Below, piece after piece: positions 1 through 43,221 of a stretch of 43,221 bases of DNA; within the stretch, counting starts at the first letter, position 1, and each line of letters starts with the position of its first letter. Under the pieces are notes generated by a model, which did not search any database, had not been told where the DNA came from, and was given only the letters and a program-made list of their open reading frames with translations. The stretch spans positions 1 through 43,221 of the forward strand of contig JABINZ010000071.1 of assembly GCA_018698135.1 (NCBI GenBank), given 5' to 3'. A program made the position numbers and the translations under genes. This stretch comes from Bacteroidota bacterium. Its GTDB lineage: Bacteria; Bacteroidota; Bacteroidia; CAILMK01; JAAYUY01.

Positions 1-447
1 GAGTACATTGAGACCTACCTTAAAGATGGAGAAATTAGAAATTGTGCTGGCTCTGGAAAATGTACTTATACATGCAGAGAAGAGTTAGGATATGCATACA
101 CAAAAATGCTGATAGATGATAAACATAGCGGAAAGTTGTATAATCTTGTAGGCGAACCCATTTCTCAAAGTCAACTTGCAGATTATATAAATAAAATCTA
201 CAAAACGAATCTCGTTTATAATTCAGTTTCAGTAGAGGCATATGCAACTGAAAGAAAAGAAGAATTAGGCGATTTTATAGGAACTGTTATAGCCGGGATT
301 TACGAAGGAATTAGGAATGGTGCAAATGATATTCCCTCCGATTTTGAAAAAGCTGCAGGCAGACCTCATACATCCGCAATCGAGATAATAAAAGCGTTTA
401 AAGAAAAGTCCAACATCGGGTCAGAAACCCATCTCACTAAAAATTAG
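1..447 (+). CDS. QorB-like NAD(P)H:quinone oxidoreductase (NmrA/SDR family), 5'-truncated by window edge
   Basis: The reading frame is open from base 1 (Glu-Tyr-Ile...) to the stop at 445-447, so the gene begins outside the window; the ATG at 106 is internal. About 148 C-terminal residues are visible. They resemble the C-terminal half of E. coli QorB (YtfG): a 'GKLYNLVGE' stretch followed by a 'SQLADYINK' helix, and near the end 'AGRPHTSAIEIIKAF', which matches the family's 'GHPTTTLAES' block. The family reduces quinones with NAD(P)H in the cytosol. The Rossmann nucleotide-binding N-terminus is not in view, so the cofactor motif cannot be checked. Family assignment is from remembered similarity; another NmrA-like reductase is possible. 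Confidence 0.72.
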   Translation, partial: EYIETYLKDGEIRNCAGSGKCTYTCREELGYAYTKMLIDDKHSGKLYNLVGEPISQSQLADYINKIYKTNLVYNSVSVEAYATERKEELGDFIGTVIAGIYEGIRNGANDIPSDFEKAAGRPHTSAIEIIKAFKEKSNIGSETHLTKN

Positions 448-699
448 TTGAAATATGATACTGTTCAAATTATAATTATCGAAATTAGCTTAATGTAAAA
501 CTTAGATTTTCAGTAGCAGCTAGTTGCATTTCTTGAACGACTATTGTTACAAGAAAGCGGATATTTAATAGTTGTGTGTAATCCTCTCTATTTCGTCAGA
601 GAAATAGATTCTCCAAGCGAACGTTTAAGAGTGGAAAATTAATAGTGTATGAGCAAAACAGAATCTATATAATATTAATAATCAGTACGATACAAAAAC
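448..699. other. Non-coding stretch, no gene recognised
   Basis: No ORF, tRNA or known RNA motif is visible between the quinone oxidoreductase and the next small gene. A short hairpin is present around 586-608 (CTATTTC paired with GAAATAG) without a T-run. The stretch ends in AACGTTGTTCC near 697-707, which resembles the right core box (consensus GTTRRRY) that begins an integron cassette. An attC-like left half is not convincing here. Confidence 0.4.
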
Positions 700-721
700 G
701 TTGTTCCAAATTTGAAGAAAG

Positions 722-1102
722 ATGAACTACGAAATTGAAACTGGAACCAATTTAAAATTTACACCTATTAGTAATTTACCTGATGGTTTGATAAAATTCT
801 TGAAAGTATCCTTGAATGAACTTCAGTCAATTGAAGCGTTTACAATAGTTAGCCGAAAAGTAGGAATACTTGGATTGAGAAAAATAATGACTTTATTATT
901 GTTTTACAATGACCAAAACCAATATCAAAAGGATAATATTACGTTAACTAGAGAATTTGAGGATTACTTCAAGACTCAAAACTATTTCATAGACTTGCTG
1001 GCCTTCGATATGAGTATTAAATTTTCTTTAAATTTGATTCAAAAGTTTGAAAATCTTGCAATTGAAATAATTAAAACTACACACAACACCAGCTTCAAAT
1101 AA
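722..1102 (+). CDS. Hypothetical protein, 126 aa, in a cassette-like unit
   Basis: I do not recognise this protein. It is 126 residues, has no signal peptide and no clear membrane segment, and is rich in Phe, Leu, Ile, Asn and Lys, suggesting a small, mostly helical cytosolic protein. The ATG at 722 follows AAAG and lies 22 bases after a GTTGTTC core-like box (700-706). The 3' end of the ORF runs into the left arm of an attC-like hairpin (1081-1147). A short orphan ORF tightly fitted between two such boxes is the usual form of an integron gene cassette. Expression and function cannot be judged from the sequence. Confidence 0.5.
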   Translation: MNYEIETGTNLKFTPISNLPDGLIKFLKVSLNELQSIEAFTIVSRKVGILGLRKIMTLLLFYNDQNQYQKDNITLTREFEDYFKTQNYFIDLLAFDMSIKFSLNLIQKFENLAIEIIKTTHNTSFK

Positions 1103-1147
1103 TACTTCGCTTAACGCTTCGTACTATTAAAAGCTGAACGGTAGGCA
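1081..1147 (+). repeat. attC-like (integron cassette recombination) site between two small genes
   Basis: The segment folds on itself imperfectly: CAGCTT (1090-1095) pairs with AAGCTG (1131-1136) and TAATA (1100-1104) with TATTA (1125-1129), leaving bulges and a loop. The right end reads GAACGGTAGGCAGCA (1136-1150), one base away from the GTTAGGC right core box that typical attC sites carry after GAAC. The left end ACACAAC (1081-1087) would be the partner box. Length (about 67 bp), bulged hairpin and core box fit an attC site; the altered core suggests it may no longer recombine well. No integrase gene is in the window. Confidence 0.45.
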
Positions 1148-1155
1148 GCATAAAA

Positions 1156-1944
1156 GTGAAAAGAACAGGTTTAACCATATTGATAATTATTAGCTGGACA
1201 TTGATCAATGCTCAGGAAGACAAATATGATAGCTTGAAAAGTTATTTTAACGATTTGAATTTTGTTGAGTTTATTGAAGTTGAAGGTTCTTTAAGGATAC
1301 CGAACAAATTAGCAGAGACATTTTTTAAAATAGAATTTAATCCTGAAGAGAATAGATGTTATCCTGTGAAAATATATGAACATTCAAATTATGATATGTT
1401 TCGGGTTAATATTCCATGTGCAGCTGGAGGAATGTGTGAGAAAGAGATTCTAATTATTTTAGATAAAACAGGAAAATTTATTGACCAAATCGAATCAGGT
1501 CATCATTATGAAGATCTGAGTTTTTCTGATTATAAGAATTTTGAAATAAAGGACTCATTGATTATTTGTGAAACAACCTATGAAGAATACAATACTTCAA
1601 GTCAAAAAGTAGAGCATCAAAAAATCGCATATAGTCATTTCATTATATCAGAGAAAGGTATATTGCAAAAAATAGGTCCATTTTATCCACAGAAAAATCG
1701 CAAATATCCATTTACATCAGTCAGACTAATCAGCCAAACAGAGCTTGATTCGATTCCAGAACATGACCTTGATTTAATGAGAAATGAAATTTATGCTGAT
1801 CATGGATATATATTCAAATCTTCAGAATGGAAATTATACTTTGAGTCGAAAGAATGGTATAAACCTTTAGCATCTAATGTTGAATCCAAATTGAACCCGA
1901 TTGAGAAAATAAATATTAGATTAATATTAAAGGAAAAAGAATAA
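1156..1944 (+). CDS. Exported YARHG-domain protein
   Basis: A protein of 262 residues starting at GTG 1156, with an N-terminal signal peptide (basic residues, a hydrophobic stretch around 5-17, cleavage after 'INA'). The C-terminal 60 residues hold a YARHG domain: 'LMRNEIYADHGYIF' followed by an aromatic 'YFESKEWYKP' segment. YARHG domains are found in bacterial cell-surface or periplasmic proteins; their role is unknown. The middle part (about 30-190) has a 'CAAGGMCEKEI' segment with two Cys that could form a disulfide, and is otherwise unrecognised. The gene is bounded by GGTAGGCAGC (1140-1149) and GCTGCCTAAC (1949-1958), near-perfect inverted copies, as expected for a mobile integron cassette. 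Confidence 0.72.
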   Translation: MKRTGLTILIIISWTLINAQEDKYDSLKSYFNDLNFVEFIEVEGSLRIPNKLAETFFKIEFNPEENRCYPVKIYEHSNYDMFRVNIPCAAGGMCEKEILIILDKTGKFIDQIESGHHYEDLSFSDYKNFEIKDSLIICETTYEEYNTSSQKVEHQKIAYSHFIISEKGILQKIGPFYPQKNRKYPFTSVRLISQTELDSIPEHDLDLMRNEIYADHGYIFKSSEWKLYFESKEWYKPLASNVESKLNPIEKINIRLILKEKE

Positions 1945-1947
1945 ATT

Positions 1948-1983
1948 CGCTGCCTAACATGAGCTCCCCTGTATCGTCAAGCA
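1948..1983 (+). repeat. Left half of an attC-like site, apparently truncated
   Basis: CGCTGCCTAAC starts four bases after the YARHG stop codon. GCCTAAC (1952-1958) fits the attC left core consensus RYYYAAC exactly and is the reverse complement of GTTAGGC. It also mirrors, with one mismatch, the GGTAGGCAGC that opens this unit at 1140-1149. The right arm with its GTTRRRY box is not found before or inside the alkD-like gene, so the site looks incomplete. Confidence 0.42.
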
Positions 1984-2670
1984 TTATTTTTTACTCTTCC
2001 GTTCAATCGCTTTCAGTGCTTCTCGTTTACTCAGGCCCGAAAGCTGCTCTTCGTAGCTCTGTACAAAATCGATAACCGATGCAGGATCGGTTTTAGAGTA
2101 TTCACGCAGTGTCCAGCCAATGGCTTTACGAATAAAGAACTCTTTGGAGTGCATTAAGCGTTTGATGTATGAAGTGAGTAAATCAAAATCAGTTTCTTTT
2201 TTATACTTGAGTTGAAAGAGCAAGGCTGAGCGTTGCAACCACATATTTCCTGAACTCATCCATTTTTCTGTATTGGGTATAATTTGTTCAGGAAAACGAA
2301 TGAAATGATAGCCAACCAACCCTGCTGCCAGATGATCTACCGTATCCCACCAACTTTTTTCAGTAATCAGAAATTCGTATACAACAATGTTGCTAGCATC
2401 TGTTTGTTTTTTCATTTTGCCCATTAAGCTAAGGGCGAAAAATTGAAATTCTCTTTCATTCAAATCCCAAAGTTGTTTCACAATTGCTGGATAATCGGCT
2501 ATTGGAGGAAGCCCGTATTCATTAATAAATTGCTTTCCTAATTCTTTCAATTTTGGTCCACGCAAACCAAAAAACCTAAACTGATTGCGCATGTATTTCT
2601 CCATCCAAACTGCATATTCCGGATTAGCATTCGATGAGAATGAATCGATTAATGGTTTTAAATAATTCAT
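1984..2670 (-). CDS. AlkD-like DNA alkylation repair protein
   Basis: 228 residues, the usual size for the AlkD family of HEAT-repeat DNA glycosylases, which remove N3- and N7-alkylated purines without base flipping. Residues known to matter in Bacillus cereus AlkD have visible counterparts: 'WWDTVDHLA' supplies the Trp and Asp pair (Trp109/Asp113 in AlkD), 'LQRSALLFQL' the Arg148 equivalent, and 'AIGWTLREYS' the Trp187 equivalent. The N-terminus has the family's 'RFFGLRGPKLKEL' pattern. It acts on chromosomal DNA in the cytosol. The gene stands alone, convergent with the YARHG cassette gene and divergent from the DHOD-like gene. The start ATG at 2670 follows an AT-rich leader. Confidence 0.9.
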   Translation of the reverse strand: MNYLKPLIDSFSSNANPEYAVWMEKYMRNQFRFFGLRGPKLKELGKQFINEYGLPPIADYPAIVKQLWDLNEREFQFFALSLMGKMKKQTDASNIVVYEFLITEKSWWDTVDHLAAGLVGYHFIRFPEQIIPNTEKWMSSGNMWLQRSALLFQLKYKKETDFDLLTSYIKRLMHSKEFFIRKAIGWTLREYSKTDPASVIDFVQSYEEQLSGLSKREALKAIERKSKK

Positions 2671-2729
2671 TAAAGTCTGATTTTAATGCAAAGCTTATAA
2701 AAATATTCTGATTATATAATCTATTCCTA

Positions 2730-2760
2730 TTTGAGAATATTAATTATTTGGCTAAATTTA
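2730..2760 (+). promoter_or_regulatory. Bacteroidota-type promoter for the DHOD-like gene
   Basis: TTTG at 2730-2733 and TAAATTTA at 2753-2760 are separated by 19 bases, close to the Bacteroidota sigma consensus TTTG - about 19-23 bases - TAnnTTTG; only the last base of the downstream box differs. The gene starts 65 bases further on. Confidence 0.5.
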
Positions 2761-2825
2761 CGCATCATATAAAACTATGAACAGAACCTAATTAAGTAAT
2801 CTAATACCTAAATAAAATAAAGCAT

Positions 2826-3839
2826 ATGATTGATCTGAAGACAACATATATGGGCATTGAGCTAAAAAACCCATTAATAGTAGGGGCCAGTAATTTGGTC
2901 ACTGATCACGAAACATTAAAAGAGCTGGAAAATGCCGGTGCAGCAGCAATTGTTTATAAATCTCTTTTCGAGGAGCAAATTCAAATTGAGGAATTGGAAT
3001 TTGAAGAAGAAATGGCTGAATACAATGAGCGTCATGCCGAAATGATTAATTTATTTCCAAGCATGAAGCATGCAGGACCCAAAGAACATTTAATGAATCT
3101 CAAAAAAGCGAAAGAGATATTAAACATCCCACTCATTGCTAGCTTAAATTGTGTGTATGAAGATACATGGATTGATTATGTGGAGAAAATTCAAGAAACA
3201 GGTGTTGATGGAATTGAATTGAACTTTTATGCAGTTCCAAAGGATTTGGATACAGAAGGTCACAGCATTGAAACGGCCCAAATAAATATGCTTAAAAAGA
3301 TTAAGGAAAAAATTAAGATACCTTTTAGTGTTAAATTAAGTCCTTTCTACTCGAATCCATTAAATGTTATCGCTAAAATGGATGAGGTTGGAGTTGGTGC
3401 ATTTGTGCTGTTTAATAAGCTTTTTCAGCCGGATTTTAATATTGAAAACAACGAATTGGTTTTTCCATATAATTTGAGTAACCCAGATGATAACCGATTG
3501 GCATTGAGATATGCGGGCTTACTATACAATCAAATTAATGCAAACATTTGTAGCAATACGGGTGTTTATACGGGCAAAGATGCTATAAAAATGATCTTGG
3601 CAGGAGCCGATTCTGTGCAGATTGTTAGCACATTGTATAAGAATAAGGTCACCTATATTAAAACGATGTTGGAAGAAATAGAGGCTTATATGCAAAGTAA
3701 GAACTATTATAAGTTAGATGATTTTAAAGGGAAACTGTCGAAAAAGTCAATTAACGATCCTTATGCTTACAAAAGGGCACAATATGTCGATATACTGATG
3801 AAGTCGGATCATATCTTCAAGAAGTATTCTCCCAGATAA
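2826..3839 (+). CDS. Dihydroorotate dehydrogenase-like flavoprotein lacking the catalytic Cys
   Basis: 337 residues with a TIM-barrel FMN fold of the class 1 dihydroorotate dehydrogenase type. FMN-site features are present: 'LIVGASNLVTDHE' near the N-terminus, 'FSVKLSPFYSN' in the middle, and 'CSNTGVYTGKDAIKMI' with 'AGADSVQIVSTLY' near the end. Where class 1 enzymes have the catalytic Cys in ELNLSCPN, this protein has ELNFYAVP, so the general base is missing. This matches the known DHOD-like subgroup that keeps FMN binding but lacks catalytic residues. It is therefore probably not the pyrimidine-pathway enzyme; its substrate is unknown. It is monocistronic, with its own promoter and a strong terminator. 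Confidence 0.85.
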   Translation: MIDLKTTYMGIELKNPLIVGASNLVTDHETLKELENAGAAAIVYKSLFEEQIQIEELEFEEEMAEYNERHAEMINLFPSMKHAGPKEHLMNLKKAKEILNIPLIASLNCVYEDTWIDYVEKIQETGVDGIELNFYAVPKDLDTEGHSIETAQINMLKKIKEKIKIPFSVKLSPFYSNPLNVIAKMDEVGVGAFVLFNKLFQPDFNIENNELVFPYNLSNPDDNRLALRYAGLLYNQINANICSNTGVYTGKDAIKMILAGADSVQIVSTLYKNKVTYIKTMLEEIEAYMQSKNYYKLDDFKGKLSKKSINDPYAYKRAQYVDILMKSDHIFKKYSPR

Positions 3840-3850
3840 ATTGAATAAGC

Positions 3851-3881
3851 AAAAGAGAGGTTCAAAAGACCTCTCTTTTTT
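3851..3881 (+). terminator. Rho-independent terminator after the DHOD-like gene
   Basis: AGAGAGGT (3854-3861) pairs perfectly with ACCTCTCT (3869-3876) around a 7-base loop and is followed by a run of T to 3881. Confidence 0.88.
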
Positions 3882-3920
3882 GATTAATTCCACCGAAACC
3901 ACTAATTTTATTATTCCTTA

Positions 3921-3954
3921 TTTGAAATCACATTCTAATTTTTCTATAACTTTG
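3921..3954 (+). promoter_or_regulatory. Bacteroidota-type promoter for the NHL-repeat protein
   Basis: TTTG at 3921-3924, then 22 bases, then TAACTTTG at 3947-3954, a full match to TAnnTTTG. Transcription would begin near 3961, leaving a leader of about 30 bases before the ATG at 3994. Confidence 0.62.
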
Positions 3955-3993
3955 TAAGCAACAAGCCTGAAATTGATAAACAAATTATTTATT

Positions 3994-6240
3994 ATGAGAA
4001 GCGTATTTACACTCCTAATTGGTATTCTGATAATATCAACTACTCAAACTTTAGCGCAAAATGTTTCCCTTTATGCTGGTACACCTAATGTTGCCGGGCA
4101 TAATGCAGTAGGAACAACGCGTTTGAATGCAAAATTTAACAACCCTGTAGGTGTTGCTTTCGACAAAGACGGTTATATGTGGGTGTCGGAATGGTCGAAT
4201 CATACCATTCGTGTAATAGCACCCAGTGGTATGGTTTATACGAAAGCCGGAGCTGTTGGACAAGACTGTTTTGATATTGCAGCAGCAACATCTTCTAAAT
4301 TCAGTAATCCTGCGGGAATTTGTTTTGGACCAGACGATACACTGTATGTGGCAGATTTTGGAAACCATTGTGTTCGTAGAATTGACCCTATGCAGGCATC
4401 CATAGGAAAAGCACTTTGGTGTGGGGTTAAAGCAGGAAAATATTCTGCTCCCGGACCCGGTAATCCTAATTGTTTTACCAGTTACCCCGGACACCGTGAT
4501 GGAACATGGCAAACAGCAAAATTTAAAAATCCTTCTGATGTAGATTGCGATGCAGCTGGTAATATTTATGTAGCTGATCAGGGAAATAATTGTATTCGGA
4601 AAATTGGCATTAATGGCATGGTAACTACTATTGCTGGTATTCCCGATTCAGCCGGTTATGCAGATGGAAATGCTTTGGGTCAAGCTTTGTTTAACTGGCC
4701 AACGGGTATTTACGTCCACACCAATGGAGATATTTATGTAGCAGAATGGCAAAGTCAGGCATTAAGAAAAATATCGGGCGGAAAAGTTTCTACTGTATTA
4801 ATATACCCAACATTGTGGACTCCAAGTGATGTCTACATCGATTCCAGAGGAATTGTTTATGTAAGTGATCAGCATAAAATTGTTCGCTGGGATGGAAACA
4901 AATCGTCAGTGTTTGCCGGTAGTCCTCAAATAAATGTAGCGGGTTATGTTAATGATACTGCTACAGCAGCACGTTTTGATGATACACGCCAAATGGTGGT
5001 CGATCCAAGTGATTATCATTTTGTTTATGTAGCTGATTTTAATAATCATGTTATTCGAAAAATTACCATTTGTGACGATTATAAGCCAAAAGTTACTTTC
5101 GATGTGTCAGGGACAGTTTTCTGTAAAGGAGACCAGCGAACCCTTACCGCTGAAGATGGATATACAGAATATAAATGGTCAACAGGTGAAACGACAAAAA
5201 GCATAGTAGTGACATCTACAAAAACTGTATGGCTTGAAGTACTAAATACTGATTTGTGTAGAGGATATTCCGATACATTTAATTTTGTCGTCAACAATTT
5301 AAAGCCATCTATTACACCAACAGCCACTTCATTTTGTATTGGTGATAGCGCTTTTATAGTTGGGCAGTCGGGATTCGATTATTATACCTGGTATAAAAAC
5401 GGAGTAATTATCATAGAGGGAGTAAATGAGCAAACGCTTACTGTATACGATTCAGGTGATTATTATTTGAAGGTAATATCAGGTCCATGTGTAGGTTCAT
5501 CTGCGCATATAGCTATTTCATTGGGTCAGCTAACACCTGTTTTGAATCATTCAGGAAATAAAGTTATTTGCATAGGCGATAGCCTGATTGTAGAGCCTGT
5601 TAGTAATTTCAATACCTATGAATGGCGAAAAGATGGAAATTTAATCAGCACATCGAAGCAAATTATTGTGAAGGATGCAGGAACCTATACTTTGTTTGCA
5701 GCAAATGCTGCTGGCTGCAATGGAACTTCCCTGAATCTAGTTATTTCAAATTACCCTAAACCACCTAAACCAAGCATAAGCACAAGTGGAGATTCTATAT
5801 TAGTGTCGTCCTCCTTAACAGGAAATCAGTGGTATAGAAATGACACTTTATTGGTTGGTTCAAATTCGCAAGGATATTATGCAACCATACCTGGGTGGTA
5901 CAAAATAGAGGTGTCTAACCAATATGGCTGTAAGTCTACATCCGAGCCATTTCCATTTGGAGGTGTTGGCATGAAGGAAGGAAGTCGGGATAATCAACTC
6001 ATTTTATACCCAAATCCAACAAATGGACAAATCAATATTTCGATTAAAAGCGAAAGAAACGGATTAGCAAATGTGCAAATAAGCAATATGCTTGGAGAAA
6101 TTGTATATGAAAGTCAAATGGATATTCGATACAATCAGCAGCAAAAAGAAATTCAGCTAAACCATCTGGATAAGGGTTTGTATTTCCTCATTTTCAAAAT
6201 GGATGGAATATCCGAAGTCCATAAAATTATCTTAAACTAA
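3994..6240 (+). CDS. Secreted NHL-repeat / Ig-like protein with type IX secretion sorting domain
   Basis: A modular exported protein of 748 residues from ATG 3994; the in-frame TTG at 3973 adds seven residues ahead of an otherwise ideal signal peptide (MRSVFTLLIGILIIS... ending LAQ). Residues about 23-360 form a beta-propeller of NHL repeats, seen as recurring 'FNNPVGVAFDKDGYMWVSE', 'NIYVADQGNNCIRKI' and 'VYVADFNNHVIRKI' units. About 367-665 holds four Ig/PKD-like modules with the pattern 'YKWSTG', 'YTWYKNG', 'YEWRKDG', 'QWYRND'. The last 80 residues are a type A sorting domain, beginning 'LILYPNPTNGQ' and ending in 'KIILN'. Such tails direct export by the type IX system, whose PorU, PorV and GldJ lie at 33-41 kb. 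Ligand unknown. Confidence 0.88.
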   Translation: MRSVFTLLIGILIISTTQTLAQNVSLYAGTPNVAGHNAVGTTRLNAKFNNPVGVAFDKDGYMWVSEWSNHTIRVIAPSGMVYTKAGAVGQDCFDIAAATSSKFSNPAGICFGPDDTLYVADFGNHCVRRIDPMQASIGKALWCGVKAGKYSAPGPGNPNCFTSYPGHRDGTWQTAKFKNPSDVDCDAAGNIYVADQGNNCIRKIGINGMVTTIAGIPDSAGYADGNALGQALFNWPTGIYVHTNGDIYVAEWQSQALRKISGGKVSTVLIYPTLWTPSDVYIDSRGIVYVSDQHKIVRWDGNKSSVFAGSPQINVAGYVNDTATAARFDDTRQMVVDPSDYHFVYVADFNNHVIRKITICDDYKPKVTFDVSGTVFCKGDQRTLTAEDGYTEYKWSTGETTKSIVVTSTKTVWLEVLNTDLCRGYSDTFNFVVNNLKPSITPTATSFCIGDSAFIVGQSGFDYYTWYKNGVIIIEGVNEQTLTVYDSGDYYLKVISGPCVGSSAHIAISLGQLTPVLNHSGNKVICIGDSLIVEPVSNFNTYEWRKDGNLISTSKQIIVKDAGTYTLFAANAAGCNGTSLNLVISNYPKPPKPSISTSGDSILVSSSLTGNQWYRNDTLLVGSNSQGYYATIPGWYKIEVSNQYGCKSTSEPFPFGGVGMKEGSRDNQLILYPNPTNGQINISIKSERNGLANVQISNMLGEIVYESQMDIRYNQQQKEIQLNHLDKGLYFLIFKMDGISEVHKIILN

Positions 6241-6260
6241 TTCAGTTTTTGAATGATCTA

Positions 6261-6290
6261 AAAGGCCTGCTTTGTCAGGTCTTTTTTTTT
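6261..6290 (+). terminator. Rho-independent terminator after the NHL gene
   Basis: AAAGGCCTG (6261-6269) and CAGGTCTTT (6276-6284) pair with one mismatch around TTTGT-like loop bases, followed by an uninterrupted T-run to 6290. Confidence 0.75.
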
Positions 6291-6323
6291 GAGTTTCAAT
6301 TATTTAGTCTGTGTTATTTAATC

Positions 6324-6331
6324 TAACTTTG
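6324..6331 (+). promoter_or_regulatory. Probable -7 element for the nusB operon
   Basis: TAACTTTG matches TAnnTTTG exactly and lies 55 bases before the nusB ATG. No well-spaced TTTG upstream element is visible, so only half of the promoter is supported. Confidence 0.4.
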
Positions 6332-6385
6332 ACCTTTCAAAAATGAGGCATTATTGAATGCCTGGCTTATTTTAACAATTGATTT

Positions 6386-7342
6386 ATGCTCAACAGAAGG
6401 CACATTAGGATTAAGGTAATGCAAGCATTGTATTCCTTTTGGAGTTCAGGGACTGATAAAGAAGAATATCAGGCAGAGAGGGACATGATGAACAGCATAA
6501 ACAAGATGTATGAGCTTTATTTGTTTCTTCTCCTGTTTACCAAAGAGTTATGTTCATTAGCCGAGAAGTACGATAGCGAAGTTCGGGATAACAATATTCC
6601 ATCTGCTCGTGAAATAAATATGCATAAGAATTTTTATACAAATGTTCTTATTGAAAAGCTGGATTCAAGCGAATTACTTGAAAAAGAGTTGAAAAAGTAC
6701 AAGTTGCTATGGGACTCTGAAGATTTGAGTATGTTAAGAAAAGTGTTTGTCAATCTCAAAACCAGCGATGTTTATAAAGATTTCATTTACGAGAAAGATC
6801 CAAAAGAAGAGCAGTTATTTGAATTATTTAGTTTTATCCTGAAACACTATACTGTAAACTTCTCGCTAGTCGATCAGTTTCTGGAAGACAAGTTTTTTAA
6901 TTGGTTGGATGATTCGAAAGTAGCTGTGCAAATGGCTGTGAAAACGTTCAAAAACATATTGTCTGATCCCGAAAATGAAGTTTTTCTTCTTCCACTTTCG
7001 CATGATGATGATGTAAGCTTTAGTTTTGCTAAAGATTTGTTCAAAGAAACAGTGGCCAGAAAAAAAGAGAATGAAGAATTGATTGCTGCAAAAATAGAGA
7101 AATGGGAGCCAAGCCGTATACCACTTCTTGACAGCATTATTTTGCAAATGGGTGTGACTGAGTTTTTATTCTTTGCTAATATACCTGTTAAAGTTACAAT
7201 CAATGAATGTATTGAGTTATCAAAAAATTACAGTACACCAAACAGCAAAAAGTTTATAAATGGGGTATTGGATAATTTGCTAATTGATTTTGAAAAGGAA
7301 AAAAGAATAAATAAGAAGGGAATTGGACTGATTGATAAATAG
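6386..7342 (+). CDS. nusB: Transcription antitermination factor NusB (long Bacteroidota form)
   Basis: 318 residues, about twice the E. coli length, as is usual in Bacteroidota. The N-terminus has the family opening 'LNRRHIRIKVMQALYSFW', and the C-terminal half carries the NusB core: 'RIPLLDSIILQMGVTEFLF', 'IPVKVTINECIELSKNYS' and 'KKFINGVLDNLL'. NusB binds boxA RNA with NusE (S10) and takes part in antitermination of rRNA operons. It is the first gene of a six-gene run that ends with coaE; the next ORF starts 38 bases after its stop. The role of the inserted middle region (about 60-190) is unknown. The match at both ends is strong. Confidence 0.94.
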   Translation: MLNRRHIRIKVMQALYSFWSSGTDKEEYQAERDMMNSINKMYELYLFLLLFTKELCSLAEKYDSEVRDNNIPSAREINMHKNFYTNVLIEKLDSSELLEKELKKYKLLWDSEDLSMLRKVFVNLKTSDVYKDFIYEKDPKEEQLFELFSFILKHYTVNFSLVDQFLEDKFFNWLDDSKVAVQMAVKTFKNILSDPENEVFLLPLSHDDDVSFSFAKDLFKETVARKKENEELIAAKIEKWEPSRIPLLDSIILQMGVTEFLFFANIPVKVTINECIELSKNYSTPNSKKFINGVLDNLLIDFEKEKRINKKGIGLIDK

Positions 7343-7380
7343 AGTTTTATAAATTTGCTAAAAATAATTATCGTCAAAGA

Positions 7381-7830
7381 ATGAAAAAATTGCATTTATT
7401 TGTATCTATATTTTTCGTCATGGGATTATTCTCATGCCAGCAAACTTCCACTGAAGGAGAAATTGATACCGATTTGATTAATGTTCCTTCAACTGCATCT
7501 GGAAAAGAGAGTAATAATCAGGCTATTTTGACATTTCGAACAGAAACACATGATTTTGGAACTATTAAGGAAGGTGGTAAATATAGTTATGCGTTTAAAT
7601 TTACCAATACAGGAAATGGCGATTTAATTATTTCGAATTGTGTTCCTGCCTGTGGATGTACAGTTCCGGAGTTTCCAAGATATCCAATTAAACCCGGTAA
7701 TTCAGATTTTATAAAAATTATATTTGATAGTAAAGGACGTGAAGATAAGTTTGATAAAAATATTTCAGTTTATTCAAATACTGTCCCAAACGTTCGACAA
7801 TTATATATTAAAGGAAAAATAATTAATTAA
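7381..7830 (+). CDS. DUF1573-domain lipoprotein
   Basis: 149 residues with a lipoprotein signal (hydrophobic stretch then 'GLFSCQQ'; the Cys is the likely lipidation site). The remainder is a DUF1573 Ig-like domain: 'THDFGTIKEGGKYSYAFKFT', then 'NTGNGDLIISNCVPACGCT' with the characteristic Cys cluster, and 'PIKPGNS' toward the end. It should sit in the periplasm or outer membrane. Function is unknown. It lies between nusB and yajC, its conserved position in Bacteroidota as far as I recall, and is probably co-transcribed. Confidence 0.9.
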   Translation: MKKLHLFVSIFFVMGLFSCQQTSTEGEIDTDLINVPSTASGKESNNQAILTFRTETHDFGTIKEGGKYSYAFKFTNTGNGDLIISNCVPACGCTVPEFPRYPIKPGNSDFIKIIFDSKGREDKFDKNISVYSNTVPNVRQLYIKGKIIN

Positions 7831-7836
7831 TTTAGT

Positions 7837-8370
7837 TTGGAAATTATAAACAATATAGTTGTTTTATTGCAGGTTTCAAATGGAAGTGTGAAGGCAAATC
7901 CCCTGTTTTCCTTACTACCATTTATAATTATTGTTATAGTTCCAGTCATAGTAATTTTGTCAACTAAAAGAAATAAACAAAACCTCATTATAAATGGTCA
8001 AACGTTTTTACTTGCCCCATGGTATTTAAGGTTACTTAGCTTTTTTATTGATATTGTTATATCAGTTACTTTGGGAACAATTATATCGTCTACATTTTTT
8101 CAGGAAACAAATCATACCATTAATGTAGTTTTTTATCTGGTATATTGTTTTATTTTTGAATCATTTACAGGTCAAACAATTGGGAAATTAATTTTACAAT
8201 TACAAGTCATTGATAGCCAGACTGGATATAGGATTAGTTTTCAAAAGGTAGCATTAAGAACTCTATGTCGTTTAATCCCTTTTGACGCAATTTTTTATTT
8301 GAATTATTATCCCAAAGGATTACATGATACTTTACCCAAAACTTTTATTATTTTAAAAATTAAACCATGA
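7837..8370 (+). CDS. RDD-family membrane protein
   Basis: 177 residues starting at TTG 7837, six bases after the DUF1573 stop; no ATG lies near enough to replace it without losing the first membrane segment. Hydrophobic segments at about 23-43, 65-85 and 92-112 suggest three membrane helices. The RDD signature is seen in 'WYLRLLSFFIDIVI' and in the following 'FTGQTIGKLILQLQVID' block, with 'ALRTLCRLIPFDA' and 'LHDTLPKT' toward the C-terminus. RDD proteins are integral membrane proteins of mostly unknown function; some take part in ion exchange. The 3' end overlaps yajC by four bases (ATGA), indicating translational coupling. It sits inside the nusB-yajC run. Confidence 0.82.
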   Translation: MEIINNIVVLLQVSNGSVKANPLFSLLPFIIIVIVPVIVILSTKRNKQNLIINGQTFLLAPWYLRLLSFFIDIVISVTLGTIISSTFFQETNHTINVVFYLVYCFIFESFTGQTIGKLILQLQVIDSQTGYRISFQKVALRTLCRLIPFDAIFYLNYYPKGLHDTLPKTFIILKIKP

Positions 8371-8705
8371 CATTTCTAAATTTATTAAGCATTTTATTAA
8401 TGATGCCAGCACAAGAAGGTGCGGAGGCAAAGCCAATGTGGCAAACTTTCATGCCTTTTATTCTAATCCTAGTAATCATTTATTTCTTTATGATCAGGCC
8501 TCAATCAAAAAAGGCGAAAGAGCAAAGAGGTTTTAAGGACACCATAAGTAAAGGAGATAAGATTATCACAATTGGTGGAGTACATGCAAAAATTGTAGAA
8601 ATCAAGGAGAAGGATTTCATCATTGAAGTTGGAAATGGTGTAAAAATGACTATTCAAAAAGAAGCTGTTTCAATGGAAGCTTCTAAAGGTTTGAATAATA
8701 GCTAA
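8367..8705 (+). CDS. yajC: Preprotein translocase accessory subunit YajC
   Basis: 112 residues with a single membrane helix and the diagnostic 'IYFFMIRPQSKKAKEQ' segment, followed by 'GDKIITIGGVHAKIVEI' and a small basic C-terminal domain. YajC associates with SecDF and the SecYEG translocon in the inner membrane. Length is typical. The start overlaps the RDD gene by four bases, and the ybbR-like gene follows after five. Confidence 0.95.
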   Translation: MTFLNLLSILLMMPAQEGAEAKPMWQTFMPFILILVIIYFFMIRPQSKKAKEQRGFKDTISKGDKIITIGGVHAKIVEIKEKDFIIEVGNGVKMTIQKEAVSMEASKGLNNS

Positions 8706-8710
8706 TATAA

Positions 8711-9682
8711 ATGGTGAGGGATACAGATTCCAAGACCATATTAACTGAAATGCCCAGACCTGCGAATCGTAAAGGTCTGGTTATTTTTTTTATAGCTGTA
8801 TTTGTAGCAACAATTTTTTGGTTGTTACGATCATTTGATCAAACCTATCAAGCCAAAATCCATTTCCCCATTTCTTATTTGTATTCACCAGATGGTTTGA
8901 CCTTAAAAAAACCCTTGCCTGATCATTTGGAAGTTCATTATGAATCTACAGGTTGGGATATAATGAAGTTCAAGCGTTTCAAAAGGAAAAAGTCAATAGT
9001 ATTAAACTTGACTCAATTCGCTGAACAAAAGTCCATTAAAACATCAAATCTATTAATTTCTCATTTGCCGGAAGAGATTGCAAATATTAAATTTCTATTA
9101 GTTAGTCCTGAAGTGCTGATTATGGATTTTGAGAAATTGATTATTAAGGAAGTTCCAATTATTCATAATTTGGATATTCATTTTAATAGCCAATATGGTT
9201 TGTCGGGGCCTGTACAAATTGAACCTCAAACTGTTGTGATTTCAGGGCCAGAATCCGAAGTCAATAAAATTCAGGAAATAAGAACCAAGTTTCGTGATTA
9301 TAAACAGTTAGAAGCAGAAATCAACGATCAAATAAGCTTGGTGGATTTAAGCTCAAAAAATATAAGCTATAGTCAGGAGCTATTCAATTTAAAAATACCC
9401 GTAGAGCAACTGAGTGAAGGTAGTCTGATTATTCCCATTAATATACCCGCTAGTGTTAGAGATACTATAAGCTTAATCCCAGAAAAAGTTACGATTAAGT
9501 TTCATGCCGCAGTAAGTGTTTTTAATTCAGTTTCACATTTTGATTTTGAACCCTATATTAAGTTGGAAGATTTTAATAACGCTTCTGATGAAAAAATTAA
9601 GGTATATTGCAAGCTTAAAGAGGAATACATTTATCGGGTAAGTATAGATCCTGAATACGTAGACTATATTGTAATAAAATGA
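8711..9682 (+). CDS. YbbR-like (CdaR-type) membrane-anchored protein
   Basis: 323 residues: a short cytosolic start, one membrane helix (about 18-37, 'GLVIFFIAVFVATIFWLL'), then an extracytoplasmic region with YbbR-type repeats. These show as 'DHLEVHYESTGWDIMKF', 'IIKEVPIIHNLDIHF' and 'IEPQTVVISGPESEVNKI'. In Firmicutes the YbbR protein CdaR regulates the diadenylate cyclase CdaA; no cyclase gene is next to it here, so that role is not shown. It lies between yajC and coaE and overlaps coaE by four bases (ATGA), so it is clearly part of this operon. Confidence 0.85.
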   Translation: MVRDTDSKTILTEMPRPANRKGLVIFFIAVFVATIFWLLRSFDQTYQAKIHFPISYLYSPDGLTLKKPLPDHLEVHYESTGWDIMKFKRFKRKKSIVLNLTQFAEQKSIKTSNLLISHLPEEIANIKFLLVSPEVLIMDFEKLIIKEVPIIHNLDIHFNSQYGLSGPVQIEPQTVVISGPESEVNKIQEIRTKFRDYKQLEAEINDQISLVDLSSKNISYSQELFNLKIPVEQLSEGSLIIPINIPASVRDTISLIPEKVTIKFHAAVSVFNSVSHFDFEPYIKLEDFNNASDEKIKVYCKLKEEYIYRVSIDPEYVDYIVIK

Positions 9683-10272
9683 TTAAGGTAGGAGTAACCG
9701 GAGGAATAGGAAGTGGCAAAACTACTGTTTGCAGCATCTTCGAACACCTTGGTGTTCCTGTTTATTATTCAGATGAGAAATCAAAAGAATTAATTCAATC
9801 AAATAGTGGCTTAATCAAGCAAATTAAAGCTGCCTTTGGCAACCATCTTTATGATGACCAAAATAATTTGAATAAAGCAGCTTTAGCCTCCCTTGTTTTT
9901 TCTAATGAAAAGGCTTTAGCAACGCTAAATTCAATTGTTCATCCTGCAGTAGTTGATGATTTTAATGCTTGGTGCTCCCAGCATCAACAACATGCCTATG
10001 TAATTAAAGAATCAGCTCTTTTATTTGAATCCAATACCTATAAAAATCTGGACTTCATTATTGCTGTGTTTGCTCCATTGGAAATGCGCCTCAAAAGATT
10101 GATGGAAAGAGATCAAACAAATGAAGAAGAATTGTTAAAAAGAGTGCATAATCAACTTGCAGATGTTGAGAAAATGAAACGAAGCGATTTTGTTATTTTT
10201 AACGACATGAAACACCCACTTATTCGACAGATTTTAAGTCTCCACAAAGAGCTTTCTAAATCCCTAATTTAG
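9679..10272 (+). CDS. coaE: Dephospho-CoA kinase
   Basis: 197 residues, typical of CoaE, which phosphorylates the 3'-OH of dephospho-CoA in the last step of coenzyme A synthesis in the cytosol. The P-loop is 'GVTGGIGSGKTTV' at residues 5-17. The substrate-site Asp lies in 'VYYSDEKSKELI', and the family blocks 'LNSIVHPAV', 'ESALLFES' and 'RLMERDQTNEEE' are all present in order. It is the last gene of the nusB run; a gap of 111 bases separates it from gyrB. Confidence 0.96.
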   Translation: MIKVGVTGGIGSGKTTVCSIFEHLGVPVYYSDEKSKELIQSNSGLIKQIKAAFGNHLYDDQNNLNKAALASLVFSNEKALATLNSIVHPAVVDDFNAWCSQHQQHAYVIKESALLFESNTYKNLDFIIAVFAPLEMRLKRLMERDQTNEEELLKRVHNQLADVEKMKRSDFVIFNDMKHPLIRQILSLHKELSKSLI

Positions 10273-10383
10273 AATAAGATAGATATCACAATTCGCCCTG
10301 AAATTTGTGGATAAAATGCAATAAAAAATTAGCCTAAAGACAATAGTGTTTAGTACTTTTACACTGAATTAAAATATGCTAGA

Positions 10384-12342
10384 ATGAGCGAAAATCAAGT
10401 AAAAGATAACAGCCAATATACAGCTGATAATATACAAGTTTTAGAGGGGTTGGAAGCAGTTCGAAAAAGACCTGCTATGTACATTGGTGATATTAGCACC
10501 CGAGGCTTACATCATTTGGTTTATGAAGTAGTCGATAACTCAATTGACGAGGCACTTGCCGGACATTGTGATGAAATTCATACTATCATTCATGAAGACA
10601 ATTCCATTACTGTACAAGATAATGGTAGAGGAATTCCGGTTGAAGAGCATACTAAAGAAAAAAGATCAGCCTTAGAGGTTGTAATGACCGTATTACATGC
10701 TGGTGGTAAATTTGACAAAGATTCCTATAAAGTATCTGGCGGTTTGCATGGTGTTGGTGTTTCTTGTGTAAATGCTTTATCAAAACATTTGAAAGCTGAA
10801 ATACATCGAGATGGGCATGTTTATATGCAGGAATATGAATGTGGCAAACCAATGTATACTGTAAAAGAAATGGGTAAGTCCGATAAAACGGGTACTTATG
10901 TTACTTTTAAACCTGATGATAGCATTTTTCAGGTTCTTGAATACAAATTTGATACGCTTAGAACTCGATTAAAAGAACTTTCATATTTAAATAAAGGGGT
11001 AAAACTCAGTCTTAAAGATTTACGTGAACATGAAAATGGAAATGGGCCTCGCTTTGAAGAGTATTATTCTGAAGGTGGCTTGTCTGAATTTGTTCAGTTT
11101 ATTGATAAAACAAGAGATTCTTTAATTCCAGAGCCAATTTATTTTGAAGGAGAAAAGAATGGAGTTCCTATTGACATTGCCTTTCAATATAATACATCCT
11201 ATAATGAGAACCTTCATTCTTATGTGAATAATATCAATACAATAGAGGGTGGAACTCATATTTCAGGTTTCAGAAGATCATTGACCCGTAGTTTTAAAAA
11301 CTATGCAGAGAAAGAAGGACTTTTGAAAAATGTTAAATTCGAAATAAGTGGAGATGATTTTCGTGAAGGATTAACAGCTGTATTGTCTGTTAAAATTGCT
11401 GAACCACAGTTTGAGGGACAAACGAAAACTAAACTTGGTAATTCGGAAGCCATGGGAGCAGTCGATAGTTTTGTTACCGAAGCACTAAATGCTTATTTAG
11501 ATGAGCATCCAAAAGAAGGGCGTCTCATTGTAAATAAAGTTGTATTATCAGCACAGGCACGTCATGCAGCACGCAAAGCACGTGAAATGGTGCAGCGAAA
11601 AAGGGGATTTAACTCAGCCGGATTACCTGGGAAATTAGCTGATTGTTCGTCAAGCGATCCTTCTATTTGTGAATTGTATTTGGTTGAGGGAGATTCAGCG
11701 GGAGGAACAGCAAAGCAAGGAAGAAACCGACAGTTTCAAGCTATTTTACCACTTAGAGGAAAAATTCTGAATGTTGAAAAAGCCTTAGAGCATAAGATAT
11801 ACGATAACGAGGAAATTAAAAATCTGTTTACCGCATTAGGCGTTCATATTGGAACAGAAGAGGATGACAAAGCCCTGAATATGGATAAGCTTCGTTATCA
11901 CAAAGTTATCATCATGACTGATGCCGATGTTGATGGTAGTCATATCACTACATTGATTCTCACTTTACTCTACCGCTACATGAAAAAACTGATAGAAAGT
12001 GGTTATGTATATATTGCAACACCTCCATTATATTTAGTCAAAAAAGGCAGCCAGGAACAATATTGCTGGAATGATGATGAAAGAGATTTAGCTATTCAGC
12101 GAATGAAAGGCGAGGGGAAAGAGAGTTCTGTTAATATTCAGCGTTACAAAGGTTTGGGTGAAATGAATGCTGAGCAGCTTTGGAAAACAACCATGGATCC
12201 TGATCGAAGAACCTTGCGTTTAGTGAATATTGAAAATGCAGCGGAATCGGATCGTATTTTTTCGATGTTAATGGGAGATGAGGTTGCACCTCGAAGAGAG
12301 TTTATCGAGCAAAATGCTCGATATGCAAATATTGATGTGTAA
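10384..12342 (+). CDS. gyrB: DNA gyrase subunit B
   Basis: 652 residues, the normal size for GyrB outside the enterobacteria. The GHKL ATPase domain (about 1-220) shows 'YIGDISTRGLHHLVYEVVDN', 'DNGRGIPVEEH' and 'GGLHGVGVSCVNALS'. The transducer domain has 'QTKTKLGNSE' near 345. The TOPRIM domain (about 430-545) carries 'LVEGDSAGGTAKQGR' and the metal-binding 'MTDADVDGSHI'. The C-terminus has 'QRYKGLGEMNAEQLW'. GyrB powers ATP-dependent negative supercoiling with GyrA, which is not in this window. The gene has its own 110-base upstream region and converges on gldH, 20 bases apart. Confidence 0.98.
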   Translation: MSENQVKDNSQYTADNIQVLEGLEAVRKRPAMYIGDISTRGLHHLVYEVVDNSIDEALAGHCDEIHTIIHEDNSITVQDNGRGIPVEEHTKEKRSALEVVMTVLHAGGKFDKDSYKVSGGLHGVGVSCVNALSKHLKAEIHRDGHVYMQEYECGKPMYTVKEMGKSDKTGTYVTFKPDDSIFQVLEYKFDTLRTRLKELSYLNKGVKLSLKDLREHENGNGPRFEEYYSEGGLSEFVQFIDKTRDSLIPEPIYFEGEKNGVPIDIAFQYNTSYNENLHSYVNNINTIEGGTHISGFRRSLTRSFKNYAEKEGLLKNVKFEISGDDFREGLTAVLSVKIAEPQFEGQTKTKLGNSEAMGAVDSFVTEALNAYLDEHPKEGRLIVNKVVLSAQARHAARKAREMVQRKRGFNSAGLPGKLADCSSSDPSICELYLVEGDSAGGTAKQGRNRQFQAILPLRGKILNVEKALEHKIYDNEEIKNLFTALGVHIGTEEDDKALNMDKLRYHKVIIMTDADVDGSHITTLILTLLYRYMKKLIESGYVYIATPPLYLVKKGSQEQYCWNDDERDLAIQRMKGEGKESSVNIQRYKGLGEMNAEQLWKTTMDPDRRTLRLVNIENAAESDRIFSMLMGDEVAPRREFIEQNARYANIDV

Positions 12343-12362
12343 ACCGAGCTCAGTTTATAAGT

Positions 12363-12854
12363 TTATTCAATAACTTTTTCTACGCTAATTCCAATATCCA
12401 TAATCCCATCCAGATTATCGGAGCGCATTTCGTGATTGATGTAGTAGGAATATTCGCCTTTTGATTCAAAGGAGATATTATTTTCTAATGATAACTTATT
12501 GTCAATAATATCACCTAATCCATCTCCAAACCATCTTCCATCAATATCTGCAAGGATAAATTCATATTTTTTTTCGGAAATAAGAGAACCATTCTTGTTG
12601 AATTTTTTAACTAAAATCCAAATGTTACTATATGGGTAATAACTGCTTGTTCTCAAATTGAAGTAGGTATTGTATTTGGCTTTTTCATCTTTAATAACAA
12701 AATTAAAGGGTACTTTATAATCATACTTCCAAACGAAATCTGGAATTTTCTTATGTTTTTGATAAAGGATTGACTCTGTGCATGAACTTGCAAAAAAGAG
12801 AATTCCTATAGATAGCAAGACAATAATATGGTTTAATGATAAATTCTTTCTCAT
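12363..12854 (-). CDS. gldH: Gliding motility lipoprotein GldH
   Basis: About 163 residues from ATG 12854; an ATG three codons upstream (12863) is the alternative. The signal peptide ends in 'LFFASSCTES', with the lipidated Cys. The body shows GldH blocks: 'YNTYFNLRTSSYYPYSNIW', 'ADIDGRWFGDGLGDI', 'YYINHEMRSD' and 'LDGIMDIGISVE'. In Flavobacterium johnsoniae GldH is a lipoprotein needed for gliding and linked to the type IX machinery; its exact role is not settled. It is the last gene of a minus-strand run with ricT-like and holB, and its start touches the ricT stop at 12865. Confidence 0.88.
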   Translation of the reverse strand: MRKNLSLNHIIVLLSIGILFFASSCTESILYQKHKKIPDFVWKYDYKVPFNFVIKDEKAKYNTYFNLRTSSYYPYSNIWILVKKFNKNGSLISEKKYEFILADIDGRWFGDGLGDIIDNKLSLENNISFESKGEYSYYINHEMRSDNLDGIMDIGISVEKVIE

Positions 12855-12864
12855 GATTAACATA

Positions 12865-13923
12865 TTAATAATCTAAAAGACCTGGACTAGCTTCAACTTC
12901 AATTTTTTCAATATATTTACTGATATCTGGTTTTTGCTTTTTCTGATTCATGCTGAGTACTTTCTTAACATTATTTATGTGCATGGGAAAAGGACTACTC
13001 ATATTTGAATCACGATTAATAAACCACATCCATCCCTTTAAAATATCAATTTTAAAAACGCGAGCAGTACCATCGCTTGTATGTAATTCAATGCTTTCAT
13101 CCGGAAAACTCTCAAAAGCCTCCAGGTAACTATCTAATTCATAATTAAGGCAACATTTTAAGCGGCTGCATTGTCCTGAAAGTTTAGCTGGATTCAGGTA
13201 AAGATTTTGTTGTTTGGCAGCAATAGTAGGTACGGTTGTAAAATCATTTAACCAAGCTGAGCAACACAACTCGCGACCACAATCACCAATTCCACCCAAA
13301 CGACCGGATTCCTGTCGGATTCCGATTTGCTTCATTTCAATTTTGGTTTTAAAAGTTTTGGCAAAAACCTTAATCAACTCTCGGAAATCAACACGGCCTT
13401 CTGCCGTATAATATAAAGTTACCTTTTTTCGATCAGCCTGAAACTCGACATCATTGAATTTCATTTGTAAATTCAAATCCTTAGCGATTTGTCGGGCTTT
13501 AATCATGGTAGTATATTCAGTCTTTTTTGTTTCTTCCCAATTCTGACGATCTTTTTCGTGCGCTATTCGACTAATATTTAAAATATGTTCAGAATCAGCT
13601 TTTACACCCCTTTTTTTCATTTGAAGGCGAACTAAATCACTACTGATACTCACAAAACCAATATCATAACCTGTTGCACACTGCACAACTACCTTATCAC
13701 CTACTTTGATGCTTAATTGTTTTGGATTTTTACAAAAAACCTTACGGATACTTTTAAACTGAACCTCCACAATTTCCGGTATGGCAGCAATATCCGGATC
13801 CATGTATTTTTGCATCCAATCGTTAGTAGCAAGTTTGCTACAACAAAACTTACAAGAATCTCTACTGGAAGGCTTGGGAAGTTGTAAGTCCTGGGGATTT
13901 ATATTTAGGCTATTTGATTCCAT
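12865..13923 (-). CDS. ricT: PSP1-domain protein, RicT/YaaT-like
   Basis: 352 residues. The PSP1 domain is recognised by 'VVVQCATGYDIGFV', 'ILNISRIAHEKDRQNWEE' and 'VTLYYTAEGRVDFRELIK'. It is followed by the Cys-rich region 'GGIGDCGRELCCSAWL' and 'GQCSRLKCCLNYELDSY'. In Bacillus subtilis RicT binds an Fe-S cluster with RicA and RicF and assists RNase Y in RNA maturation; whether that role holds in Bacteroidota, which lack a clear RicA/RicF context here, is open. An additional N-terminal 'CKFCCSKL' motif is visible. It lies between holB and gldH with short gaps (21 and about 10 bases), so the three are likely co-transcribed. Confidence 0.87.
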   Translation of the reverse strand: MESNSLNINPQDLQLPKPSSRDSCKFCCSKLATNDWMQKYMDPDIAAIPEIVEVQFKSIRKVFCKNPKQLSIKVGDKVVVQCATGYDIGFVSISSDLVRLQMKKRGVKADSEHILNISRIAHEKDRQNWEETKKTEYTTMIKARQIAKDLNLQMKFNDVEFQADRKKVTLYYTAEGRVDFRELIKVFAKTFKTKIEMKQIGIRQESGRLGGIGDCGRELCCSAWLNDFTTVPTIAAKQQNLYLNPAKLSGQCSRLKCCLNYELDSYLEAFESFPDESIELHTSDGTARVFKIDILKGWMWFINRDSNMSSPFPMHINNVKKVLSMNQKKQKPDISKYIEKIEVEASPGLLDY

Positions 13924-13944
13924 TTTGTCAGTTGACTATAGTGG

Positions 13945-15060
13945 TCAGGCTTTCTTTAAAAGCTTGTGAAATTGCAAAGATAAATTAAAAAAGATGATTT
14001 TTGGATTGGCGTTTCTTTCAACATAATACTGCGATTTGCTTAGTAATTCATAGAATTCCTGTGCTTTTTCGCCAGTAGTAAATTGAGAAAATTTGCGGGC
14101 AAATTCTTCTTCCGAAGCAGAAAGTCGAGTGATAGGATCAGCTTGATTTGAAATCAGCATACATTCACGTATCATACGAATGGCGTATTGTAAAAAGTCC
14201 TTAATATATTCACGACCCTTTGCATTCAGATTATTCACCAAGCTAAATATTTCACTAGCTTTAAAATCGAAACTTAATCGCATCCACTGAATAAAGTCTT
14301 CTTCATGACTACTTTCTCCGCTTTTACTTATTCGTATCGCGTCAGCATAATTCCCGTTGGCTAGCTGTGTAATTCTTTGTGTTTCACTGTCATCCAGCTG
14401 TAAATCGGTCTTAAGCTTATTTGCAATTCCAGTTGCATGAATTGGAGGAAGTAATAACAGTTGAGTTCTTGAAAGGATGGTGTTTAATATGCTGTCTTTA
14501 TTTCTTCCAAGAAAAATAAAATGAGTGTGTGGTGGCGGCTCTTCGATAATTTTTAATAGGCTATTTCCATTGGTTCCCATCAGGTCGGCTGACCAGATAA
14601 TTTGAATTTTTTTGCCTCCCTCGAAAGCTTTCAAACTTAAGTTCCGAATTATATTATGGCATTCAGCCACAGGAATATTTCCCTGCTTTGCTTCTGAAGA
14701 AATTTGCTGCAACCAATCGTAATAACTTAAATACGGGTTTTCAAGTAATGCTACTCTCCACTGGCTGTAAAACTTACTACTTATTGATGGTTTTCCTTGT
14801 TCACTTATGGTTGGAAAGGTATAGTGAACATCGGGATGAATGAATTTCTCCATTTTTCTACAAGAAGAACATTCTCCACATGAATCATTATCGACTGGAT
14901 GTAAACAATTAAGATATTGGGCTAAAGCGAGTGCTAAAGGCAATCCTCCATAACCTTCGGGGCCAATAAACAAAAGCGCATGACTAAGCATGTTATTTGT
15001 CGTGCTTCTTATTAATTGTTCTTTTATTTTCTCCTGACCTGCTACCTCCGAAAACTTCAT
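13945..15060 (-). CDS. holB: DNA polymerase III subunit delta'
   Basis: About 371 residues from ATG 15060 (MKFSEVAGQ...). An in-frame TTG at 15084 is less likely because TATTTTTG on the minus strand (15089-15082) looks like a -7 box that would place the transcript start between them. Residues about 10-220 form the AAA+ clamp-loader domain. The four Cys of the zinc module lie in 'CLHPVDNDSCGECSSCRKME'. The P-loop is degenerate ('IGPEGYGGLPLA', no Lys), the rule for delta', which does not hydrolyse ATP. 'NSLLKIIEEPPPHTHFIF' and 'LSRTQLLLLPP' complete the match. It acts in sliding-clamp loading and is followed by ricT-like after 21 bases. Confidence 0.93.
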   Translation of the reverse strand: MKFSEVAGQEKIKEQLIRSTTNNMLSHALLFIGPEGYGGLPLALALAQYLNCLHPVDNDSCGECSSCRKMEKFIHPDVHYTFPTISEQGKPSISSKFYSQWRVALLENPYLSYYDWLQQISSEAKQGNIPVAECHNIIRNLSLKAFEGGKKIQIIWSADLMGTNGNSLLKIIEEPPPHTHFIFLGRNKDSILNTILSRTQLLLLPPIHATGIANKLKTDLQLDDSETQRITQLANGNYADAIRISKSGESSHEEDFIQWMRLSFDFKASEIFSLVNNLNAKGREYIKDFLQYAIRMIRECMLISNQADPITRLSASEEEFARKFSQFTTGEKAQEFYELLSKSQYYVERNANPKIIFFNLSLQFHKLLKKA

Positions 15061-15130
15061 TATTGGTATTATTTCTGAATTCAAAAATAACCAAAATGAA
15101 GGGACTTTATGATGCTATAAATGCTTAATA

Positions 15131-16288
15131 TTAATTAAAAGTCAATTCGATAAATACAATTTCAGGTCTGTTGCCAATTCGAACTCTTGGCCCCCATCCA
15201 CCCACTCCGGATGAAGTATAAAAATGCGATTTCCCTTGCTGTAAATGTCCCCAACTAAGTTTAAAAATAGCTTTGGTAATAAAACTGAGAGGCCACATTT
15301 GGCCATGATGGGTATGTCCGTGAAGAGATAAATCAATGCCAGCATTTTCTTTCTCATCAAAATCGTAGGGTTGATGGTCGAGCATGATTAACGCTTTGCT
15401 TTTATCAAGATGTTCGCTTAAGGCGTTTATATTTTGTCTATCTGTTTTGCTATACCGCTTTTTGTCTCGATCTTCTCGGCCGATTATATAAAAACTATTA
15501 TCAACCAATACGGAAGAATCTCTCAATATTTTCACCCCACAGTCTTCAAGATATTTGCAGGACTTTTCAGCATTTCCAATATATTCATGGTTTCCTGTAA
15601 TCCCAATTACTCCCAGTGGTGCTTTCAATTTCAGAAACTCTTTCCCCATGTTTTTTGACAAAACAGGTTTAATATCTTCATCTAACATATCTCCGGCTAA
15701 TAGAACAATATCCGGATCCAGATTATTTATTTTCTTTACTACTTTAGCCAAATATTTTCGATCGATTACATAACCCAAATGCAAATCACTAATCAGGGCT
15801 ATTTGCAGGTTTGAGCGTCCTTCAATATTCTTTTCAATATTTAGATTTAATTTTTTGATTCTTGGATTTAGTGCGTTTATATGACCACCGAGAACAAGCA
15901 AACCGATTGAAATCACGGATATAATAAATAATATCTGTTTGGTTTTTAGCATTGAATCGGTGATTACTGAAGGAAGGAAATTGGTAAAATGATGCACACC
16001 TTTGATTATGTCAAAAACCAAAACCAAGAGAAAGAAATACAACATAAAAGCCATCCAAAAAGAACCCACACGAATAAAAATTGTTGATAATTTTTCCGGT
16101 AGAAAATACATCCCAAATCGACCAATAACAAAAGAAGTAGCCAAGATCAGAAATATTGATGTATAAATTATACGATAGTTTTTTCCTTCAGGAATGGAAT
16201 GATAACCCCGTATAAATATGTAGTAATTAACGGATGAATATACAAGGAGTACTATGGAAACGAAAATGATCGCAATGGAGGTTTTCAT
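15131..16288 (-). CDS. Membrane-anchored calcineurin-like metallophosphoesterase
   Basis: 385 residues. The first 140 or so contain about four hydrophobic segments (near 4-24, 44-62, 73-95, 117-137), anchoring the protein in the inner membrane. The C-terminal domain has all five metallophosphoesterase motifs: 'ISDLHLGY', 'LLAGDMLDE', 'GITGNHEY', 'LDHQPY' and 'LSLHGHTHHGQMWP'. This layout is that of the YaeI/YkuE group; YaeI of E. coli has phosphodiesterase activity and some relatives may act on UDP-diacylglucosamine or other lipids. The substrate here is unknown. The gene lies between menD (53 bases upstream) and holB (70 bases downstream), all on the minus strand. Confidence 0.9.
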   Translation of the reverse strand: MKTSIAIIFVSIVLLVYSSVNYYIFIRGYHSIPEGKNYRIIYTSIFLILATSFVIGRFGMYFLPEKLSTIFIRVGSFWMAFMLYFFLLVLVFDIIKGVHHFTNFLPSVITDSMLKTKQILFIISVISIGLLVLGGHINALNPRIKKLNLNIEKNIEGRSNLQIALISDLHLGYVIDRKYLAKVVKKINNLDPDIVLLAGDMLDEDIKPVLSKNMGKEFLKLKAPLGVIGITGNHEYIGNAEKSCKYLEDCGVKILRDSSVLVDNSFYIIGREDRDKKRYSKTDRQNINALSEHLDKSKALIMLDHQPYDFDEKENAGIDLSLHGHTHHGQMWPLSFITKAIFKLSWGHLQQGKSHFYTSSGVGGWGPRVRIGNRPEIVFIELTFN

Positions 16289-16341
16289 GAATAATTATTT
16301 GCTCTTCTATAACAAGGATTATTCCTGAATTAAAAGTATGT

Positions 16342-18000
16342 CTAAATGTCAATTTCTAACACACAAGCTGCACCATTTTCTTTTACAAACTTCTTAAATA
16401 CTTTATCGAAGGTTTCCAGATGTGTAGCTTTGCTATAATTAAGTTTATGTTGGTTTGCAAGTATTTTGAAATCAGTTTCAACATGATTTACAAAATATTC
16501 GTCCAGTTCATTTTGACTGGCTGGACCTTCCATACGACTGAATATCTGACCACCTTTATTATTAATGAGGATGATTTTTAGATTGGGTTTAATGTATTTA
16601 TTCCAAAGTGCGTTACGGTCATACATCAGGCTTTGATCGCCAATAATAACAAAATGGAGTTTATCGCTAACGATGGATGAGCCAACTGCTGTGCTTAAGC
16701 TTCCATCAATTCCAGAGCTACCCCGATTGCTAAATACTTCTATGTTTTTTGCATTTTTATTTTCAAATAAACTCAATTCATTTGCAAATCGTATGGAAGA
16801 ACTATTGCCAATATGAAGAACGGCATTTTTAGGAATTGCATTTACTATTTTTTTGTAATAGCCTAATTCACTATCCTGTTCGCATTTTTGCGCAACTGTT
16901 TGAATGGCTTTAGAATTCGCCTTTTCCCACAATCGATAATAACCTGAATAACTACGTTTTTCAAATACTTTTACTTCTCTTAATAAATTGCTGAAAAATG
17001 ATGCAGGAGCAACTGGAAGAACACGGGTCAATGATTGATAGGTATCGATGAAACTGGAATGAATTCCAATGTGCCAATGATATTTTGGGGGATAGTTTCG
17101 GATAAATTGTCGTAATTCTTTCGAAATGATATAATTTCCGAAAGTAATCAGTAATTCTGGTTGTAATTTTTTTAGCAAATTTTCATCAGCATCTTTTATG
17201 ATTTGCTCAGGAAAGGTAATCGCCCTTTCAAAATCAGATAAGTTTGCAGTAATATCTCTGACAAAAACTAAGTCTGTAAGTGTGAAAAGTTTGTTTAATG
17301 TTCGCCTAAGTTTTGTATCAGGTGCTAACATCCCTGCCAAAATCATCACTTTTTTAGGTGTAACCAATTGTTGAAATAACTCCTTATAGCGATTTTTAGA
17401 CAAATCAATTACAGCATTTTCTTGTCGTATTAACTTATAGTCAGGTATCGATGCTTTTTTATAATTTTCATAAAGGGGTTCTCGAAGAGGAATATTTACA
17501 TGAACAGGTCCGGGAAATGGAAATTTACATTTGTGAATTGCTTCAGATAATAGCCTATATGCTTCCTTTTCTGCATCTATATCAGGATAAGAAATATTTA
17601 AACGATAGCTTTTACGGATATTTGGTTCATAAATATTTTCCTGATTGATGGTTTGGTTTTCTCCTTGATTCACCCACTCAACAGGTCGGTCTGCTGTTAG
17701 AACCAAAAGCGGAATCCCTTGGTTATATGCTTCTGCAATGGCAGGAGCAAAGTTTAGGGTGGCTGTTCCCGAGGTGCATACCAAAGCCACAGTTTCACCT
17801 GTTTTTCTGGCAATACCAAGAGCCATATAAGCGGCAGATCTTTCATCGCTAACAACAAAATGCTTGATGTTTTCTTTTCGAATAAACGCAAGAGCTAAAG
17901 GAGCTGATCTGGAACCCGGAGCTAAAACTGCATAGCGTATAGAAAGCTTATCACAAATTTCAATAAGATTGTGTGTAATCTGGTTTATGTCTTTTGCCAT
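16342..18000 (-). CDS. menD: Menaquinone biosynthesis enzyme MenD (SEPHCHC synthase)
   Basis: 552 residues, full length for MenD, the thiamin-diphosphate enzyme that joins 2-oxoglutarate to isochorismate. The N-terminal domain shows 'RYAVLAPGSRSAPLALAF', 'VVSDERSAAYMALGIA' with the catalytic Glu context, 'CTSGTATLNFAPAIAEA' and 'LTADRPVEWVNQGENQT'. The C-terminal domain has 'NRGSSGIDGSLSTAVG' and the ThDP-binding 'GDQSLMYDRNAL...NNKGGQIFS'. It follows the isochorismate synthase gene by nine bases and is surely co-transcribed with it, supplying two consecutive steps of menaquinone synthesis. Later pathway genes (menB, menC, menE) are not in the window. Confidence 0.96.
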   Translation of the reverse strand: MAKDINQITHNLIEICDKLSIRYAVLAPGSRSAPLALAFIRKENIKHFVVSDERSAAYMALGIARKTGETVALVCTSGTATLNFAPAIAEAYNQGIPLLVLTADRPVEWVNQGENQTINQENIYEPNIRKSYRLNISYPDIDAEKEAYRLLSEAIHKCKFPFPGPVHVNIPLREPLYENYKKASIPDYKLIRQENAVIDLSKNRYKELFQQLVTPKKVMILAGMLAPDTKLRRTLNKLFTLTDLVFVRDITANLSDFERAITFPEQIIKDADENLLKKLQPELLITFGNYIISKELRQFIRNYPPKYHWHIGIHSSFIDTYQSLTRVLPVAPASFFSNLLREVKVFEKRSYSGYYRLWEKANSKAIQTVAQKCEQDSELGYYKKIVNAIPKNAVLHIGNSSSIRFANELSLFENKNAKNIEVFSNRGSSGIDGSLSTAVGSSIVSDKLHFVIIGDQSLMYDRNALWNKYIKPNLKIILINNKGGQIFSRMEGPASQNELDEYFVNHVETDFKILANQHKLNYSKATHLETFDKVFKKFVKENGAACVLEIDI

Positions 18001-18009
18001 ATCGATAAT

Positions 18010-19047
18010 TTAAAGTAACGACCTGAGTGTATCCATTTTCTTTACGGTTTCCTGCCACTCATTTTCAGGAATGGAGTCTTGCAAAATGCCTGCGCCCGCA
18101 TATAAATATCCTTTCTCGCGAGTAACTTGAATACATCGTAAATTAACGTAAAGTTCAGCTTTATTTTGATGATAAACGGGTCCTAAAATGCCACCGTATA
18201 GTTGCCTGGAATAATCCTCATTTTTCAGAATAAATGTTTTAGAAATATCTTTAGGATAACCACAAATGGCTGGAGTAGGATGCAAACCTAAAATAAGTTG
18301 CTCAAGCGAAATCTCAGTTTCACTGGCAATGAAGGATGTTTTAATATGATTCAGGTTACCTGTATTCACTATTTGAGGATTTGATTCATCAAATGCAATG
18401 TGAAAAGAATCTAATTTTTCGCGTATGAATTGAGAAACTATTTCTTGTTCAACTCGATCTTTTGAGCTGATATCTTCAAGGTTTCCGCTATTAGATTTAC
18501 TAATTGTACCGGCCAACGAAATACTTTGAATTTCTTTCCCTTCTTTTTTAAGTAATAATTCTGGGGAAGCTCCTATCCATGTTCCTGTTTCAATCGAATT
18601 TACGATAGATACAAATGCTTTCGGGTAAGATTCAACCAATCTTAAAAACAGCTCAGCAGCATGAAATGAGGTGGGAAGTTCAACCTCTTCCATACGCGAT
18701 AGAACCACTTTTTCGAATTGCCCATTCTTAATAGCTTGTATACCTTTCGATACAAGATTAAGATAATCGGATTTTGAATGGTGTTTTACTGGATCTTCTT
18801 TTATAAAATGTTTTGCAATTTCGCTTTTATCTCGATTTTCCTCAATTACTAAAAACGTATTTTCATTATTCTCAAAAGGTGAAATAATAAATGCAGTTGA
18901 ACTGAGATCAGAAATTCTTTTGCTTGAAATCTGGCCTTCAATGAATTGAATATTGCTTTCATCAGGAAGTCGCCAAGCGGCAAAAGTTTGTTTCTTGTCG
19001 ATTGCTTGAAAAAGTGTGGACTTAATATCTGTGCTCAATTTGGTCAT
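18010..19047 (-). CDS. menF: Isochorismate synthase
   Basis: 345 residues, somewhat short for the chorismate-binding family but common in Bacteroidota. The active-site blocks are present: 'FEKVVLSRMEEVELP', 'GTWIGASPELLLKKEG', 'SISLAGTISKSNSG', 'LGLHPTPAICGYPKD' and 'YAGAGILQDSIPENEW'. It converts chorismate to isochorismate for MenD, encoded next, so the menaquinone (MenF) role is favoured over a siderophore (EntC/DhbC) role. ATG 19047 opens the gene. On the minus strand TATTTTTG (19081-19074) is a plausible -7 box, with no well-placed upstream element. A 150-base divergent region separates it from the hydrolase gene at 19198. Confidence 0.93.
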   Translation of the reverse strand: MTKLSTDIKSTLFQAIDKKQTFAAWRLPDESNIQFIEGQISSKRISDLSSTAFIISPFENNENTFLVIEENRDKSEIAKHFIKEDPVKHHSKSDYLNLVSKGIQAIKNGQFEKVVLSRMEEVELPTSFHAAELFLRLVESYPKAFVSIVNSIETGTWIGASPELLLKKEGKEIQSISLAGTISKSNSGNLEDISSKDRVEQEIVSQFIREKLDSFHIAFDESNPQIVNTGNLNHIKTSFIASETEISLEQLILGLHPTPAICGYPKDISKTFILKNEDYSRQLYGGILGPVYHQNKAELYVNLRCIQVTREKGYLYAGAGILQDSIPENEWQETVKKMDTLRSLL

Positions 19048-19197
19048 ATAAATTTGGCATGGAAAACTTCTTACAAAAATATTGAAAAACTAGCAATAAG
19101 TTAGAGCTTATGATTTTCGAATCACAATTTTCCAGGAGCTATCTAAGTATAAAATACCTAAATTCGTATAGCATAGAAATAATAATTCTACATTAAT

Positions 19198-19998
19198 ATG
19201 GAAAGAAAAGCACCCGAAATATTTTTTATTGATGATGGTCAAGGCGATGCTATTGTCTTCCTTCATGGATTTCTTGAATCACACGAAATCTGGGATAAGT
19301 TCACCGATAAATTAAATGGAAAATACAGGATAATTAGTTTGGATTTGCCAGGTCATGGTCGGTCCTCTGTGGTATCAGATAATCAATCGATGGAAATGAT
19401 TGCTGAAGAAGTTAAAACAATACTCGAAATTCTTGGAATTCACAAATGTTTATTGGTTGGCCATTCTATGGGGGGCTATGCTGCTATTGATTTTGCGTCA
19501 AAATACTCACGGCTTTTAAGAGGTTTGGTGTTGTTCCATACACATGTGGAGGCCGATTCTGATGAAGATAAGATTAATAGAGATCGGACTATTGAGATAG
19601 TTGAGAAAGATCATTTGGAATTTCTAGGAAATTTTACAGAAACATTATTTGCAAAGGATAATCTTGAAAAATTTCCAGCAGAAATTAATAATCTAAAGCA
19701 AATAGCAATCAGCACATCCAAGGAAGGGGCAATTTCGTCACTAAGAGGTATGCGAGATCGTAATGATCATTTGGCTTCATTGACAAAACTACGTATCCCT
19801 GTTCTGATGATTGCTGGCGATCAGGATTCCAGAATTCCCATTGATAAGGTGAAGAAGCAAGCTAATACAGCACCAAAAGTGAGGTTGGAAATATTGCATG
19901 GAACTGGCCATATGGGTTTTGTTGAAGCAGAGAAAGAAAGTTTCAAACTCATTAAAGAATTTGCTGAATCTGTTTTTCAAAAACCAAAACGTCAATAA
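19198..19998 (+). CDS. Alpha/beta-fold hydrolase
   Basis: 266 residues with a complete alpha/beta hydrolase pattern: oxyanion-hole '[13 protein letters not shown]', '[12 protein letters not shown]', nucleophile elbow '[14 protein letters not shown]' with Ser90, acid '[10 protein letters not shown]' and '[11 protein letters not shown]' with the catalytic His. No signal peptide, so cytosolic. Being next to the menF-menD genes it could be thought to be MenH, but it is transcribed in the other direction, and the Arg that follows the nucleophile elbow in MenH (GGR) is Tyr here. Substrate unknown. It precedes thyA by seven bases and is probably the first gene of the folate/thymidylate operon. TAAATTCG at 19159-19166 may be its -7 box. 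Confidence 0.87.
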
Positions 19999-20005
19999 GT
20001 TAAGT

Positions 20006-20800
20006 ATGCGACAATATTTTGATCTGCTCGATCATATTCTCCAAAATGGTATTGAAAAATCAGACCGAACAGGAACAGGGACGAAAAGTGTATTTGGGTA
20101 TCAAATGCGGTTCGATCTGTCAAAAGGATTTCCGTTATTGACGACAAAAAAATTGCATTTACGATCCATCATACATGAATTACTTTGGTTCTTGAAAGGA
20201 GAAACCAATGTGAAATATTTAAACGACCAGGGTGTAAGCATTTGGGATGATTGGAAAGATGAGAATGGTGATTTGGGGCCAATTTATGGTGAGCAATGGG
20301 TAAGCTGGCCTAAAGGAGATGGAACAACTGTTAACCAAATCCAAAAATGTGTTGATACCATAAATAACAATCCGGATTCAAGAAGAATTATAGTGAATGC
20401 CTGGAATGTTGGCCAATTAGATGAAATGGCTTTAACTCCTTGTCATGCTATGTTTCAGTATTATGTAGCCGATGGAAAACTGAGTTGTCAATTGTATCAA
20501 CGAAGTGCGGATGTTTTTTTGGGTGTTCCATTTAATATAGCATCTTATGCTTTGCTCACAATGATGATGGCACAGGTCTGTGGATTAGAATCTGGTGATT
20601 TTGTGCATACTTTTGGTGATGCGCATTTGTATATTAATCATTTGGAACAAACCAAACTTCAATTGAGTCGAACTCCTAAATCTTTACCTTTAATGAAAAT
20701 TAATCCTGATGTAGAGGATATTTTTGATTTCAAGTTTGAAGATTTTGAACTCATAGGATATGATCCTGATGCACACATTAAAGCACCCATAGCTGTTTAA
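20006..20800 (+). CDS. thyA: Thymidylate synthase
   Basis: 264 residues from ATG 20006, exactly the E. coli ThyA length; upstream in-frame codons belong to the overlap with the hydrolase gene and are not part of the protein. It methylates dUMP with 5,10-methylene-tetrahydrofolate. Visible signatures: '[20 protein letters not shown]', '[20 protein letters not shown]', '[11 protein letters not shown]', the nucleophile in '[12 protein letters not shown]' (Cys146, same number as in E. coli), '[20 protein letters not shown]' and '[12 protein letters not shown]'. The dihydrofolate it produces is recycled by DHFR, encoded by the next two genes. It lies seven bases after the hydrolase gene and 11 before folA. 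Confidence 0.98.
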
Positions 20801-20811
20801 TGAATTAAAAT

Positions 20812-21300
20812 ATGATTTCAATTATAGTAGCCATAGCAGAAAATAATGCAATAGGAAAGAACAATGATTTATTGTGGCATATTTCTGACGACCTAAAAAG
20901 GTTTAAAAAGTTAACCACTGGTCATAAAATAATAATGGGGAAAAACACCTATTTGTCTTTACCCAGAAGACCTTTACCCAATCGAACCAGTATTGTGATT
21001 ACTGATGTTGCCACTGAAAAGTTTGAAGGTACAGAAACGGTTTATTGTATTGATGAAGCTGTGAAATTTTGCCCGCCCGATGAAGAATGTTTTATTATTG
21101 GAGGGGGAATGATTTATAATCAGTTTATGCCAATTGCTGATCGACTTTATCTTACAAAAGTGCATCAAGTTTATGATGCAGATGTGTTTTTCCCAGAAAT
21201 TAACTATGCTGAATGGACAGAGGTTTCAAGAGAAGATCATCCTAAAAGTGAAAGCAATCCATTGGGCTATTCCTATTTACTATTAGAGCGCAATAAATAA
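20812..21300 (+). CDS. folA: Dihydrofolate reductase, first copy
   Basis: 162 residues, normal DHFR size. Reduces dihydrofolate with NADPH. Core features: 'IAENNAIGKNNDLLWHISDD' with the Trp22 and Asp27 equivalents (E. coli numbering), 'IIMGKNTYLSLPRRPLPNR' with the Arg57 equivalent, and 'CFIIGGGMIYNQF' with the Gly-Gly pair. Two positions are unusual: the Met20-loop Pro21 equivalent is Leu, and the nearly invariant Thr113, which supports the catalytic Asp, is Val ('DADVFFPEI'). It follows thyA by 11 bases, and its TAA stop overlaps the ATG of the second DHFR gene by one base. Whether it is fully active is uncertain. Confidence 0.94.
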   Translation: MISIIVAIAENNAIGKNNDLLWHISDDLKRFKKLTTGHKIIMGKNTYLSLPRRPLPNRTSIVITDVATEKFEGTETVYCIDEAVKFCPPDEECFIIGGGMIYNQFMPIADRLYLTKVHQVYDADVFFPEINYAEWTEVSREDHPKSESNPLGYSYLLLERNK

Positions 21301-21800
21301 TGAGAGTTTCACTTATTGCTGCCTTATCTGAAAACAATGTAATTGGACGTAATAGAGGAATGCCATGGCACATGCCTGAAGATTTGAAGTATTTCTTTAG
21401 GGTAACTAAAAACCATCATGTGATAATGGGAAGGCGAACTTTTCATGAATTTGGCGTAAGTAAACCACTTCCTGATCGAGTAAACCTGATAGTAAGTCAT
21501 GAAAAGAATTTAAAACTAAAAGGAACTATTGTTTTTAATTCTATAGAATCAGCCATTGGTTTTGCAAAAGCAAATAAGGAAGAAGAAATATTTATAATAG
21601 GTGGTGGAAACATTTATAAGCAAACAATAAAAATTGCCAATCGATTATATTTAACCCGTATTCATACATTAATTAATGATGGAGATACATTTTTCCCAGA
21701 AATCAATTGGAATGAATGGACGTGTATTTCAACAAATAATCGAAATAAGGATGTAAATAATCCGTTTGATTATTCATTTATGATTTACGATCGAGTCTAA
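21300..21800 (+). CDS. folA: Dihydrofolate reductase, second copy
   Basis: 166 residues, a second complete DHFR encoded directly after the first (TAATG overlap). It is clearly diverged: 'LSENNVIGRNRGMPWHMPED' has the canonical Met-Pro-Trp and Asp27 equivalent, followed by 'VIMGRRTFHEFG', 'PLPDRVNLIVS', 'IFIIGGGNIYKQT' and 'GDTFFPEINWNEW', where Thr113 is retained. By the residues known from E. coli it is the more conventional of the two at the active site. The pair may have arisen by an old tandem duplication or by acquisition. One enzyme could serve another pterin or provide antifolate tolerance, but the sequence does not show that. The stop abuts the stop of the convergent gene at 21801. 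Confidence 0.93.
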   Translation: MRVSLIAALSENNVIGRNRGMPWHMPEDLKYFFRVTKNHHVIMGRRTFHEFGVSKPLPDRVNLIVSHEKNLKLKGTIVFNSIESAIGFAKANKEEEIFIIGGGNIYKQTIKIANRLYLTRIHTLINDGDTFFPEINWNEWTCISTNNRNKDVNNPFDYSFMIYDRV

Positions 21801-22529
21801 TTATTTTATCTTCATATTGATATCGTCATCATGCTCCCGAGGATCGAGATCAAAGCCCATTCGCTTACCGGTTTTTAATGCGATATTGCCTGTGGCTTGT
21901 ATCTTCTCCATTAAAGAAATTTGCTGAATAGAATCAATAGGTGGTGCAAATAAGTCAAATTCAATAGCTTGAGTAACAGCCGATTCTACGATTGTTCGAA
22001 CAGCCGCATGATCAAAAATCAAACGCGAAAAATCTCTATGCAAAAAACTATATTGTCTTTTTCCTTGCATAAAATAATGCCCTTCCTTATTAATAAATAT
22101 ACGCCCCAACAAATAACCCAAATCGTTTACTCTATTGTATTTAATGGAGTCGGACAAAAAATTATAGATGAGGATCATGCCACAATATGCTCGGGAAGGG
22201 TCTTGTTTAACATAATCAGTTTTGAAAATAAAATGCTCCGGAGGAAATGTGAATACATTGGAATGCATAATAAAGAATAATGTATCTCCTGCAAATTTCA
22301 TTTCAGTTTCATATTTGCCGTGATCCTGATATTTTATATTCACATTAACAGCAACTTCTTTGCGTTTGATGTACTCATTGATCCATTCGCTTGCAGTTTT
22401 TATTTCAGTTTTAATTAATTCAAAAGCTTTAGATGTATACACGTATATATCTTGTTTTGAATCTGCTTTTTTCAGAAATGATTCAAGGATTTTACTATCC
22501 TGTGGTAATGGTTCTGGATTCGTGCTCAT
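21801..22529 (-). CDS. Conserved hypothetical protein
   Basis: About 242 residues from ATG 22529 (MSTNPEPLPQD...), which sits 14 bases after the proS stop; the longer form from 22559 would overlap proS. I do not recognise a named family, though it looks like a conserved Bacteroidota protein. It has no signal peptide or membrane helix. The middle is a beta-rich region ('YETEMKFAGDTLFFIMHSNV', 'YCGMILIYNF') with 'YLLGRIFINKEGHYFMQGKR' after it, then a helical C-terminus ending in an acidic 'PREHDDDINM' tail. It is probably co-transcribed with proS. Its stop codon is directly adjacent to that of the second DHFR, with no room for a terminator. Confidence 0.7.
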   Translation of the reverse strand: MSTNPEPLPQDSKILESFLKKADSKQDIYVYTSKAFELIKTEIKTASEWINEYIKRKEVAVNVNIKYQDHGKYETEMKFAGDTLFFIMHSNVFTFPPEHFIFKTDYVKQDPSRAYCGMILIYNFLSDSIKYNRVNDLGYLLGRIFINKEGHYFMQGKRQYSFLHRDFSRLIFDHAAVRTIVESAVTQAIEFDLFAPPIDSIQQISLMEKIQATGNIALKTGKRMGFDLDPREHDDDINMKIK

Positions 22530-22542
22530 GAAATAATTAATT

Positions 22543-24018
22543 TTAATATGCTTTAGCAAATACTACCCGATGTTTTGCGGCTTTTCCTGAATAAATACAG
22601 TTTCCTTCTATTTTTTCTTCTTCCAAAGGAATAAACCTAATGGTAGCTTTTGTTTCTTCCTTAATTTTTATTTCAGTTTCGGTTGTACCGTCCCAATTTG
22701 CCCAAACAAAACCACCTTTATTTTTCAGAATGTCTTTCAATTCGTCATAACTGTTTGCACTATGGGTATTTTCTTCTCTATTTTTTAACGCTTTGTTGAA
22801 AATACTTTTCTGGATTACAGGAAGTAAATCTGAAATGTATTGTCCAAGATTATCAGCTGATACAAACTCTTTCGTCAGGGTGTCTCGTCTGGCTAATTCC
22901 ACACTGTTTTTTTCAACATCCCTTGGCCCAATTGCAATTCGTAAAGGAACCCCTTTTAATTCATATTCTGCAAATTTCCATCCTGGCTTTCTATTATCAT
23001 CATCATCGTATTTAACAGAAATGCCTAAGGATTTTAATTCTTTTGTGATTCTTTTTGCAACCTCATCAACCTTTGCCCATTCTTCATCTGTTTTGTAAAT
23101 AGGAACAATAACTACTTTAATTGGAGCAACATTTGGAGGAAGAATTAATCCATGATCATCAGAATGAGCCATAATTAAGCCACCAATCAGTCGGGTAGAT
23201 ACACCCCATGATGTTGCCCATACCAATTCCTGTTTGCCTTCTTTGCTTTGAAACTTTACATCAAATGCTTTTGCAAAATTTTGACCCAGGAAATGTGATG
23301 TACCTGCTTGAAGTGCTTTCCCATCTTGCATCAGAGCTTCTATACAATAAGTGTCAACAGCACCTGCAAATCGTTCATTTACAGTTTTCAAACCTTTATG
23401 AACAGGTATGGCCAAATAATTTTCAGCGAAATCTGCATAAATATCAAGGATCAATCTTGCTTCAGCAACTGCTTCTTGAGAGCTGGCATGAGCTGTATGA
23501 CCTTCTTGCCATAAAAACTCTGAAGTGCGCAGAAAAAGACGTGTTCTCATTTCCCAGCGAACCACATTGGCCCATTGATTAATCAACAAGGGTAAATCTC
23601 TATAAGACTGAATCCAGTTTTTATACGTATTCCAAATAATAGTTTCAGAAGTTGGTCGAACAATTAATTCTTCTTCTAATTTTGCATCCGGATCAACAAC
23701 TATTGATTTTCCATCTTCCGAAGTTTTTAATCTGTAATGTGTAACTACAGCACATTCTTTTGCAAAACCTTCTACATGAGCGGCTTCTTTACTTAGGAAT
23801 GATTTTGGCACAAAAAGTGGGAAATAAGCGTTCTGGTGGCCTGTTTCCTTGAATCTTCGGTCAAGATCTGACTGGATATTTTCCCAAATGGCATATCCGT
23901 AAGGCTTAATAACCATTGATCCTTTCACAGCAGAATGCTCTGCCAATTGCCCTTCTTTCACAAGGTCATTGTACCACTGTGAGTAATCCTGTTGTCTGCT
24001 AGTTATTTTCTTTGCCAT
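22543..24018 (-). CDS. proS: Prolyl-tRNA synthetase (eukaryote/archaea-like type)
   Basis: 491 residues. This is the shorter ProRS type, without the editing insertion of E. coli ProS and with a C-terminal zinc-like extension, as usual in Bacteroidota. Class II motifs: motif 1 region '[20 protein letters not shown]', motif 2 '[20 protein letters not shown]' with 'EGHTAH', and motif 3 region '[20 protein letters not shown]'. The anticodon-binding domain starts about residue 285 ('[15 protein letters not shown]'). It charges tRNA-Pro in the cytosol. On the minus strand TATCTTTG (24069-24062) is a good -7 box 44 bases before the start; a TTG lies only 15 bases further up. Confidence 0.97.
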
Positions 24019-24102
24019 TCTATTGTTATATTTGGAATAGTTTTTGTTTTTTCAATAACAGCAAAGATAAAATTTTTCTGAGCACAATTAAAACACTTAG
24101 TT

Positions 24103-25914
24103 ATGAAAACGTTAAAAGTAGTCTCCTTACTAGTCGTCTCTGGAATAATATTAAGTAGTTGCTCAAATACAAAAAACCTTACATCTTATGATGATGTCTA
24201 TTTTGATGAATCAGAAGTTGTAAGCGAAGTAGTTGTTATTGAGAAAACCAAGGTTATTGTACAAGAAAAAACAATAGTTCAGCAAGAACAGGTCGTTGAA
24301 AATGAAAGCAATGGCTACGATCAATATTATGATACAGAAGATTCTGAGTATTATCAGGATGAAAATGGTGATACATACATTACAAATAATTATTATGATA
24401 ATGTAGATGTATATGATGATTACGATTATTATGACTACGATTACGCTTATACCAAAAGAATAAGAAGATTTCATCGTCCATATGTATCTTTTAGTTACTA
24501 CGATCCATTCTTTTACGATCCTTATTGGTACAATCCATATTATGGTGGATGGAATAGTAGCTTCTATTGGAACTACGGATACGGATATGCTCATTATGAT
24601 CCTTTTTATTATGGCTCATATTATCATAACTATGGGTATTATAATCACCACCATCATCATCCCTATTATTATGGACATCATTATAACTATGGATATAACT
24701 CCTACTATTGGGGATATAACAACGGTTACAACAATGGCTATTGGGATGGATATTCAAGCAACAATGAATATTATTACAACAATCCAATTGCCTCAGGTAA
24801 AACCTATTATGGTCCACGCCAAGGTGTTGGAAGCCATGTGTCTAGCAGGGATGTAAGAACTGAAGATTATTTTGGTTCGAGAAGAGAAAGTGAAGATCCA
24901 AATACAAAATCAGATAATTCATTAAGAGGAACTTCATCTACATCAACAGGAGCAACAATGACCGGAAGTGGTAGTTCCTATCCTAGAACGAGTACTCAAA
25001 ACAGTCCTGATAGAACAAAAGACAATATTAATGAACGAGTGAGTGTTGATAACAAATCAACTGTATCTCCAGCCGGAACATCAACAACAAGCAGAGGTGC
25101 AGGTACAACCATTCACAAGGATGTAAGTAAAGGTACTGGAAGTATTAATGATGAAAATAGAAATAGTACAATTGGCACCACAAGTCAGACTGGTTCTTCA
25201 AATACAACTACATCAAGTAGAAATGATTTGAATACAAGTACAACAAAAGGAGATGTTAATACCAATACTGGTTCAAGTACAAGGGTAAGTACTGAAAAGA
25301 ATCCTTCAAGTAATAACTATACACGTCCAGGGAATTCAAGTACAACCACTCCAACAAAATCAAATACATCTACAAGAACTTACACCAGACCTGAAGGAAA
25401 TAATTCTGGAACCAGTGGTTATAATAGAGGAAGTTCAACTTCAAGTAAAACAAATACTCAAACCACAAAGCCAAGTTCTTCAACGAATAGAACGTATTCA
25501 ACACCATCAAGAGGAAGTGAGAATAAGTCAAATAACAACAGTTATTCATCTCCAAGCAGAAGTTCAGGAACAAGTACAAGAAGTTCTAGCAGTACACCAA
25601 GATCATCTACTTCAACATCAAGAAGTTATTCAAAACCAAGTTCAAGTAGTGGAAGTAGCAACAGAAGTACTGCATCACCAAGTTCTTCAAGCAGCCGTTC
25701 ATCCTCATCTTCTTCTAAAACATACTCAAGTCCAAGTAAGAGTAGCAGTGGAAGTAGTAGTTCAAGATCTTATTCATCACCAAGCAGAAGCTCCAGTTCA
25801 GGATCAAGTGCCAGAAGTTCATCATCCAGCTCACGAAGTTCAAGTTCGTCATCCAGCTCAAAAAGCTCTGGTTCATCATCCAGTTCAAGAAGTAGTTCAC
25901 CAAACAGAAGATAA
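24103..25914 (+). CDS. Lipoprotein with Tyr/His-rich domain and Ser/Arg-rich low-complexity tail
   Basis: 603 residues in three parts. (1) Lipoprotein signal ending 'GIILSSCSNTK', lipidated Cys20, then an acidic, Val/Glu/Gln-rich stretch to about 70. (2) About 73-240, extremely aromatic: Tyr, Asn, Gly, Asp, Trp and a five-His run at 182-186, with patterns like 'YYDPFFYDPYWYNPYYGGW' and 'YGYNSYYWGYNNGYNNGYW'. (3) From about 265 to the end, Ser/Thr/Asn/Gly with regular Arg, ending in nearly pure Ser-Arg ('SSSRSSSSSSSSKSSGS'). No catalytic domain is recognised. It is probably a cell-envelope structural or adhesive protein; metal binding by the His/Tyr region is possible but unproven. Long frames in other phases here are artefacts of the repetitive codons. 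The FadL-like gene follows after 12 bases. Confidence 0.78.
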   Translation: MKTLKVVSLLVVSGIILSSCSNTKNLTSYDDVYFDESEVVSEVVVIEKTKVIVQEKTIVQQEQVVENESNGYDQYYDTEDSEYYQDENGDTYITNNYYDNVDVYDDYDYYDYDYAYTKRIRRFHRPYVSFSYYDPFFYDPYWYNPYYGGWNSSFYWNYGYGYAHYDPFYYGSYYHNYGYYNHHHHHPYYYGHHYNYGYNSYYWGYNNGYNNGYWDGYSSNNEYYYNNPIASGKTYYGPRQGVGSHVSSRDVRTEDYFGSRRESEDPNTKSDNSLRGTSSTSTGATMTGSGSSYPRTSTQNSPDRTKDNINERVSVDNKSTVSPAGTSTTSRGAGTTIHKDVSKGTGSINDENRNSTIGTTSQTGSSNTTTSSRNDLNTSTTKGDVNTNTGSSTRVSTEKNPSSNNYTRPGNSSTTTPTKSNTSTRTYTRPEGNNSGTSGYNRGSSTSSKTNTQTTKPSSSTNRTYSTPSRGSENKSNNNSYSSPSRSSGTSTRSSSSTPRSSTSTSRSYSKPSSSSGSSNRSTASPSSSSSRSSSSSSKTYSSPSKSSSGSSSSRSYSSPSRSSSSGSSARSSSSSSRSSSSSSSSKSSGSSSSSRSSSPNRR

Positions 25915-25926
25915 TTAAATCAAAAT

Positions 25927-27396
25927 ATGAAAAAGTTACTGATAGTCCCAGTTTTAATCATGTTGGGAACAATAGGAGTCTTTGGTCAATACGACCTGCA
26001 AGTTCTTCAACTTTCACAAAATCTATATCAATCAGATGCCAGAAGTGCAGCTGTTGGTAATGCCATGGGAGCAGTTGGAGCAAATTATTTTTCATCTGTA
26101 ATCAATCCTGCAGGTTTAGCTTTTTTTAGACGTGGAGAATATTTGATTTCTGCAGCTTTTAATGGAATAAACACAAGTTCATCCTATTTAGGCAATGAAG
26201 ACAAAACAGTAAGAAACCAGTTGAGCATTCCCAGCATGGGTTTCGTTTTTCCGACTATCAATAGAGTTAATGGCAAAGTTGTTACTGACGGCTGGGTCTC
26301 TAATACGTTTGCATTTGGCATTAATCGGACAAATAGTTTTCTGGGTAGAAGTTATTATGCTGGAAAAAATACAAAATCATCAATACTGGATTATTATGTA
26401 GAAAGTGCTGAAGGAAGAACTCCATCCCAACTTCCAAATGTTACTTGGTTAGCCTATCAAACATGGCTCATTAATAATCCCAATATGGCTAAATCATATT
26501 TTAGTGCTTTAGGAGACTCTGTTTCAAATTATGAAATTGCTCAGAATAAGAGCTCGGCCTCTCACGGTTCTGCATACGATATGAACTTTGCTTATGCAGC
26601 TAATTATTCCAACATTATATATTTGGGTGCAAAAGTAGGAATCCCATTTGTCGATTATATTAATTCATTTTCATTTAATGAGAACAACCTCCTTGCAGGA
26701 AGTAATTATTTGTCATCTGAATATGAAAGCGAATTGGATGTAAGTGCAGTTGGCTTTAATGCAGGATTAGGAATTATTGTCAAACCACATAAATATATCC
26801 GAATTGGTGGAAGCATTATGTCTCCAACTTTTTATCGGGTAACAGAACAGTATTACGAACAAATTACCTCGGAATTAGATACCACGATAACAGATCCTGA
26901 ATCTATTGAAGGTAAATTTAAATACAATGCAACTACTCCTTTCAAGGCAACTGCTAGTTTAGCTATTATTGCAGGAAAAAGTGGATTTATATCAATTGAT
27001 TATGAGTATATTGATTATAGTACGGCCATTTTATCCTCCAATGATTATCCATTTACCTATGAAAATAAAAACGTAAATGAGTTTTACAAGGCAGCCAATA
27101 ATATTCGTATTGGTGGAGAATACAAAATTGGCATATTTGCTCTTCGAGGAGGTTATGCTATCAATCAATCACCGTATGATCCCCAGTATGAGCCAGAGAA
27201 TGGAGATAGATCTTATACGATTTATTCACTTGGATTGGGATTAAGAGAAAAAGCCTATTATGTTGATTTGGCATGGCAAAGATTTGTTACCAATGAATAT
27301 GAGATACCTTATATATTAAGTTCTGTTGAAGTAGATCCTGCAACAAAAGATATAAAAGGAACCAATCTGATAATGACTGTAGGATTCAGATTCTAG
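25927..27396 (+). CDS. OMPP1/FadL/TodX-family outer-membrane protein
   Basis: 489 residues with a signal peptide ending 'GVFGQYD'. The N-terminus has the family pattern 'SDARSAAVGNAMGAVGANYF' followed by 'SVINPAGLAFFRRGEYLIS', as in FadL-like transporters of hydrophobic compounds and the related PorV family. The remainder alternates short amphipathic strands typical of a beta-barrel ('YIRIGGSIMSPTFYRVTEQ', 'IRIGGEYKIGIFALRGGYAI') and ends in an aromatic residue ('MTVGFRF'), as outer-membrane proteins do. It is located in the outer membrane; the substrate is unknown. It lies between the Tyr-rich lipoprotein and the HAD phosphatase genes and is probably co-transcribed with at least one of them. 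Confidence 0.83.
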   Translation: MKKLLIVPVLIMLGTIGVFGQYDLQVLQLSQNLYQSDARSAAVGNAMGAVGANYFSSVINPAGLAFFRRGEYLISAAFNGINTSSSYLGNEDKTVRNQLSIPSMGFVFPTINRVNGKVVTDGWVSNTFAFGINRTNSFLGRSYYAGKNTKSSILDYYVESAEGRTPSQLPNVTWLAYQTWLINNPNMAKSYFSALGDSVSNYEIAQNKSSASHGSAYDMNFAYAANYSNIIYLGAKVGIPFVDYINSFSFNENNLLAGSNYLSSEYESELDVSAVGFNAGLGIIVKPHKYIRIGGSIMSPTFYRVTEQYYEQITSELDTTITDPESIEGKFKYNATTPFKATASLAIIAGKSGFISIDYEYIDYSTAILSSNDYPFTYENKNVNEFYKAANNIRIGGEYKIGIFALRGGYAINQSPYDPQYEPENGDRSYTIYSLGLGLREKAYYVDLAWQRFVTNEYEIPYILSSVEVDPATKDIKGTNLIMTVGFRF

Positions 27397-27403
27397 TAAA
27401 ATA

Positions 27404-28072
27404 TTGAATACATTCAAACGAAAAATTAAAGGTGTCATTTTTGATTTAGATGGCACCTTAATTAATAGTATAGAGGATATTAAAGATTCCTTAAACCATA
27501 TACTAAAAACGCACGATCATCCTATAATTACAACAAAAAAGTGCAGTGCACTAGTTGGTCATGGATTGTTTGATTTAGTCAAGCATTCAGTTCCTGAAGA
27601 ATTTAGAGAAAAGCCTTATTTGGATTTGCTTGTTTCAGAAATGAGAGAAGAATATACCACAAGATGGCTTGATAAAACAGCTCTTTATGATGGTGTAGAT
27701 GAGATGTTAAACCAACTAAGTAAACGAAAGTATGTGTTTGCTGTATTATCTAACAAAGTTCAAACAAGTACACAAACCTTAGTAAGCCAGTTGTTATCAA
27801 ACTGGCATTTCAGTGTTGTAGCTGGAGCTATACCCGAAAGGCCACTCAAGCCACATCCTGCTTCCATTCGCTTCGTTCTGGACGAGTTGGGTCTTCAAGC
27901 AGATGAAGTGATTTTCGTAGGAGATGGGGATGCTGACGTATTAGCAGCTCAAAGTATTTCTATGAAAGTGATTGCAGTTAGCTGGGGCTATCGAACAAAG
28001 CAATCGTTAAGCGCTTTGAGTCCTGATTACATGATCGATCATCCTAATCAAATTCTTGACATTTTACTTTAA
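27404..28072 (+). CDS. HAD-family hydrolase, phosphoglycolate phosphatase-like
   Basis: 222 residues from TTG 27404, eight bases after the FadL-like stop; no ATG precedes the catalytic motif. HAD motif I is 'GVIFDLDGTLINS' with both Asp residues, motif II 'FAVLSNK', motif III the Lys in 'PLKPHPAS', motif IV 'VIFVGDGDADVLAA'. The C1 helical cap and the motif order match Gph (phosphoglycolate phosphatase), which salvages 2-phosphoglycolate, but HAD specificity cannot be fixed from sequence; pyrophosphatase PpaX-like activity is an alternative. Its stop TAA (28070-28072) forms part of the TTTAA flank of the adjacent MITE-like element, so the element lies immediately after the gene. Confidence 0.86.
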   Translation: MNTFKRKIKGVIFDLDGTLINSIEDIKDSLNHILKTHDHPIITTKKCSALVGHGLFDLVKHSVPEEFREKPYLDLLVSEMREEYTTRWLDKTALYDGVDEMLNQLSKRKYVFAVLSNKVQTSTQTLVSQLLSNWHFSVVAGAIPERPLKPHPASIRFVLDELGLQADEVIFVGDGDADVLAAQSISMKVIAVSWGYRTKQSLSALSPDYMIDHPNQILDILL

Positions 28073-28119
28073 ACCTGAGTTCGGGATAAGATTTAACGCA
28101 CAGAAAACTAATGGGGCAC

Positions 28120-28146
28120 CCGCCTGAACGGATTTATTCGGGCAGG
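28120..28146 (+). repeat. REP-like hairpin, copy 1 (inside the MITE-like element)
   Basis: GCCTGAA (28122-28128) pairs with TTCGGGC (28137-28143), with one G-T wobble, around an 8-base loop. The outer CGCCTGAA ... CGGGCAGG frame is repeated at 28282-28306 in the same orientation. Confidence 0.55.
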
Positions 28147-28281
28147 TTAGATTTGGCTTAAAATCCTGAAGTTATAGCATGCTATTTCAAGTGATTTTAA
28201 GTTCAAAGATGATGTACAATTAGCTTTCCCATTCATGGGTTTCGATGATTAGCCCATATACTTTCTCAAATTTCCTTGCCT

Positions 28282-28306
28282 CGCCTGAATGACAAAGTCG
28301 GGCAGG
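28282..28306 (+). repeat. REP-like hairpin, copy 2 (inside the MITE-like element)
   Basis: CGCCTGAA (28282-28289) and CGGGCAGG (28299-28306) repeat the frame of copy 1 with a different loop. GCCTGA pairs with TCGGGC with one wobble pair. Confidence 0.55.
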
Positions 28307-28468
28307 AATTATCCAGATAGTACTTCGAAAATTGGAGTTGTCTATGAACTAATCATCTGAAACTGTGAGCAAAGCTTATCCCGAACTCAGGTTTTAAGAA
28401 GCATATTCGTTTTTAGCTTCAGAGAAGGTCTGACAAAATGACGAGGGAATGCATTTCATTATGCAAAA

Positions 28469-28496
28469 TTGACCAAATAAGCTTTTGGCATATAAT
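28469..28496 (+). promoter_or_regulatory. Candidate groES-groEL promoter resembling the sigma-70 consensus
   Basis: TTGACC (28469-28474) and TATAAT (28491-28496) are 16 bases apart, 57 bases before the groES ATG. This is closer to the E. coli consensus than to the Bacteroidota TTTG/TAnnTTTG pattern, and no good match to the latter was found in the gap. No CIRCE repeat is present. Function is inferred only. Confidence 0.4.
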
Positions 28497-28552
28497 GTGA
28501 TAATTGCCAGATGATAGTAAAATTTATTGTTAAATCTAAAATTAAAAGTCAA

Positions 28553-28828
28553 ATGGCATTAAATATTAAACCATTAGCTGACAGGGTTATAATTGAGGCC
28601 GCAAAGGCTGAAGAAACAACCACTTCTGGAATTATTATTCCTGATACAGCCAAAGAAAAACCACAAAAAGGTACAGTTGTCGCAGTAGGTCCTGGTACGA
28701 AAGATGAACCAACTACAGTTAAAAATGGTGATGTAGTACTTTATGGAAAGTATGCAGGTACAGAAATTAAAATTGATGGTACTGATTATCTTATTATGAA
28801 AGAATCAGATATACTTGCAGTTATCTAA
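28553..28828 (+). CDS. groES: Co-chaperonin GroES
   Basis: 91 residues from ATG 28553 ([14 protein letters not shown]...), the standard GroES start and length; the upstream in-frame ATG at 28511 would add 14 basic residues not found in the family. The '[20 protein letters not shown]' opening, mobile-loop '[15 protein letters not shown]' and closing '[16 protein letters not shown]' are all canonical. GroES caps the GroEL ring during protein folding in the cytosol. groEL follows after 30 bases in the usual operon. The stretch upstream (28393-28552) holds a candidate promoter and borders the MITE-like element. Confidence 0.97.
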
Positions 28829-28831
28829 TAA

Positions 28832-30490
<1,659 letters not shown>

Positions 30491-30510
30491 GTAAATTCCT
30501 GCTAAATACA

Positions 30511-30552
30511 AAAGAGACTGTCGCTAAGATTAAAGAGGCAGTCTCTTTTTTT
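30511..30552 (+). terminator. Rho-independent terminator of groES-groEL
   Basis: AAAGAGACTG (30511-30520) and CAGTCTCTTT (30539-30548) form a 10-bp perfect stem with an 18-base loop, followed by a T-run to 30552. Confidence 0.85.
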
Positions 30553-30595
30553 ATACGATCAATAGAATTGAAATCAGCGACAAGATTTAAATGAG

Positions 30596-30603
30596 TAATT
30601 TTG
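30596..30603 (+). promoter_or_regulatory. Probable -7 element for der
   Basis: TAATTTTG is an exact TAnnTTTG match 19 bases before the der ATG. The nearest upstream TTG (30568-30570) is 25 bases away, slightly more than usual. Confidence 0.42.
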
Positions 30604-30622
30604 CAGCTATTAATAATATGAT

Positions 30623-31936
30623 ATGAGTAAACTGCTTGCTATTGTTGGACGACCTAATGTAGGGAAATCAACCTTGTTTAATCGCTTGGTTGAAAGCAGA
30701 AAAGCTATTGTTGATGATATTAGTGGAGTAACCAGAGATCGTCAATACGAATACTCTGATTGGTCAGGCAGAGAATTTCTTGTAGTTGATACAGGTGGTT
30801 ATGTAGAAAATTCAGATGATATTTTTGAAATTGAAATCAGGAAACAAGTCGAATTTGCTGTTGAAGAAGCCGATGTAATTTTGTTTATGGTTGATACCAG
30901 TGTGGGGATTACAAGTCAAGATCAAACTTTTGCTGCCTACTTGCGAAAAGTTAAGAAACCCATTGTTATTGTAGCCAATAAAACGGATAATCATGCGCGA
31001 ATAAACGATACATACGAGTTTTTCTCACTAGGTTTTAAAGAGGTAATTCCTGTTTCATCCATTAATGGATCAGGAACTGGGGAGCTACTTGATAAAGTTG
31101 TTGAACTATTTGGAGATGAAGATGAAGTAAGTGAAGCTAACAATGAGGATTTGATGAAAATTGCTGTTATTGGCAAACCTAATGTAGGGAAATCTACTTT
31201 TGTGAATGCCTTGTTAGGAGCAGATCGAAATATTGTTTCAACTATTCCTGGAACCACTCGCGATTCTATTCATGCTGATTATAATAAATTTGGTAAACGT
31301 TTTACCCTTATCGATACGGCTGGATTAAGAAAGAAGAGTTCCGTGCATGAAGATATTGAGTTTTACTCCGTGATTCGTGCAGTCAAAGCAATTGACGAAT
31401 CGGATGTTTGTTTTATGCTCATTGATGCACAAGATGGAATTCAAAGTCAGGATCAAAGTATTATGAGCCTGGTTGAGAGAAGAAGAAAGGGTTTAGTTAT
31501 TTTGTTGAATAAATGGGATTTGGTTGACAAAGAGACCAACACAGCAAAAGATTATGAAACTGCTATTAAAAAGAAGATGGCACCTTTCAACGATGTACCT
31601 ATTATTACCATATCAGCCTTGACTAAAATGAGAGTCATGAAAGCTCTCGATACAGCATTGGAAGTTTTTGAAAATAGAAAAAGGAAAATATCTACCTCTG
31701 AATTAAACAAGGTAATGTTGGAAGCTATAAATGAGTTTCATCCTCCAGCTGTTAAAGGAAAATTTGTTCGAATTAAATATGTAACTCAAATCGCTGCATC
31801 ATTTCCATTTTTTGCTTTTTTCTGTAATCATCCTCAATATGTTAAAGATGCATACAGACGTTATTTAGAGAATAAGTTAAGGGAAAAGTTTAGTTTTAAT
31901 GGTGTTCCTATCAGAATATCATTTCGAAAAAAATAA
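30623..31936 (+). CDS. der: Ribosome-assembly GTPase Der (EngA)
   Basis: 437 residues with the tandem G-domains that define Der. First domain: G1 'VGRPNVGKSTLFNRL', G2 Thr in 'GVTRDRQYE', G3 'VDTGGY', G4 'ANKTD'. Second domain (from about 178): G1 'IGKPNVGKSTFVNALLG', G2 'IPGTTRDSIHADY', G3 'IDTAGLRKKSSVHEDIEFYS', G4 'LNKWDLV'. The C-terminal KH-like domain ends 'YLENKLREKFSFNGVPIRI'. Der helps assemble the 50S subunit. It is single, with the small lipoprotein gene 66 bases downstream. Confidence 0.98.
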   Translation: MSKLLAIVGRPNVGKSTLFNRLVESRKAIVDDISGVTRDRQYEYSDWSGREFLVVDTGGYVENSDDIFEIEIRKQVEFAVEEADVILFMVDTSVGITSQDQTFAAYLRKVKKPIVIVANKTDNHARINDTYEFFSLGFKEVIPVSSINGSGTGELLDKVVELFGDEDEVSEANNEDLMKIAVIGKPNVGKSTFVNALLGADRNIVSTIPGTTRDSIHADYNKFGKRFTLIDTAGLRKKSSVHEDIEFYSVIRAVKAIDESDVCFMLIDAQDGIQSQDQSIMSLVERRRKGLVILLNKWDLVDKETNTAKDYETAIKKKMAPFNDVPIITISALTKMRVMKALDTALEVFENRKRKISTSELNKVMLEAINEFHPPAVKGKFVRIKYVTQIAASFPFFAFFCNHPQYVKDAYRRYLENKLREKFSFNGVPIRISFRKK

Positions 31937-31939
31937 TAA

Positions 31940-31966
31940 TTTGTTCTTCCATTTTAACGTACTTTG
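31940..31966 (+). promoter_or_regulatory. Weak Bacteroidota-type promoter before the small lipoprotein
   Basis: TTTG (31940-31943) and TACTTTG (31960-31966) lie 16 bases apart; the downstream box lacks one base of the TAnnTTTG form. The ATG follows 36 bases later. Confidence 0.3.
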
Positions 31967-32002
31967 TAATCACTTATTTAATAATAAATTAAAATTATTT
32001 TT

Positions 32003-32221
32003 ATGAAAAAACTTTTTGCAATGCTTATTATCATGAGCATGATTTTCTTTGCTGCATGTAATTCTGAACAAACTGAAAGTACAAATGCACAGGAAGCAGA
32101 AGATATTGAACAAGCAGTTGAAGAAGCCATGAGAGGAGAAATCGAAGAAGAAGTGGCGGAAGAAGTGGTCGTTGAAGATGAAGTAAATGAAGTGCCCAGT
32201 GAAGATGTAAGTTCTGAATAA
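32003..32221 (+). CDS. Small acidic lipoprotein
   Basis: 72 residues. A lipoprotein signal ('MLIIMSMIFFAACNSEQ', lipidated Cys in 'FFAAC') is followed by about 50 residues made mostly of Glu and Val with Ala and Asp ('EEEVAEEVVVEDEVNEVPSE'). The mature peptide is strongly acidic and likely disordered or helical. No known family recognised. The opening, its own possible promoter and a strong terminator right after the stop support it as a real, independently transcribed gene. It may be an envelope lipoprotein; function unknown. Confidence 0.72.
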   Translation: MKKLFAMLIIMSMIFFAACNSEQTESTNAQEAEDIEQAVEEAMRGEIEEEVAEEVVVEDEVNEVPSEDVSSE

Positions 32222-32226
32222 GACAT

Positions 32227-32264
32227 AAAAAAAGCCCTCTGAAATAATATTCTGAGGGCTTTTT
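32227..32264. terminator. Bidirectional terminator between the small lipoprotein and the convergent outer-membrane gene
   Basis: AAAAAAGCCCTC and GAGGGCTTTTT form a GC-rich stem around about 14 loop bases, with A on the left and T on the right. It can therefore serve both strands, ending the plus-strand lipoprotein gene and the minus-strand gldJ cluster. Confidence 0.85.
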
Positions 32265-32284
32265 CTTTATTTGAATTTGTGCTC

Positions 32285-33226
32285 TTATCTTAGAAAATAT
32301 ATATAACCAACATATACACCCATTCCTGTATTTTTCAAATCTACTTTTGTTCTTCTTTCAACCATAGCAAATTTGTTTCCTGCAATAGTTAAGTCTCCAG
32401 TAGTTGATGGTGAAAACTCATATTCAACATCATTGAAATAGGTTTTGTCGATTGATAATATTCCTACAGAGTATCTAGCATCAATTGTAAACTTTGAATT
32501 CTCTGAAATTTCTAAACTAAAACCAATACCTGCTGTTATTCCAGCATCAAAAGAACTCAGGCCAGAAATAGATGGCTTATCTTTTGGAATGTAATTAAGA
32601 AATAAAGCTTCTGGAAAAGATGTATCGACTCGAGTTATTGTAACATCCTGACCAATGAAAAATGAAGTGGTATCATAATTCGCTTCAACACCAGCTGTTG
32701 TGTTATTATAGATAGTTACATCTTGTTTCCATACAGTGGTTAGCTTGTTAGATGATCCAAAGCGGTATCCCATATAGGGGCCTAGAAAAATATCTAAATC
32801 GAGTTTGCCCGTTTTTCTGTCATATGGGAAAACGCCTCCTTTAAAGGAAAATGATTTCTTAAACAAAATGGGAACTTCAATATAAGATAAGGTAAGGGAG
32901 TTATCGTATTTCTTGGTATCCAATATTGTAACAGGTGTGGTATCACTTTCAAATGAATGAACTGTTTTTTGATGTGTAAATAGTTGATGAACACCTTTGT
33001 TTACATACAGAAATTCTCCTTGTATGCTAAAATCAATTTTCATTTTATATCCTAAGATTGCTCCTCCTGAAGGACTCTTGAGGGAATTGATTCCACCATA
33101 GGTATCTCCAGATAGTTTGTATCCGGTATAACCACCTTTAAACCCATAAAATAATTGTGCTTGTGAGCTCAAGGCAATTCCGAGAACAAACAAAGAAACG
33201 AATAAAAGAATTTTACCAAATTTCAT
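32285..33226 (-). CDS. Outer-membrane beta-barrel protein (PorT-like domain)
   Basis: 313 residues with a clear signal peptide ('ILLFVSLFVLGIALSSQAQ'). The first strand 'FYGFKGGYTGYKLSGD' is typical of the outer-membrane beta-barrel (OMP_b-brl_2) families common in Bacteroidota. Further strands ('IDFSIQGEFLYVNKGVH', 'LSYIEVPILFKKSF', 'FDAGITAGIGFSLEI', 'FTIDARYSVGILSID') follow, and the protein ends with aromatic residues ('YVGYIYFLR'). PorT itself is a type IX secretion component of this fold, but many unrelated barrels share it, so a PorT role is only suggested by its place directly downstream of gldJ (29 bases). The middle 'KTGKLDLDIFLGPYMGYRFG' is a periplasmic turn region. Confidence 0.75.
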   Translation of the reverse strand: MKFGKILLFVSLFVLGIALSSQAQLFYGFKGGYTGYKLSGDTYGGINSLKSPSGGAILGYKMKIDFSIQGEFLYVNKGVHQLFTHQKTVHSFESDTTPVTILDTKKYDNSLTLSYIEVPILFKKSFSFKGGVFPYDRKTGKLDLDIFLGPYMGYRFGSSNKLTTVWKQDVTIYNNTTAGVEANYDTTSFFIGQDVTITRVDTSFPEALFLNYIPKDKPSISGLSSFDAGITAGIGFSLEISENSKFTIDARYSVGILSIDKTYFNDVEYEFSPSTTGDLTIAGNKFAMVERRTKVDLKNTGMGVYVGYIYFLR

Positions 33227-33255
33227 AAATCTGTTTTTTGTGTATTTGATCTTAA

Positions 33256-34686
33256 TTAGAAATTGCGTGAATGTTTTTTAGCTTCACCAACTGAAACCAT
33301 TGCGCAGCGGAAACCGAGAACCGGTAAATTCTGCTCTTCATCCAAATATCTTCTGGTACCAGGGTTTTGCCAGTAGGCACGATCCCACCATGATCCACCT
33401 TTGTATACGCGGGCTTTATTGTTTACCAATGAAGAAATACCATAATCATACATTTGAGCACCTGCTTCGTAATTCGCTTCATCCAAATAACCAATGTTAT
33501 CGGCATCGCGGTAATTTCTTCTATCAATATTTTCTTCAAGGGTTACATCTCTGTAAATAATACGTCCTAAACTATCTTTTTCAAGAAGGTATCCGTCTTC
33601 ATCTTTAGCAGGTACTTGAAAAACATTTCCTCTCATAGGATCTAAGTCAACAATATCTTCAAGTGAAAGAGGTCTGTAAATATCCTGAACCCATTCGCTA
33701 ACGTTACCAGCCATGTTATATAAGCCATAATCGTTAGGCCAATAGGAGCGAACTGCTGCTGTTCTTGATTCTGCATCATTAAGTTCACTTGCAGTACCCA
33801 TCAAGTCACCCTTTCCTCTACGCATGTTAATGAGAATTTTTCCTCTATATTTTGTATCCGTTTTTCTTAATGAATGTCCGGCCCATGCATATTGTCTACG
33901 GGTATTAACATTTTCAAATAAAGCATCACCAATTTGTGCCAATGCTGCATATTCCCATTCAGCCTCAGTTGGTAAACGATAAGCTGGTAATAAAATACCA
34001 TCTTCCATTTTAACTCTTCTTTCTTTTGCAGTTGTACTATAGCTCTTTACTTTCTTTTTAACCAAGCCTTCGTATTGGCCAGCCAAATAAGCTTCTGAAT
34101 TAAAATTGTCTTCATTGATCTGATCTGGATTAGGCTTAAGGAAACCTTCTCTAATCATAATCATTTCATTCACACGATCAGTTCTCCAAGCAGCAAAACC
34201 AGATGCCTGAATCCAATTAACGCCAACAACAGGATAGTCATTATAATTTGGATGTCTGAAATAATACATGACCATTGGCTCATTGAAAGCTAATTTGTTT
34301 CTCCATGTATTGGTATCAGGTAAAGCTTGCTCGTATACTTCAGGATAATCGACAAATACACGAAGCAACCAATAGCAATATTCGCGGTAATCAATATTCA
34401 TTACTTCGGTTTCATCCATAAAGAATGACGATACAGTTACTCTACGTGTATATGCATTGTTATCATAGGTTACATCGCCTTCGACTTGTCCCATGGTAAA
34501 GGTACCACCTTGTATAAATACTAAATTAGGTCCGGTTTCCTGACCTTTATATTCATGCTTTTCGAATCCACCCCATTTCACATCATTATATTTCCAGCCG
34601 GTGGTACTGGATCTTTCTTTAGAGCAGGAGCCTAAAATAAGTATTGTAAGGCTTGCTAAAAATAGTAATTGAAATATCTTTTTCAT
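33256..34686 (-). CDS. gldJ: Gliding motility / type IX secretion lipoprotein GldJ
   Basis: 476 residues from ATG 34686 (MKKIFQLLFLASL...); the upstream in-frame codon at 34722 is excluded if TAATTTTG on the minus strand (34727-34720) is its -7 box. Lipobox 'LILGSCSKE'. The rest is a formylglycine-generating-enzyme-like (SUMF1) fold: 'NLVFIQGGTFTMGQVEGDV', 'SFFMDETEVMNIDYREY', 'YPVVGVNWIQASGFAAWRTD', 'AYRLPTEAEWEYAALA', 'NMAGNVSEWVQDIYRPL' and 'ARVYKGGSWWDRAYW'. The 'TGWKYNDVKWGGFE' opening distinguishes GldJ from GldK. GldJ is a periplasm-facing lipoprotein needed for gliding and type IX secretion. It lies between the porP/sprF-like gene and a barrel gene, divergent from porU-porV, the classic gldJ neighbours. 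Confidence 0.9.
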   Translation of the reverse strand: MKKIFQLLFLASLTILILGSCSKERSSTTGWKYNDVKWGGFEKHEYKGQETGPNLVFIQGGTFTMGQVEGDVTYDNNAYTRRVTVSSFFMDETEVMNIDYREYCYWLLRVFVDYPEVYEQALPDTNTWRNKLAFNEPMVMYYFRHPNYNDYPVVGVNWIQASGFAAWRTDRVNEMIMIREGFLKPNPDQINEDNFNSEAYLAGQYEGLVKKKVKSYSTTAKERRVKMEDGILLPAYRLPTEAEWEYAALAQIGDALFENVNTRRQYAWAGHSLRKTDTKYRGKILINMRRGKGDLMGTASELNDAESRTAAVRSYWPNDYGLYNMAGNVSEWVQDIYRPLSLEDIVDLDPMRGNVFQVPAKDEDGYLLEKDSLGRIIYRDVTLEENIDRRNYRDADNIGYLDEANYEAGAQMYDYGISSLVNNKARVYKGGSWWDRAYWQNPGTRRYLDEEQNLPVLGFRCAMVSVGEAKKHSRNF

Positions 34687-34719
34687 GATGCAGATTTTAC
34701 TTTTTATAGTTACGTAACG

Positions 34720-34727
34720 CAAAATTA
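34720..34727 (-). promoter_or_regulatory. Candidate -7 element for gldJ
   Basis: Minus-strand TAATTTTG fits TAnnTTTG and lies 33 bases ahead of the ATG at 34686. No good TTTG at the expected upstream distance. It supports the shorter gldJ start. Confidence 0.35.
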
Positions 34728-34748
34728 TATCAAAAAATTATAATACTA

Positions 34749-35735
34749 TCAGAATCCGGGGCAAATTAATTTAATCCATTTCTTCTGTGGAGGACTTTTG
34801 TAGGTCTTGAATTCAATAGAAATTGAAATTTCATGACTGCTGATTGAACCAATCCGAACATCTGTATTGGTTAAATCGTAGCTATATCCAATTTTAAATG
34901 GATCCTTTTTTAAACCGATCAATGCCATAAAACCTTCTGTTCCAACAGATGTGTGTCTATACCAAACACCGGCAATCAAGAAATCCTTTATATAATAAGC
35001 GCCTATATTAAACTGAGCGAAATTGTGTTGTTGCATAAACAAAACATTGGGTGAAAAATAATGTTTTGGTTTACGTTCATTATCCAAAGGTAGTTGCATG
35101 CCCAAATGTGCTGTAAATTTCCTTGGGATGATGCTTTGATTACTTTCGTAAAAAGATAAATTTGGTTGATTGATGTGATGCATTGCAACACCTACATAAA
35201 ATTTTTCAGTAAAGCCAACTAAACCAGCTGAAAAATCAGTGACCAATTTAGATTTATAAAACCCATTATCAGGATAAGGTTCTGCAGTACCATTTACAAA
35301 ACCTGCACGTGGTTCTATCATATCAAACCAGGAAAGGCGGGAGAAGTCAATGCTTTTTTGCATAAACTGTGCTTGAAGCCCGGCTTTGATGGCAAACTTT
35401 CTTGAAACAGCAAGGTGATATGAGTACATAAAACTTCCTGAAGTAGTCGATAAATCTCCTTCACCTGCTTTGTCATACATAACCTGAAAACCTAAACCTC
35501 CTGCAATTTCTTCGTAAAATCCGTCATAAGATGCTGCATATGTAACATAAGCTCCTGAAATATTGGGCCATTGATTGCGATAATTGGAAATGACACGGTG
35601 TTGCATGGCAGATCCAGCCATGGCAGGATTTAAAAATAAGGGATTTGCGTAGAATTGGGTAAAATGAGGGTCTTGTCCATAGGAATGGTATAATCCTTGA
35701 ATTAGTAGTAAAATTGCAAATAAAAGCTTTCTCAT
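34749..35735 (-). CDS. PorP/SprF-family type IX secretion membrane protein
   Basis: 328 residues with a signal peptide ('LLFAILLLIQGLYHSYGQ') and the family opening 'DPHFTQFYANPLFLNPAMAG', then 'HRVISNYRNQWPNISGAYVTY' and 'SYDGFYEEIAGGLGFQVMYD'. Beta strands continue to the end ('YSYDLTNTDVRIGSISSHEI'). PorP and SprF are outer-membrane proteins of the type IX machinery or of its adhesin partners; SprF-like paralogs are often numerous, so this may be an adhesin-specific helper rather than the core PorP. It starts at 35735, 74 bases from the divergent porU, with gldJ 62 bases downstream. Confidence 0.86.
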   Translation of the reverse strand: MRKLLFAILLLIQGLYHSYGQDPHFTQFYANPLFLNPAMAGSAMQHRVISNYRNQWPNISGAYVTYAASYDGFYEEIAGGLGFQVMYDKAGEGDLSTTSGSFMYSYHLAVSRKFAIKAGLQAQFMQKSIDFSRLSWFDMIEPRAGFVNGTAEPYPDNGFYKSKLVTDFSAGLVGFTEKFYVGVAMHHINQPNLSFYESNQSIIPRKFTAHLGMQLPLDNERKPKHYFSPNVLFMQQHNFAQFNIGAYYIKDFLIAGVWYRHTSVGTEGFMALIGLKKDPFKIGYSYDLTNTDVRIGSISSHEISISIEFKTYKSPPQKKWIKLICPGF

Positions 35736-35756
35736 ATAACTTTCACTTAGGACTTA

Positions 35757-35788
35757 TTTTGAGCCACAATTTTAACGAATTAATTTCG
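35757..35788 (+). promoter_or_regulatory. Bacteroidota-type promoter for porU
   Basis: TTTTG (35757-35761) and TAATTTCG (35781-35788) are 19 bases apart; the downstream box has C in place of T in TAnnTTTG. The ATG follows 21 bases later. The space is the divergent porP/porU intergenic region. Confidence 0.48.
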
Positions 35789-35809
35789 TTTAATGAATAA
35801 AAATAATAA

Positions 35810-38800
35810 ATGATGAACCAACCGATTGATATTTATAAAAAACGGACAATTATATCTATTATTATAATACTTTTTTTATCAACAGCTAATATACAAGGAT
35901 TTTCACAAGAAATAGCAATTAATAAAAGGATTAATTGGCAAGAAATTTCCAAATATAATGAGAGGACTGGTATGCAGCAGCTTGTTCAAAGCTTTGAGAG
36001 TGCCTATTATCCTGATGCAGAGAGTAATATGCCCTATATTTTTGAGTCAATTCCGCTTAATTTGGATGGAATTATACAGGTTGAGATTACAAATATTGTT
36101 ACAGAACAGATAAATAAAAGCCCTTATATTAATTTCGATATTAAACAGGATTTTCAGATAAATTCTTCTAAATCTTATGCCGCTAAAGAAGTATTTGCTG
36201 ATATTTTGATATTTCCTTTCCGATTGGCGGAAGAAACAAATCAGCTTGAACGTTTAATTAGTTTTACATTGAATGTTTCCAGTAGTCCTGCTATTGATAA
36301 AACTGTGGTTAGTAAAAGAGCAACAACAAATTCAGTTTTATCAAGTGGTAGTTGGTATAAAGTAAAAGTTACAGAATCAGGTGTTTATCGCATTGGTTAT
36401 GATATGCTGAAAGATATGGGCATTGATGTAAATTCAATTAATCCCAAGAACATTCGAATTTTTGGCAATGGAGGAGGCATGCTTCCTCAACCAAATTTTG
36501 TTGAGCGTCCTGATGATTTGCAGGAAAATGCAATTTATGTTGCTGGTCAGGCCGATAATTCTTTTGATAAATCAGATTACATTTTGTTTTATGCACAAGG
36601 GCCTCATCCATGGGTGTACAATGATGTAAAGGAAATGTTTCTGCACCAATACAATTACTATAGCGATTTTGCCTATTATTTTATCACCGTTGGAAACGAA
36701 GCAGGAAATCGTGTGCAAAATCAAGCCAGCCTTACTCAAGCTGCTAATTATACCAGTACTACTTACCAGTATCGTGCTTTTTATGAAAAAAACATGCGAA
36801 CAGAAGTAACCGATTATGTTAAATCTGGTCGCGATTGGTTTGCAGATGAATTCAGTTTAACAACACAGAAATCTTTTCCTTTTAATATCCCTACAATAAA
36901 TAAGTCCTATCCGGTTAAGTTTGTTTCCAGTTTAGCAGGAAGATCATCATCCTTTAATAGTTTTGAATTAGTGGTTGATGGGAATAACTATACACAATCT
37001 TTTAATAAAACAATTACATCTGATTATTTAGCTCAATATTGTAATGTAAATACACAAACCAATGATTTCATCCCGAAAAGTGGTGACCTCAATTTTTCCT
37101 ATACGTATTTGAAGCCCAACAGTAATTCCATGGGGTGGATGAATTATATTGTTTTAAATGCCACATCCAATTTAGTATTGAATTCAGGTCAGATGAAATT
37201 CAGGGATATTGAATCAATTAATTTTAACGTTACAGAATATCGTATTTCATCTACACTAAGCAATATGACTATTTGGAATGTAGCCGACATTCAAAATCCA
37301 AAAGAGATTCTAGCACAAAAACAATCCGGTTATTTTTATTTCCGATCAATTGATACAGCCTTAACTGAATATGTAGCTTTTGAACATGCAAATGCCAAAG
37401 TGCCTATTTTTGTTGAGAAAATAGATAATCAAAACCTGCATGCGATTCATGATGTTGAATTAATAATTATTACCCACCCCAAATATATTGATGCAGCTAA
37501 TAAATTAGCAGAATATCGGAGAAATAAAGATGGCTATACAGTTGAAGTTGTAAAAATTGGAGCTGTATATAATGAGTTTTGCTCAGGAGCTCAGGATATA
37601 ACTGCGATCCGTGATTTTGTGAAACATGTATATGATCAGGAAAATGCCCCTGGAAAGGAATTAAAATATTTATTGCTGATAGGTGATGCCTCATACGATT
37701 TTAAGGATGTACTAACAGGAAACACAAATGACATTCCGACTTACCAATCCTTTGAAATATACTCACCAATATATTCCTATGCTTCGGATGATTATTACGG
37801 ATTTTTGGACGAAAACGAAGGAGATTGGGATGATGATTCAGCAACCCGATATCATAAATTAGATATTGGAATTGGTCGATTGCCTGTGAATTCTGCCAGT
37901 CAAGCTATGGATGTGGTTGACAAAATTATTAATTATACAGAAAAACCATCCTTTGGCGATTGGCGTAACATTGTTGCATTTGTGTCTGATGATGTGGACG
38001 ATAGCGGATTAAATGCTCATTTCGAACAATCAGAAGTATTAACTGGCCTCATCTCATACAAAAGCAAACTATTAAATCCACAAAAAATATACATGGATGC
38101 ATACGAGCAAGTAGCGTCTGCCAATGGTCATAAATATCCAGAAGCAACAAAAGCCATAAACAATAGAATGAATAGTGGAGCGCTAATCATTAATTATATT
38201 GGACATGGTGGAGAAGTAGGTTGGGCACATGAAAGAGTTCTTGAAGTGGCTGACATTAAGTCTTGGGATAATTTCGATAAGTTGCCTGTGTTTGTAACAG
38301 CAACATGTGAATTCAGTCGTTATGATGATCCAGAGCGTGTTTCAGCCGGAGAGTTGGTTTTACTAAATCCAAATGGAGGAGGTGTAGCCTTACTGACAAC
38401 TTCACGTGTAGTATGGGTACATGCAAATAATGACTTGACCAATAAACTTTATGATAGTAATATTTTTGATTTGAAGGATAATAAACATAAAACTCTGGGT
38501 CAAATAATTGTAATGACAAAGAATCGGGCAACTTTTCACGAAAATACACGAAAGTTTATTTTGCTTGGTGATCCCTCTATGAAGTTGGCTTTACCTGACA
38601 ATCAGGTTGTGGCTACTTCCGTTCCTGATACTTTAAAAGCTTTTCAATTGGTTGAAATAAAAGGTGAAGTCAGGGATTATCTGGGTGGTAAGATGTCTGG
38701 TTTTAATGGAACAGTATATCCAACTATTTTCGATAAACAGAGCAAGCTTAGAACATTAGATAATGACAATACAGGCAAAGCACGTGATTTTAATTTAAGA

Positions 38801-39649
38801 AAAAACATCATTTATAAAGGAAAAGCTTCTGTTGTTAATGGCGATTTTTCATTCCAATTTGTTGTACCTAAAGATATTTCCTATTTCAATGGTCAGGGAA
38901 AAATAAGTTTTTATGCTTGCAACGACACAATAGAAGCAAGTGGTTATTACGACAATATTGTTGTTGGAGGTACGGCTGATACTATTAATTACGATACATT
39001 AGGGCCAATGATAGAATTATATATTGGTGACACCAATTTTGTATCAGGCGGCTTGACCAATGAAAATCCGATATTATTAGCACGTGTTTATGATGAAAGT
39101 GGAATTAATACAGTAGGAAATGGGATAGGACACGAAATAATTGCTTTCCTGGATGATGATAATCCAACCGTATTGAATGATTACTACCAATCCTATCTAA
39201 ACAGTTATCAGGCAGGTGAAATAAATTATCAATTTTTTAATCTCACAGAAGGCTTGCATAGTCTGGTGCTTAAAGTATGGGATATTCAAAATAATTCAGC
39301 AACAGCCAGTATTGATTTTGTGGTCACCTTTGGAGATCAGTTATTGATAGAAGATTTGTTCAATTACCCAAATCCGTTTTCCAGATCAACTACATTTTCG
39401 TTTGAACATAATCAGGCTGAAACAGATATACATTATAGTTTAGGGATTTATAGTTTGCAGGGAAATTTGATCAAAATGATTGAAGATGATTTGTTTACTT
39501 TTGGAAATCGGGAAACAAGTATTAGCTGGTCTCCTTATGATGACTATGGAAATTCTATTGAGGCTGGTATTTATTTATATAGGCTAATAATTACTACTCC
39601 TGAAGGAGAATCTGCCCAAAAATCGGGTAGACTTATTTATGTACATTAG
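35810..39649 (+). CDS. porU: Type IX secretion signal peptidase/sortase PorU (peptidase C25 family)
   Basis: 1279 residues. Signal region (about 10-34) ends 'IQGFSQE'. About 548-930 is a gingipain-like C25 peptidase domain. The catalytic His lies in 'INYIGHGGEVGW' (His799) and the Cys in 'VFVTATCEFSRYDDPERVSA' (Cys833), a spacing of 34, close to the gingipain one. The Asp/Glu-rich 'YASDDYYGFLDENEGDWDDD' stretch is also typical. The last 100 residues begin 'LFNYPNPFSRSTTFS', a type IX-like C-terminal domain. PorU sits on the cell surface, cleaves the sorting domain of exported cargo and attaches it to lipopolysaccharide. PorV, its partner, is encoded next. The N-terminal 500 residues hold unassigned beta-rich domains. 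Confidence 0.93.
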   Translation: MMNQPIDIYKKRTIISIIIILFLSTANIQGFSQEIAINKRINWQEISKYNERTGMQQLVQSFESAYYPDAESNMPYIFESIPLNLDGIIQVEITNIVTEQINKSPYINFDIKQDFQINSSKSYAAKEVFADILIFPFRLAEETNQLERLISFTLNVSSSPAIDKTVVSKRATTNSVLSSGSWYKVKVTESGVYRIGYDMLKDMGIDVNSINPKNIRIFGNGGGMLPQPNFVERPDDLQENAIYVAGQADNSFDKSDYILFYAQGPHPWVYNDVKEMFLHQYNYYSDFAYYFITVGNEAGNRVQNQASLTQAANYTSTTYQYRAFYEKNMRTEVTDYVKSGRDWFADEFSLTTQKSFPFNIPTINKSYPVKFVSSLAGRSSSFNSFELVVDGNNYTQSFNKTITSDYLAQYCNVNTQTNDFIPKSGDLNFSYTYLKPNSNSMGWMNYIVLNATSNLVLNSGQMKFRDIESINFNVTEYRISSTLSNMTIWNVADIQNPKEILAQKQSGYFYFRSIDTALTEYVAFEHANAKVPIFVEKIDNQNLHAIHDVELIIITHPKYIDAANKLAEYRRNKDGYTVEVVKIGAVYNEFCSGAQDITAIRDFVKHVYDQENAPGKELKYLLLIGDASYDFKDVLTGNTNDIPTYQSFEIYSPIYSYASDDYYGFLDENEGDWDDDSATRYHKLDIGIGRLPVNSASQAMDVVDKIINYTEKPSFGDWRNIVAFVSDDVDDSGLNAHFEQSEVLTGLISYKSKLLNPQKIYMDAYEQVASANGHKYPEATKAINNRMNSGALIINYIGHGGEVGWAHERVLEVADIKSWDNFDKLPVFVTATCEFSRYDDPERVSAGELVLLNPNGGGVALLTTSRVVWVHANNDLTNKLYDSNIFDLKDNKHKTLGQIIVMTKNRATFHENTRKFILLGDPSMKLALPDNQVVATSVPDTLKAFQLVEIKGEVRDYLGGKMSGFNGTVYPTIFDKQSKLRTLDNDNTGKARDFNLRKNIIYKGKASVVNGDFSFQFVVPKDISYFNGQGKISFYACNDTIEASGYYDNIVVGGTADTINYDTLGPMIELYIGDTNFVSGGLTNENPILLARVYDESGINTVGNGIGHEIIAFLDDDNPTVLNDYYQSYLNSYQAGEINYQFFNLTEGLHSLVLKVWDIQNNSATASIDFVVTFGDQLLIEDLFNYPNPFSRSTTFSFEHNQAETDIHYSLGIYSLQGNLIKMIEDDLFTFGNRETSISWSPYDDYGNSIEAGIYLYRLIITTPEGESAQKSGRLIYVH

Positions 39650-39709
39650 ATAATAATTTAACAATTGATTCGTTTTACTATTTTTGTAGATCAATCTGAA
39701 CGAGAAAAT

Positions 39710-40909
39710 ATGAAAAATATCAAAGGATTAAGTTTCCTTTCCTTGGTTGCACTGTTAAGTTTGCTTCCTTCTACTTTATCTGCCCAGTTTACTTTCGATG
39801 GCAGAAGAAATGTTGTAACTACAGCAGTTCCTTTTTTAATGATTACTCCGGATTCACGTTCAGGAGCACTCGGAGATGCAGGAGTTGCACTACCCATGGA
39901 TGCCAATGCAATTCATTGGAATCCGGCTAAGCTGGCATTTGCAGAAGAAAATATGGGACTTACCTTATCCTATGTTCCTTGGTTAAAAGCGTTGGTGCCT
40001 GACATTAATTTATCCTATTTATCAGGTTATTCTCGCATTGATGAAAAATCAGCCTTTGGTGCTTCACTTAGGTATTTTTCCTTGGGTGATATTACTTTTA
40101 CAAATGATTATGGTGAGTTTTTAGGCGATTTTCGACCTTATGAATTGGCTGTTGATGGAGCTTATGCACGAAAACTTTCTGAAACATTTTCTTTGGGTTT
40201 AGCCTTGCGTTTAATTTATTCTAATTTGGCAGGAAATACTCCTTTATCAAATGGAACAGAAACTAAACCAGGTGTTGCTTTTGCAGGTGATATATCCGCA
40301 TATTGGAAACCAGAACCTGTTAAGTTAGACGGAAAACAACTGGATATAGCTCTTGGCGGAAATATTTCAAATCTTGGTTCCCGAATTACTTATACAGTGG
40401 AAACTGACAGAGATTTTATTCCAATGAATTTACGGGTTGGTGCTTATTTTAATTATCACATTGATGAATACAATGAATTTGCTTTCACTTTCGATTTGAA
40501 TAAATTATTGGTACCTACTTCTCCAATTTATGATCCAGATAGTTTTGTTAATGGAGAATTCCTCATTCTTTGGGGGAAAAATCCTGACGTTCCAGTTATG
40601 CAAGGTCTCTTCCAATCCTTTAGTGATGCACCAGGTGGATTTAAAGAAGAAATGAGAGAGATTAATCCTGCTTTTGGTATTGAGTACTGGTATGATAGAA
40701 TGGTGGCAGCACGAGCTGGTTATTTTTATGAGCACGAAACAAAAGGTAATCGACAATATTTAACGTTGGGTATTGGTTTAAAGTATAATATTCTAAACCT
40801 GGATGTTTCTTATATTCTGCCAACGGGTAAGAAAACAGCAAGTGAAACCAGTCCTTTACAGAATACGGTTCGTTTTTCATTACTGTTTAATTTAGGAACA
40901 GGGAAGTAA
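39710..40909 (+). CDS. porV: Type IX secretion outer-membrane protein PorV (LptO)
   Basis: 399 residues from ATG 39710; the TTG at 39665 would add 15 residues before the signal peptide (MKNIKGLSFLSLVALLSLLP... SAQ). A FadL-like 14-strand barrel: 'FLMITPDSRSGALGDAGVAL', 'DANAIHWNPAKLAFAEENMG' and the family's 'LTLSYVPWLKALVPDINLSY' are characteristic of PorV. Strands continue to the C-terminus 'FSLLFNLGTGK'. PorV shuttles cargo from the SprA translocon to PorU and lies immediately downstream of porU (60 bases). TATTTTTG at 39679-39686 could be a -7 box of its own, with no matching upstream element. Confidence 0.93.
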   Translation: MKNIKGLSFLSLVALLSLLPSTLSAQFTFDGRRNVVTTAVPFLMITPDSRSGALGDAGVALPMDANAIHWNPAKLAFAEENMGLTLSYVPWLKALVPDINLSYLSGYSRIDEKSAFGASLRYFSLGDITFTNDYGEFLGDFRPYELAVDGAYARKLSETFSLGLALRLIYSNLAGNTPLSNGTETKPGVAFAGDISAYWKPEPVKLDGKQLDIALGGNISNLGSRITYTVETDRDFIPMNLRVGAYFNYHIDEYNEFAFTFDLNKLLVPTSPIYDPDSFVNGEFLILWGKNPDVPVMQGLFQSFSDAPGGFKEEMREINPAFGIEYWYDRMVAARAGYFYEHETKGNRQYLTLGIGLKYNILNLDVSYILPTGKKTASETSPLQNTVRFSLLFNLGTGK

Positions 40910-40927
40910 ATTTCTTATTAAAAGACA

Positions 40928-40959
40928 CAAAACGTAAGTGAAAGCTTGCGTTTTTTTTT
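40928..40959 (+). terminator. Rho-independent terminator after porV
   Basis: AAAACGTAAG and CTTGCGTTTT pair, with one G-T wobble, around TGAAAG, followed by a long T-run to 40959. Confidence 0.8.
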
Positions 40960-41016
40960 GGTTAAACTGAAGGTATTAGTGCTATTTGATTTTCTTAGGG
41001 TGTGTTTATGAGAAGT

Positions 41017-41526
41017 TTAACCTAAACTCAAACCATAATACAAATGGTCGCATATTTCTCCTTCAAAATTGAGGATAGAAGGCATTCGTCCCCATTCCTT
41101 AAAGTTAAATTTTGTAAGCAACTTAATGCTTGCTGCATTTTTATCTAGCAATATGGCAATTAGGTGTTTCTTGTTATGGGATGGAGCAATCTGCAGAATG
41201 AATTCCATCATGTGTGTTCCCAGCTTTTGCCCATGAAAATCAGACTTAATGAAATAACTTACTTCGGCTACCTGAGCAAGTGCCCTTTTTTGAGGTCGAT
41301 AAGCGCTAAACGAAAACCAGCCAATAATCTCATCTTTCAATAAACAAACATAAATTGGGTAATCCTTTGGATGGTGGTGATCAAACCAGATTTTTCTACG
41401 ACTCATGTCCCATTCGTCCAAATCTGCAACCGAGCATCTTGAAGGAACAGATTGGTTGTAAATGCAATTGATATCTTTAAGATCTACTGTTTGTGCAAGT
41501 CTGAATGATAAATTTGAGAATTGCAT
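41017..41526 (-). CDS. GNAT-family N-acetyltransferase (phosphinothricin acetyltransferase-like)
   Basis: 169 residues with a GNAT fold. The N-terminus 'FRLAQTVDLKDINCIYNQSV' and the acetyl-CoA-binding 'VSYFIKSDFHGQKLGTHMME' (the pantetheine-binding Q/R-x-x-G-x-G/A region) are recognisable, followed by 'LIAILLDKNAASIKLLTKF' and 'EWGRMPSILNFEGEICDHLY'. The overall pattern is that of the phosphinothricin acetyltransferase group, whose members often acetylate amino acids such as methionine sulfoximine or unknown amines. Substrate unknown. It ends the four-gene minus-strand run with the MBL hydrolase nine bases upstream. Confidence 0.82.
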   Translation of the reverse strand: MQFSNLSFRLAQTVDLKDINCIYNQSVPSRCSVADLDEWDMSRRKIWFDHHHPKDYPIYVCLLKDEIIGWFSFSAYRPQKRALAQVAEVSYFIKSDFHGQKLGTHMMEFILQIAPSHNKKHLIAILLDKNAASIKLLTKFNFKEWGRMPSILNFEGEICDHLYYGLSLG

Positions 41527-41535
41527 ATTGACATT

Positions 41536-42180
41536 TTAATTATCTTGTAAAAACGGATTAAACCTCTTTTCTAAGCCAATTGACGTTTCTTCTCCATGTC
41601 CGGAATATACTTTGGTATCATCGGGCAATACAAAGAGTTTTGTTTTAATACTTTGAATTAATGTGTCATAATCTCCTCCGGGTAAATCGGTTCGGCCAAT
41701 GCTTCCCTGAAATAATACATCGCCACAAATAGCAAACTTTTCCTGATCAGCATATAAACAAATATGGCCTTTTGTGTGCCCGGGTGTTAATAGTATTTTA
41801 AGCTTTGAGCTGCCAAAGTCAATTGTATCTCCCTCCATCAAAAACACATCAATATCGGGTGAATTAGGTTCGGGAAGCCCATACATCATAGCTGTTTGAC
41901 TTGATGAGTCAATATTATATTGATCTTCTGCATGAGCATGAAGTTTAACCTGATACGTGTCACAAATAAAACGATTTCCTAAAATGTGATCAATATGGCA
42001 ATGTGTGTTGACGAGTTTAACGACTTTCAACTGTTCATTTTCTATGAATGATTGAAGCATTTGTTTTTCTTCATCGGTAGAATAGCCAGGATCAATTACA
42101 ATACATTCTTTGGTTTCATCATAGGCCACAAGTGAATTTACGCCAAAGGGATTTACTGCAAATTTTTTAATATGAATCAT
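41536..42180 (-). CDS. MBL-fold metallohydrolase (glyoxalase II-like)
   Basis: 214 residues with the full metallo-beta-lactamase signature: 'LVNTHCHIDHILGN' (metal-binding HxHxDH), 'ILLTPGHTKGHICLY', 'FAICGDVLFQGSIGRTDLPG' and 'VYSGHGEETSIGLEK'. The combination 'GDVLFQGSIGRTDLPGG' is typical of the bacterial glyoxalase II-like (YcbL) group, which lacks the full glutathione-binding tail, so the substrate is not certain. Cytosolic. Its ATG directly follows the rsmD stop (42181), indicating coupling. The GNAT gene follows after nine bases. Confidence 0.9.
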   Translation of the reverse strand: MIHIKKFAVNPFGVNSLVAYDETKECIVIDPGYSTDEEKQMLQSFIENEQLKVVKLVNTHCHIDHILGNRFICDTYQVKLHAHAEDQYNIDSSSQTAMMYGLPEPNSPDIDVFLMEGDTIDFGSSKLKILLTPGHTKGHICLYADQEKFAICGDVLFQGSIGRTDLPGGDYDTLIQSIKTKLFVLPDDTKVYSGHGEETSIGLEKRFNPFLQDN

Positions 42181-42726
42181 TTATTTGTCTGTTTTGTCCT
42201 GAAAAAAGCTAAGGATACTTTGGCCGTACTTTCTTTTCTCTTTAAAAAAAGCATGATCACTAAAGTTTATTTGTTCAGCATGTTCAATAATCAGCATGCC
42301 ACTTTTATTTAATTGATTTTTGCCAAAAACAAGATCAATCATTTCGTGGTATTGGGTGTAATTATAAGGAGGATCCGCAAAAATGATATCGAAAGTTTTA
42401 GCGCTTCTTTTCAAATATTTCAGACAGTCTTCGCGAAAAGTCTTGATTTGTTTAAGTCCATGTCGGATGCTTTCAGAGCGAATAAACCCAACACATTTTG
42501 AAAATTTATCTACTGCAACAACGTCTTTTGATCCACGAGAAGCAAATTCAAAAGAAATTGCACCACTTCCTGCAAATAAATCCAATACACTAATTTTATC
42601 AAAATAGACTTGATTTTCGAGAATATTGAATAAACTTTCCTTGCAAAAATCAGTTGTTGGACGAATTGGTAATCCAGATGGTGGATGGATAACAATTCCT
42701 TTTTTACTACCAGATATTATACGCAT
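42181..42726 (-). CDS. rsmD: 16S rRNA (guanine966-N2)-methyltransferase RsmD
   Basis: 181 residues. 'MRIISGSKKGIVIHPPSGLP' with 'IRPTTDFCKESLFNIL' is the family opening; 'VLDLFAGSGAISFEFASRGS' is the SAM-binding motif I, and 'DIIFADPPYNY' holds the DPPY catalytic motif. RsmD methylates N2 of G966 in 16S rRNA during 30S assembly. Its first codons overlap the end of the upstream DUF3822 gene by 10 bases and its stop abuts the start of the MBL gene, so translation is tightly coupled through the operon. Confidence 0.95.
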   Translation of the reverse strand: MRIISGSKKGIVIHPPSGLPIRPTTDFCKESLFNILENQVYFDKISVLDLFAGSGAISFEFASRGSKDVVAVDKFSKCVGFIRSESIRHGLKQIKTFREDCLKYLKRSAKTFDIIFADPPYNYTQYHEMIDLVFGKNQLNKSGMLIIEHAEQINFSDHAFFKEKRKYGQSILSFFQDKTDK

Positions 42727-43221
42727 GATGCTAATGAAAATAATTTGAAATAAGGGTGCATTGACTGCTCTTCAAAAATAGAATCGTACTTGTAATTTTC
42801 TGGCTTTCGCAAGAAAAACGGATAACGGATGTATTTGAATAGCAATTCGTAAAGAGCCGAATTTCGGTCAATTAATCCACTAAAGTGGTAGTTATCTTTT
42901 TGTGTGTTAAATTCAAAGTGTTCGCTGATATTCAGTAAATGATACAAGATATCTTCTTCCTTTTTGAAAGGATAAGAGTTAAACAATAAAAACTTTTTAT
43001 TCTTAATCAGAAAAACACTGAAAAACTTTTCTGAGATATCAATAAACATATCGTTTGAGTCAGCATAATATGTTTTGGCCAATAAAGCATTCAAAAGGGC
43101 AGTGCTAGCATGGATACTGATATCGGGCTGGAATAAGGCTGCTATTTTTTGGTATTCTTTTCCTCTGCTATAAACGAGATAGGAATCTGCTTTTGTTATT
43201 TGATCCCACTTACAATCTTCA
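42717..43221 (-). CDS. DUF3822 family protein, 5'-truncated by window edge
   Basis: The frame is open from the window end (Glu-Asp-Cys-Lys-Trp from 43220) to the stop at 42717-42719; the ATG at 43094 is internal, so about 167 residues are seen. The visible part has 'QPDISIHASTALLNALLAKT', 'MFIDISEKFFSVFLIKNKKF', 'LLFNSYPFKKEEDILYHLLN' and 'HFSGLIDRNSALYELLFKYI', as in DUF3822, an actin-like-ATPase-related family of Bacteroidota that sits next to rsmD. Function is unknown. The overlap of 10 bases with rsmD points to a common transcript. Confidence 0.84.
   Translation of the reverse strand, partial: EDCKWDQITKADSYLVYSRGKEYQKIAALFQPDISIHASTALLNALLAKTYYADSNDMFIDISEKFFSVFLIKNKKFLLFNSYPFKKEEDILYHLLNISEHFEFNTQKDNYHFSGLIDRNSALYELLFKYIRYPFFLRKPENYKYDSIFEEQSMHPYFKLFSLASCV

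Follow-up and report, generated by a model that had tools for sequence, protein, structure and literature searches.

A decaying gene cassette array fragment in a Bacteroidota chromosome and a probable integron lineage of Bacteroidia with a recombinase other than IntI

Background

Integrons are defined and searched for via their integrase, IntI. The arrays considered here share many features with canonical integrons, both class 1 and sedentary chromosomal: inverse end boxes of the cassettes, cores of the RYYYAAC/GTTRRRY type, attC hairpins, an attI site beside a tyrosine recombinase gene with apparent insertion at G|TT, and a cargo of toxin-antitoxin genes. The recombinase, however, lacks a segment of about 45 residues found in IntI, scores below the IntI cut-off and carries an extra N-terminal domain, while its gene is mostly co-oriented with the cassettes and attI lies past its stop codon. 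In the integrons of Treponema the recombinase gene is likewise read towards attI, co-directionally with the cassettes (PMC3607928), but Treponema bears a true intI. The additional domain specific to IntI is credited to Messier and Roy (2001) in the passage of PMC2426708 that cites them. A classification of tyrosine recombinases regards this insertion as essential for integron function and yet finds it not fully conserved in an integron-like subgroup, and therefore the subgroup may already include some proteins related to the present family (PMC8138268).

Two other groups of recombinases call for comparison. IS91-associated tyrosine integrases of Bacteroidota have a related catalytic domain and are often found near arrays, but they form a separate clade, lack the N-terminal domain and have a Y2 transposase gene downstream. 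XerA resolves chromosome dimers. A member of this group (PDB 5hxy) is the best structural match to the family described here, whose scores straddle the cut-off of the corresponding NCBIfam entry, NF040815; the present family differs in its link to cassette arrays and in its added N-terminal domain. For Bacteroidetes, work with IntegronFinder 2.0 reported at first In0 only and later one complete integron, in Salinibacter (PMC9024848). In our search of freely accessible journal articles, arrays of Bacteroidia with an integrase other than IntI were nowhere described.

Two gene cassettes in the window

The window, i.e. the whole stretch of 43,221 nucleotides that was analysed, is an entire contig (C71) of a 4.2 Mb genome assembly in 287 contigs, which belongs to the class Bacteroidia and is 97% complete. 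Positions 1-333 overlap the end of another contig, C43, at 98.8% identity, a dovetail that points to variation between strains or to repeated sequence where the contigs break. The first-pass annotation had read two small genes as integron-type cassettes at a degraded array end. The inverse end boxes support this reading, and sequence comparison confirmed both genes as real integron-type gene cassettes (Table 1). An Rfam scan of the window matched nothing.

Table 1. Features of the array fragment and its chromosomal flank, in positions of the window
Feature	Position	Strand	Remarks
attI-like element, 122 bp, putative insertion point G|TT at 571	452..573	+	second copy at C43:3091-3212, 82% identical; homology stops exactly at GTT
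Gene cassette A	571..1139	+	inverse end boxes and attC at 3' end
5' box (R') of cassette A, GTTGTGTGTA	571..580	+	exact inverse of TACACACAAC at 1078-1087
ORF of cassette A, 126 aa, no assigned function	722..1102	+	stop falls inside attC
attC between cassettes A and B	1080..1146	+	R'' 1081-1087; R' from 1140, altered GGTAGGC; repeats at 85-93% identity elsewhere in genome; model R1
Gene cassette B	1140..~1958	+	end boxes inverse at 9/10 bases
YARHG-domain ORF of cassette B, 262 aa	1156..1944	+	Pfam PF13308, E 2.5e-18
R'' box of last attC, GCTGCCTAAC	1949..1958	+	no hairpin after; right half gone
AlkD-type DNA alkylation repair gene	1984..2670	-	chromosomal flank; Pfam PF08713; G006 neighbourhood the same without cassettes

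Integron cassettes carry at their 5' end the inverse of the box at their 3' end. This rule holds for 10/10 bases in cassette A, for 9/10 in cassette B and three times for 10/10 in contig C31 of the same genome; in a positive control, the class 1 integron on plasmid pCB58, inverse ends of 10/10 were recovered at four cassettes. A match such as that of cassette A arose by chance in 14 of 20,000 Markov shuffles, and one such as that of cassette B, with one mismatch allowed and within 2.3 kb, in 55 of 4000. The ten-base word is common genome-wide (58 matches with at most one mismatch in the whole genome, against 46 for the reversed control), and therefore weight rests on its position rather than on its sequence alone.

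On careful comparison, most of what had been noticed at first could be retained. The boxes at 1140-1149 (GGTAGGCAGC) and 1949-1958 exist and are inverse with one mismatch, the ORF of cassette A does terminate within the hairpin, and the last attC ends at its R'' box (1952-1958), with no right arm after it. For the first cassette the first-pass annotation had chosen as start a GTTGTTC near 700, which is off by 130 bp. That position is ruled out as the edge of cassette A by the exact ten-base inverse of the R'' end at 571-580, and it is 571, not 701, that resembles attI sites. Against Pfam, the ORF of cassette A gave FANCI_HD1 alone, below the cut-off.

With a matrix derived from the attI regions of other genomes, the 14 bases preceding 571 fall within the top 0.11% of GTT sites. 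The cassettes downstream of GTT differ between C71 and C43, and if insertion takes place at G|TT, homology between the two attI-like elements is expected to stop at GTT, as it does. A recombinase gene is present beside neither copy. Positions 452-1958 are best read as a partly decayed fragment of an integron-type array, with an attI-like site, two cassettes, one attC and one half attC. Such a fragment resembles a CALIN, a cluster of attC sites that lacks an integron integrase, in consisting of attC and cassettes without an adjacent intI. It may differ in the number of sites, since a CALIN requires at least two attC sites within 4 kb and no integron integrase nearby; the window has one complete attC and a half site, C43, which overlaps the start of the window, has a second, decayed site, and there is no intI. 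It also differs in that the genome bears candidate integrases of another family.

Synteny of both small genes in close relatives, named beforehand as an observation that would speak against cassettes, was not found in a genome of the same genus, G006. There the homologues of the surface-protein gene of C43 and of the AlkD gene are 62 bp apart, and both cassettes are missing from the interval. The cassettes are thus part of an insertion of ~5.6 kb relative to G006, a length summed over C43 and C71 that also contains genes which are not evident cassettes. In the reverse complement of C43, a stretch of ~100 bp (10560-10660) located upstream of an NmrA-like ORF resembles the start of contig C31 (1-160).

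The attC hairpin and its copies in the same genome

The hairpin proposed near 1081-1147 is present and recurs in the genome, and its right core is altered as had been described. Folded as the top strand it is no better than shuffled sequences (z -0.05). The fold of the bottom strand is somewhat better (z -1.84), with 11 of 200 shuffles doing equally well. Copies were found at five further places, in C211, C31 and C59 by BLAST and additionally in C134 and C43 by a covariance model (R1, built from four training sequences including the window attC itself); some of them are decayed. C31 provides the clearest array, with perfect 10-bp cassette ends at 897-2610, 4030-4941 and 4995-5764. The last two of these cassettes bear toxin-antitoxin-like genes and have a hairpin copy between them, and by our own reading a Fic-like ORF lies between attC sites. 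On C211 a cassette at 569-1454 has ends matching at 9/9 bases; a large serine-recombinase-like ORF (5309-6919) is found on the same small contig.

Six related copies scattered in one genome, some of them decayed, could also be expected of a dispersed repeat of the REP or MITE kind that has no part in recombination. We give this explanation hardly any weight. A dispersed repeat would not predict inverse cassette ends or homology stopping at GTT, nor would it predict toxin-antitoxin genes packed between the sites or identical DNA after different recombinase genes (described below).

The short attC subtype of the window gave two chance matches only in a collection of genome contigs, and none in viral contigs or in 11 other genomes of the order; covariation within this subtype is weak. 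The window attC is damaged, is not matched by the model of Bacteroidia attC sites introduced below, and may be inactive.

Cassette arrays in other Bacteroidia

Textbook cassette arrays were met in other Bacteroidia while the recombinase encoded beside the C31 array was being tested as the integrase. The gene lies 18 bp from the last R'' box of the array and several of its relatives adjoin arrays, which would suit an IS91-type accessory recombinase that moves cassettes. Such a role appears very unlikely, since most homologous loci have an IS91-type transposase gene immediately after it (in C31 the array follows instead), the protein belongs to a separate clade with full support, and recombinases of this type mark the ends or interiors of arrays and not their starts. 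The C31 recombinase was accordingly rejected as cassette integrase, being IS91-type. Among ten-base inverse pairs in the flanks of IS91-type genes, GTT did no better than control trinucleotides, and inverse pairs without attC were therefore not trusted. Roughly half of the examined loci have an IS91-type accessory integrase gene beside or inside the array (L013, L086, L088, L089, L090, L092, L097, L098, L103, L104), and an insertion preference is possible. In a genome of the same family as the host (G005:C230, 5068-5915), an IS91-type element adjoins a cassette with end boxes matching at 10/10 bases, whose ORF reads like a class D beta-lactamase.

Eight Bacteroidia attC sites of ~132 bp were used to construct a second covariance model, R2. 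Their structure is conserved: 93.8% of cells are paired, 15 of 20 pairs show double changes, and double changes occupy 42 cells as compared to 13.8 in shuffles. Scoring at most eight candidates per genome, we found R2 matches in 265 of 395 sampled Bacteroidia genomes (E <= 0.001), with three sites in C31 of the window's own genome. Random windows from the same genomes, 400 kb in total, yielded two strong matches, which share a single window from a genome that carries arrays. Canonical IntI (TIGR02249) exceeded its cut-off in one of the 395 genomes. This sole IntI (G149:C40, 3295-4542) has no R2 site within the surrounding 14 kb.

A recombinase family at array starts

One tyrosine recombinase family stands at array starts in Bacteroidia. 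A family HMM, in whose training many members were included, gives its members ~300-546 bits, IS91-type proteins 205-291, one IntI 230 and two Xer-type proteins 157-190. By raw counts that ignore kinship, the family occurs in 189 of the 395 genomes, 172 of which have R2 sites too; at the strict threshold, 93 genomes with R2 sites have no family member, and in 17 others the gene occurs but R2 sites do not. When loci were picked by recombinase and contig size only, R2 sites were present in 13/20, as against 1/20 control windows (p = 1.4e-4). We compared 24 array loci, about half of them chosen for a nearby array. In 18 the recombinase gene has, no more than 160 bp away, the inverse of the R'' end of the first attC; mismatched pairs gave this in 3 of 552 cases. 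The gene is co-oriented with the cassettes in 21 of the 24. The order recombinase gene, attI, first cassette is found in 18 of these 24 arrays and in contigs C250 and C241 of the host genome, and is not seen beside the window fragment.

The fragment had been described as lacking an integrase, which is correct locally, and no IntI above the family cut-off exists anywhere in the assembly; the description fails for the genome as a whole, in which C250 and C241 each carry a recombinase of the array-start family. GTTGGTG begins 39 and 70 bp, respectively, after these two genes. From GTT onward all 139 shared bases are identical, whereas the preceding 70 bases match at 23 positions only. A third copy of the 139 bp (C251:55505-55643) is preceded by what is left of the 3' end of a C250-like gene and by a related attI; this assemblage lies downstream of an ORF reading like translation factor IF-2. 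Each of the three contigs stops within the repeat, where an assembly would be expected to break, and since its 3' end is not assembled, the identity of the repeat as a cassette rests on position. We regard the 139-bp identity from GTT as the observation that points most directly to insertion of cassettes at G|TT next to members of this family. The G|TT insertion point agrees both with the homology that ends at GTT (C71 and C43) and with the identity that begins there.

An ordinary IntI, since lost, unassembled or foreign, may instead have made the cassettes and left them stranded as a CALIN, the Bacteroidia recombinase being an unrelated neighbour. Elsewhere among bacteria, CALINs are often found with no intI nearby (PMC8618304, PMC9668308), the assembly is 97% complete, and the form of attC and the G|TT junction do not differ from those of IntI integrons. 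We nevertheless consider this origin unlikely. A single genome with IntI above the cut-off stands against 265 with attC sites, one recombinase family occupies the array starts with the first cassette box adjoining, and the host genome shows recent identical insertions beside two members of that family.

Features of the recombinase

The catalytic residues R235, K260, H324, R327, H350 and Y359 (numbering of the C250 protein) are invariant in 28/28 aligned members, and the IntI segment of ~45 residues is absent from all 28. Correspondingly, positions ~180-238 of TIGR02249 have no match in the family proteins, and nine members score 181-211 bits against this model, below the IntI cut-off of 265 bits. 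With NF040815 the scores are 198-234 bits, around the cut-off of 220. The AlphaFold model of the C250 protein (mean pLDDT 85.6) has XerA and integron integrases as its top structural matches, and its N-terminal domain of ~75 residues is confidently folded. A fold search with this domain returned nothing significant (YciH, E 0.05; HARP of SMARCAL1, 4o66, E 0.14), and in the C241 protein Pfam HARP falls just below the cut-off. That the domain plays a role in attC recognition is a guess. The branching order of the recombinase family, IntI and the IS91 integrases is not settled in the tree, and hence we make no claim of ancestry among them.

Conclusions

The window probably holds a decaying two-cassette fragment of a Bacteroidota integron run by an integrase other than IntI, whose catalysis we infer from sequence. 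With somewhat less confidence, we favour the view that Bacteroidia have a widespread integron lineage of their own, with a recombinase without the IntI insertion, in which the N-terminal domain may take over recognition of the folded single-stranded attC. The recombinase, XerA/IntI-like with its extra N-terminal domain, would recognise attC in this form and release cassettes as circles, which would then be inserted at G|TT of an attI beside the recombinase gene, usually just past the stop codon. The copy in the window has no adjacent recombinase gene, and of its last attC only the left half is left. Counted against this reading are the report that the IntI insertion is essential (PMC8138268), the 93 genomes with R2 sites and no family gene at the strict threshold, the 17 with the gene and no R2 sites, the damaged state of the window attC, which R2 does not match, and the weak covariation of its short subtype.

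Bacteroidia, a major class of bacteria, appear to possess a gene-capture system of their own that has remained largely unrecognised, with arrays in most of the sampled genomes. Should arrays with a different integrase be present in half to two thirds of Bacteroidia genomes, then a large pool of gene exchange has gone largely unrecorded, its cargo including toxin-antitoxin genes in the genome studied here and a beta-lactamase-like ORF in a relative. The system would also make it directly testable whether recombination at folded single-stranded sites needs the IntI-specific domain.
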